Source: Zingiber officinale
Lineage: Eukaryota > Streptophyta > Magnoliopsida > Zingiberales > Zingiberaceae
Reading direction: 5' to 3'
NCBI RefSeq assembly: GCF_018446385.1
Contig: NC_055986.1
Location: forward strand, 25,034,302-25,098,301
DNA: 64,000 nucleotides
The notes beneath the pieces are model-generated. The model was not told where the DNA came from and did no database searches. It was given only the letters and a program-made list of their open reading frames with translations. This document shows, in pieces, positions 1-64,000 of the stretch; position 1 is the stretch's first letter; every line of letters begins with the position of its first letter. A program made the translations under genes and the position numbers.

Positions 1-129
1 AACGTGTTAAGTTCCGCAGACGATCCAAGTTTAATTTAAAAGAACATATGGTAGCTAGGAAAAGGTTCAGACCTTTGTACAAAATTTTTGTACAGTGGAA
101 CCATTAGATTTTCCGAGTAGCAACCAACA
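1..129 (+). mobile_element. End of a Ty1/copia LTR, cut by the window edge
   Basis: This stretch is the reverse complement of the starts of the two long LTRs at 36896 and 43814, including the segment around the mirrored ACAAAATTTTTGT motif. It ends at CAACCAACA (121-129), the expected LTR end in plus orientation. No primer-binding site follows, so it is a 3' LTR or a solo LTR whose rest lies outside the window. Confidence 0.85.
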
Positions 130-1180
130 AGGGCTTCAGGAAAAAGTCCTAGAGTCAGGGACTTTAGGTGAAAAGTCTTAATGTCGCGAACCAGGTGGAA
201 GACTGGGCGGGTCGTGGAGTGAACATCTAGTAGAAAGTCCTGGAGCCTCGGGCGCTAAGCAAAAGTCCAGTCGATCTGGAAGACCGGTCTGGCAACAAGT
301 ATACTCTCTTGAGTGATGTAGGTGAGGACTCATTCCCCAGTGAGGGAACAGTAGGATTTTCGGACGGGAATCCGAAGTCAGAATCGGACAGTCCGATGTT
401 TGTCAAATGCTTCATTTTACATGTCTATATTGTGCTAACTTTATTTTGCAGGGTATGCTGATTTGTTAGACTAACGTATTTTATAGGAAGCAAATTGGAC
501 ATCCTTACCTTAGATGAGCAGTACCCGAGGCGCCCTCTAGGGAGCTTGGAGGCGCCTCGGGTCGCATACAAAGACGACCTCGCAGCAAGGTACGAGGGCA
601 CCCTCATGGAGCTTGAGGGCGCCCTAGACTTGGTGCGAGGGTGCCCTCTATGGGGTTGGAGGTGCCCTCAGGTGAATAGGCAACGACTTGGTCGGAGCTC
701 ATCCACGCTGCGGATTCGGCGCGGATGAGGGCACCCTCCATGATGTTGGAGGCACCCTCCATGGCCCTTATAAGGCAGTCTCGAGCAGCAGCTTAGGACA
801 ATAGCGAAAATACGATCCATCTTCCGTGCACTGCTCAACGAACCATCCGATAAACTGTAGCAAGACACCGACGACCTGAAGCTTCGAATTTCCTATTCTT
901 AAGTTGTTGGTATATTTTCTTACTGTACTTAATTGTTGTACTCTAAACTATAACTTTTGCGAACTTATAGTGATTTCCCAAAGTAAACGCTCAACGAGCG
1001 TGGGCCTTGGAGTAAGAGTCACCCTAGGCTCCAAACCAAGTAACAAACTTGGTGTTTGCGTGTTTGCAATTATCTTATATATTTCCACTGCATTCTACTC
1101 TTAATCTTCTAAAACGAAAGTGAAAGTCACGAGCGCTATTCACCCCCCCCCCCTCTAGTGTTTTATAGTAGTTGTTTGGT
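130..1180 (+). mobile_element. Sirevirus-like copia LTR remnant with clustered GC-rich palindromes
   Basis: The stretch has no credible gene. It contains repeated 'aaagtcc' phrases, then at about 515-765 a series of near-palindromes built on GAGGCGCCTC and GAGGGCGCCCTC, then a C-run followed by CTCTAG at about 1141-1158. Palindrome clusters and a CACCCCCC-CTCTAG stretch are common in plant Sirevirus-type copia LTRs. The exact ends are not resolved, and the short ORFs here are not conserved-looking. Confidence 0.5.
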
Positions 1181-1920
1181 CGAGACTACCTTATAAAGGG
1201 CATAGAAGGCGCCTTCCATAGCTATTGAAGGTGCCTTCAATATGGTAAATTTGATCCTGATTTCGCTGTGCCTTATCTATGACGGGGTCTAAAATTTATC
1301 CCTTGGAAGGTGCCTTCAAGCCATTGAAGGCGCCTTCTATGAACAGTGTGAAGACACCTTCTAATACCTGAAGGTGCCTTCATGTATTGTTCATCCGAAG
1401 GCTTTTTGCTCCTTTTGCCCTGCAAGTTATGTTAATCCAAATCTAAAACATCTAACATACAAAATAAAGTTAGTACAATGATAATAAGAAGTAGTAATGA
1501 GCTCCTGTCCTCCCAGGACCAGGAACTAGTCAAAGTCTCATATTAGGGATCCAAAATGGACCTAACCTGGACTGACAACTACTGTCCCTCAATCGGTATG
1601 CATATTTACTTAGTCGCTCTCCTTCAGTGACTTACCTTTACTTACCAATTTACTATTGGTTGACTAGCCTCTTGACCCACCAGGTCTTCATGCCAGCTAT
1701 CCGGTCTACAAACCCAACTAGACTTCTGCTGGTTGTCTGGTCCCACCGACCCAATCAGTCTTTCTACCAGATATCTGGTCAGCTCGTTGACCTATCTAGA
1801 CTTCGCACCAACTATCTGGTCCTGCGTACCTAGCTGGATTTCTGCCTGGTGTCTGGTCCTTTAGACCATCAATTCCTGTACACTTGGTGAAATAATCATA
1901 TCACAAAAATACCTAACTTA
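1181..1920. mobile_element. Retroelement debris with GAAGGCGCCTTC palindromes
   Basis: At about 1205-1385 there are five or six variants of GAAGGCGCCTTC or GAAGGTGCCTTC. From about 1660 to 1860 a loose repeat of 'ctggtc' and 'tctgg' phrases follows. This looks like a second, probably opposite-facing, LTR of the same general type as the one before it. I see no gene and cannot place its ends. Confidence 0.4.
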
Positions 1921-1929
1921 ACTCACTTG

Positions 1930-3357
1930 TCATTCATCAAAGCCTCAGTTAGACCGTTAGTGCAAACTACACCAATAGTACTTACTGTAGCTCGAGTGCA
2001 AGTTTTCTTTGACTTGAGATATTCAAATCACCTTGTTCATTGAGGCTTATGCTTTGACATCTTAATCAAAGCATCTCCTTGGAGATGTGAACTCGAGATG
2101 ATTGGGTATAAATCAAAGTACTTGAAAGTGTTTAGATAGCCCATAGAGGATTCATCGCTCCTTGAGAGAAGACGTATATCTTATGATCACTTGTCAGGAT
2201 TATTACTCAAAATCTTTACAAAACATCATATGTTAAGAGTATGAGACACTTAGATACATGTAGGAGTAATTTGAATCCACAAGACGAGTAAATATTACTT
2301 GAACTAGGTGTGATGTAGTTAGTCTAGTGGGGATAGACACATGACCATGTCCTAAACCAAGTAGGTATAATATGAGTGAAAGGAACAAAACATGACTCAC
2401 TGTAATTGTTGAAGAGTTCAGAACTAGTTATGGAAGCAACTATGATTTTTTTTTTTATTATTAGGGATCATGATTTACTACTAGGTGTCACTCACGATCG
2501 ATCTATAATAGTTAATTATGGACAACCAAGATAAACCATGAACCTATTGGGTCACATGCACTATGAGTATCTAAAAGACATAAAACAAGTTTAAGAATTC
2601 AATTTCAAATCATAAGATGTTTGGTTAGACCAGATGAAGGGCAAATATGGAAGATATTTTGTTGAAACGGAAGCATGGATGAGCCACATCTCTTATGGAA
2701 GAATTAGACCCTATTTATTTTAGTAGTGAACCAAATTGGTTTTGTTTAAAACAAGTTAGGTTGTTTGTGAACCAAATCAAGAGGTTATTGACCCAAATTT
2801 TGGTTAACAAATTTGGACCGGGTTTGAACTTTTTAATCCAACTCATCAAGAGAACCTATATATTGATATAGAAGGGAGAAAATTAATGACCAATTCATTA
2901 TTCATGAGTTTAGGTTTTTGGAAACCTAGCCTCCCTCTCTCTCTCTCCTCTCTTTACCGCCGCCACGAAAAGCCAAGGAAGAAGTTTTTCTTCCTCAACT
3001 TTCTCTTCTTTTGCCTTCTCTTGGATCACATCACCTCCACGCTTGGCTAGTACCAATCGAAGATGAACCTTGTTGCCCATTGGAGTTGTCTTGAAGAACT
3101 CGACGTGGACACAAATAGAGGTGAGGTTTATGGACGTCACTAAAGTTGATGTCCTTCCTTTACACATCATCCGTAAGGTACTCCTAGAATAATTATTATT
3201 CTTAAGTTTTAATTTTACAATTATGTCTGCATGATTGTATCTTTCATGTGTGTGGTGTGTGTGTTATAATAAAATAATTTTATTATCATATTTTTTGCTT
3301 CCACTACATGTTTTGCAAAATGTGTTAAGCGCATACCCTATCGGGTATACCCCAACA
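1930..3357 (+). mobile_element. Probable copia-type LTR fragment; left end unresolved
   Basis: The block is non-coding and ends in CCCCAACA at 3350-3357, directly against CACTA-element sequence. It contains an apparent transcribed leader with a CT-rich run (about 2928-2955). Its composition and ending fit a long copia LTR; orientation is inferred from the terminal CAACA. It probably truncated the left part of the neighbouring CACTA element. The short minus-strand ORF at 2910-3170 looks like chance coding. Confidence 0.45.
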
Positions 3358-3599
3358 CTCGTATACTAGGGAAGAAGAAGAAAAAAATTACTTGGAAAGT
3401 GATGTATTATTTTTTGTTAATTGCTAAACTTTAATGCTTGTATGCATCTGCTGCTACAACTTGTCGCATGATGTGACATCATGAGCATGATTATGAATAA
3501 AGTTTAATGTGTCATCCTTGTGATTTTCCTACATGGAAGCATCTTGATGTTGTATTTTCCTCTTTTGTAATGGAACTATGTAATGTGACATTGAGACTT

Positions 3600-6149
3600 T
3601 CTACAAATGAATTTCAACCATTTGGTCAGTCGGGGCAATAATATTCATCTTGATCAGTTATATTACTATACAATTTAATGTCGTGGATTTGTATGAAAGA
3701 TGAATTTATGTTCCTTACTGTGTTTATTCTTGGTTCAACCAATCCCAAAGAAGAGATAGATATTTTTTTGCAACCTCTAATTGTCAAGTTGAATGAATTA
3801 TGAAATGTAGGGTCAATGACTTATGATGTTGCAAGTAAAACTAATTTTAGATTTCATGTTGCATTATTATAGATGATCAATGATTTCCCAACATACTCAA
3901 TGTTGTTAGGATGACGACTGGTAAATTAGCATACCCATACTGTATGATAGAGTCTGATGTATTTTCATTACCTTACAGTGTGAAGGTATCTTGGTTTAAT
4001 AATCACCTTAAATTTTTACCAGTTGATCACTCTTTCAAGCGAAATAAAAAAAAATCTAAAGAATGTTGTATTCAGAAAACCTTCTCCAACAGTCCATGTT
4101 TCAGGTGAATAAATCATTGAGCAAATAGACAGTTATAGATTTTTACCAGTATCTCAATCTGGTTCTGATGAGATAAAAAAAATATAGTGTTAGGATGTGC
4201 AAGTGTGATTGGTACAAAAAGAGTATTTTTTAGCAGTTGTCATATTAGAAGTATCTATTTATTCGACATAATTTAGATGTCATGCATATTGAGAAATTTT
4301 TTTTGATAATATCTTTAACACTGTGATGAACGTTCCTGAAGAACTAAAGATACTGTAAAATTACATGAGGAATTAAAAGAACTAATCAACAAACTAGAGT
4401 TACATTAGAATAAAATAACCAATAGATTTTCAAAGGCTTGTTATACATTGGATAAAGATGGTAAGCAAGTTTTATGTAATTGGTTGAAAGAAATAAAATT
4501 TTCAAATAGGTATGTCTCAAATATGGCTCGATGCATGGATATGAACATGTAAAGATGTTTGAAATGAAAAGTCATAACTATCATGTATTAATGCAAAGAC
4601 TTATTCTAGTAGCTTTCTATGACTTACTTCCTTAAAATGTTTGGCAAACACTTACAGAATTTAGTCTATTTTTTAGAGATTTGACAGTGAGGTGTATTAT
4701 GATGGATGATATGCTTCAGCTATAAATATACATTCCTCTCATATTATGTAAGCTAGAGTGTATATTTCCACCCAATTTCTTTGATTCAATGGAACATCTA
4801 CTAGTACATTTACCATACAAGACATAAATAACTGGTCTTATGTAGCATAGATAGATGTATCTATTCAAACGATTTGTGAGAAAAATTAAAGAATAATGTT
4901 TGTAATAAGCAAGAGTTGAGGGGTCAATATGTAATGTTTATCTCATTAAAAATATCTTCTTTTTACTCCTATTATTTTGCTAATAGTGTGAAACCAAGGC
5001 ATCGCAAGTGTCCTAGAAATTCTGATGATGCTCCTCAGCCGATAGACCTATCAATGCTTTCTATTTTTAAGTTTCCCGGTAAGCTAATGGGTGCATCACT
5101 TTTTAGATGGTTAACCCAAGAAGAATACCATGCTACAAGAACATACATACTCTTAAACTATAAATAGATCAAACCATATATAAAGTAAGTTAACTTCTCT
5201 AATCAAACATTTATCCTCTATTTAATTTGTTTGCTTGATATCCCAATTGTTTTGAAATTACATTCTTTCTCAGCTTATACGAATGATAATTATATCTACA
5301 AAATCCATCAATTGTGTAAGTGAGGTAGCTACAAAGTTAGAGGCCGAATTTACATTATGATTTCAAACATATGTAAGTTAGAGAATATGTGAAATTTTTT
5401 AGTTCATGTCTATTAAGAAGTGTCCTAATTTATATCATAGCTATTTTTATAGGTGAAATATCGTAGAATATCAAATATGCAAGATGATAAAATAATGAAT
5501 ATTACATCATGACCCCTCCATAAAATAAAGGTGTACTCTAGTTACTATGTTAATGACCTCAAATTCCACATGGCATAATGAGATTTACGGAGATTAATCT
5601 ATAATTCTAATGTATGCGTTAAAGGATCTATGAACAATAGTAACATTGAGTTTGATTACTATGGTTGACTTGATGAAATCTTAGAGGTTGAATATCATAT
5701 ATTGCCTATAAAAAGGTGTGCGTTATTTGAATGTTCATAGAACAGGTACCAGAATACATCCAAATTATAATTTAGTTAAGGTTAATGTAAGCAAAAGGTT
5801 CAATAAGTTTGAACATTTCATTTTAGGGGTACAAGCAGGTCAAGTTTTCTATTTTGAATGCCCTATGAAGAGAAGAAGATCTAGTGAATGGCTGTCTGTT
5901 TGTCGAATAAAGCCTAGCTCGACTATAGAAATATTTAACACCATAACTACTCAGAACCATGATATATTTCAAAATGCCGAAGTGGAGAGACATTCAATTG
6001 ATTCACAACTCAAATCCACATCTCAATTACTTATAGATGTTAATGTTACTTACAAGAATATAGATGATGGAGAGATGTCCAACAATGAGGATCTTGTTGA
6101 ACTAACAGAGTCTAGCGATGAGGACTTAGTAACTGTTGAGGGAGATTAG
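3600..6149 (+). pseudogene. TNP2-like CACTA transposase relic (Transposase_21 family)
   Basis: Pieces resembling plant CACTA transposase appear in the expected order on the plus strand, in shifting frames. They are INDFPTYSMLL (about 3870-3905), GKLAYPYCMIESDVF with VSWFNNHLKFLPVDHSFKR (3917-4050), MHIEKNFFDNIFNTVMN (about 4279-4330), DGKQVLCNWLKEIKFSNRY (about 4457-4515), FPPNFFDSMEHLLVHLPYK (about 4770-4825), a QPIDLSMLSIFKFPGK segment (about 5037-5090) and a C-terminal stretch with VQAGQVFYFECP (5718-6149). Together they span most of a normal TNP2 protein. Introns may explain some breaks, but several in-frame stops cannot be introns. The family assignment is from remembered motif similarity. 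Confidence 0.8.
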
Positions 6150-6549
6150 TCATATATTAATGATAATTAAATATTAGCATTATTATTAATCAAGTAAGTT
6201 ATGCTTCCATATTGTTTTGTATTTATATTATCATGTCAGTGAACTTTATTATAATGTGTTGTAATGTAATTTGTTGGCATTATTATGGTAGAGCAACAAG
6301 CAGTAACACTCCGTGGCTACAAGGTGCTACGAGTTGTTAGAGACTTGTAAATATTTTTTGTTATTAGTAATTTAAGTTTATATATCACTTTCTTTATAAT
6401 ATTTCTCATACCTTAATATTTTTTTTACATGTTTACCCCTTATGGATATTGAGTTGCTACATTTATCATTGATAAATTCAAAGAATAAGTCTGCGCTTCT
6501 TGTACTACATGGAGGCATGTAGATCATGAGATAAAGTCATTTTATTATA

Positions 6550-7650
6550 ATGAATTTATCGTAAGTATATTTGATATTTAGTTAATATATTTATCCTTTA
6601 ATATAATAAATTTTTAACTTATAATTGTAGAAAAGATATACACAGGAGGAAAGGCACGAGAAACTATTTAAAGATACATGAAATAGTTGTTATGCCAAAC
6701 TTTATAGAGACCATCTTTATTATATCAGAAAGAAGGGCACCAGGTCAGCTTATGTGTCAGTCGAGATATGGAGTGCATGGACGACTACTTGGGCTACACA
6801 AAGATGGCAACAAAATGCTAAAAAAAGGCTTGAGCAATAGAAATACAAAGTCAGGTGGCTCGAGCACCGGAACTGCTCAACATAGGGGTGTTCATTATTT
6901 GGGTCAATCCATTAACCCGCCCGATCTAAATAACATTTGAGTTATTTGGTTCGGTTCAATAAAATTTGGGTCAGTTGAATGAACTAACTCGAAATATTAA
7001 TTGGGTTAATGGTTTGGTTTTGGATATAACTTCCAATCTAAATAGTCCACAAACCCGAATAAGGAATTAATTTATATTTTATAATTTTTTAGTATATTAT
7101 TGGAATCTTTGGAATGTGCATGTATTTTTTTCTTATATTGAATGAAACTATTTTATGAACTTTAGAGTTTATTTATTTGTAAATGTAAATTATTTGGAGT
7201 TTATTTATTTGAAAAACATTGAAAATTTGAAATGAAAAAAAAAATTGGGTTAATTGATACCCGAATCGAATAACCCAAATTAGTTTCGGGTAATTCGTTT
7301 TGGTTTATAATTAATTCGGTTTGATTCTTAGTTGAATTTAGAAAACTATAAAATCTGAATAACCTGAATCGAATAATCCAAATAACCCAAACTGATCCAA
7401 ATGAACACCCCTAGCTCAGCATACGTCAGGATCCAAATCTATTATTGAGCATGTCATGGATCTGGTGAATTTAATTTAAAGTTAAATAAGTAAATTTTGT
7501 ATTTGTTGTTAAATTTGTATATTTTGTCCCAAATTATTTATATATGCAGGAACCTGAACTAGCTCACCAACATATTTGTATGGAGGTTTTTCTTAAGACC
7601 AAAAAGAAGAAAGATGACACATTTGTTGATTCTAGATTGAAAGTCATACA
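6550..7650 (+). pseudogene. Second CACTA gene relic (Transposase_24/TNPA-like) split by a MITE
   Basis: Downstream of the TNP2 relic, a segment encodes WQQNAKKRLEQ and then SGGSSTGTAQH in shifting frames (about 6797-6880). After the MITE the coding-like text resumes with SIIEHVMDLVN in another frame (about 7440-7470). At 7547-7650 the segment EPELAHQHICMEVFLKTKKK plus DDTFVDSRLK matches the conserved 'lf.kTHtrkdGtFVD.R' region of plant Transposase_24 proteins. The gene is broken by stops and by the MITE. The N-terminal part is missing or unrecognisable. Confidence 0.6.
6883..7413. mobile_element. hAT-type MITE with 8-bp target duplication
   Basis: The 531-bp element starts TAGGGGTGTTCATT and ends AATGAACACCCCTA, a terminal inverted repeat. 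It is flanked by gctcaaca (6875-6882) and gctcagca (7414-7421), an 8-bp duplication with one mismatch, as expected for hAT elements. The interior is AT-rich with repeated 'gggttaa/ttcggtt' phrases and no ORF. It interrupts the coding-like text of the second CACTA gene. Confidence 0.85.
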
Positions 7651-8944
7651 TGTAAGATTATTTACTTTATTGCATTTAATTATTTCTATCTTGATTAACT
7701 TTAGTACTTGTGATCAAATTGAATAATATTTCTATTATTCAAACAGAGTGACTCAAACATCTCAGGCACCAGCAGAGAGGGGGGGGGGGGTCACAACCTC
7801 TATCTACCGAGGCACTAAATGAGATTTATTATGATGTTGTCGGTGGATAGACAAAAAAACTCCACCCTTTACAACCTTGGCTCCCAAGCTAAAGTCACAT
7901 TTGATCGTTTGAGGACTCCTAGTAGTCGTGATGGTTCCTCGTCCTCTTCTTCTACTGAGATATAGTCTTTATGACGAAAAATTTAAGAACTGCACACTCA
8001 AATTGCCTCAATGGATCAAAGGATGGATTGGTAGATGACTACTGAGGAGTAGAGGAGAGCCAAGGACGATCAGAGGTGAGCCAAGGAGGATCGGAAGTGA
8101 GCCAAGGATCATGATGTTCTCATGGCTCATATGCGAGCGCTCATAGCTAATTTGCCCTCGCCACCAGTTTTATGTCATTTTGATTCACAAAAGACTCAGG
8201 ATCTATCATATCCTGTTGATTAGCTTTTTCTCAGGTTTGTTCAACTATAACTCAATTTTTTTATCATATATAAATCATGTAAAATATATTTATTCTGTTT
8301 TAATAATCTAATATGCTAATTTCCAAATATTGTATTATATGTATCAGGAGTCCACTGGCCTATTGATATTGATGATCATTATTTACTCATTTCTTCTATC
8401 CAAGTATCAAAATTGGTTATACATATATGCAACATTTTTATTTATATATAAATATGATATACATCTATCGTATTTGACTTTATCTAAGATTTCATATATA
8501 GATAAACTATTTGGATTATGGATATGGATGAATAATTTAGTTTTTTTTATATTGGTTTGTTTGTATGGATGCTTGTTTGTATGAATATTTAGATTTTATT
8601 TGTTTTAGATGATTAGGATTGCTTCTATTATGGATATTTAGATACTTTCTATTAGTTTGTTTGCATGGATGTTTGGTAGTATGAATGTTAGTTTATTTGT
8701 GTTAGTGATATTATGAATTGTATGAAATGTATTTGTTAAAATGTATGAAAATGTGTTTGTATATGTGGATTGTGAAATGTGATTGTATAAATGTATGGAT
8801 AAATGTGAAATGTGATTGTGTGGATTGTGGAACACTTTAAATCGTTTGTATGTATGAAATGTCATTGTTTGTGATTGTTTCTTTTATATATGAAAATTGT
8901 AAATAGGTTAGAGCCTAAATATAAATGTGCCTTGATTTTTTTTT
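7651..8944. other. CACTA internal non-coding sequence
   Basis: This part lies between the Transposase_24-like relic and the subterminal repeats. It has a G-run at about 7781-7790, short ORFs without recognisable similarity, and an AT-rich stretch (about 8690-8860) where loose variants of 'gtatgaaatgtgattgt' recur. No gene is called. Confidence 0.45.
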
Positions 8945-9374
8945 TCATTACCAATGGAATAGGATATTCCATTGGTAAATATTGAAACGACTTACTGATG
9001 GAAGCACTATTTCCATCGGTAAATCCTATTATAGAGTACCGCTGGAGATGAATATTCCGTAAGTAAAAATCGAAGCGACTTATCGACGAAATCGGTGATT
9101 CTGTCGGTAAATCCTATTATGAAATACTGACGAAATTAATGATTCTGTCGATGGTATTTGCTACGGAAGTTCATTTCCCGTCGGAAAATAATAACTACGG
9201 AAATTTATTCGTCGATGATTATCGACTCGACGAAATCTACAATTTTGTCGGTAAACTTTTTTCTAACTAATTAGCTCTTGACAAAAATTATTTCCCGTCG
9301 TAATTCTATCACTAAACGCCTACACTAATGGAATTACAATGGAATTATTCATCATTAATCTTATTTTGTTAGTG
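8945..9374. repeat. CACTA right subterminal repeats and terminus
   Basis: The segment holds many variants of 'tttcc(a/g)tcggtaaat' and its complement, for example around 8969, 9015, 9060, 9100, 9180 and 9250, then the terminal ATTTTGTTAGTG. Such short repeats in both orientations next to the terminus are the transposase-binding region in known CACTA elements. The flank right after the terminus starts cag, which would be the 3-bp target duplication if the left end were present. Confidence 0.75.
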
Positions 9375-9613
9375 CAGGTTAGGTAACGTCGAACCTGGGG
9401 CGACCGACCTGACCTCACAAAAGTTTCTTATTTGGCTAATGGACTTAGAGAGCTCAGAATGACGCAAAATCATATCCTATATTTTATCTAGTTCTTCTAA
9501 TTATATAAATACTCTCAAATATTAATTTGACCTACTATATTGATTTTTTAAATATAAATCAGTTATTTTTTTAAGCGGTAAAATTAATGGATTTGATTGC
9601 TATCATTATAGAG

Positions 9614-9815
9614 TTCGGATCCTCTGTCCCCAAATTTCTCTGTCCCCGTGTCCCCTTACTGATCGGACGAACCAGATTACATCTCAAGGATGCCTTGCAC
9701 ATCACGAGGATACTACACACATCTTAAGGATATCATGATGCCTTGAGATGTAATCTAGTTCATTGGATCGACAGGAGATACTGGGACTAAGAGATTTAGG
9801 AGCAGAGGATCTGAA
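9614..9815. mobile_element. Foldback MITE upstream of the PS1-type gene
   Basis: The roughly 200-bp segment can fold on itself almost end to end. The left arm, from ttcggatcctctg through accagattacatctcaagg, pairs with the right arm, from ccttgagatgtaatctag through cagaggatctgaa. No clean target duplication was identified, so the superfamily is undetermined. It ends about 490 bp before the PS1 start codon. Confidence 0.7.
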
Positions 9816-9904
9816 GTGATAATTATAACAATCACTTGGGAATAATAACAAGATAATCTGAACTGATAATTATAACAATCACTTGGGAATAATAACAAGA
9901 TAAA
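9811..9904. repeat. 47-bp tandem duplication
   Basis: Two nearly identical 47-bp units run 9811-9857 and 9858-9904, each starting ctgaa(g/c)tgataatt. The first unit overlaps the end of the foldback MITE, so the duplication came after that insertion. Confidence 0.8.
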
Positions 9905-10018
9905 AATAAAATTGGATATGTAATTTAATAATTTTAAAATTAGGATGTGTGCTTTAAATATTTTAAAAGTTTTCCTATCTGCTTAATTTTTTTTTATTTG
10001 ATGAAATAGTGTAGACAT

Positions 10019-10250
10019 CCGTTACGAATGCACATGAGATCTTAATTGCTATTTTATTGGACAAACGCGAGTTCCCGCATTGATCATAAGGTGGGGGCCC
10101 TTCCGACTCCATTCATCCGTTATGAATTGGGACGCGTAACGGATGCCGATTAGGATTGAAAACAAAGTCAAATAATACGCTCAGGACTTGTCTCAACTAG
10201 CCGTTGCAGAGGTGGAGGCCAACGGTCGAATCCTTTTTGTTTATAATAGG
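10019..10250 (+). promoter_or_regulatory. Putative PS1 promoter: five AACGG cores and a TATA-like box
   Basis: Five AACGG/CCGTT pentamers lie at 10019-10023, 10117-10121, 10138-10142, 10201-10205 and 10221-10225. The one at 10198-10208 (minus) reads TGCAACGGCTA and the one at 10218-10228 (plus) reads GCCAACGGTCG. These match the plant mitosis-specific activator (MSA) consensus YCYAACGGYYA at 10 and 9 of 11 positions. A TATA-like TTATAATA is at 10241-10248, about 55 bp before the start codon. MSA sites bind three-repeat Myb factors that drive G2/M expression. Function here is inference. Confidence 0.5.
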
Positions 10251-10303
10251 AAAAAAAGGTCTCTCTTTTTTTTTCTCCTGGGAATACAATTGTTAGAGCC
10301 CGA

Positions 10304-13300
10304 ATGGATTCCAAGCAAACCCTAGGAACTATGGCGGACGAGAAGAGATTGAGTGCTTTGGTGGAAGAGGAGGAGTCCAAAATTGCCCTTCTTTCCGTCT
10401 TCAAGAAAGGTAGCATCCGAAAGTATATCTTCCTCAACCTCCCCCCTCCGCCGCCGCACATGGAGAAAGCCGGAGGCAACGCCAGCCCTCGCGATCGGTT
10501 ACTCCGAGGAAGAAGGGAGGGAAATGAAAATGAAGATGAAGATAAAGACGGTCCGATCCTCTTTGGCCGGCACCCCAATTGCCATATCGTCTTGGATCAC
10601 CCCAGCGTCAGCCGCATCCACCTCGCCGCCCGCCTTGTTCCTTCCAAGCAAAAGTTATCCGTCATTGATCTCTCATCCGGTGATTATTAAATGTCTAGTT
10701 TTTTGCCCCATTCTTCATGATGTAGTTATTCATTATTCGTCCATTGCTTTCTGTGTACAGTTCATGGAACGTGGATTTCGGGAACTAGGATCGCGCCGAA
10801 CACTACTGTGGACATGGTGGATGGCGATTCACTGAGGTTTGGTGCTTCGACGAGGTTTTATAGGCTTCAGTGGCTCTCGGTGAGCCAGGCGATGGAAATG
10901 GAGAACCCGTTGGAACCTGTCCTTGAAGGCAAAGAAGAAACTTATCAGGCATTGATTCAAGTCCTTTGATCTCAATAAAAATGTCGTCTTTTGTGCAATT
11001 TTTGCTTGAAGTTTGATCTTTCAGGAGGATTGTGGAGAGTTACTTGCTGGAGGTTATGATTTGCTGTTGCCCAATGTAATCCCGTCTGCACCGCCTTTGC
11101 CGGAAGTTTCGAGTTCATCACCTTTGCCACCTGGAATAGCGCAGCGGAGCCCAGAGAGGAAGGTGACTGAAGTACAAAGATCAAATTTGCTTTCTTCTGC
11201 GCCAGAAGAAGTTTTGAATTCATCACTTCTTCCATCAATAACGGAAAACCAAAGCGCTTCAAAGGAGTTGGAAATTGAGAACTTAGGTTTCCCTTCTGTT
11301 GCGCCAATAGGAATGGAGCTGCGGAGCCCAGACGGGAAGGTGACGGAAGTACAGAGATCAAGCTTTCTTTCTGTTGTGCCAAAAGAAGAGCCTGCCCTTG
11401 AAGGCAAAAAAGAAACTTATCAGGTATTGATTCAAGTCCTTTGATCTCAATAAAAATGTCGTCTTTTGTGCAATCTTTGCTTGAAGTTTGATCTTTCAGG
11501 AGGATTGTGGAGAGTCACTCGCTGGAGACCATGCTTTGCTATTGTCCAATGTAATCCCTTCTGCACCGCCTTTGTCGGAAGTTTTGAGTTCATCACCTTT
11601 GCTACCGGGAATAGCGCAGCTGAGCCCAGAGAGGAAGGTGACTGGAGTACAAAGATCAAAATTTCTTTCTGCTGCGCCAAAAGAAGTTTTGAATTCGTCG
11701 CTTCTGCCATCAATAACTGAGCACCAAACCGCTTCAAAGGAGTTGGAAGTTGAGAACTTAGGTTTCCTTTTGGTTGCGCCAATGGAAACGGAGAAGCAGA
11801 GCCCTACGAGGAAGGAGACAGAAGCTGAGAGCTCAAGCTTCCTTTCTACTGCGCCAATTAAGAATTTGAACTCATCTATGCCACCAGAAAGGGAGAATCA
11901 CAGTCCACAGAGGAAGGAGCTCCAAGTTGAGAACTCAAGCTTCCATTGTAATTCACCAATGATGGAATCTAATGGATCTCTGATGTCAACTGTAGCAGTG
12001 GACTCGATCAAAATTATGAATTCATCAACTCTGCCACAGGATATGCAGCATCCGAGCCCGGTTTGGAAGGAGTCAGAAATTGAGAGCTCAAGCTTCCATT
12101 CTGTTGCAACAATGGTAGATTCTATTGCATCTTTGATGTCAACTGTGGTAGTGAACTCGAGTAAAATTTTGAACTCATCACCTCTGTCACAGAAAATGGA
12201 GCATCATAGCCCAGCAAGGAAGGTGCCAGAAGTTGAAAACTCAAGCTTCCATTCTGCTGCACCAATGGTCGAATCTTTTGGATCTTTGATGTCAGCTGTG
12301 GTAGTTGCTTCCAACGAAATTTTCAACTCATCATCTCTGCCAGAAGAAATGAATCGTCAGGGCCCGCCAAGGAAGGAGTCTGCAGTCGAGAACTCAACCT
12401 TCGATTCTTCTTCACCAATGGCGGAATCTATTGGATCCTTTATGTCAACTATGGTAGTGGACTCTAGCGAAATTTTGAATCCATCACCTCAATCACAGGA
12501 AGCAAAGCATCAGAGGCCATTAAGGAGAGAGCCAGAAGTTGAGAGCACAAGCCCTCGTTCAGCTGCACCAATAGAGTACTCAAACCCTCAGGTTTTGTCT
12601 GTTACTAATCTGTCATCAGAGCCAGAGCATCTGACCCCAAAGAGGTCTGATAAGAGGAGAGCATCATCTAGCCTCTTATCGAGGAGGAGCAAGATGAAAT
12701 CGCTTGGCTTCCTTAGCCTTGACACTGAAAGAGATAAGAAGAAAGTTCAACATGCAAAAACTGAGAGTGAAGGTGTTGATAAGGAAAACCACCATGTTTT
12801 TGAGCAAACCAAAAGAGAGGATAAACTCTGTAGAGTGCTATTTGACAATGAAGGAGAGAAGAAGCAAATCAGAGAAGAATTTTTTGATTCAGACAAGGAG
12901 AATGTCACCCCAATGTCATCGCGCCGCAAGATTATGAAGAGGAGCCCTCGAATTCTGCATCAATCCTTAGGCGTTGTAGAACAATCTAAGGTTGAGCAAA
13001 ATGCTATTATCCCTTCAGCTAACAGCTTTAAGAGCCAGAAAACATTGAAAGCTAATATATCTGCAGCAAAATCTGATCAGCAAGAGTTGATTGCAAGTTC
13101 ATGTTGGTTAGAAGACATTCATATTGATAAAGAAAACTCTATCATGGAATCTTGCAAGGGTAAGAAATCAAGGAAAACCTCAAGTCGGACTCCTCTGGTA
13201 GTTCAAGACAATGAAGAAGCATTTCCTTGCAACAAGGAGAATATGACGCCTGAAATTTCGGTATCTCTAAAGTCAAAAGAACTGCTTCTTAATAATACTT

Positions 13301-14496
13301 GTGCAAGAATTGAAAAGGAGATCATGAAGAAAAGAGTTGAAAGGATTCCGTTGCAGTCTCTGCTGAATAATACTCCTTCAAAACCTAATGATGCTCTACA
13401 TTCGATGAAGCCTTCCAAGGGTAATTCTGTTTCCATTGAAGATGACCTGGTCACAAAATGCCAACTGAATAATCGATCTATTGTAAGTTCCCTCTTTCGT
13501 TCTTTGCCTGCAACTTGATTTTATCAATGGATCATTTTGTTAATGTCAATGAAAATTTAAGACACAGCCCATGGGCGGTGAAGTGCTCCATAAAACAGAG
13601 GAGAGGAAAATCTGGCACCTTGTCGTCGATGCAAATTGCTTCCTAGATGAAGAATCAACAAAGTCCTTACGACTTTTAGAGGGATTAAAAGGGACTCATC
13701 TCATCATTCCTCAAATTGGTAAGCAGCTGAATTCTTACCTTGTTCGACATCCTCAGAGTTGGCTGATGCTATGTATTTTTTTTTCTCAGTATTAAGGGAA
13801 CTTGATTGCCTCAAGCGGCGTGAGAGTTTTTTCAGCAAATCAACAAAAATGGCATCCAAAGCACTGCAATGGATAGAAAAATGCATGGTGAACGTGAGCT
13901 GGTGGATTCATGTCCAGAGCTCGTTTGAGACTCTGCCAGCAGCACCAACCCCTCCCATTTCACCTCGGTCACCATTGTTTACTGGCCCTAAATCATCTTT
14001 CTCCTCCTGCGGAAACTTGACAGACATTGTTTCCCCGACTGCAGAAGACCACATCCTTGATTCCGCACTCTTTTTCAAGAACAGGAAAAGGGACGGACAA
14101 TTTGTCATCCTATCCAACAGCATCACGCTAAAGATCAAAGCCATGGCAGAGGTACGAATTTCAAATTTATACTTTTCCCAACTGTGGCCGCGGAATGGTC
14201 AGAGCTGAGAAAAATCGTCTTCTTTTCAGGGGTTGCTAAGCGAATCACCCAAGGATTTCCGCGCGAGTCTCGTGAATCCATTTTCAAAGAGGTTCCTATG
14301 GGCGAACAGCAGCCCGAGAGGATCAACTTGGTCCTGCTCCACTGATACTGCCCTATTCAATAACCATCTCCATCCAGAACCTTTAAGAAAAGTAGGCAAA
14401 GCACCTGCGGACGTGAAAGGGTTGAAGCTGATACTGCTTCACAATGCCCAGTTTGCCCAAACGAACTCTACCTTTCCATTCACAGGCAGTGAGTGA
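10304..14496 (+). CDS. PS1: FHA and PIN domain protein, PARALLEL SPINDLE 1-like
   Basis: The model has seven exons: 10304-10679, 10761-10948, 11025-11423, 11500-13482, 13568-13718, 13790-14151 and 14230-14496. They give 1241 aa with all phases closing. An FHA domain (about residues 84-170) has GRHPNCHIVL, SVSRIH and HGTWI. The middle is Ser-rich, with four 51-aa repeats and four KEN motifs (about 749, 787, 865, 900). A C-terminal PIN domain starts at VVDANCFLDE (D1003), with RELD (1035-1038) and LSNSITLKIKAMAEG. Arabidopsis PS1 has the same FHA-to-PIN layout and orients meiosis II spindles; its loss gives unreduced pollen. Oddities are an extra duplicated exon (exon 3), a GC donor at intron 2, and Ser where PIN relatives usually have Asp in 'LSND'. 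The ATG at 10331 (MADEKR) is an equally good start and resembles the Arabidopsis N-terminus. Confidence 0.87.
10915..11865 (+). repeat. 475-bp tandem duplication of an intron plus exon inside PS1
   Basis: Copy A (about 10915-11389) and copy B (about 11390-11865) each hold the end of a coding exon (LEGK-E-ETYQ), a 76-bp intron, and an exon starting EDCGE(L/S)LAG. The splice acceptors at 11024 and 11499 are exactly 475 bp apart. The intron copies are nearly identical, while the exon copies differ more. The duplication is in phase and adds 133 residues. Confidence 0.92.
11917..12528 (+). repeat. Four in-frame 153-bp (51-aa) repeats in PS1 exon 4
   Basis: Units run 11917-12069, 12070-12222, 12223-12375 and 12376-12528, with a partial fifth from 12529. 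The protein pattern is roughly E-x-x-V-E-N-S-S-F-H, then M-V-E-S-I-G-S-L-M-S-T-V-V-V, then ILNSS, then H-x-S-P-x-R-K. All units are exactly 51 codons. Earlier exon text (for example QRSPERKVTEV and LNSSLLPSITE) looks like older, more diverged versions. The region is Ser-rich and probably disordered. Confidence 0.9.
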
Positions 14497-14649
14497 GGAT
14501 TAAATTTATGGAACATGACACTGTAAAACATGTGCCTGAACTTGTGTTTTCATACAGTTGCAAGTAAGAAGTATTACAACCACAGCTTAGTTTGTGATAC
14601 TCTGGTTAAGAATCAAAAATATCATCGAACATATTTTTTTATAAAAAGT
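14497..14649. other. Short spacer between convergent genes
   Basis: Only 153 bp separate the PS1 stop codon (14494-14496) from the kinase stop codon on the opposite strand (14650-14652). The 3' untranslated regions of the two genes probably overlap. No clear terminator motif stands out. Confidence 0.5.
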
Positions 14650-15780
14650 TTAGAGAAGGTTTAAGGCAGCTACAACTTCTCCCATGGCGGGCCTGTTCCT
14701 GGAATGCTCTTCGGTGCAGTGGAAGGCCACTTCCAAGTATGCCCTCACCTCGCTCTCCACTACACCTTCGCTCCCCATCTCGCGGTCTAGAATCTCCGGG
14801 ATCCGCCCCTGCTCTACCATCCGGCGCACCCAGTTTACCAGCAGCATCTCTTTCCCTCTGGCGCCCCCCTCCTGTCGCACACCCAGGTTCGGCCGTCGCC
14901 CCGTCGCCACCTCCAGCATCAGTATCCCGAAGCTGTACACGTCCCCCTTCACCGTGGCCGCCGTCGCCCCTTCCCAGTACTCCGGCGCCATGTACCCCAC
15001 CGTCCCCGCTACCTGGGTCGACACGTGCGTGCGGGGCGCCTCCACCAGCCGCGCCAGTCCGAAGTCGGTGATGCGCGCCCCAAACCCCTCGTCCAGCAGC
15101 ACGTTGCTGGCCTTGATGTCGCGGTGGATCACCGCCGGGCGGCAGCCCTCGTGGAGAAAGGCCAGCCCCGCTGCCACTCCGCGCACGATGCCCAGCCGCG
15201 TCGGCCAAGGAAGCCGCCGGGGATGCCCCTCGGCGTCCGTCTCGTGCAGCCACTCGTCCAGGCTGCCGTGCTCGACGTACTCGTAGATCAGCAGGCGGTC
15301 GCGGCCCGCGACGCAAAACCCTAGCATGCGCACCAGGTTTGGGTGGCGGATCGGCCCTAGGGTGTCCATCTCCGCCTTGAACTCGCGCACGCCGTGCGCG
15401 GCGTCCGCGGAGAGCCGCTTCACCGCGACCGTGGCGCCCGACGAGAGCCGCGCCTTGTAGACGAACCCGAAGCTGCCGTCGCCGATGATGCCGTCCGCCG
15501 CGAAGTTCCTGGTGGCCGCGGCCAACTCCGACATGGAGATCTGGTCCAGGGACGGGTCGTACAAGGTGCTGCTCTCGCCGTCGGCGTAGGAAATGGACAA
15601 GGCGCCGGGACGGCCAAGCGAGCGGAGGACCGGCGAGTCCTCGACGGCGGATTCGATTAGGGGACCCGAACGGCGGGACTCAAAGCGGCGACTGCAGAGG
15701 AGGAGGATGACGACGAAAAGGAGGGAGACGAAGATGAAACTAGCTACAGTGGCGATCAGCACTTGGAGAGGCGACACCAT
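14650..15780 (-). CDS. Receptor-like serine/threonine kinase without ectodomain
   Basis: A single exon encodes 376 aa. Residues about 6-29 are a hydrophobic signal-anchor segment followed at once by SRRFESRR, so the kinase should face the cytosol. There is no leucine-rich or other ectodomain. The kinase core looks complete: GDGSFGFVYKA glycine loop (100-110), K121 in VAVKRLS, E137, IHRDIKASN (218-226), DFGLAR (239-244), APE (265-267) and a terminal RNRPAMGEVV block. HRD makes it an RD kinase. The sequence resembles the kinase part of monocot LRR receptor kinases of the PSKR/EMS1 (LRR-X) kind, but the subfamily is from memory. Third codon positions are strongly GC-rich. The start at 15780 is the first ATG and gives the membrane segment. 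The gene could be a truncated receptor or a bona fide short RLK acting with a partner. Confidence 0.85.
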   Translation of the reverse strand: MVSPLQVLIATVASFIFVSLLFVVILLLCSRRFESRRSGPLIESAVEDSPVLRSLGRPGALSISYADGESSTLYDPSLDQISMSELAAATRNFAADGIIGDGSFGFVYKARLSSGATVAVKRLSADAAHGVREFKAEMDTLGPIRHPNLVRMLGFCVAGRDRLLIYEYVEHGSLDEWLHETDAEGHPRRLPWPTRLGIVRGVAAGLAFLHEGCRPAVIHRDIKASNVLLDEGFGARITDFGLARLVEAPRTHVSTQVAGTVGYMAPEYWEGATAATVKGDVYSFGILMLEVATGRRPNLGVRQEGGARGKEMLLVNWVRRMVEQGRIPEILDREMGSEGVVESEVRAYLEVAFHCTEEHSRNRPAMGEVVAALNLL

Positions 15781-16082
15781 GGCCGCAGTGGACTCGAATT
15801 GGGGTCAAGACGAGGGTTTGAATGATGGGCCTCGATTGCTTGAAAGAAACGTTAAGAGGGAGGACAAGGAAGGCGACGGGAGCGTCATTTTGCGAGCAAG
15901 CCGACTCCGCGCCCCGCGTTTTGTTAGGGTATGCTCGCTTTCTGTTTGTGAAAAGTCTTCGGTCTTCTCTCGAAGTCAATTGCTTTGTGTTGTTTCACTC
16001 TTCTGCTTTCACGCCGGATCGATCACTTTGCAAATACAATTAATTATGATCTAACTACATTGTGCTTAAGGGGAAAAAAAAG
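15781..16082. other. Upstream region of the kinase gene
   Basis: This is the 5' flank of the minus-strand kinase, ending at a hAT MITE. Plus-strand ORFs overlapping it are shadows of the GC-rich gene. No confident TATA box was picked out. Confidence 0.35.
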
Positions 16083-16279
16083 CAGTGTTGAGAAAACCGG
16101 ATCGGTCGGTCTGACCGGTTGAATCACGAACCGATCCTTGATCCAGTCTGATCAATTACCAAAATCGAAAAAATAAAAAAATCAGTCAAAAATCTCTCAA
16201 ATCCGGTCAAAACTGTTCAAAATCTATCAAAATCGCCAGTCCAACTAGGATTGAAGTATAATTTTTAATTATTAAAACA

Positions 16280-16340
<61 letters not shown>

Positions 16341-16610
16341 TGAACCATCGGTTTGATCGGTCGAGCCTCAAAAATTTCAAGCTGAACACCTCATCGGTTC
16401 GATGACTGGTGAGGTATATATATATATGATTGAACCATCGGTTTGACCGGTCGAGCCTCAAAAATTTCAAGCTGAACACCTCACCGGTTCGATGACTAGT
16501 GAGGTATATATATATATATGATTGAACCATCGGTTTGACCGGTCGAGCCTCAAAAATTTCAAGCTGAACACCTCACCGGTTCGATGACCGACCCAGTTTT
16601 CAAAACACTG
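16083..16610. mobile_element. hAT MITE with perfect 8-bp target duplication and inner tandem repeats
   Basis: The 528-bp element begins CAGTGTTGAGAAAACCGG and ends with the imperfect complement, finishing AAAACACTG. It is flanked on both sides by AAAAAAAG (16075-16082 and 16611-16618). A TIR starting CAGTG with an 8-bp duplication is typical of hAT elements. Inside are an (AT)n run (about 16282-16337) and three tandem copies starting at 16337, 16427 and 16519. Each copy carries an ACCGGT-rich stretch and a short (AT)n. It lies about 300 bp upstream of the kinase start codon. Confidence 0.88.
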
Positions 16611-17663
16611 AAAAAAAGATATACCACTTTCAAAAAAATATACCACTTTCAAAAAAAAAATATCTTTGTGCAGCCTAATAAATCATTCACATTCAGGTAA
16701 GATAAACTTGTTAGAACATTGAAAGGTTGACAGTTGACAAGCCCAACTTGTTTGAATTTCCCTATCCTGTAGATGCTGATGTAGAAACACTATTCCTGAA
16801 GCAGATTAATGTCAACTTCGGCAATTTAATTTCGACCATTTGCTATTAACATTAAAACCACAGCTTGATTTTCTGCAGTAGATTCTATCTTACTGTTTGA
16901 GAAACTATCGTCATAACCCCACAGAAGTGTAAGCGACTTTTCACCCTGCAGTCAATTAGATTTTTCATCCCACTAGAACAACATAATATATATATATATA
17001 GATATAGTATGTTATAGTTGAGATTGTAATGGTAAGTGCGTAAGAAACTACTTCAACGCCTTGTCCTTGCATCAGGGCTCGGGAGCACAGCTAACGTGTT
17101 ATGTGAGATCGAATTTTATCATTAAGAAACAAAAACCTTGCTTTCCGATGCAATTTGTCATGGGAATGGTAGCCTAAGTTTATTTTGATAATGAAACATA
17201 AGAATGTTTATATAGCTATTTTTTATTAAAAAAAATAGCTATTTTTTTATATCTGGCATCCAACTTACGACTAAATCTGGAGTGGACGGTTCGACTCAAT
17301 ATTTTACTACTAAGTAAATCTAAAATGTAAGGTGGCTTATTACATGCCGCCTGAGCGCCATTAGTTGTTCAAACTTCATATGTATGCATTGTATAAGTTT
17401 TGAATCCTGATTGCATAGGAATAACACTCTGTCATTTGCCATCACACCATGCCACTTACCACCACATCATGCTATAGCGAATTTATAAGAAATTTCCCTT
17501 CAAATGGGACACGTAACTAAAAAATGTTGGACTCCTGGACTGCCTGGACTCCTGGGCTGCCTGTTACGAGCATTTCTCGATTTATCCTGGTACCAATGAA
17601 AAACTTTTATAAAACCAGACAGATCATCCCAGACTCAACGTTACCCAATTAATCATTTATTTT
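16611..17663. other. Intergenic sequence, nothing definite
   Basis: The region is AT-rich, with a short (TA)n at about 16987-17000. No ORF with recognisable similarity was found. Two 'ctcctgg' copies near 17532-17556 form a tiny local repeat. Confidence 0.4.
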
Positions 17664-17955
17664 ACCACCACACTATGCTAGATGGAAATAGCTATTCCTT
17701 TCATAGCAATTGGCCCACATAGCTATTCTAAAAGCATTTATTACATCAAAATGATATATATTTTCTGAGTAATAGTTATATGATAAAACACATTATTTAC
17801 CTAAAAATGACCACCACACCATGCCGGGTGGAAAATAGCTATTCCTTTCATAGCAATTGGCGCATAGAGCTTATTCTAAAAGCATTTATTATATCAAAAT
17901 GATATATATTTTCGAGTAATAGCTATATGATAAAACACATTATTTACCTAAAAAT
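17664..17955. repeat. 146-bp tandem duplication
   Basis: Copies 17664-17809 and 17810-17955 both start accaccacac(t/c)atgc and end in ttatttacctaaaaat. They differ by a few substitutions and small indels. Related phrases such as 'catcaccaccatgccacttacc' occur upstream (about 17440-17475), suggesting a larger, older repeat. No gene is involved. Confidence 0.85.
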
Positions 17956-18282
17956 TAAATGCATAACTAGGTTTCTATAACCTAAATAAACAAATAGAAC
18001 AATTTAAATAGATAGCAAAATAGTTTTGAACAACAATTACATTGTTTTAAACGAAAACTGAACACTTTAAATAAAAAAAACTCAATTCATCAGCATAAAT
18101 AACTATAACCTATTCTACAGGAATAACCCAAACAAAATTAATACAACATTCTCAGGTTAAGAACAAAAATTCCATAGTCATTTCAATGGTGGTCAAAATG
18201 ACACATTACGATAGCAGAAACTATCAGCTCAGTGTGATGTGCGTAAAACAAGGGAGTTAGAAAATAGAGTGCTTACATGAAA

Positions 18283-21200
18283 CTACCGGCTGCGTCTGCG
18301 TCTGCGATTGCAGGCCGCTATCGGAGGAAGCTTTTCGGAAGGCCCAGTAGGTAGCAGCTGCCCAGTCCCTTGCTCTATGCGTTTCTTCAGCTCTTGAAGA
18401 ATTCGAATTTGACCCAACTTTTCTGGAGATAACTTTTCCCAATAGATTCCTTGTATGTGCAGTCACTTTTTAGAATCACATTGAAATTTGATTAGGGAAG
18501 TGAAATGGAGGAATTCAACTATGGTACCTTGTGGCTTTGGTATTTTTGTGTTGGTGTAGATGACCTGAGTTGGAGTGCAGATAATGTCAACCGGCACATC
18601 ATGAACCAAGAGCTTATCCACTGGGATATCATCATTCACCAATTGCTTATCATGAACTGGGAACATATATAAGGTTTAGTGATTGCTACTGTGGATAAAA
18701 GGATTAAAGAAGCGGCAAATCATAAAACAAATGGGAGAACTTGAGGTATGGTATATACCGGATGTTACTATCATCGTATTGTCATCAATAGCTCCCATGT
18801 ATCGCAGCATTCCATACTCAAGTTCTGCAAAGCCCTGCAGGCCAGATGACAGATTATAGCAATGAAAATATATCCTGATGGCAATATTAAATGAGCATAA
18901 ATTGGCAAAAGAAGGAGACTGATTGCAACAAGATGGAAAACTTGCCTCGCCCTTGCCCAATCGTGCTCCAGTTCTTGGATCGACTGCAACTGAACCAATA
19001 ACTATCAAATCAACTTTTATTTTTTCATCCAAGCCAATAGGACGGCCATATTTTGCAGCTCCTACAGAAGTACATGCTTCCAAAATTGACCCAGAAGGTA
19101 GTGCCTCAGATTCTAGTACAGAGAAAAAACCAGTCCTCAGTCGTGGTTGAGGAGTCAACAATTGCTTCCCACCTGCATACACCACATTGCAACCTTATTC
19201 GAGAACAGGTAGCTCTTCTGTAAAGTTTGTCATAGATGAACCAATAAAAGGATTTGGTATTTTAAACTTGGTAGATGTATTAAAATATGCACGCCTCCAA
19301 TAACTCTTCACCTCCAAAAACTACAGAAAATATTACAGATAGGAACAATAAGATAATCGAGAAATGTTCCTTATTGTAACATCTATATATATATATATAT
19401 CCAACGGGCTGTTTGTTATTAGAATATAGCTCGCACAAAGTACAAGATTTCAACCAGTTGGCAAGGACTTTGTCCCATACAGTGTCCAATGGTACACAGT
19501 CCACCTAGTGTGGTGCAGACATTAAAAACATGCCAATGATAGCATTCTACTCTTTATGAAATCCTACTTGTAAGAAGTATCACTAAGGACATTGGCCTAA
19601 ACAAGTAAAACTTCTGCAAATGATCAATTAGCCCATGAATGTAGTTACATAAATGAAGTGCAAAACAATGACTAGAATATTAGCAAATTCTTTGACCTTT
19701 GTTGTATTCAAGAGAGATGGATTTTGTAAGGCTGGAAAATTTTAAAAAGTTTTAAATTCACCTGAAGAAGCATCCATCATTTGCTCCCTATGTGAGAAAA
19801 CTCTTCTGGTGGAGGCATCTATTAACTCTTTTTTTTTTTTCCTGATTCTCATGCAGGACTATAAGTGTAGAGCTATATTTCTATGGCAGGCTTTTGTCTA
19901 GGATCTGAATAATGGAACTTTATGAGGAATTGAGGGAGGGTTTTCAAGTAAAGAAAAAGGATGGTCCCGTGAACATGGCTCCTGTAAGAAGCGGAGTCAA
20001 AGGAGAAATCATATACCTCAAAATAGCATCCGGTAGACACAGATAATGCCACATCAAATAGTTGGAACAGGTATCTTTTAGTGCTCTTGTTGTCAATTTG
20101 TTATATTCTGATTTAATCAAGGAAAGAAATTTTAGACATTTTTAAAAATTATGAATAAACACTACATACTACTTGTTAAAATCTTAATACAGAAGCAAAA
20201 AAGGAGCCAAAAATTTTAAAAAAAAAATAAAGAAAGAATTGCAATCAGTGTGTTGGTATATGTATGGTCCTACTGTTTGCAGAAAAACAAAAGTTTACCT
20301 AGTAAAACCATAGCACAAAATGGAGATAATTAAAATCAGGTAACCTGTGAGTGTCAACAAGCGGACTTGTTTCTGAGGTGAATCAGGATTGACCTTCACA
20401 CATCCAGCCTTCTCAAATACATCCAACTGACCTAACTTAATTCCACAAGTACTTAAATAATTCAGAAACATCATTAACTCTATGTAACTAACAACACTTA
20501 TAAATTTGAACTAGACAAAGAAGACCAAGGGGTAGAAGCATTAGAAACTTGCCAAAGGTACCTGAATGTGACGTGCCCAACTGTTATGTAAAATTTAGAA
20601 GACTTGAAATGAAAACAAGGTAGAGCCACAGTTTGAACAACTCTCCTACTAATATGGAATTGATAAAAATTAGAATAATTTATGCTTCCACTTTTCAGGG
20701 GTTATTATGTTGTATGTAGCAACTGACATTGATAATCCATGACAGAAAATGTTAAGTATTAAAAAAAAAAACCGCAAAAGTCTCACTGCCACCACCATAC
20801 CCATCCACGTGCACGCATTCCTTTTCTTTTCCCCCTTTCTTCTTCCCCCCATTCTTCTTTTTCTTTCTACAGCGGCGACGAACGGCAGGTCCATCCCTGT
20901 TCTTCTTCTCCAAGCTTGCAACCCCTTCTCTTCTTCTTTTCTCTTCTTCAACGGCAACAAGCAACAAGCTTCCCCTTCCTTGCTGTCCTGCTTCTCGGCA
21001 GCACCGTCGGAGCTCCTCGGAGTGTACCGGAGCTCGCCGGACCACCAGAAAAGAGGGGAAAACAAAGCCCTAGTAGCTGCCCTCTTTTCTAGCAAAGCAC
21101 AGCAGCCACCGGAGCTAGCGGTGGCCTTCGCCGGAGCTATCCCAGCAGCCTTCTTTGTTTTCAACCTTCCCTAACTGCCATAGTTAGCTTTCGTTTTCTC

Positions 21201-22785
21201 CAACAGCAGCCTAGCTGCTGTCTAAACATGATCTACGACTCAAGCCATTAGATCATTATTTTTTATCTCGTTATTTTTTATCTCACTATCTCGTACCATT
21301 TCACATTCTTAAATAAACCTTTGTTCCAATTTAAATAGCCCTCTTAATTACACGTCGATTAACTCAAAGCATCAAAATATTCCTTCTACGGGTTACCATG
21401 ATTGCTGAAAAAAAAATGACAGCAATTAAGGTTGTTTTCCCTTCGTCGCTGGCCGTCTCAGTAAGCTCCAGCGAGCTCCGGCAACTCCGGCGGTGCTGTC
21501 AAGAAAAGGACAGCAGCTAGGGCTGCTGTTCGAGAAAACGAAAGGTAACTATAAAAGTTGATAAATTTTCTGATTATTCTATCAGATGGTGCTTAGGATT
21601 TCTTCTATTATACTATCATCGAGTGGGATATCGAATGAGTTATCTAGAACTATGTCCCTCACCGAATGAGTTACCGAGAACTATAGGCCGGGGCGTGACA
21701 GAAAAAAAAGGCGTGAGTTCATTAAAACAGCTAGTCAGCAACCAGATGAACCACATTAAATGGGTTCTATCAGTCCATTGATTGGTCATTACTCTTTACA
21801 ATCATTTATCAGATTCTGAACCAGAGAGGCTAAAGTGTTCTCGCATTAGTCTCCAATAGACAGCCATGATTCCAGTCTTCCACTCCGATACAAGGTTGGC
21901 ATGAAAATTGATTCGAGGACACTCACCAAAGGTTATTTTTCTCACGTTCTTTGATTGACCCAGCGTGTCCTTTACCAGTGGCGATGGCAGGCCAATGAAC
22001 ATCTATCTATTCTTCAAGTGTCAATTTGTAATCTCCAGTTTGAACTTCATTAGCCTAACTATCCACTCTGCTTGATACCTTGGACTGTGAAGTCCTGAGA
22101 TACTTTTCACTGTGGTTCTACATCTGATTGGAATAAAATAAATGATGGTATATTCAGAACATTCCTCCTACCTGCTGGAGTCTATAGAGCATTCTACGAA
22201 CAAACACAACTTAGGATATGTTTGAACCCTAACTATGCAGTTTCTTTGATCTCCACAAAGTTGTCATCTAACCAGCCATTCTTGCATCTAAAAACAAATT
22301 TGTTTTCTTTCCACCATCAATTAGCTAACTTTTCATATCAAATTTTTAAAGAAATATAATTCAAAGTTGGATAAAACAGATTGTGGAAATACCCGATCAG
22401 CGGCTAGAGCCGCGCCGTCGAAATTAGGGATTCGGTGGTGGACGGGGCGAGGGTTTCGCGCGATGTTCTCTGACTCTAAGAGATCCCACACCCTCTTCCG
22501 GATCTTCCACTTCCATGCCTTGAGATCTTCTTCGCCGGCGCCCTCTTCGGATACAACGACCGCGACGGCGGCCATTGAAGCCCGTGCCTCCGCGTCGAGG
22601 CGAATCCTCTCTGCCTCAAAGGCTTGCGGGTCGAAAGAAGAGGAGGAGCAGGCGCGCTCCGTTCCTGCGCGTGCGGCAGATGCCAACGTCCTCGGGCCGG
22701 TGATCGAGAATGGTCGGCGGATTCGAGGGGAGCCGACAGCAGTGGCAGGAGGCCACCGAGCGACGCGATGGAGAGAGAGCAGCAT
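18283..22785 (-). CDS. COG0212 protein, 5-formyltetrahydrofolate cyclo-ligase-like
   Basis: Exons, 5' to 3' on the minus strand, are 22785-22393, 20426-20345, 19172-18946, 18834-18759, 18656-18528 and 18449-18283. They give 357 aa and all phases close. Residues 1 to about 50 are Arg/Ser/Ala-rich and look like an organelle transit peptide. Family blocks are [14 protein letters not shown] then [13 protein letters not shown] (92-122), [64 protein letters not shown], then [17 protein letters not shown] near the C-terminus. Length and order match the Arabidopsis homologue At1g76730. The family is a paralogue of 5-FCL; comparative work links it to thiamin metabolism rather than 5-FCL activity, so substrate is open. 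Intron 3 is GC-AG. Intron 1 (1966 bp) contains a solo LTR. The gene shares a short upstream region with SDG41. Confidence 0.9.
20750..21700 (-). mobile_element. Solo LTR (probably Ty3/gypsy) in COG0212 intron 1
   Basis: The 951-bp LTR reads TGTCACGCCCCGG at its start and ends ACTTAACA on the minus strand. It is flanked by a perfect 5-bp duplication, gaaaa, at 20745-20749 and 21701-21705. The TGTCACGCCCCGG start is common in gypsy chromovirus LTRs. No internal region or second LTR is present, so it arose by LTR recombination. A 141-aa plus-strand ORF inside it is chance coding. Confidence 0.9.
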
Positions 22786-22981
22786 ATCTGATGGCGACGT
22801 GGCATCAAGTGGTTGGTGACTCTGTTACTTCAAGTCCCGCGTTCCGTGAGTGGCAAATGACCGTTGGATTCCGGAGCATTGCTCATGTGTTAATCTTCGA
22901 AACAGATCTGGCATCACATTGCCGTTTCGATTGTCGCATCATATCAATCAACGGCGCAGGGGAGCTCTGATAACATCGACA
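22786..22981. promoter_or_regulatory. Shared divergent upstream region of COG0212 and SDG41
   Basis: The start codons of the minus-strand COG0212 gene (22785) and the plus-strand SDG41 gene (22982) are 196 bp apart. Both promoters and 5' untranslated regions must fit in this space or overlap the other gene. No TATA box is obvious. An ATG at 22850 is in frame with SDG41 but encodes residues unlike the family. Confidence 0.6.
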
Positions 22982-25900
22982 ATGGAGATGCAAGCGCGCA
23001 AGGAGGTAGGGTTGGCGCAGGACCTGATCCCACCCCTTCCGCCGCTCGCCGCTGCCCTCCACCGCCGTTTCTTCTCCTCCCACTGCGCTGGTTGCTTTAG
23101 GCCCCTTGAATTCCCCTTCCCCTGCGCTGGCTGTCGGGGTGTCACCCACTACTGTGACGCCTCCTGCTGCGCAGCAGACTTCCCAGCCCACTATTCCAGT
23201 GGTGAGTGTCATTTCCTACGTCTCCACCATGAAGGCGACTCCTCCGATATTCGTGCGGCCCTTCGCCTCCTTCACTTCTTGGAGTCCATGGGGTCCCTCC
23301 CATCCCCTTCACTCCCCGAGAGGCCGCGCCGGGTTGCCGGATTGCTCGCCAGCGATCTTGATAAGGTGCTGGAAGAAGGAGGGGAGCTGGCGGAGAGGAT
23401 TACGGAGGGAGCCACGCTGATGTCGGTCGCGAGGGATCGTGATCGATCGCAGGTGACCGGCGGCCAGGAGGCTGTCACGACGGAGGAGGTGCTCTGGGCA
23501 GTGATAACGAACGCTGTGGAGGTGCACGTTAACGAGGTCGGCGCACTAGGGGTCGCCGTCTTTGGGCCGGGCTTCTCTTGGTTCAACCACAGTTGCATGC
23601 CCAACGCCTGCTACAGATTCGAGTTGGCTCAGAGATCCGGTGGATGCGGAGCATATGAGCTGGAATCGTTTCTCGTATCGCCTGCTGCAGCTGGACTGGC
23701 AACGGAATCGGTAAGTAGGACACGCTTCTCCAACTCCAAGCTGTTTTTGAAAAAAAAAAAAAAAAAAAATGAATTTCTTAGATGATTTGAACTTATTGCA
23801 TGTTTGTACTGTGTGGTGAGGTTTTGATGGGTGTTATGTTGGTTGCAGTTCAATGCATGGATTTCTGGTGAAAACAAATTGGCCCATGGTGAATTTTTTG
23901 GTTTTATTTTGCATAAAATATGAAATTTATTTGATTCCTTTTGACAGTGCACATCATTCAGGATTTTCTAATATTGGGCCAAGAGTAATAGTCAGGAGCA
24001 TAAAGCCAATACAAAAGGACGAGGAGGTTTGCATCACTTATATCGACTTACTGGAACCTAAGGTATTAAGTACTGGTACTTGCTGGCTAGAAACGATAGA
24101 AGGTTCTAACCTGACTCTACTTTATTGTGTTTATTGGTGTCAATCTATTTTCCTAAAAGAGAACGTATATTGGCGCTGGTACTTGTGAGTCAGAAATGAT
24201 AAAAGGTTCTAATATGACTCTTCTTTATTGGTGTTTGATGCTAATCTGTCATTGAAGTATAATGGAAAAAATGATCCTTGTATCCACAATCCAATTTCAA
24301 GGATATTCTAATTATTTTTTTGTGTACCTCATTTGCTTGAAACAGGATTGGCCAGGTTGACATCTATTTTTATTAAGTTCCTTATCAAGATTCACCTTTA
24401 GTACATCCATTGTGTTTGTCTATATCAGTTTACTCGTATTTTCACATTAACATACACTGCAAGGCATCTTTAATTTAAGCTCCCTGCATCCTTACCTAAT
24501 TCACCACAGCTCTTAGAATGGCATCTTCTTTTCAAATTGATAGTAAACCTTTTGAAGTTGATATATTTTTTTCATAAGCAGTTAGGGAACCCGAAAATAT
24601 TAATGCTCTTTTCTGTATGTATGATAGAACTTTATCTACACGGTATTCTAATTTGTGCTATGAAATAATCTATTTTCTATCCAATAAAAAATTGTACTGA
24701 TGGAATAAATATTATCTTAAAAACTACACTAAATGCCCTTGAATTTGAATTACTTATCAAACTATTATTCTACTATATTTGTTCCTTTTTACATGAAACT
24801 GTGCAAATGCATGATTGAGGCCTGCATTTTTACTAAATTTTCTTCTTTTTTTCTAAATCTTTTTCTTACTGGTACAGTTTTGTACCTTTCTCAAAGTAAT
24901 TTTACATCTCAGACCAAAAAGCTGACCATTTTGTTTCTAGGTTAGGAGACATGCTGACTTATTGGAAAAATATAGATTTGTTTGCTGCTGTGGGCGATGT
25001 AGGGTAGCATCTGAGATGTATATGGATTTTGTTCTGAATGTAAGAAACTGAACTTATGCAAGGACATTGAACTTTCATTTTGCTTTTCTCTTGTTACTTA
25101 CATGAGACCAAAAAGAGTTACCTCATATATCCACCATTACATTAGATGAATTTATTGTTTGATCAATCATTGAGTTCAGAAACAGATAAACTCTGTCAAT
25201 ACCTCATTAAAGTCTGGCATGAAGAACTCCATTAGTTCTTGTACTTGTAATCTTTTTTTTTTCTAAATCTTCACAAGTTCATCAACTTTAATTCTATACT
25301 TTCTTTATGGATTGTGCATTGCTTGTATATTTATACTTCTATTACCTTTCAGCTTCTTTTTAAATTTTAAACTGAGTTTTTGTTTTTGCCCTTCACATCT
25401 TTATATAATATATTTTTTCGGCTGCAAGAGCTGAATTCAGGTTCTTTGATCTCCTAGTTGGATTTCTCTATGAATCGTCATTATCCTTTTCATTCTTTTT
25501 CTTTTGTAAATTGTAAATGTTAATTTAACTTCATCAATTATGAGGCTATTGAGTGGGCCATTTGTGAGTCTGGTATCTGATTTATAATATTTGGAGTCTT
25601 AAATTTTTTGAAATTTTTATCTGAAATGTTAAATTTATTTAGTGCATCACAAGCAGGAAGAAATTCATTAGCTTAGAGTGCCTAATGTTGGGGTAACTAT
25701 ACTGCACTATGATATGGACAGTGACCATTCCTCTTCATAAGGTTCAAGTGCCTCCTACCCTTTGCTAATTACTTTCTAGATCCCTATAAGGAACCAACTG
25801 GGCAAGATTGTTTTTGCACCCTTTCATAAGGGGTGTCTTCACTTTTCCTTCTTAACAAGACTATATGGTTCACTCTGAAAATGGTGTATACCTTGATGCA

Positions 25901-27732
25901 TGCTACAGCCTAGATTAATTATAAGAATGACCTTAACATTGATGACACTTTGACTTTAGGTTTACTCTGCCATTGTTGATTCTCCTCTCATTTTTAGCCA
26001 CTACGGACTCCTGACACTCTGCTAAGGATGAGTTCTTTATTTTCTGGAGTTTAGTGCAAAATCATTTTTTATTTCAAACTTAAGTTTCCATGTTTGATTT
26101 TACTTTTGGGTACCATATCCATCTTTCCTGGGATTAGAGGTGTTCCTCTGGGTTATACTATTGATGCTCCTTATAGAGGACCTTAATAATAGAAGCTTTA
26201 AGCATGTATTCTTCTGGTTGTATAAAGAATAACTTACATATACCATACCTAAATTTGAAATCATGGTGATAATGATGAAACTTCAACCACACCAGACCGA
26301 TTTTTCAACTTGCACGAAGTATTTAAAGTTTGGTGTTGGATGAGCTTTGATTTGTGTCATCATGATCCTTGATCAAAATTTTAAAGAGATGTTAAGAGGA
26401 ATAAATTGAATTGCAATTACTTGGAACAGTTTATGAAAACTTGTTCTAGATTATTTATGAGAGCAATCAGCATTTTTGAAAATATCCTGAAATGTCCTTC
26501 GTGAATCTTCAAGGGCAGCTAGTCCCTAAATATAATACCACTTGATAAAAAAGTAATAGTATAAGTTAATTACTCAAGGGTGGTCAGAATAGATGGATTT
26601 GTGTTACTTGTCAGAATTGTGGCTATTAGAAGCATGCTTGGATCACAATTATATATTTTCTCACATAAGTACCTGATTTTCTCATATCTGTGAACCTTAA
26701 TTTATAAATACATGAACTACTTGCCAACTGTTACTGAATATCTAATTTGACACCTATAATTTAGTGAAATATAAACACATAAGATTGACTTCAGATTAGT
26801 GTGATGCTAGGGAATTGAGCTTTAACAACTATAGCAATAGCACGTATCCCAATTGTGAAGAGCTTGCTGATTTATTCGACCAAGCTATGGATGAGTACAG
26901 ATTACATGAGAATCCTGAAGCTTGCAGTAAGAAACTTGAAAGCATGCTTTACAGAAGCTCTGTGGACCAAGAGTCTCAAGCTGGAGAGAAATTCAAATTA
27001 CATCCCCTTCATCATCTTTCCCTTAATAGCTACATCACACTTGCTTCTGCATATCGAGCACAGGTGTTCTCTATGGATGAAAGCAATAATACTGAGTGCC
27101 TCAAGTTGGAAAGAGCTGCTGTTTCATACACTTTGCTGCTTGCTGGAGTTGTCCATCACTTGTTCTTGTCTGAACCCTCCCTAATAGCAGTCACTGCACA
27201 TTTCCTTATAAATGCAGCTGAATCTATCCTTGTGCTTCTTAGACTTCCAGAATGGTCTTTTGATAAAAAACTTTGCAAATCAGAGATTGACTTGATTATA
27301 TGTCACTATCCGAAAGACATGATGGAATTTTCATTGGATAAGTGCAGGGATGCATCAATGAGGTTTCTCGGATCGGTTTCACAAATCTTATTCAAAACTT
27401 GGCCTTACCTTACTCAAGATTTAACAAACTTGAAAAATATTGACAGCCCTGTAAATTTCAATTGGCTCGGGTCTAAAGTGTTAAATCCTCAGTGTTTTGC
27501 TAGCCATAGAGAGTTATCTGACTTCATTGAGAAAGAATGTGTTGAAGATAGATATCTTGGGCATAGATTGATCAAAGACCAAAACACAAGATTATTTCAG
27601 CTAGCTCTTCATTGCTTCATTTATGGTAGATATCTTGCAAGCATATGCTATGGACCAGAATGCTATTTGGTACATCATGCAGAAAATATACTTCATGGTC
27701 TTTGTAAACATCTTTTGACCAAACACAGCTAG
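22982..27732 (+). CDS. SDG41: SET and MYND domain protein, SET DOMAIN GROUP 41-like
   Basis: Exons are 22982-23710, 23849-23888, 23962-24062, 24941-25039 and 26800-27732; phases close and give 633 aa. A MYND-like zinc site (about residues 35-76) has CAGC, CAGC, HYC and later His/Cys. The SET core has SWFNHSCMPNACYRF (199-213), then RSIKPIQKDEEVCITYIDLLEP, then the post-SET cluster YRFVCCCGRC. The last exon is a helical C-terminal region containing an LGHRLIKDQNT-type segment. Family members are putative lysine methyltransferases of the SMYD group; the substrate of plant SDG41 is not settled to my knowledge. The 40-nt second exon and the acceptor at 23961 were chosen because they alone keep the frame. 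The start at 22982 (MEMQARKE) is preferred over 22850. Intron 4 (1760 bp) shows nothing further. Confidence 0.87.
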
Positions 27733-29942
27733 TATCTTTCACAATGTCTATTGGTTTTATTCTCAACTGAAGACGTTGCAACAGTGTGATTCAAACTGGC
27801 ATTCCACATTCCTTTTCTTTTTGTACACATCTGGGTTGATTGCCATTTTATGCTCTAATCCAAATCTGAAGTGAGGATGACAATCAATGATCCGGTGGTT
27901 CATTCAGAGAATATGTTTTTCTGTACATTTCATTGCTTTTGATCAATGGTTCTGCTTTCTGATCAATGCACCCTTTTGGTGTTCCTTTCTAAATCACTTT
28001 TCTCAGAACCTTTAAGATGGATATGCTACTCGGCGGTAATGACTAGGCTCTGCTAGTCTAATTGATGAAGTATCACCATCCTGATGTCATTTATCACTTT
28101 TGTGACCGTTTTTTTATTTTAGCTCCCATTTTGACTGGAATAAGTTCAAGTTCATAAGTTTGATAGGTCAACTGATGCTCTAGCTTAGCTTTTTGGGTCC
28201 AAATCAGGCAATTATGTTGTGCTGAAGGATACATCTGTATGATGAATCACACTCTCATTATGTTGTGCTTCTCATAAGAAGGATACGTGCCATTCATTTT
28301 ATTTTCAAAAATTTCTTGAGGATGTGTAGGTTGCATTGGTTGTTATTAAAAGAAGTTCGATTTTATTCATCCCAGCTAGAGAAAATTGCATGTAGTGATT
28401 ATCAGTACTTTCTCACTGTATTGATTAAATCACTCTTGGACTTTATGGATTGTATATTGATGTTCCTTGGAAAGGAAGTGAGTTTGATTGTCATTCTGCA
28501 GTCTGTGTATTCTTATGTTTGAACGCTAATGATCTTTGTTTATCATTTCTTATAATCCTACTAATGATAGATCCACTGGTTTGTTTTACCAGGTTGTTCC
28601 AATCCGGATTCATGTTGTTCCACACCTTGGTTCTTATCTCCTAATATCAATCCTCTACAGCTTCTTACTTCACAAAAATTTGCCATCTCACCTAGTATTT
28701 GACCTTCATAAGGGATGATTTTCAATCTTTTCTGAATAGGACTGGTATAATTTATCTGGTCCAAGTTCTGATCCACTTAGGCTTAAAAGTCCATTTTGGA
28801 TAAATCAGTCAAAATTAATTCTAGATATAAGTCCAATGTAAATATTGTACTTTATATTTTCATTATATAACCTATTAGTTCAAGTTATTATTCTATCATT
28901 TATATTTTCAGAGCGTGAGCTGTTATCCAAATAGAAAAATCTGGCCAGAAATGTCTAAATCCCCATTTCCTTGTTAGCTATAAAGTATAGTTCAATTTCT
29001 AAATTAGTTTAATGAAAGTATTCATCAGATTAAATTTTGATGGTTTATCTCAAAACAAGAGAATCAATGTTTGAATCCTTCCAGCTAGTTGATGTGTTAT
29101 GCAGATCGACTCGGGTAGGGAATTTTATTTGTTGAGTATAAAGACGTAAATTGACCTCTTTCCTAATAGCTACTTTAATGAAATGGTTTTCAATTAAATT
29201 CAGGTTAAATGGTTTACACTTGTTTAGATCTGAATTCTGAATAATTATATATTGACATTAAAGTCTTATTTGCTTACCTATTTCGGTTTATATATTATGC
29301 AAGTTTGTTATAATGTGAATCAGCATCTTTTTTTGTGTTTGACTGGGAGAAAACTTGACCACTCCACAGACTTTCAAATCAACTTTATTCCAAAAAAAAA
29401 TGTCTTTCCTCACAAGCTTTCAGCTGATACTTGCACTAGCTAGCTTGGCTTCTACCATGATACTTCTTTTCATAGTTTGTAAAATTATCATTCTAGATCC
29501 GCAACATTGAATCAATCCTGGATATTGCAGGATTGTTTTTTTACAATGGAATTATTAGAACAAAATTGATAGAAATTTTGAGATATCATAACTTTTGATT
29601 CAAATTGAATCATGAAATTTATAATATCAAATTAAAGTTTGCTCAATTAAAGTTAGCGGGTGAAATATATAACCGTTCAATTTTAGATAAAAAAAATATC
29701 ATTTAAAATCTTTTTTGAGATTCAAAAGATTTTTAATTTTTTAAAATTATTTTTAGATTATTTTAATTTTTTTTTAGAGAGTAAGGTTCTGAGACTATTT
29801 AAATATTTATTTAGTTATTTTTCTTTCAAAATATATATTTTTTTGATTTATTTAAGGAAAATTGCTTTTCTTTCGATGATATCTTTATGCCACGATATTT
29901 GTAAGAGAAATTTTTAATGATATTAGAACATCATGTTACATG
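27733..29942. other. Intergenic sequence, nothing definite
   Basis: The 3' flank of SDG41 is followed by AT-rich DNA. ORFs of 60-85 codons at 28265-28776 and 29252-29443 have no recognisable domains and overlap each other in several frames, so none is called. Confidence 0.4.
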
Positions 29943-30403
29943 TAGGGATGATAAAGGGATGAAATGATGATTTACTATTTCCGTCTTGAAATTTCATCCC
30001 GTCTCCATCTTTACTTTTTCAAGTTTTGGAATTGAGTTCGGGGAATACCCAAGCTAACGGGATTAAATTCTTATCCCCGCCTCATTTCTCTCCTATTCTT
30101 GAAATTAATTTTATATTATTATTAATTTGTATTAATGATAATATTAATATTCATATCAATATTATTTAATGATATTATTATTATTATTAATTTATAAAAT
30201 ACATATTATTATATTATTAATATTAATATTAATATTATTATTATTATTATTATTATAGGAACCGATTCAAAGATGGGGACAGTATTCCTGAATCCAGTTC
30301 TATCCTTGAAAAAAATTTCTGAGCCTACCCCATGTTTAAATAAATCAAGGATCCTGTTTCCGTTTCGGATTTTTTTTCCATGCGAGAAAAATTACCATCT
30401 CTA
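29943..30403. mobile_element. Probable MITE with TAGGGATG ends and an ATT-rich core
   Basis: The left end tagggatgataa is roughly complementary to the right end attaccatctcta. Both arms carry 'ttcatcccg' and 'ggggacag' type phrases seen in a common plant MITE. The core (about 30115-30255) is an (ATT)n expansion. I found no convincing target duplication, so limits and superfamily are tentative. Confidence 0.5.
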
Positions 30404-31085
30404 ACCACCTATCTATAAGTTAGGATATGGCAGGATTACATGTTAGATGGATACATGTCTAAGAAAAACTTCTTCTCATTTGACAGTTGATTAAATCACA
30501 TAGCCTGGACGGACGGATCGTCATGTAATAAATAATCTTAAAAGAAGAATTTTTACGCAACAAGTCTTAACTTTTTTTATTTCGATGAAAATAATTCATA
30601 AGCCATAAACGCAGCAGCTTCTTTTTAAAGAAACACTAGCCATACTCTTTCTTGCTTAATAATTATAATCAATACCAACACTCATTATAAGAGACCGACA
30701 CAGTATATAAAGCAATCAGTTAACAATCATTCGACATAGAAAAAAAAAAGACTGGAAAGTTCACAGGGAGGGGGGGTACTGCCTATATCCCAGCAAAACA
30801 TGCATACAGAGACGCAAAAGCAAAAGCAAACACAGAGAGATGGCAATGGATCATCATCAGATCCACAAATTTGAATCCAATCATTTTCTTTCACAGAATG
30901 CATGATACAAGACATTGCCTGCTGATTTATTTGTGGAAGAAAAACATTCCATCCATCCATCTCTTAATTCTTCCTTTCCAGGAGGTTTGTCACTGGCCAT
31001 ACAGCTTGGCACCCCGAATCTAAGAAGACTATATTCATATAACATCAGCATCAATGTTTAGTAGAAAATCCACAAAGAGACGAAC
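30404..31085. other. Downstream flank of the ROH1-like gene
   Basis: This AT-rich stretch follows the minus-strand ROH1-like gene and probably includes its 3' untranslated region. A 77-codon Cys-rich minus ORF (30727-30960) overlaps a G-run and a (CCAT)n stretch and is not credible. Confidence 0.4.
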
Positions 31086-32264
31086 TCAATCAGAAATCTT
31101 CAAGCAATCCAATCCCTCAGTGCGGCTTCGTACGATGCGAAGGAAAACTTCTCTGACTTGCCGTTCCAATGGTTCAAGGCCTTCCTTTACAGTTTCGTAG
31201 ATTTGGGCCAGCTCCTGCATCTGCTGCCTCACCTCCATCTCCTTCTCCTCTGTCAAAGGAAGCTGGGCAACATCTATCACTTCCATCAAGTGATGAACGC
31301 ACTTCTCGATCAGGTGAATTTCCTTCAACAGGCCAAGAGAATTCTTCCGCTCCTTCTTCTTGGACTCCTCTACTATTTTCTCATGGAGGGTCAAGAAAGG
31401 GGGCGCCCACAGGTAAGCCCGAGGAATGGAGAAGTGGATCTGTAGGCCGCGGTCCTGGCAGGGGATCGCCGCCACCAGAGACCACATCACGAAGGTGAGG
31501 ACCGAGTTCATCGTGTAAACAGGCACGACGAATCCAGCGGTTTCAGCCACTTCGTGGGTCCGAGGCGCGGATATGTTGTTCGCGATGGCTTGCAATTGTC
31601 GCGCCGCGGACCATGAACGGGAGACGCTCCAGGACAGGGAGCGGAAGTGCGAGCGGCGGCCACCAGGCCCGCCGCCGCTTGACGCGTAGGAGGAGCCCCC
31701 GTTGCGGCCGAAGGAACGGTTGCGGTGGGAAACGACGGAGCCCGAGTCCTTCTCGTCGAGCATGAGGATAGCGATGTCGCAAAGCGCTTTCTTGGCCCGG
31801 CGAAGCTGTCCCTCCCCGAATTCTCGCTGCTGGGGGTCGAGGGCCACGAGCACGATCTCGATGTGCTTCCGCCACTGTCGCACCTGCTCGATGCCGTCGC
31901 GCACGGCGTTGCAAATGTCGAGCGCCTTCACGGCGCGCTCGAAGAAGTCGGAAACCAGTCGGTCGATCATGGCCGGCGGACGACGGTGGCCTAATAGAAT
32001 CACCCGGAATTCCTCCTGGCACACGAGGAATGTGTCCAGAAGCCTCCGCAACCAGGAAATTGATAGAATCTCGTCGTCTCCGCCTGCGAGGTCGTTAAAG
32101 AGGTCCGCTACCTGTTGCTGAAAAGCGTCCAGCTCCCGCTGCTCGCCGGCATCGGCGTGGCGACGATCCATCGGATTGGCGGAGTGATCGCGTCGGAGGC
32201 TTAGGAGCGTGCGGCCCGCCAGGGCGAAGGGGGCCGATGAGCCATGGAAATCCGCGGCGGGCAT
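31086..32264 (-). CDS. ROH1-like protein (DUF793)
   Basis: A single exon encodes 392 aa. The N-terminus MPAADFHGSSAPF followed by RTLLSLRRD is typical of the ROH1/DUF793 family. Other family-like features are the helical stretch from AFQQQVADLF to WLRRLL, FRVILLGH, RLVSDFFERAVKALDICNA, a Ser-Arg-rich linker with FRSLSWSVSRSWSAARQLQ, and a hydrophobic segment VLTFVMWSLVAAIPCQ. A charged helical C-terminus follows (EKEMEVRQQMQELAQIYETV). Arabidopsis ROH1 binds the exocyst subunit EXO70C1, so a role in secretion or tip growth is likely but inferred. The ORF is open to an ATG at 32411, but the added 49 residues are low-complexity and the family start fits 32264. Codons are GC-rich. A TATA-like CAATAAAAG lies on the minus strand near 32437. 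Confidence 0.88.
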   Translation of the reverse strand: MPAADFHGSSAPFALAGRTLLSLRRDHSANPMDRRHADAGEQRELDAFQQQVADLFNDLAGGDDEILSISWLRRLLDTFLVCQEEFRVILLGHRRPPAMIDRLVSDFFERAVKALDICNAVRDGIEQVRQWRKHIEIVLVALDPQQREFGEGQLRRAKKALCDIAILMLDEKDSGSVVSHRNRSFGRNGGSSYASSGGGPGGRRSHFRSLSWSVSRSWSAARQLQAIANNISAPRTHEVAETAGFVVPVYTMNSVLTFVMWSLVAAIPCQDRGLQIHFSIPRAYLWAPPFLTLHEKIVEESKKKERKNSLGLLKEIHLIEKCVHHLMEVIDVAQLPLTEEKEMEVRQQMQELAQIYETVKEGLEPLERQVREVFLRIVRSRTEGLDCLKISD

Positions 32265-34146
32265 CGTCACACCGCCAAATCCCCACGCACCGAGGCGAAG
32301 CACATCACCCAAACCCCACTCTCGATCGCAATCGGAGGGCAAATAAATGCGGGGAAAGGAAGCGAACTGATCGACGGAGGAAGAGGAGGAGGAGGAGGTC
32401 GACAATGGCAAATGCCCTCGAAACCCTATCGCTCCTCTTTTATTGCCATCGGAAAGGAACTCGTCCCCTCCTCTCCGGGGGCCACACGAATTTACCCCTT
32501 TCAGTAATTCTCAACTATATTTCTAAGGTGAAAAAAGCGGGTCGTGTCGGCCGTCTGTTATCTTAAAAGAGCTGAGACGCCATCGTTACACGTGGCACGG
32601 AGCAGCATCACCGCACACGTACGCTTTCTATGCGCGGGTCATTGCGCGGCCGCGCTCAATCTACGCTCGGCGATGTTGACTCAGACAACTTTTGCATTTC
32701 TTTGACGATACAACCCTCGCTACTTCATACTTTACCATCATGCCGTTGGAGGGCATTTAGGACATTCGGGGCGGAGCTTGGTTAAACAGAATCAGACGCG
32801 ACCGACGGGCTGGTGAGGGGTCCACGTCATGCTATTTAGTAGCGAGATCTCTTCGATCTAGATTTGCCGATTTTATACTCAAATCTAATAAATATTTAGG
32901 TTTTTTAGCCGCTTCTACGTCTACCCGCTTTCGCACCCGTCTAGGTTCATGGGACCCACGTCGTGAATGACAAATATGGACGGTAGGATCAAGGAGTCTG
33001 CTTGGGATCGGACGGGCTTGATTGCGAAGGCATTTTTGCGGTCGGCCTCGAGCAGGTTGAAGTTTTCGTGGGTTGACGCTGACCGACGGCGACACGTCGA
33101 ATTTTGGTGTTTTTTTTTTGTTTATAATGCAGCGGATGAGAACCAGATGGAGAAAGCCAACTCAAAAATCTCCATTTTGGTCAAAGCGCATAGCTCGTGT
33201 CAAATCCGACCGTCAGGTTTGACTTTGACTTCCCTTGATTTTTACCTGGAATCTTGAGACAGAGTCAGATGTCACGCAATATAAAACAACAAATAATACA
33301 TTCAGTTCAACTTCAAACAGTTCGTTGGAAATATTTCCACCGACAAGTGGGAACAAAATGATGGCTTATGGCAAAATCCTGGAAGGATTTAGAGAAAAAA
33401 AAAACAGGGAAAGCAGACAAATGGAGACAGCGACTTGGAAGTCGGCAAGTGTAGCAATTTTAATAAATTATATATTTTTTATATCGTTTTTGAAGTTGAG
33501 ATATAATCCTTTAAAGATTGTTTGGTTTTTTATCAAAAGATTGACGAATACCGTATTTATTAAATGACTTATCGTAATTTTATTTATATTACAGGGTGTA
33601 CATAAATGTAATTCTTTTTATCCTTTCCGTCAATCTCCTCTTCTCATTCAATATTTTTTAAGAATTTAAATTATATTTTTAATTAAAAATCATTTTATAA
33701 TTCAGATGCATGTAATTTCATCCTCTCTCTCCCTTTTCCTTGGTCTTATAAATACGAAATGATCATGAATCTCCTCCGCTTATCACACCTCCTCATGTTA
33801 TTTTGCGAGATTACAAAAGACTAATTAGGATTTAGGGATATTGTCATAAGAGTTTCAAAAGACGAGTTCAAAGTACAACAGCGATTAAGAACAACAGCGT
33901 TGAAGGATAAATTTCTAACAAGCGTAAAATTAGTAGAAGACAGATAAAGATTGAGTGATGTATGTATAAATTTATTACTGTAAAATAGGGTTGTCATGTA
34001 TAAAGAAACTACTATTTTGTAGTAAAAGGTGTTGACAAAAATTATGTTTATGGTGTCATTGGATGTGTAGGGAATAAATATTGAACAACACGTGTAATAT
34101 GATGTACTCCATTACTTAATCAGTTTGCAAGGTGTTCCATTGTGAT
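32265..34146. other. Upstream region of ROH1-like gene and AT-rich spacer
   Basis: The first few hundred bases include GA/CT-rich sequence and a TATA-like motif near 32437. TTGAC cores occur near 32675 and in a pair near 33221-33233, which could be W-boxes. From about 33430 the sequence is AT-rich with no gene. Overlapping ORFs at 32237-33567 show no family similarity. Confidence 0.4.
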
Positions 34147-34750
34147 TAGGATTATAAATGGACCAAGCGTTAGTGAACAAACTTGCTGTTCGACTTGGTA
34201 AAAGATTGTTTATGTTCGTTTGATATACATAAGATCAATTAAACAAACAAGTTTAAATAACTCGTTAAACTAAACAAACAAGCTTGAACACATATGTGTT
34301 CAGCTCGTTAACGTTCGTGAACAACTTTCATGACCAATATTCATTAACAAAATTCGTGAACAATGTTCACGAACCATGTTCATTAATAAAACTCTTATCA
34401 ATATGCTAAATAAATAATAAAATAAACAAATATATTTGAATTTATTAAAATCAATAATCAATAAATAACTAAAAGTTTTAAATAATCAAACAGACCTGAA
34501 TTCAGAGTTCAATAACATCTAAACGAACTAAGCTCAAGCTAAAATTGAATTGAGAGTTCAATAACATCTAAATGAATCAAGCTCAAGTCAAACTTCAAAC
34601 AAGTTCAAGCCCGTAAAAAATAAATCAAGCCAAACTTGAACAACCATTTCAAAAGCTTATTTCATTTTAAGTTCGGCTTGACTCGGTTACCTTATCAAAC
34701 AAGCTTGAACACCCTAAAACTCGGCTCGGCTCTGCTCGTTTATAACCCTA
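34147..34750. mobile_element. hAT-type MITE, same family look as the one at 63240
   Basis: The 604-bp element starts taggattataaatg and ends cgtttataaccctaa-like (finishing at 34750), giving a degenerate inverted repeat. Flanks attgtgat (34139-34146) and actatgat (34751-34758) match at 6 of 8 positions. The interior has many 'gttcg/cgaac/aagctt' phrases as in the 63240 element. It is older than the other two hAT copies, judging by its decayed ends. Confidence 0.65.
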
Positions 34751-34904
34751 ACTATGATACTAGATTTCAGCTAGACCTTGCTCATGCATGTTAGGTTGAT
34801 ATGGTATGTATAATGAATAGTACAAACCAAGTATGATTATATCAGATATAAAAACTAGGTTTGGAGCGACCATATCATATAAAAAAACATAGATAGATCG
34901 GGAG

Positions 34905-36060
34905 AACGCGATGAAGAAGGTTGTTGGAGATTATAAGCAAACATATAGAGATCTTCCATTATATTTGTGTGAGTTAAGAGTCAGGGATCTTGAAACATAT
35001 GTGGCACTATACAGGAATGATAATAATTAGTTCCAGCACTATTTTTGGGATTTTGGAGCTTGTCGAAGAGTATTCAGGTCTTATTTATGCAAATTGATTG
35101 GAATTGATGCCACACATATGAGAGGGAAGTATTCGGGTGTGTTGTTGATCGTTACAACAATTGATGCTAATGACAATGTCCTACCAGTAGCCTTTGGAAT
35201 CGCTGAAGTTGAATATGAGTCTGCATAAGAGTGATTTTTGGATTATACAAAGAGATTTTTTACTGTTGATGCACAGTTAATGAGCATAGTATCAGATATA
35301 CATTGTGACATTATATCAGTAGTTAGAAAAGTCTACCCAACCGTTCATCATGCTTTCTGTTGCTACCACATATCTTGCAATATGGTAATAGATACTAATA
35401 GTAGGTCAACTTTACGCTTGTTTTGGACAGCAGCATGAGCAAAGACAACACTCCAATATGATCTCATAATGTAGTCCATTCTTGAAAAACATCTAGATGC
35501 CCATAAATGGCTTCAGAACATGGAGGTCTCAAAATGGTATATTGCTTTGACACCTCATGCTACCAAAGAAATGGGTTCAAAAAGAGAGAAAGCTAGACGA
35601 TATAAAGTCCACTCCCACTCTCAATCTGAAATGGAAGTAGAGACATAGGGTGCTTCATTCATTATTGATTTGGAAAGAAAATATTATAATTGTAGGGAGT
35701 TTCAAATTTCAAAACTGCCTTGCTCACATGCTATTATCATCATCATTCATTGGAAATGGATACACTCACATATTGTGAGCATTATTTTCATTTACAGAAT
35801 TGGAATGTGACATACATGGATCGTATTTACCCCTATCTAAGCAAGGAATTTGGATCAAGGGGCGTAAACAACATTATAGTTCTATGTCCCCGTAGCCTTG
35901 TGCAACCGGGTAGGTGAAAGAAGACATGGATCAAGTCGAAACATAATGGGAAGGTAAAAATCAAATGCAGCCTGTGCAAAAAACTATGTCATAATCGAAG
36001 GACTTGTAGAATGTCGTCAGCCCATAGTGTTTGACTTACTTGTATATATATACAAGAATA
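34905..36060 (+). pseudogene. MuDR-type (MULE) transposase relic
   Basis: A plus-strand frame encodes LIGIDATHMRGKYSGVLLIV then TTIDANDNVLPVAFGIAEVE (35092-35217), the first catalytic-Asp block of MULE transposases. After two in-frame stops the same frame gives QLMSIVSDIHCDIISVVRKV and HHAFCCYHISCNM (35274-35385). Further on, YNCREFQISKLPCSHAI (about 35687-35737) is a SWIM zinc finger. Order and spacing fit a MURA-like protein missing its N-terminal part. Several stops and frame changes make it non-functional. It directly precedes the first unit of the tandem array at 36271. Confidence 0.85.
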
Positions 36061-36270
36061 TTCTACTTGATTTATATATTTTATAAGCAGGATGAGTAGA
36101 TCCATATATTTTCTATACAGTACATCCATAGTGTTGTAAGAAAAAATAGTTGTGCAAAGTGACGTTACTGTTATATCTTTATATGTAGTATTTATTTTTT
36201 TAATACAGTGTTATCTATGATATGAGAAATGTAAACCAATCCTAGCAAGGTAGAATTAATACTTCACACA

Positions 36271-36895
36271 ATATCTCCATTTTGTAAACTAAAAACTCGC
36301 TAGCAGTTGTAAATTTTTATAAATGTAATAAGCTTAGTCCAATAGTGCATTTCAACTTTACAGGTTGAAGTTGGAAATTTCAAAGTCTTGTAAATTTAAT
36401 TTTAATTCTAACTAAGTTATGACTTAAACAAAATGAGTGTTGTTGTGCTTGAAAAATAAAATAAGATAGCAGTTGTTGTTCATTGAACACAAATCAGATG
36501 CAATGTTCTGTGCCAACAGGCACGGAGTAAGAACTTCAATTTTAGCAGTTACAATTAAGTTTTGACACCATATCTATCTTCGCCTCTCTCAAACCTTCCT
36601 AGAGAACATGAATTTAAAAAATTCAAGTACCCTAATGCTATTAGTTGGTTTCAGTTAAAATCCACTGATAGACCTAAACATGTTTGATTGCATCCATTTT
36701 AAATCTTGTGAGTTTTTGTTCTTGCAAGGACTCCAACGGTGTTATTCATTACTTATTTATAACTCTCTAGAGGTAATCGAACGTTACAAAAAAATTCATC
36801 TTGATTGTGGGCCTAATAGGTTGGGGCCTTGGCCGCTTTATCAACCGATTACTAACAAGTTTTTGATCCCAATATAGAAAACTTGAGGCCATATC
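36271..36895 (+). repeat. First unit of the left tandem array
   Basis: This 625-bp unit matches the array at 46337-50197, starting atatctccatt and ending ...cttgaggccatatc. It lacks the palindrome-rich block seen in most other units. A copia element is inserted precisely at its end. Confidence 0.85.
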
Positions 36896-39405
36896 TGTTG
36901 GTTGCTACTCGGAAAACCTAGAGGTTCCACTGTACAAAAATTTTGTACAAAGGTCTGAATCTTTTCCTAGCTACCATGTGTTCTTTTAAATTAAATTTTA
37001 GATCGCCTGCGGAACTTAACACGTTTGATCCAAAACTTAATCTATTCGTTCTTTTAGGTTTTGACTTGGGTCTCCTGCGGAACTTAACACGTTCGACCCA
37101 AATCACCTTAAGTTATTAATTCAATTAAATATTAATTTTCATAATTGGTTCTCAGTACTGACGTGGTGAGGCACATGACCTTCTTGGATATGGGAGCAAC
37201 CACCACCGACTAGACAAAACCTTTTATGGAAAGCTAATATTTAATTAAAATAACTTTAGGTTAACCAAAAAGAACAATCAAATCACAAGGGAAAGAAAAA
37301 CAAAAGAACACTATATCGAAAACAAATTCGAAACTCTAGAATCGTATGCCTCTTGTATTTAGTATTATTTCCAAAAATAACTAGTATGATGCGGAAACAA
37401 AAATTACTAGTTATACCTTTTAGAAAGACCTCTTGATCTTCTACCGTATTCCTCTTCTAACCTCGGATGTTGTGTGGGCAATGATCTTCCGAGATGAGAA
37501 CCACCAAGCACCTTCTTCTTCCTTACAAGTTTCGGCCATCAAAACTTCTCCTATGATGAAGAGGTTCGGCCACCACCACCATGCTCCAAGGGATGCTAGA
37601 AAAGATGCTTCTCCTTCTTCTCCTTCTTAGATCCGCCACCAAAGCTATCTCCACCATGAGAAGGTTTCGGCCACACAAAGGAGAGGAGAGGAAAGAAAGA
37701 GCCGGCCACACCCAAGGAGAAAAGAGAGGAAAAATAGAATAGAGTCGTTAGCCTTGAAGCCTCCTCTACCCCCTCTTTTATAATCCTTGGTCTTGGCAAA
37801 TAAGGAAAATTTAATAAAAACTTCCTTAATTCTTTTGCCATTGAAAAGGAAAATTTATTTAATTAAAATAATTTTCTCTTTTCAAATTATAATGGCCGGC
37901 CACTCTTTCCCCAAAACAAGGAGAGTTTTAATTAAAACAAAATTAAAACTTCCTAATTTGTTTCTAGAAATTTATAAAATTTCTCCAATAATTTTAATTC
38001 CTTCATGATTGGTTAATAAAAAGAAATTTTATAAATTAAAATCTTTCTTTTAAACATGTGGATAATTTCCAAAAGGAAAGTTATCTCTAAAATTAAAATC
38101 TCCTTTCAATCTACAAATAAGGAAAGATATTAAATCTTTTCTTAATCTTTAGAAACTAATAAAAGAGAATTTTAATTTTTAAACTTTCTTTTAAATCATG
38201 AATATAATTAAAAGGAAAGTTTTACCAAAATTAAAATCAACCTTTAATCTACAAATAAGGAAAGAGATTTTAACTCTTCTCTTAATCTTTTGTAGAATCT
38301 TATAAAAGGAAAGATTTAAATTTTTAAACTCTCTTTTAAATTATATTATCCACATAAGAAAAATTTTAAAATTAAAATTCCTTTTTATTTTAATAGGGAC
38401 GACCACATGAATTCACCCATGAACATACCCATGGCCGGCTAGCTTGGCCGGCCCCTATAGGATGGGTAAGAAGGTGGGTATAGGTGGGTATAATATTCTA
38501 TAATTAAGAGGCTACGATAGGGACCGAGAGGAGGAATTGGTTTTGGTCTCCCGATAAAATTAAGCATCTCGTGTTCGCCCCCGAACACACAACTTAATTT
38601 TATCAATAATAATTCATTCCACTAGAGAATTATTATTGAACTACCGCACCAATCCCAAATTACATTTTTGGGCTCCTTCTTATTATGAGTGTGTTAGTCT
38701 CACTGTGTTTAAGATATCGAATGTCCACTAATTAAGTGAGTTACTGACAACTCATTTAATTAATATCTAAATCCAAGAGTAGTACCACTCAACCTTATTA
38801 TCATGTCGGACTAAGTCCACCTGCAGGGTTTAACATGACAATCCTTATGAGCTCCTCTTGAGGACATTATCAACCTAGTATCTCTAGGACACAGTTTCCT
38901 TCTATAATCAACAACACACACTATAAGTGATATCATTTCCCAACTTATCAGGCTTATTGATTCATCGAACTAAATCTCACCCATTGATAAATTAAAGAAA
39001 TAAATATCAAATATATGTGCTTGTTATTATATTAGGATTAAGAGCACGCACTTCCATAATAACCGAGGTCTTTGTTCCTTTATAAAGTCAGTATAAAAGA
39101 AACGACCTCAAATGGTCCTACTCAATACACTCTGAGTGTACTAGTGTAATTATATAGTCAAGATAAACTAATACCTAATTACACTACGACCTTCTAATGG
39201 TTTGTTCCTTTCCATTTTGGTCGTGAGCTACTGTTTATAATTTATGATAACATAATCTTCTGCATGTGACACCACATACTATGTTATCTACAATATAAAT
39301 TAAATGAACAACTACAAACAAATGTAGACAATTTGACCAAATGTGATTCTTTATTCATAATAAATATTTATACCAAAAGCTAGGCTTTTAGTATACACTC
39401 TAACA
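36896..39405 (-). repeat. 3' LTR of the copia element
   Basis: It is a 2510-bp LTR running, on the minus strand, from TGTTAGAGTGTATACT to GCAACCAACA. It contains no gene. Matching ORFs here and in the other LTR are duplicated non-coding sequence. Confidence 0.92.
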
Positions 39406-39718
39406 ATCTCCCACTTATACTAAAAGACTAAGTTGCCATATATGCTGCCTACATCCGATTCTCATGCCTTTCAAGCTCTTACTTTAGGTTATCATCTGAT
39501 GAAATCTAGGCGGCAACAACTTCTCCTTGTTATACAATTTCTCGTATTGGGTAGTACTTGCGCTCTATTGTGTTTACTTGCCTTATAGACTCATGGTTTC
39601 TTCGAGTTTGTTACTGCACCATTATTATTACAATAAATTGTAATAATCTTTGGACAAATTAGAAATCATATCTAAGTCTATCTTGAGGTAATTAAGTCAT
39701 TCAGCTTTTATGGCTACC

Positions 39719-41000
39719 TCAGAGGCTTGTCATATACTCAGCTTCTATGGTGGAGTCCAGAAAAACACCTATGCTTATCACTCTTCCATAGTTATGACTT
39801 TTCCTCCTAAAGTAAACACAAAACCCCGAGGTCGACTTATTATTGTCCCTATCCGATTGGAAGTCAAAATCCGTGTAACCCACATGGACCAAATTAACTG
39901 CCTTGTAAGCTAGCATATAGTCTCTAGCGCCTCTAAGGTACTTTAATATATGCTTTACTGCAGTCCAATGTCCTTGTCTAGGGTTACTTTGATATATGCT
40001 AACTATGCCCTTTGATCTTGTGTATAGCATACATTAGGTTGTCTAACTGCCGAAGCATAAAGAACTGCCTACATGTCCTCAATCTCCTTTGATGTCATCG
40101 GAGACATCTCTTTAGATAAAGACACTCCATGCTTAAAAGGTAAGAAACCTTTTGAGGAGTTTTTCATGCTTAAAACGAGCAAGGATTTTATGATGTATCA
40201 AGCTTGGGATAAGTAAAATATATTTTTTTCTTTCGATCCCTTATTACTTTAATCTCAAAAATATATACATTCTCCCAAGTCCTTTATATCGAATTATTTG
40301 GACAACCATACCCTTTCTTCTGACAACATTTTGATATTGTTTCCAACTACCAAAAATGTTATCTACGTATAGTACAAGAAATACCACCACGTTTCCATCA
40401 CACCTTTTGTATACACAAGACTTATCCGTTTACTCAATAAATCCATAGGTCTGTTTACTTTGATAAACCGGATGTTCCAAGACTTTTGACTATAGACCGA
40501 TTGAGCTTGCACACAAGATGCTCTTAGCCCTTTGCAATGAACCCTTCTCGTTGCTTTATATGGATGCTTTCATCAAGACTTCCATTAAGGAATGTCTTGA
40601 CATCCACTTGCCAAATAGATAAAAGAATCCGGATAGACTTAAGCATGGCTAAAAAGTTTCTTTTCATCAAGTCTTGCTTTGAAAGTTACTACCTTCCTTT
40701 CTATCCTCTTTTCCTATTATAGACCTTTTACACCCAAAGATTTTTACACCATTTGGTGGTTTTACAAGCTTCCAGATTTTATTAGAATACATATATTCTA
40801 ATTCGATATTCATTACTCTTTGCCAAGATGGTGCATCTTTATCTTGGAGTGTTTCATCATATGTCCGAAGATCGTGTTCATGTCCTCCAGGATCGAGTCC
40901 AAAAACTCTCCCAAAACATGAATCTTTTAGGTTGCCTAACAACCCTCCCACTACGACAAGACACTTTCTGCAATTGTGTATCATTTGTGATACGTGTTGC
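39719..41000 (-). pseudogene. Copia pol remnant: reverse transcriptase start and RNase H region
   Basis: On the minus strand, a segment at 40667-40984 resembles the start of the copia reverse-transcriptase domain (ending in NKIWKLVKPPNGVK). A segment at 39719-40030 resembles copia RNase H (NPRQGHWTAVKHILKYLRG, STSGFCVY, TIEAEYM). The pol region is broken in many places. Confidence 0.8.
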
Positions 41001-42504
41001 GCTTCTTGTGGTATCTCATCTTGTTGATACTAGATTAGACATGCCTTTTATTATTTCCTTAAGAACACATTTTCTTATGGGCACATGGTTTATTACATAG
41101 TCCTTTTCTAAAAATCGGTCATTGATACTAACAATGATCTTCTGATTTTTAAGACTATAAACCTACTTTCATTTTACTAGGATAACCCACAAACAAGTGA
41201 ATTCCTGTTCAACTTATCATTGTCTCTCTTCTGCATATGTGCTGGACTTCTCGAATCCGAATATGCTTCGAAATAGGCTTACGCCTATTCAGCAATTCTA
41301 TATGAGTAGAGAGTTCTGACTTTAGAAGGTACTATATTCACTCCTGTTTCCAGAGTATATCCTTAAAATGATTTTGATAATATTCTTAATAACTCATCAA
41401 TCTACTTATTTCCATAAGAGTCCTATACCTTCCTTTTCCTACACCATTATGTTGGGTGTACCAGGTGCAGTTAGTTTGGATTGAATCCCTACTTCTGATA
41501 AATGACTCCTAAATTCTCCCAAGAGGTACTTGCCACTACGATCTTACCGTAGTGTCTTGATACTTTTACTTTGTCGTTTCTCCACATCAGCCTCGTACTC
41601 TTTGAACTAATCAAAGCACTTAGACTTGCGGCACATCAAGTAAATATATCCGTAACTCAAATAGTTGTCTATAAAATAGATGAAATATTTGAAACAACCT
41701 CTTGCCTGGATGCTCATAGGATCACACAAATCAGAATGAACCAATTCCAATATATCTTTGACTCCATACCCCTTAGACTTAAAAGCTTCTTGGTTATTTT
41801 TCCTTCCAAGTAAGACTCGTAGGTTGGAAAGATTTCCACTGCTAATGAACCCAAAAGTTCATCAGCTACCAATGAATCCTACTTAAGTTAATATAACCTA
41901 GCTTTAGATGCCAAAGATATAATTGGTTCATTTCCGAAGGTTAGAAGATGTGTTACTAATTTCAATTTGTTGCATCGTGGGAGTTATTGGATTATAAATT
42001 TTCAACCAACATACCAGAATAGATAACTTCCCTATATTTTTCTTGATAACAACTTTGTTATCAAAATAGACACAATATCTATTCTATAATAGTTTAGAAA
42101 CTGAAATCAGGTTCTTTCTAAACTTAGTATGTAAAGACAATCCATATTTTATTCCTATTAGAGAATAAACCTCTCCCACTGCAACAGCTGCTATTTTTTG
42201 CAGTAATGCCCATGTGGACGGTGTTTTTATTTTCATTTAGTTGTCGAATTGCAGACATGATTAATGGCATCTGTATCTACACTCCAGGTTCTGGTAGATA
42301 ACACCACTAGACATGTTTCAACTAATGAATTAAATACACCTAAATTGTTCTTAGTTCTAAGAGGACAGTCTACCTTAATGTCCAAATCCTATTTCCAATC
42401 AATTATTATTGGGACCACTAAGTCTATCCTAAAGTATATCAGCTAGTGATTGACCATCATCCTAAGAATCACAAAAATATTTGGTTAAGACCAACTCCTT
42501 AAAA

Positions 42505-42990
42505 ATCCCCATGAATTTTGTATGTCAAGTTAGTGTGGACGTATACAAATTCAAAGAGGAAATTTTATCATTTAATTTTATTATCTCGTCAACATTACTT
42601 TATGACGAATAAAATTAATAGTTGGTCTATCTTTAATCAAATATTTGGTCAAGACTCTAAATTTAAAATAATATTGATTCCTCTAACAATACTATTTAAA
42701 TTTACCAACACCTCAAAACACCGTGAATTTTGCATGCCACGTTAGTGTGGGCGTATACAAAATCAACATTTGTAAGAGGAGGGTTTTACCCATTAACTAT
42801 CTTGTCAACGTAACTTTATGACAAATAAAATTATCTCAAACACCGTTAATTTTGAATGCCACGTTAGTGTGGACGTATACAAAATCAATTATTTGTAAGA
42901 GGGGTTTTAACCCTTTAATTTTATTATCTTGTCAACCTAGTTTTATGACAAATTAATAGTTGGTTTCATTTGGTCACACAAATAATAGCA
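42505..42990. repeat. Three-copy repeat within the copia internal region
   Basis: Copies begin near 42505, 42724 and 42846. Each starts with a variant of 'tgaattttgcatgccacg' followed by 'ttagtgtgg(a/g)cgtatac' and later 'cttgtcaac...ttatgacaaat'. Spacing is uneven (about 220 and 120 bp). It lies between the primer-binding site and the pol remnant. Confidence 0.7.
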
Positions 42991-43813
42991 GTGACTCTGA
43001 TGGGGAGGATACTATTAGATGTGTCTAAGTGTATACCATTACTTGACACTAAGTCCATTAATAAGATTATGCCCTTCCGCTGGGGAAGATCACACGCCTA
43101 ATTAACTTCCTATAGTCATCCAAAATGGAAGTCTGCTTTAGTGATCTACAAACAAGCTCATCCGATGGAGGAAGGCACTCGAGCCAACGCGCAAGCTTGT
43201 TTGCATCACTTACAAACCAGTAATGGAGACCATGGGATTTACTTAAAAATCCCTCTCCCACTTAGTTATTTATAAATGAGGAATTTTAAACTATGCTAGC
43301 CTACTAAACTTGTAAACTAACATGCACACACAGCACAATATAAAAGCAATAAATAGAAAATCTAATTTTCAACTATTATGGCTTTTATCTCTAGTTGTCC
43401 TCTGTGTGTTGTCATCCCAAGCTGCTGCCATCTTGCTCCTAGTTCCGCTGCGCCTCTGGTCCTTAGAAAGTTCCACGCTTTGCAAGATTCGATCCACGAC
43501 ATAAATAGAATTTTACATTTTAATCCTATATTCCATAAAAGGAATGTACATATATCTAGATAAAAAATAAAATCCTAATAAAACTAAATACAGCTCGTGC
43601 TGTATTTTAATACAATCATACACACACATATAAATGCCCTTAATATGTCCAAGGGTTCAATCACACACATAATAATTAAAAGCCATAATAGTTGGATCCT
43701 GCATCCACAAAGTTAGCACATCCTACTATTAACATGCCTAAATTATGTATGACATGTGCATAATTATCCTAATACCAAATACACAGAGGCAAAACCCTAG
43801 CTCTGATACCAAT

Positions 43814-46336
43814 TGTTGGTTGCTACTCGGAAAACCTAGAGGTTCCACTGTACAAAAATTTTGTACAAAGGTCTGAACCTTTTCCTAGCTACCATGTGTT
43901 CTTTTAAATTAAATTTTGGATCGCCTGCGGAACTTAGCACGTTTGATCCAAAACTTAATTTGTTCTTTTAGGTTTTGACTTGGGTCTCCTGCGAACTTAA
44001 CACGTTCGACCCAAATCACCTTAAGTTATTAATTCCATTAAATATTAATTTCCATAATTGGTTCCCGATCTTGACGTGGTGAGGCACATGGCCTTCTTGG
44101 ATATGGAGCAACCACCACCGACTAGACAAAACCTTTTATGGAAAGCTAATATTTAATTTCCTAAAATAACTTTAGGTTAACCAAAAGAACAATCAAATCA
44201 CAAGGAAAGAAGAAAACAAAAGAACACTATATCGAAAACAAATTGAAACTCTAGAATCGTATGCCTCTTGTATTTAGTATTATTTCCAAAAATAACTAGT
44301 ATGATGCGGAAACAAAAATTACTAGTTATACCTTTTAGAAAGACCTCTTGATCTTCTACCGTATTTCTCTTCTAACCTCGGACGTTGTGTGGGCAACGAT
44401 CTTCCGAGATGAGAACCACCAAGCACCTTCTTCTTCCTTACAAGTTTCGGCCATCAAAACTTCTCCTAGGATGAAGAGGTTCGGCCACCACCACCATGCT
44501 CCAAGGGATGCTAGAAAAGAGGCTTCTTTTCTCTCCTTCTTCTCCTTCTTAGATCCGGCCACCAAAGCTATCTCCACCATGAGAAGGTTTCGGCCACACA
44601 AAGGAGAGGAGAGGAAAGAAAGGGCCGGCCACACCCAAGGAGAAAAGAGAGGAAAAATAGAATAGAGTCGTTCGCCTTGAAGCCTCCTCTACCCCCTCTT
44701 TTATAATCCTTGGTCTTGGCAAATAAGGAAAATTTAATAAATACTTCCTTAATTCTTTTGCCATTGAAAAGGAAAATTTATTTAATTAAAATAATTTTCT
44801 CTTTTCAAATTATAATAATGCCACTCTTCTCCCAAACAAGGAGAGTTTTAACTAAAACAAAATTAAAACTTCCTAATTTGTTTCTAGAAATTTATAAAAT
44901 TTCTCCAATAATTTTAATTCCTTCATGATTGGTTAATAAAAGAAATTTTATAAATTAAAATCTTTCTTTTAAACATGTGGATAATTTCCAAAAGGAAAGT
45001 TATCTCTAAAATTAAAATCTCCTTTCAATCTACAAATAAGGAAAGATATTAAATCTTTTCTTAATCTTTTGTAGAAACTAATAAAAGAGAATTTTAATTT
45101 TTAAACTTCTTTTAAATCATGAATATAATTAAAAGGAAAGTTTTACCAAAATTAAAATCAACCTTTAATCTACAAATAAGGAAAGAGATTTTAACTCTTC
45201 TCTTAATCTTTGTAGAATCTTATAAAAGGAAGGATTTAAATTTTAAACTCTCTTTTAAATTATATTATCCACATAAGAAAATTTTAAAATTAAAATTCCT
45301 TTTTATTTTAATAGGACGACCACATGAATTCACCCATGAACATACCCATGGCCCTAGCTTGGTCTCCAAGCTAGCTTGGCGGACTCTATAGGATGGGTAA
45401 GAAGGTGGGTATAGGTGGGTATAATACTCTATAATTAAGAGGCTACGATAGGGACCGAGAGGAGGAATTGGTTTTGGTCTCCCGATAAAATTAAGCATCT
45501 TCGCCCCGAACACAACTTAATTTTATCAATAATAATTCATTCCACTAGAGAATTATTATTGAACTACCGCACCAATCCCAAATTACATTTTTGGGCTCCT
45601 TCTTATTATGAGTGTGTTAGTCTCCCTGTGTTTAAGATATCGAATGTCCACTAATTAAGTGAGTTACTGACAACTCATTTAATTAATATCTAAATCCAAG
45701 AGTAGTACCACTCAACCTTATTATCATGTCAGACTAAGTCCACCTGCAGGGTTTAACATGACAATCCTTATGAGCTCCTCTTGAGGACATTATCAACCTA
45801 GTATCTCTAGGACACAGTTTCCTTCTATAATCAACAACACACACTATAAGTAATACCATTTCCCAACTTATCAGGCTTATTGATTCATCGAACTAAATCT
45901 CACCCATTGATAAATTAAAGAAATAAATATCAAATATATGTGCTTGTTATTATATTAGGATTAAGAGCACACACTTCCATAATAACCGAGGTCTTTGTTC
46001 CTTTATAAAGTCAGTATAAAAGAAACGACCTCAAATGGTCATACTCAATACACTCTGAGTGTACTAGTGTAATTATATAGTCAAGATAAACTAATACCTA
46101 ATTACACTACGACCTTCTAATGGTTTGTTCCTTTCCATTTTGGTCATGAGCTACTGTTTATAATTTATAAGGTACTGATAACATCATCTTCTGCATGTGA
46201 CACCACATACTATGTTATCTACAATATAAATTAAATGAACAACTACAAACAAATGTAGACAATTTGACCAAATGTGATTCTTTATTCATAATAAATATTT
46301 ATACCAAAAGCTAGGCTTTTAGTATACACTCTAACA
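43814..46336 (-). repeat. 5' LTR of the copia element
   Basis: It is a 2523-bp LTR, highly similar to the one at 36896-39405, directly followed on the minus strand by the primer-binding site. It ends at the target duplication that resumes the tandem array. Confidence 0.92.
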
Positions 46337-49300
46337 ATATCTCCATTCTATAATCTAAAAACTTGCTACGAATTGTGAAATAGTTTAGAAATTCAAATAA
46401 GCTAGGTCTAACACTGGATTTGAAGTCTACAACATGTAATTGGAAATTTATAATATTATTATAATTTAGCTTAAATCTCTAACTAAGTTTTGACTTAAAA
46501 ATAAATTGGTGATTGTTGTTTTTGTAAATTAAAATTTGACAGGGTGTGTTGTTCATTAAAATCCTTAAGGTACACATGTTCCGTGCCAACAAGCACGGAG
46601 CAAGAATTTTAACTGTAACAGTTATAACTAAGTTTTGATACTATATCTAGATTTTTCTCTCTCAAACATTCCTAGGGAACATGAATTTAAAGAAATACAA
46701 GTACCCTAGGGCCATCAGTGGATTTTGGTCAAAATCTACTGATGGATCTAGACAGGTCTGATTACACTCATTTCAAGTCTTGTGAGTTTATGGTCTTACA
46801 AGGACTCCAACGATATTATCCATTACTTATTTATAGCTCTCTAGATGTGATCAAACATTACAAAAAAATTTAGCTTGATTGTAGGCTTGATATGTGATAA
46901 TATCATGCCCACGTTAAGGCTGATATTATCCTATATCAGGCCTACGTTGAGCATGATATGGTATCATATCAAGCCGAACTTGGGACTGATAGGTTGGGAG
47001 CTTGGTCACTTTATTCAACCAATTACTACTAAGTTTTTGATCCCGATATCTAAAACTCAAGACTATATCTCCGTTCTATAATCTAAAAACTTACTACAAA
47101 TTATGAAATAGTTTAGAAATTCAAATAAGCTAGGTCCAACACTAGATTTGAAGTTTATAGCGTGTGATTGGAAATTTTTAATATTATTGTAATTTAGCTT
47201 AAATCTCTAACTAAGTTTTGACGTAAAAATAAATTGGTGGTTGTTGTTTTTGTAAATTAAAATTTGACAGGGTGTGTTGTTCATTAAAATCCTTAAGATA
47301 CACATGTTCTGTGTCAACTGGCATACAGTAAGAACTTCATTTGTAGCGGTTACAACTAAGTTTTGACACCATATCTAGCTTCTCCTCTCTCAAGCCTTCC
47401 CGGGGAATGTGAATTTGAAGAAATCTAAATACCCTAGGGCTATTAGTGAGTTTCAATTAAAACCACTGATGGACCTAGGCAGGTCTTATTGCACCCATTT
47501 TAAGGTTTGTGAGTTTTTGGTCTTGCAAGGACTCCAACGGTAGTATCTATTAGTTATTTATAGCTCTATAGAGGTGATTGAACGTTATGAAAAAATTTAG
47601 CCTGATTGTGGGCTTGATATGAGATAATATCAAGCCCATGTTGGACCCAATATTATTCCATATTAGGCCTATATTGGGCCTGATATGATACCATGTCAAG
47701 CCTAACGTGGGCCTGATAGGTTGGGACCTTGGCCACTTTTTCATCTGATCACTACTAAGTTTTTTATCCCGATATCTAAAACATGAGACCATATCTCCAT
47801 TCTATAATCTAAAAACTTGCTACGGATTGTGGAATAGTTTAGAAATTCAAATAGGCTAGGTCCAACACAGGATTTGAAGTCTACAATGTATGATTAGAAA
47901 TTTTTAATATTATTGTAATTTACTTAAATCTCTAACTAAGTTTTGACTTAAAAATAAATTAGTGGTTGTGTATTTTGTAAATAAAATTTGGCAGGGTGTG
48001 TTGTTCATTAAAATCCATAAGGTACACATGTTTCGTGCCAACTGGTATGGAGCAAGAACTTCAACTGTAACAATTACAACTAAGTTTTGACACCATATCT
48101 AGCTTCTCCTCTCTCAAACCTTCCTAAGGAGCGTGAATTTAAAGAAATCCATGTATCCTAGGGTCATTAGTGGATTTTGATTAAAGTCCACAGATGGACC
48201 TAGACAAGTCCAATTGCACCCATATCAAGTGTTATGATTTTTTAGTCTTTCAAGGACTCTAACGGTGTTATCTATTACTTGTTTATAGCTCTCTAGAGGT
48301 GATTGAATATTACGAAAAAAATTCAACCTGATTATAGGCTTGATAGGTTGGAACCTTAGCTGCTTTGTTCAATCGATCACTACCAAGTTTTTGATCCCGA
48401 TATCTAAAACTTGAGACCATATCTCCATTCTATAATCTAAAAACTTGCTACGCATTGTAAAATGGTTTATAAATTCAAATAGCTTATGTCCAAAGCTGGA
48501 TTTGAAGTCTACAGCATGTGATTGGAAATTTCTAATATTATTGTAATTTACCTTAAATCTTTGACTAAGTTTTGACTTAAAAATAAATTGGTGGATGTTG
48601 TTTTTGTAAATTGAAATTTGACAGGGTGTGTTGTTCATTAAAATTGTTAAGGTACACATGTTCTATGCCAACTGGCAATGAGCAAAAACTTCATTTGTAG
48701 TGGTTACAACTAAGTTTTGACATCAGATCTAGCTTCTCCTCTCTTAAATCTTTCTAGGGAATGTGAATTTGAAGAAATTGAAGTACCCTAAGACCATCAG
48801 TGAGTTTCGATCAAAGTCCATTGATGGATCTAGACAAGTCCAATTGCACCAATTTCAAGTTTGTGAGTTTTTCATCTTACAAGGACTCTAATGATGCTAT
48901 CCATTACTTATTTATAGCTCTATAGAGGTGATCGAATGTTATAAAAAAATTCAGCTTGATTGTGAGCCTGACATGGGATAATATCAGGCCCACGTTGGGC
49001 TTGATATTATCCCATATTAGGCCCATGTTAGGCCTAATATGGTATTATATCAGGCCCAACGTGAGCTTGCTGGTTGAGACCTTGGCCTCTTTGTTCAATC
49101 TATCACTACCAAGTTTTTGTTCTCGATATATAAAACTTAAGACCACATCTCCGTTCTATAATATAAAAACTTACTACGGATTGTGAATTAGTTTAGAAAT
49201 TCAATTAGGCTAGGTTCAACACTGGATTTGAAGTCTACAATGTGTGATTGGAAATTTCTAATATTATTGTAATTTACCTTAAATCTCTAACTAAGTTTTG

Positions 49301-50197
49301 ACTTAAAAATAAATTCGTTATTGTTGTTTTTTATATTAAAATTCTACAGGGTGTGTTGTTCATTAAAATCCTTAAGGTACACATGTTCCATGCCAACTGA
49401 CACATAGCAATAACTCTATTTGTAGTGGTTAAAACTAAGTTTTAACACCATATCTAGCTTCTCCTCTATCAAACTTTCCTAGGAAATATAAATTTGAAGA
49501 AATCTAAGTACCCTAGGGTCATCAGTGGGTTTCGGTCAAAATCCATTGATGGACGTAGACAAGTCCAATTGCACCCATTTCAAGTCTTGTGAGTTTTTGG
49601 TCTTACAAGGACTCTAACGGTGCTATCCATTACTTATTTATAGCCTTTTAGAGGTGATCAAACGTTACGAAAAAATTTATCTTGATTGTGGGCCTGATAT
49701 GGGATAATATCAGACTCACATTGGGCCTAATATTATCTCATATTAGGCCCATGTTGGGCCTGATAGGTTGGGACCTTGCCCGCTTTGTTTAACCGATCAC
49801 TATTAAGTTTTTGTTCCCAATATCTAAAACTTGAGACCATATCTCCATTTTATAATCTAAAAACTTGCTACAAATTGTAAATTAGTTTAGAAATTCAAAT
49901 AGGCTAGGTCCAACATTGGATTTGAAATCTATCGTGTGTGATTGGAAATTTCTAATATTATTGTAATTTACCTTAAATCTTTAACTAAGTTTTGACTTAA
50001 AAAATAAATTGGGAATTGTTGTTTTTGTAAACTAAAATTTGAAAGGGTGTGTCGTTCATTAAAATCCTTAAAGTACAAATGTTCCATGGCAACTTGCATA
50101 GAGCAAGAACTTCAATTGTAGTAGTTACAACTAAGTTTTGACATCATATATAACTTCTCCTCTCTCAGACCTTCCTAGGGAATGTGAATTTGAAGAA
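46337..50197 (+). repeat. Left tandem array, units of about 630-730 bp
   Basis: Units start near 46337, 47065, 47791, 48419, 49145 and 49839, each at a(t/c)atctcc(a/g)ttctataat. Lengths are about 728, 726, 628, 726 and 694, then a partial unit ending near 50197. Each unit carries the recognisable phrases acttgctac, gtgtgttgttcattaaaat, gtgccaactggc, cttctcctctct and ttgcaaggactccaacgg. Most have a block of about 75-105 bp of GGCCTGATAT-type palindromes (for example about 46884-46990). The 47791 unit lacks it, as does 36271. The array belongs to the element holding the Ulp1 gene. Confidence 0.9.
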
Positions 50198-50960
50198 ATA
50201 ATTTTTTTAAAAAATAAAAATGAATAAATTAAAAAAAATATTTAAAATAAAAATAATATATATATATTAATATTAAAAATAAAAATAAAGGAAAATAAAA
50301 TAGAGTAAAATAGATTTTATTGATTAAAAAATTATATAATGAAATGAAATATATCTATAAAATATAAAATACATTTTTATAATATAAAAAAGTAGTAATA
50401 TATTGAATAAAATAAATATATTAAGTAGAAAATAATAACCTAAAAGTTAAAAAAATAATAATAATAAAAATAAAAATAAAAATAAAAAAATACAATAAAA
50501 TAAAATAAAAATAAATATAATTATATTATAATTAAAATTAAAGGAAAATAAAATATGAGAAAAATAGAGTATATAGATTAAAAAAAAAATCATATAATTA
50601 AATGAAAAATATAAAAAAATATAAAATACATTTTTATAATATAAAAATAAGGAGTAATATATAGAATAAAATAAATATATTAAGTAGAAAATAAGTAACT
50701 TAAAATTTAAAAATTAATAGAATAAAAGTAGAATAAAAATGAAAATATACATAATTATATTGAAATTAAAATTAAAGGAAAATAAAATTAGAAAAAACAA
50801 AGTATATAGATTTAAAAAATTGTATAATGACATGAAATATATAAATAAAATATAAAATACATTTTTATAATATAAAAAAATGGAGTAATATATATAGAAT
50901 AAATTAAAAATAATAAATAGAAAATAAATAACTTAAAAGTTAACAAATTAAAATTAATTA
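50198..50960. repeat. Extremely AT-rich triplicated segment
   Basis: About 760 bp of almost pure A/T. A phrase with aaaatacatttttataat recurs near 50366, 50622 and 50855, giving three diverged units of about 230-260 bp. No gene. It lies between the left array and the Ulp1-type gene. Confidence 0.75.
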
Positions 50961-51268
50961 TTTTTCGACATTGGGCTTGATGTTGGGGGATATTAGGTGA
51001 ACATTTGAATTACATTACAAGCTCACACTCTCCTGCTTCGGCCACCGTTGTCTTCTTGAAGGAAACCTACATAGCTTCATTTGAGGCATGCCTCTAGCAT
51101 CACCGACATTCGATCATTGATTTTGTACGCAACTCTGTTGTTTGTTTAGTGGCTATTTTTATAATGGTTTCACCTAGGGTTTGTGTTATTGTTAAGGGCA
51201 TATTAGAATAAGAGCAGAGCCATTATTATAGAATCTAAGAGTTTTTTTCTGTGTATGATTGTTGATTT
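50961..51268 (+). other. Leader region before the Ulp1-type transposon gene
   Basis: A short 'cgacattgggcttgatgttg' phrase here resembles the palindrome block of the array. The rest may be the 5' part of the transposon gene. No confident exon was identified. Confidence 0.35.
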
Positions 51269-51780
51269 ATGGTTACTAAGTTTGGAATGGCTACAAAAGG
51301 AGTGTCGACAAGTGGAGGAGCTGCTCTGCCCAGTTTCCAAGTTATGTTAACAGAGGATCGAACTAAAAGAATGAACTGGAAAAGTACTCTTTGCCATTTC
51401 AGGAAGTTTATTTCTTCTGTTAAATCGACTGTAGAACAAGAACAGATGATTCGAGGCACACCCTTTTCGTGGATCCTTGACCTCCCTATTAGTTCTTTTA
51501 TTAGAGCTTAGGTCCAGAATATGTTTGATAATTGGGATAAGGAGGAACACAACTTCATCTTCTACGGGAAAAAATTGAAATTTATAAAGGTAGATGTTGA
51601 ACTGATTCTAGGTCTATCGAACAATTGAAAGATAGTTCGTCTCGATTTAAATGAGGCCTCAAGCCCACTATACATAGTTTTTCCAAGAGTCTAATTGTTC
51701 TACCAAACATTTGGAGAAACTTATAAGGAAGTCAAGATTAAATGAAAAGCTGTACTGTCAACTGTATATCCTGTATTTTT
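51269..51780 (+). pseudogene. N-terminal part of an Ulp1-type MULE gene (Kaonashi-like)
   Basis: The plus strand encodes MATKGVSTSGGAALPSFQVM onward, then IRGTPFSWILDLPIS, a stop, then NMFDNWDKEEHNFIFYGKKL and FIKVDVELILGLSNN in the same frame (51269-51627). The layout 'tPF.w.ldlP...G..l.f...dv.liLGL' is the N-terminal region common to transposon-borne Ulp1 protease genes of plants. The frame has stops. The gene appears to continue at 56461 after a large retroelement-containing insertion. Confidence 0.65.
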
Positions 51781-52783
51781 TTTATAACTGTTCTATTTTA
51801 TGGTAGTAGCAGCATTCTTAGAATACCTATTGATCATGTCAGGAAGTTGAGAAGACGGAACGACCGGAATGATGTGGCTGGAATGCTGACTAAGTCGTCA
51901 TGCCCCTAAGGGGGAGGGTATGATATCATGTCTTCCATGTTGACCAAATCGTCATAAGGTCTTTGGTCAACACTACCTGCAGATAGCCACCGAGTTTCCT
52001 CGGTCCCTTGCACCCCGATGCTTGAGGCGGATTCCACGAATATATAAGAAGTAGACTAAATAATAGCATAATAAAATGAATAAAGAGTGAGTATGATGAC
52101 GTACCCTAGCCCAGGGGGCACCCTCTGGTTGATCGGTGAGCTGGTCATGACGCTGATCGAGTAGTCATGGAACTGAAGGGTAGATGAATGTGAGTCGGAG
52201 GAGCCGAATCTGATGGCACAAAGCTAGATTTGACGACATAGAGCCAGATGCGGTGGGGATCTATCAGTACAAAGCTAGATGCGGTCTGGATTGTCAGAAT
52301 ATGATAGCGGCACGTAGGCCAGAATATAATAACAGCTCAAAGGATGGATAATACCAACAACTCACAATCATAATAGTTGTGCGAAGAGCGAAACACAGCG
52401 GCTCGATGGTCGGAACGCAACAATGGATCAGATGTCAGATCGACATTGAAAGCGTGCTATAGTATGAACAACTCGGAGGATGGCGTCGTCTAACCGTGAG
52501 GGCAATAAGGAAGAGGGGGAGATCGGAGATCTTCCCGGCACCGTTGGTCAGAGAGGTAGTGTAGCGTCCAAGGCTTAAAAGAGGAGGTCCAGCCGTCTGA
52601 GGGAGGCTGGTGGCTAGACACGAGGAAGTCAATGTCGTCGGCTAGTTGTAGACGACAGAGAGAAAGGGGTGGCTAGCGTAAGCGATCATCACTGGTAGCG
52701 GTGCGAAGGCATGGCTAGCGGAAGAGACTTGGTGCTCATGTGCGTAGGTGGTGTGAATGAAGGGCGGTGTTGGCCAACGAAGA
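51781..52783. other. Unresolved, probably transposon-derived sequence
   Basis: The region contains repeated 'gctagat' and 'gcggt' phrases and many 'gatgg/cggag' motifs, unlike the AT-rich DNA on both sides. Short ORFs have no similarity I recognise. It probably belongs to a retroelement LTR or a non-coding element inserted in the Ulp1 gene. Confidence 0.35.
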
Positions 52784-52809
52784 ATCAAGGCTGGCTGCAA
52801 AGCCGGTGG
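52784..52809 (+). repeat. 26-bp direct repeat, left copy
   Basis: An exact 26-bp match to 55801-55826, starting atcaaggctg and ending agccggtgg. The match breaks immediately outside on both sides. It brackets a truncated copia fragment. Confidence 0.85.
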
Positions 52810-55800
52810 TTTGCAGCTAAATGGTTCAATTGAACCTTGACCTAAAGTCCAAGTTTTGACTTTCTCTTGATGTATATGCCCATACTTACCCACAATGCAT
52901 CACTAGCATTGGTTTATATGACATCTATACATCCAAAATCAATTATCATGCTATATGACCCCAATGTCATATTTTTTGCATGAAACATAAACTAATTATG
53001 TCAAATCCCTAGGTTTGAGACTCAAGTTCGTCTCCAAACCACTTGTCACATTCCATGACTCTTCTAGACTCCCAAGTAAAATTCACTTGAGATCCATTAG
53101 CCATGGGTCCCAAATTGACTCTTTGAGCTCCCCTAGAGCTCTTAACCTTGGTCACCTCCCTATGTGACTCATCCACAATTGCTAGGCCACATCGGTGCAC
53201 CTCCGGTGACACTTGGCCTACAAGCCTAACCTTTTTAACCTTGAACACATTGTCCTTGGTTAATTTCTTCTTACCATTAAATAAATTTCCCTTGTCATTT
53301 ATTGGCTTCTCCTTACTATAGTCATATGCAATCCTAGCATAAGACTTTCTCTTAGTCTTGGAGACACTAGATCGGTATCCCAAACCTGATCTATCATTGT
53401 TGGATCTTTGGCTACCCAACACTATACTCAACCCTCTAGATCCAACATTGAATCTATCTAGGGTTTTCTCCAATTGATTAATCTTTGCCTTCAAAGCTTG
53501 ATTTTCCCTTTCTAGGTCCCTAACCCTAGAGTTGATTTGTCCACATTGGACATTCCTAAACCTACCCTTTCTAGGCATGTGTCTCCCCTTCTTGGGATTA
53601 ATGCCTTGATTCTCCTTAGGTCTATCGTGTCTAGATTTATCATGAATTGGTCTCCTAGGATTATGATCCACATTAACCCTACTCATATCATGATATTTAA
53701 ATCCAAAATTTTGCATGGGTATATAATGATAATCAAAATCATTTCTCCTATCATGCATGGGAACATAAGAATTTGAATTTGAATTACGATTCAAATTTGG
53801 GTATACCTCCCTTATCCTTGAAGCTCTCCCTTGATTTGAGCTCCTCTTCTTCTTCTCCCATTTCTTTAAATGTGCAAGCTTCTTGATTTCCCTCTTCTTG
53901 GGCCATTTGGTGTGGTAGTGTCCCTTCTCTCCACACGTGAAACATCGAATGCACATTCTCCTCCTTTAGGCTTCTTCTTTCCTATAACTCAAATTAAATT
54001 CTAAAGGAATTGAATTGAGTTTAAGAGTTACCTCTTTCTTACCCAATGGACACCTGCTCTTGTAATATCCCTTCTCATTTCACCCGAAGCAAATGATGTA
54101 GTCCTTTGACTTGACTTCGGTGGAGACGCTCACTAAGTTGACCTCCAAGACCTCTTCTTCATCCGTCTTGAATTCTTCTTCAACCCTTGAGGATGTTGAT
54201 GATGCTTCCTCATCCTCCTTCTCCTCCTCGGATGTTGAGCATGGCTCAACTTCCTGTTGCACCACCTCCTCTCCTTGAGCAATTGAACCCATTTCCTTGG
54301 GCTCTCTTTCTTCTTGTATAGGCATAGGTTTTCCCAAGGAACCTTCTTTATTTTGCTCCATAAATCGTGGACATTCTTGTATTTACCTACACAACTCATC
54401 ACATCATTAGGTAAAATATCAATTAAAGTAGATATTACCTTATCATTTGCCTTTGATTATGAGGTTTGCTCCTTTGTCCAATGATGTGGTCAGAGTCTCT
54501 TTCCTTTCTTGTCTCTTGGGACATTGAATAACTCCTTGACCACCATCATGGTGTCCCAATCTGTATTGAAGAAGACCTCCATCTTTATCATCTAATACGT
54601 GATGCCCCATAAGCCTCCTCCTTCAAACTTTAGAGGTGCTATCAAGCCGGCCATCTTCTTGCTTCCTCGGCGATTAGTTCGAAGGAGAGCGTCCTCGCTC
54701 TGATAACACTTGTTGGAGATCTTGCGGCTGGCTAGAAGAGGGGTTGGATAGATGACACCCCCAAATGATCGCTTTCTAAGTATTCGTTAGTTGTGCAGTG
54801 GAATAATACAAGAACAAATATGAATACGAATACAAATATAAACAAGAAAGCTAATCTAAAGACAATAAGGAAATGCAAACCACTAACACATTTATTTACT
54901 TGGTTCAGAGATAATTTTCTCCTACTTCATGGCTGTGCGTAAGGTGGATGATCCCTCAATCCGTCAGTGGATTAGTCTCCCATAAACTCCGGCTAACTCA
55001 AGTCTCCTTGTGGGTGGACAAACCTCACCACAATTCCAACCAAGACCTCTTGGATTACACAAGCACTTGAGAACTAGTAGACTACTAATTAGACTTTAAC
55101 CAAGTCCAATTTTGTCATCTTGGCCGGCTATCCTAAGCTCCTTCTTATAGAGCTTTGAAGAAAACAACCTTACTATTTTACCGTTATAAGTTGACTTGCG
55201 TATGCACCAGTTGACTGGTGCCTGGCCAAGGACTCTCTTAATGGCTCTCTACCAGTCGACTACTACAGTGAACTAGTCGACTGCTATAATGCACCATGCG
55301 ATTGCTACAATGCACCAATCGATTGCTACAGTAACAACTACAATGTCGTTAACTTCTACAATACCCGTTGCCTGCTACAGTACCCCCGTTGACTGCTACA
55401 GCACCCCCTGAGATTTTTTTCTGAGTACAATCTCTCATGCACTCGTACCCTCATGACTCATTTAACTCTTCTTTGCAGCCTTGACCTCTTGCCTTCAAGC
55501 CTACTTCCTTTGGTTATCGTCCCTCGGATGCATCCAAGCCCGCGGCTCGTCCCTAATGTCATCCTTCGCATATGCCTTGAAGTCGCTTCCCTCAGCCCTT
55601 GTCCTTGCTTCCTTATCCACAGTCCCTCGGATGCTCCATCCTTCATGGACCCGAAGGCATTAAGCTGAGTCATATGTGTATCCTACAAACCTGCACACTC
55701 ACATGCACATATCAAATAACAAGAGTAAATCTAATTTAAACCCTTTGCCCAAACATCAAAATACATGGTCACACTGGACCATTGGGATTGCTCTAATAGG
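52810..55800 (-). mobile_element. Truncated copia (Sirevirus-like) fragment: 5' LTR plus gag
   Basis: Minus-strand fragment. An LTR (54711 to about 55755) ends GATCTCCAACA on the minus strand. It is followed by a primer-binding-site-like GTGTTATCAGAGC (about 54697-54709) and a gag-like region (about 54660-53000). Pol and the 3' LTR are absent. The LTR holds AGTCGACT-type palindromes (about 55215-55300), as in Sirevirus LTRs. The copy is broken. Confidence 0.7.
53009..54660 (-). pseudogene. Copia gag remnant with zinc knuckle
   Basis: On the minus strand the gag-like text includes an Asn/Lys-rich segment before LWSKIKK, an acidic Ser/Glu-rich stretch, and a zinc-knuckle-like CFTCGEKGHYHTK near 53930. 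A basic region and a coiled-coil-like stretch (LERENQALKAKINQLEK) follow. This order is typical of copia Sirevirus-type Gag. It is a broken fossil. Confidence 0.7.
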
Positions 55801-55826
55801 ATCAAGGCTGGCTGCAAAGCCGGTGG
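55801..55826 (+). repeat. 26-bp direct repeat, right copy
   Basis: Right copy of the 26-bp exact repeat at 52784-52809. Confidence 0.85.
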
Positions 55827-56460
55827 CCATTGGAGGTGGCTTGGACATGTGCGCACGCGAGAGAGAGAGATTGGAGTTGCAGCAGGGGAGGTGGCATGCG
55901 TGAGGTCCTACGATGGTGTGGTCACAAGAGAGAAGAAGAAACATAAGGTGGAGACCACACAGAGGAGATTGGTGAGAGGGGAGTCCTCCACGACGGAGAC
56001 GGAGTCAGCGTCATCGTCCTCATTTGTTGGCCCCCTCCTCCCCTTGAGGCGACGTGAAGTCCTCAAGCCAAAAGGCCCTCCTTTCTCCCTATGAACAATG
56101 CCCCATAAATGTCAAAACCCTCAAAATATAAAAAAACCAAAATGCCCCTTGCCACCTCTATAATTTCTCTTGGGCCCTTGTGATATATCTGAATCACCTG
56201 TGATATCACTAATTGACTGTGTAGATGATTTTGAAAACTTAGCTAGGTTTAACTGATGCAATGCAGTATACAGTTTCATGGCTCCTTAATTAGAAGCCAT
56301 TGGCTTAGAGCTTACATTGAGACCAAAACCACTTGTTGTTGATTCAACGCCCAAAGCCCCTTTCTCAAGGGGTTTCCAAATATTTTAGCTATAAGTTAGA
56401 TTATATTTTTCTCACAATATTTGTTATAAATATTATTTACTTTTATAATCATATTATAGG
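55827..56460. other. Unresolved sequence after the retroelement fragment
   Basis: A GA-rich and GC-rich part (to about 56095) with a (GA)n run at about 55859-55870 is followed by AT-rich DNA. A good splice acceptor (ttatag) at 56458-56460 leads into the next exon of the Ulp1-type gene. No separate gene is called. Confidence 0.35.
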
Positions 56461-58479
56461 TATGGGTGTGTGAGCACATCATAATCATTGATCCATACCA
56501 TCCTGAACAATTTCCTAGAATCCTATGGTAGAGTTGGCCTAACTATCATCTTCACATAATCAAAAGTTGATAGACCGTGTGACTGCAAATAAAATTATTA
56601 TAGATTTAATTCTAGCAGAGTCAGAGTTGGATTTAGTACCACACTGGACTCCTCAAACTCAAGGCCTTGAGTTGGTTGTCCAAGGATCTTCACATAAAGC
56701 CCAAGAAGGTATACTGTAGTGCCCAGAGATGGTAGACTGTAGTCAGTGCAAGGAAAAGAGAGAACAAATTAAAAATTTAAAGCAACAATTACATAGAGCT
56801 ATTAAAAGTTTGGAGGATGCTAATAGCAACATGGCAATGGTCATAAATGAAAAGGATAGTTTCTTAACAACAAAGGATATTTTACTTGCTGAGATGGAGT
56901 GCATGCTTAAAGAAAAAGATCTTCAAATAAGTGAACTTTGTGAGTTACGAGATAGGAGTGACAAAATTGCTGACACTAGCAATGTTGTTGTGGACAATAA
57001 AATTTTAATTGTAAAAGACAAAATCATAGCCAATATCGAAAATAAAATCAAAGAGCTCTAAAAAGTGCTGCAAAGTAAGGTCTAAGAAGAGCCAGGAGCA
57101 TCCCCTACCATGGATAAAGAGGGCATAAAACCTAATTCGCCAAGACTACCAACTAATTTTGGACTAGGCCCCAAGAGAAAGAGAACTTAGAGAAAATAAA
57201 TATATGAGGGTAAAAAAAAAAGACAAACGGATTGTTCAAGATGTAGAACCAGAAGCTCTTATTCCATCAAAGACTGAAGACACATGTTCATCAAATATAG
57301 AAATTAAATGTGTTGAACTGAAGATGCTCAAGACTAAAATATTAAAGGTAGGGTCGATTGTAGGTAATTCGTTCTTTTGTAATCCTTAATAACAGGTTAA
57401 TATTTGAATTTTTTCAACAAGTGAAGACATTTTTAAGAAGAATAAAGATGGTGTGATAGTAGGTGCATTATTGATGCTAAGTCAGTTAAAGTAAGTTAGT
57501 TGGTAGCGTAATTGCATAATCATATAAACCAATGATGATTATTGCAGTTGAATAATTTTAATAATGCTAACTTTTGTTTGACTGATTATGTAGGGTTATG
57601 GTGCTTCTAATATGGTCCAACGATACTTTCTCATTAGATATACATTCATTTATGACAATATTTGATTAACTCAATACACCAATGGAGATTGTATAAATGC
57701 TTATTGGACTATTCTAGCTAATGAAGCCAAAACCTCTAACTCACCATACTACCCATCCATATTTTGTAGGGTTAGATTTGAAGTAAGTACTTGAGCACCC
57801 TATCTTTTTTTTATATATATTGGATGTAGTTAACTAAAATTTTATCTTGTTTACATAGGAAATGTTTGGAATGATGCATGTGGGCGCATTGAAACAAAGT
57901 GCTAAAATTGATGAAGACAAGCCTATTAGATATATTTTCTGTCTTCTAAATAATGAAGATGATCATTGGCATCTAATGGTCATAGACCTAGAGGAAGTTT
58001 ATATAATTCATTATAACTCTCTCGACTCACAAAAAATTACACTGCTATTTTTGATAAAACTTTAAGTATTACGTTACACACACACACATATACAATAAGA
58101 GTTGGATATGTATTGATTACCAATGTCATTTATGTGTAGGTGTCATTTTTGAAGGAGCTAAACGGGTCATTCTATCACATATGGCATCGTGGTTTAGCAC
58201 CTTTCTCCGGGAGAGACTTTAAATCGATTAAAGTAAATAATCCCACACAAAGTAAATCGTAAGTATTTGTTTATGTTCCATCATCTTTATCACAAAATAG
58301 ACTTTTACAAATTTAATATTGTTTTCTTGTAGGTTAGATTGCGTTTTTTTTTTATGATGCGCTATGTAGAGAGTTTGGTGTTTCAGAGATCAATGTACTT
58401 TATCCAAGCTAAAATGAGAGCTTATAGATTTAGGTTTGAACATAAAATAATGGCTGACAAAAACTTTAACTTGTAAATT
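56461..58479 (+). pseudogene. C-terminal part of the Ulp1-type transposon gene
   Basis: Pieces on the plus strand, in order: VWVCEHIIIIDPYHPEQFPR (56464-56523), and a coiled-coil ORF at 56729-57061 (MVDCSQCKEKREQIKNLKQQ onward). Then comes a protease region with RYIFCLLNNEDDHWHLMVID and VYIIHYNSLDSQ (about 57929-58033), then LDC followed by a long T-run (about 58333-58350), then MRYVESLVFQRSMYF to a stop near 58476. The His in DHWHL, the Asp in NSLDS and the Cys in LDC fit the His-Asp-Cys triad of C48/Ulp1 proteases. The T-run shifts the frame right after the Cys. Normal introns may separate other pieces. This is the hallmark second gene of Kaonashi-type MULEs. Confidence 0.7.
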
Positions 58480-58638
58480 GTTTATTTGTAATTAAAAATA
58501 CATGTAATATGTTGTTCTTGTAATGATATACTATTTGTTTAATGTATATTGTTTCGTATCAAATTTTAGTTAAACGGTTGTAAAATTTTTGAACTACATT
58601 TCTATGTTTCAAAGTTTGATGTTTTAGAGTTTAAACAG

Positions 58639-60197
58639 AGATATGGTCTCAAGTTTTAGATATCAGGATCAAAAATTTGGTAGTGATCGGTTGAATAAAG
58701 TGGCCAAGGTCCCAACCTATCAGACCCTCGTTAGGCCTGATATGATACCATATCAGGTTCATGTTGGGCTTGATATTATCCCATATCAGGCCCACAATCA
58801 AGCTAAAATTTTTTTTAACATTCGATCACATCTATAGAGCTTTAAATAAGTAATGGATAACATCATTGAAGTCCTTGCAAGACTAGAAACTCACGGACTT
58901 GAAATGGGTGCAATTAGACTTGTCTAGGTCCATTAGTGAATTTTGACTGAAACCCACTGATGACCCTAGGGTATTTGGATTTCTTCAAATTCACGTTCCC
59001 TAGGAATGTTTTAAAGAGGAGAAGCTAGATACGATGTCAAAATTTAGTTGTAACCACTACAAATGAAATTCTTGCTCCGTGCCAGTTGGCACAGAACATG
59101 TGTAACTTAAGGATTTTAATGAACAACACACCCTGTCAAATTTTAATTTACAAAAACAACAACCACCAATTTATTTTTAAGTCAAAACTTAGTTAGAGAT
59201 TTAAGTTAAATTACAATAATATTAGAAATTTCCAATCACACGTAGTAGAATTCAAATTAGTGTTGGACCTAGCCTATTTAACTTTCTAAACTATTTCACA
59301 ATCCTTAGTAAGTTTTTAGATTATAGAACGGAGATATAATCTCAAGTTTTAGATATCCAAATAAAAAACTTGGTAGTGATTGGTTGACAAAGCGGCCAAG
59401 GTCCCAATCTATCAGACCCACGTTGGGCCTAATATGATACCATATCAGGCCCAATGTGGGCTTGATATTATCCCATATTAGGCTAATTTTTTTTTAATGT
59501 TTGATCACCTCTAGAGAGCTATAAATAAGTAATGGATAACATCATTGGAATCCTTGCAAGACCAGAAACACACAAGACTTGAAATGGGTGCAATCGGACC
59601 TATCTAGATCCATCAGTGAATTTTGACTAAAACCCACTAATGACAATAAGGTACTTGAATTTCTTTAAATTCACATTTTCTAGGAAGGTTTGAGAGAGGA
59701 GAAGCTAGATATGACGTCAAAACTTAGCTGTAACCGCTACGATTAAAGTTCTTGCTCCGTGCCAGTTGGCACAGAACATGTGTACCTTAAGGATTTTAAT
59801 GAACAACATACCCTGTCAAATTTTAATTTACAAAAACAGCAACCACAAATTTATTTTGAAGTCAAAACTTAGTTAGAGATTTAAACTAAATTACAATAAT
59901 ATTAGAAATGTATGATCAAACGCTATAGACTTCAAATCCAATGTTAGATCTAATTTATTTGAATTTTTAAACTATTTCACAATCTGTAGCAAGTTTTTAG
60001 ATTATAGAATGGAGATATAGTATCATGTTTTTGATATTGGGATAAAAAACTTGGCAGTGATTGGTTGAATAAAGCAACCAAGGTCCCAACCTATCAGACC
60101 AACAATCAGGTTGAATTTTTTCATAATGTTCGATCACCTCTAAAGAGCTATAAATAAGTAATGGATGACACCGTTGGAATCCTTGCAAGACAAAAAT
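58639..60197 (-). repeat. Right tandem array, inverted relative to the left one
   Basis: Units read on the minus strand match the left array. Boundaries lie near 58639, 59333 and 60013, giving about 694 and 680 bp and a partial third unit. The first two carry the palindrome-rich block; the third does not. The array is cut at 60197 by a gypsy-like LTR, so its true end is beyond the window or lost. Confidence 0.88.
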
Positions 60198-62121
60198 TGT
60201 AAGGCCTCCCAAGTGTTAATTAAGGAATTTAATTAAAAAAAATTTAATAAATTAAGGTCTCATGAATTAATAAAAGAATTTATTTACTAAATTTTCTACA
60301 AATTTTAGGGATTATTTTTAGAATTTTAAATGATCTTGTATGACACGTTCAAGAGGATAGGGGTACGAAGTTTGGTGGAAGATATGATACCTAATTAAAT
60401 TAGGAGTTGATTAACTTAATTACCCTAGGTTAGAATTTAATAACCGAGATATAAAACCCTTATTTTTGCCCGATTCACTCACTGTACACCGAAATCACCG
60501 TCTCCTCCATTTCACCCTAGCTCCACCATTTTGACGAAGTTCTTCCCAGTGTCTTGAGGTCCGGCCTAGCATCATCTGATGCCGACGATCTCACGGAGGA
60601 GGCTATGACTAGACGCAGAGGTCTCCATCCACCTCACCCTGGTGCGAGAGTGGGCGAGTGCTTTCGACAGTGGCAAGAGGCAGAGAAAGCAAGTTCATTT
60701 CCCTATAAAAGTGTGAGATCCATGAGGTAAGGGCCTAGGAACCTAGGAGAGGTTGATGTGCTTATCTTTAGGGTTCAATTGATTGAATGGATTGCAATTC
60801 GGTTTTACCCCGTGTTGTTCTTGATTCGACTTGGTTTCTGTGATGTTATTGACTACTTGAATGAGCCGCGTTTGAGGTTTCCGTGATGTTCATGTTTCAT
60901 TCAGTGAGGTTTTTCCGAATTTCCACCATGGATTGGGCGTTGTAATCGAGATTTGGTTTTGTTGGAAATTTCCGCATTGCTCTTGTTGGTTCTTGCGTCT
61001 CGTTTTGGTTTCCAGCATCAAATTTGGGGATTTTTTGATTGAATTGGTTGCTTCCCTATCCTCTCTGGTTGTTCGAGTCCCTGGACAGAAGTTTTGGTGA
61101 TTTAGGTGTGGGTTAACGATGCTTGGTTCTTTCAGCTGCTTTCGGAAGTTTTGAGATAGGTTGTGGACAAATTTGGGTTTGATCGACCATGCTTTACATT
61201 TTTCTTCCGGATTTTGGAGATAGTAGTTGTTGTTCGATTTTGAGGATTCATCTTACTACCATATGATGTCTTCAGATCGTGGATAGAATTGGCTAGGTTT
61301 GAATGGATTGTGATATGATCTTGAGTGATGTTCCTGATAAGGTTTGTTTCATGAAGATGTTCTTTGAAATTTTGGTAAGTTTTTGGTGGATTAAGCTTTG
61401 AATGATATTATTTTGCTACCTTCCCTATTTTTGTAAAGTTTGGTCAGAATTACGATAGTGAAGGTTAGGATGTGTTCGAAGAAGTTCATGACTCTTCTAT
61501 TGTGAAGGCTAACGTTTTGTTGCTTCTTGTGGCTTTCGGAATTTTGGTGCTGATTGGAAGAGTTTGCCGTGATTCTTGTAGTTCATTTATAGGTGTTGCC
61601 TTGAGAATTGTTTTCCTCCATTTTTGTTAATTTTTATGTATGCTGGTGGTATGAATAGATCTATTTTGTTTTTAAGATTTCAATGCTTATAGAATAAATG
61701 GATGAAAACATACTTCTATTGGTTTCTTTTAAAATAGGAATGTTTACCGAATGAATGGAATGAATATGCATGATCAATTGTTTACAGTATAATGTGGATA
61801 GATTATGTTTTCTTATGTGGCTAATTAGATGGGTATGAGCAAATGTGGTGACAATACAAGATGGGTGTCTCGGGATGAGTTCCGGGGAAGACCCTTCCAA
61901 ACATGACTGATACTATAATTTATGATTGATACTGTAATTTATGTTAGCTTCGGCTATATGACTGCAAGTTCTCCTAGGAGGTACCTTTACGGTCATGAGA
62001 CTGATTGACTGACTCAAATAGTGGTTACCGGATTTGTGACATATCCACCCTTATTAGCTATGTAGACTCTTTTACATATCATATTTCCCTTTCTGTTTTG
62101 TAATTGAGTTTATGTTCTATG
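60198..62121 (+). mobile_element. Ty3/gypsy-like LTR inserted in the right array
   Basis: The segment starts TGTAAGGCCTCCCAAGTG, directly after array sequence that stops mid-unit. It contains a TATA-like GATATAAAACCC (about 60448-60459), a leader-like stretch, and a long low-coding body. It is interrupted at 62122 by a copia LTR, so its 3' end is not seen. The start resembles gypsy chromovirus LTRs. Confidence 0.65.
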
Positions 62122-64000
62122 TGTTAGAGTGTATACTAAAAGTCTAACTTTTTGTAAACATTTATTTTAAAATAAAGAATCACATTGGTCAAATGTCTAC
62201 ATTTAAATGCTAAGTGTAGTTGTTCAATTAATTTATATTATAGATAACATAATGTGTGGTGTCACACACAGAAGATCATGTTATCAATTCCTTATAAATT
62301 ATAAACAGTAGCTCACGACTAAGATGGATAGGAACAAACCATTGGAATAGTCATAGTGTAATTTGGTATTAGTTTATCTTGACTATAAAATTACACTAGT
62401 ACACTCTGAGTGTATTGAGCAGGACCATTTAAGGTAAGTTATTTTTATACTGACTGCATAAAAGAACAAGACCTTTGTTATTATGGAAGTGTGTACTCTT
62501 AATCATGATATAATAACAAGCACATATATTTAATATTTATTTCTTTAATTTATCAAAGGGTGCAATTTAGCTCGTTAAATCAAGAGGCCCGATAAGTTGG
62601 GAAATGATATTATTTATATGGTGTGTTGTTGATCATAGAATGAAATTGTGTCCTAGTAATCTAGGTTGATGATGCTCCCTTGAGAAGCTTATAAGGATTG
62701 TTATGTAAACCCTGCAGGTGGACTTAGTCCGGCATGACAATGAAGATGAGTGGTACTACTCTTGGAGCTAGATATTAATTAAGTGAGTTGTCAGTAACTC
62801 ATTTAATTGGTGGATATTCTATATCTTAAATACAGGGAGACTAGCACACTCATGATAAGAAGGAGCCCATATAGTAATATGGGATTAGTGCTGTAGTTCA
62901 ATAATAACTATTTAGTGGAATGAGATATTATTGATGAACTTGAGTTGGGTGTTCGGGGCGAACACGGGAAGCTCAAGTTCATCGAGAGACCAAAACTAAT
63001 TCCTCCTCTCGGTTCCTATCATAGCCTCTTATTTATAAAGTCTTATACCCACCTATACTCACCTTCTTACCCATCCTTAGGTGGTCGGCCAAGCCAAATT
63101 TGGAGCCCAAGCAAGGGCCGGCCAAGGTAAGCCTTGGATGGACCAAGTGGTGACCGACCCTAGCTTGGAGCCTAAGCTTAGGTGGTCGGTCACATAAAAA
63201 ATAAAAGGAGTTTATTTTAAAATCTTTCCTTATATGGAATAGGGCTGCAAACGAATCGAGCCGGCTCGCGAGCTTTTCGAGCCGGCGCGAAAAATATTCG
63301 ATTCGTATTCGAATTTATCGAATTCGAGCCGAACTCGAACATGTTCGAACTTTTTCTCGAGCCGAACTCGAACCCAAATTATATTGTTCGAGCCGCTCGC
63401 GAGCCGCTCACGAGCCTTAATATTTATTAATATAAGTTAAATATATATTAAATAAATAAATTTCGAGCCTTTCGAACCTATTTTCGAGTAATAATTCGAA
63501 TAGTTCGCGAACATGTTCGAATATTTCGAGCCGAATTCGAACCCGAACCCTAATTCGAACCGAACTCGAACCAAACATTTTAAAATTTTCGAGCTTCGAA
63601 TCGAGCTCGAACTCGAATATACCTATTTCGAGCCGAATTCGAGCCTTAAATTTTTCAGCATATTCGGCTCGATTCGATTCGTTTACACCCCTAATATGGA
63701 AGCCATGGTTTTAAAAAGAGTTTAAAATTTAAATCTTTTCTTTTATAGCTTTCTACAAAAGATTAAGAGAAAAGTTTGATATCTTTCCTTATTTGTAGTT
63801 AAAAGGAAGATTTTAATTTTTGATAAAACTTTCCTTTTTTGTAACCATCCTCATGGTTTTAAAAGAGAGTTTTAAAATTTAAATCTTTCCTTTTATAGTT
63901 TTCTACAAAAGATTAAGAGAAAGATTTGATATCTTTCCTTATTTGTAGTTAAAAGGAAGATTTTAATTTTGGATAAACTTATTGTAATCATCTACATGTT
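62122..64000 (+). mobile_element. Copia LTR (same family as 36896-46336), cut by window end
   Basis: It starts TGTTAGAGTGTATACTAAAAG and follows the reverse complement of the 36.9/43.8 kb LTRs, with more divergence than those two show from each other. It runs off the window. A hAT MITE is inserted at 63240-63693. Confidence 0.85.
63240..63693. mobile_element. hAT MITE with perfect 8-bp target duplication
   Basis: The 454-bp element begins TAGGGCTGCAAACGAATCG and ends CGATTCGTTTACACCCCTA. It is flanked by atatggaa at 63232-63239 and 63694-63701. The interior is dense in TTCGA/TCGAA/GAGC phrases and has no gene. It sits within a copia LTR. Confidence 0.93.

Follow-up and report, generated by a model that had tools for sequence, protein, structure and literature searches.

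The window, a 64,000-nucleotide stretch of the Zingiber officinale genome (G000:C1:25034302-25098301, with C2 as the allelic haplotype contig), contains an open FHA-PIN gene, PS1, whose coding exons are given in Table 1. The predicted protein has an FHA domain (PF00498) at residues 86-153 (E 3.1e-14; 53.6 bits against a Pfam cut-off of 20.7) and a PIN_4 domain (PF13638) at residues 1002-1161 (E 1.7e-22; 80.5 bits, cut-off 21.9). Both scores are far above the cut-offs and agree with the sequence-only reading, which had already taken the gene to be of the PS1 type. A protein search of the genome with the PIN part matched only C1 and C2 (six matches, three per haplotype; all eight first-look candidates were scored), and the single functional locus that is a trait of PS1/PSL genes in most genomes is, as far as sequence can tell, also found here. 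The first PIN aspartate aligns with EST1A/SMG6 in a weak match (E 0.25), and the alignment stops short of the later motif. That late motif, encoded at 13790-14151, is SNS in both alleles and stands at a position which, matched by eye rather than by alignment, we presume to be usually an aspartate. A serine at aspartate-233 has been described in some grasses (PMC3071787).

The linker of 795 residues (189-983) contains seven [ST]Px[KR] motifs for cyclin-dependent kinases, where shuffling predicts 1.5 (p 0.0008); the count is inflated by the location of most motifs in homologous repeat units, which are not independent. An SPxRK-like core is common to the repeat units at about 11080-12640 (residues 208-730); seven of nine units, picked with a pattern of our own choosing, keep SP. 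PS1 is adjoined on the minus strand (~14650-15780) by an open receptor-like kinase gene, named by reading its protein, in which the two haplotypes differ by one nonsynonymous and seven synonymous changes over the part of the frame that was compared. Elsewhere in the window are three direct-repeat pairs (37320-38886 and 44235-45809), 97-99% alike and 6915-6923 bp apart, which are perhaps the long terminal repeats of a young retroelement, and a degenerate tandem array of up to six copies with a period of ~630-730 bp (46241-50135).

Table 1. Features of the PS1 locus (window positions; a slash marks the exon-intron boundary).
Feature	Position	Strand	Basis or remark
PS1 (FHA-PIN) gene	10304..14496	+	Conceptual splicing; 1243 aa, single terminal stop
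PS1 coding exons (7)	10304-10679, 10761-10948, 11025-11423, 11500-13482, 13562-13718, 13790-14151, 14230-14496	+	Conceptual
Copy 1 of the 475-bp unit	10916..11390	+	Repeat finder, direct comparison
Intron, copy 1	10949..11024	+	76 nt; GC donor (CAG/GCATTG) in both haplotypes, AG acceptor
GT within the copy-1 intron	10961..10962	+	12 nt into the intron; weak (CAA/GTCCTT); would add 4 codons in frame
Extra exon, 133 codons	11025..11423	+	366 nt post-intron plus 33 nt duplicated from the preceding exon
Copy-1 tail	11303..11390	+	69/88 to units 11126 and 11601 each; 61/88 to copy-2 tail
Copy 2 of the 475-bp unit	11391..11865	+	Repeat finder, direct comparison
Intron, copy 2	11424..11499	+	76 nt; GT donor (CAG/GTATTG), AG acceptor; conceptual splicing
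Older tandem repeats, next exon	11911..12572	+	153 bp (51 residues), 4.3 copies; Tandem Repeats Finder

Two copies of one unit, exactly 475 bp apart, lie within PS1 at 10916-11865. The repeat is called by Tandem Repeats Finder (10916-11847; period 475, 2.0 copies, 89% matches) and by alignment of the copies, which differ at 61 of 475 positions. Each copy comprises 33 exon nucleotides, a 76-nt intron and the start of the following exon; the duplication is head-to-tail and took in a whole intron with exon sequence on either side. Likeness between the copies ends within a few bases to the left of 10916. The reading frame is preserved because the coding part amounts to 399 nt and both introns are in phase 0, and the added exon is open. 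Thus, both the spacing of the copies and the in-frame gain of a 133-residue exon, as claimed by the sequence-only reading, hold true under the conceptual gene model. PS1 without the duplication would consist of six exons separated by five introns. The possibility of a chance repeat was rejected.

In the last ~75 nt of the unit, 24 of 75 positions differ between the copies. At its end, copy 2 matches three repeats further downstream (62 to 63 of 88 positions) about as well as it does the copy-1 tail, whereas that tail is closer to two other units (Table 1). Two origins of the tail are conceivable: an earlier end of the duplication with another unit added on, or overwriting by conversion between adjacent units. 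The 153-bp repeats in the next exon, together with the repeat regions of AtPS1, suggest that the PS1 linker is prone to internal duplication.

The two haplotypes are 96.6% identical over 6.6 kb. The C2 allele has the same two-copy structure with differences of its own and is open over 1230 aa; the three coding indels that separate the haplotypes all have lengths divisible by three (39, 3 and 3 nt), and the 39-nt deletion is private to copy 2 of C2. A decayed, frameshifted PS1 paralogue is present on another contig, C14 (about 746900-749400; 74% identity over bases 11-400 of a 951-base query). It has a single copy of the intron at the same place, with the donor CAG/GTTTTT, and, at the DNA level, short remains of exon 5 (window 13617-13692) and of exon 7 (14384-14469) with no exon 6 between them; the PIN-part protein search gave no match on C14. 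No trace of a second copy of the unit was seen in this paralogue, although, as a relic, it might have lost one. A second allele of the C14 type was not found in a search that matched only C14, C1 and C2 (three first-look candidates scored). The intron of the single-copy C14 relic was also the reason to reject the Rogers model, in which a new intron arises from a duplicated exonic AGGT.

The C14 relic adjoins a paralogous copy of the kinase gene that lies next to PS1 on C1, forming a syntenic block. The kinase genes of the C1 and C14 blocks have a dS of 0.296, those of the two haplotypes 0.024. The peak Ks of the ginger whole-genome duplication is 0.3-0.4, with a value of 0.3 corresponding to about 27 million years (PMC8342452). 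The kinase value for the two blocks is similar to this peak, and the C14 paralogue appears to be left over from the Zingiberaceae genome duplication. Where the exon can be aligned, the two PS1 copies are closer to each other (19 differences in 180 sites) than to C14 (44 and 43 in 177). Over the whole coding unit, the copies have a dS of 0.194 (C1) and 0.173 (C2); the values are 0.212 and 0.190 over the post-intron part, and 0.149 and 0.126 over the first 201 nt after the intron. Linear scaling of dS places the duplication very roughly 11 to 19 million years ago, a loose date whose upper end nears the genome duplication, since the binomial interval for 16 synonymous differences in 97 sites is 10 to 25%. 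The event had been called recent; however, copy dS of 0.13-0.21 compares with 0.02 between alleles, and by this measure the duplication is much older than the allele split. It is probably younger than the Zingiberaceae genome duplication, given its absence from C14 and the divergence values, the age being approximate. The duplication is thus real, fairly old and of a known kind; as a gene duplication it is ordinary.

The introns of the two copies are nearly identical while their coding parts differ more, as had been noted from the sequence. The proposed comparison of exon and intron divergence gives 2 differing sites of 76 in the introns versus 59 of 399 in the coding part (Fisher p 0.002). 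Dropping the last 75 nt reduces the coding value to 35 of 324 (p 0.027), and synonymous sites with the second half of the exon left out give 7 of 59 (p 0.041). Thus, the exon excess is smaller than it appears and extends to synonymous changes. Two things produce the contrast: the introns are unusually similar, and the final ~75 nt of copy 1 look like a different repeat unit. The donor accounts for one of the two intron differences. Strong constraint was rejected as the cause of the intron likeness because the intron is not slow relative to C14 (16 of 71 sites differ, versus 44 of 177 in the exon); the direct contrast of intron/exon ratios, copies against C14, is not significant (Fisher p 0.22). 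In a permutation test for gene conversion, with the last 90 columns left out, tracts of 90, 106 and 120 nt containing no more than one, two and three differences gave p values of 0.025, 0.027 and 0.031, respectively, and the longest identical run (49 nt) gave p 0.25. These values lend weak support to gene conversion of the intron region between the copies, which may have occurred.

All six PS1 introns end in AG and five begin with GT; only the copy-1 intron begins with GC (10949-10950), in both haplotypes, a feature overlooked by the sequence-only reading. Because the copy-2 intron of both haplotypes and the C14 intron have GT, the simplest history by parsimony would be one T-to-C donor change in copy 1, after the duplication and before the allele split. 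This derived GC donor is the one unusual feature of the duplication. Computed pairing with the U1 end is -4.5 kcal/mol for the GC donor and -7.2 for the copy-2 donor, with the remaining four donors between -5.4 and -8.0; the value for the GC donor is not far outside the range of the other donors of the gene. The GC donor also departs from the consensus at +4 to +6, and its splicing could therefore fail more often than the term 'leak' used below implies.

The predicted product is 1243 aa when both introns are removed. Retention of the GC intron would lead to a premature stop at 194 aa, past the FHA domain, as would retention of both introns (194 aa), while retention of the copy-2 intron would give 327 aa and skipping of exon 2 would give 136 aa, each with a premature stop. 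Two further outcomes stay in frame: skipping of the extra exon (1110 aa) and use of the GT 12 nt into the copy-1 intron (1247 aa), a donor with U1 pairing of -1.4 that leaves a 64-nt intron.

The probable explanation is that an internal tandem duplication has been kept open and that the usual mRNA contains both exons, joined through a weak GC-AG intron with some retention. Within the repeat-rich PS1 linker, a tandem duplication in the ginger lineage, probably later than the Zingiberaceae genome duplication, would have taken in 33 nt of exon, the second intron in full and ~290-366 nt of the exon that follows; the donor of the first intron would then have changed from GT to GC. Both copies are open in both alleles. 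The first intron is presumably spliced out as a U2-type GC-AG intron, weakly and perhaps with some leak, so that both exons are probably included and PS1 would gain 133 linker residues. Some transcripts would retain the first intron, stop past the FHA domain at 194 aa and be cleared by nonsense-mediated decay.

Several other readings were weighed against this one. An artefactual duplication in the assembly is practically negligible: both haplotype contigs carry the unit, its copies differ at more than a tenth of their positions, and one haplotype has its own 39-nt deletion. It is also highly improbable that positive selection on the duplicated exon drove the copies apart, as might be concluded from the faster change of the exon relative to the intron. 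In Nei-Gojobori counts for all six pairs among the four copies, two pairs have dN/dS above 1 (copy 1 of C1 versus copy 2 of C2, 1.12; second copies of C1 and C2, 1.44 on only 11 changes) and the first copies of C1 and C2 give 0.79; however, copy 1 versus copy 2 within a haplotype gives 0.80 (C1) and 0.93 (C2). Synonymous differences between the copies (16.5 of 96.5) are likewise far above intron divergence, and part of the coding excess comes from the tail, which is not simple divergence. The positive selection considered in the sequence-only reading is therefore not borne out. Its other suggestion, relaxed constraint, fits the data but is not special to the duplicated exon, being common to the repeat part of the linker: between the haplotypes, dN/dS is 0.95 for residues 189-321 and 1.11 for residues 322-730.

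A sterile clonal crop could also be losing PS1, with the GC donor and the fast linker as marks of lost function. Cultivated ginger has been described as sterile and its pollen as highly so (PMC8342452), dN/dS between haplotypes is 0.75 for the whole gene, and residues 1-188, which include the FHA domain, have nine nonsynonymous changes and one synonymous change (dN/dS 2.66), a pattern not suggestive of strong constraint on the N-terminal part. This loss is nevertheless improbable, since both alleles are open (1243 and 1230 aa), the GC donor occurs in both haplotypes and hence predates their split, and pollen sterility in ginger has been tied to inversions (PMC8342452). Moreover, dN/dS falls to 0.20 for residues 731-983 and 0.36 from 984 to the end; the difference from residues 1-730 (Fisher p 0.011) rests on half-counts rounded in the direction favouring a difference. 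It is somewhat less improbable, but still unlikely, that the GC donor is poorly used or not used for the short intron and that full-length protein comes from transcripts that leave out the extra exon, with the first donor joined to the second acceptor, or that use the GT at +12. Exon 3 (399 nt) is in phase 0 on both sides and could be skipped in frame, the +12 GT would cost only four extra codons, and in rice, alternative donor sites are enriched in GC (P = 3.05e-47; PMC1769492). However, skipping exon 3 still depends on the same GC donor of exon 2, and the +12 donor pairs even worse with U1.

PS1 of ginger offers an allele-confirmed and roughly dated case in which internal duplication multiplied a whole intron, with a single-copy paralogue as the earlier state and a GT-to-GC donor change confined to one of the copies. 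The two 76-nt introns, which differ at the donor and at one other base, form a natural test pair for GC splicing in plants within a gene tied to unreduced pollen. It is a long shot that the duplication left one of the tandem introns free to become a poorly spliced 'poison' intron, that the GT-to-GC change in both alleles sets the balance between full-length PS1 and an FHA-only product, and that this could contribute to abnormal pollen meiosis or unreduced pollen in ginger.

The literature on PS1 in ginger, ginger pollen and meiosis, and AtPS1 splicing does not describe the duplication in the titles and opening abstract lines of the best matches, a set that excludes most subscription journals; the passages found on carnation DcPS1 (PMC9128087) contain nothing on its introns. 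AtPS1 and other plant PSL proteins have an N-terminal FHA domain, a C-terminal PIN domain and a serine-biased linker of variable length, with three repeat regions in AtPS1 (PMC2581889), and ginger PS1 shares this architecture of FHA, variable linker and PIN with the proteins of Arabidopsis, potato and soybean. PS1/PSL genes act in orienting the spindle at meiosis II, a role that the ginger gene may have as well. AtPS1 has seven exons (PMC2581889), and six exons with five introns are predicted for potato PSL1 (PMC3071787). In the available passages of these two papers, neither a duplicated intron-plus-exon nor a GC donor is mentioned. Potato PSL2 cDNA keeps the second intron and has a premature stop, and PSL1b, 1c, 3a and 3b keep complete or partial introns, all five forms being possible targets of nonsense-mediated decay according to the authors (PMC3071787). 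The retained second intron of PSL2 resembles the predicted retention of the GC intron in ginger, without homology of the two introns being assumed. GC-AG introns make up about 1% of introns (PMC3033335; PMC7072748), or 1.3% of ~2.46 million in one survey (PMC3033335); like those of the U2 type, the intron at 10949-11024 combines a GC donor with an AG acceptor, its excision here being predicted.

Arabidopsis TOUCH3 has internal tandem duplications (Knowles and McLysaght 2006, as cited in PMC4974935) and, as in ginger PS1, a whole existing intron was duplicated in tandem with flanking exon, which is multiplication and not creation of an intron. TOUCH3 is a different gene, and the relevant passages of PMC4974935 mention no donor change after its duplication. 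In potato RdRp, a tandem duplication over an intron-exon boundary likewise alters gene structure; however, a new intron and a new donor were created there, whereas in ginger PS1 the whole parental intron was copied (PMC4974935).
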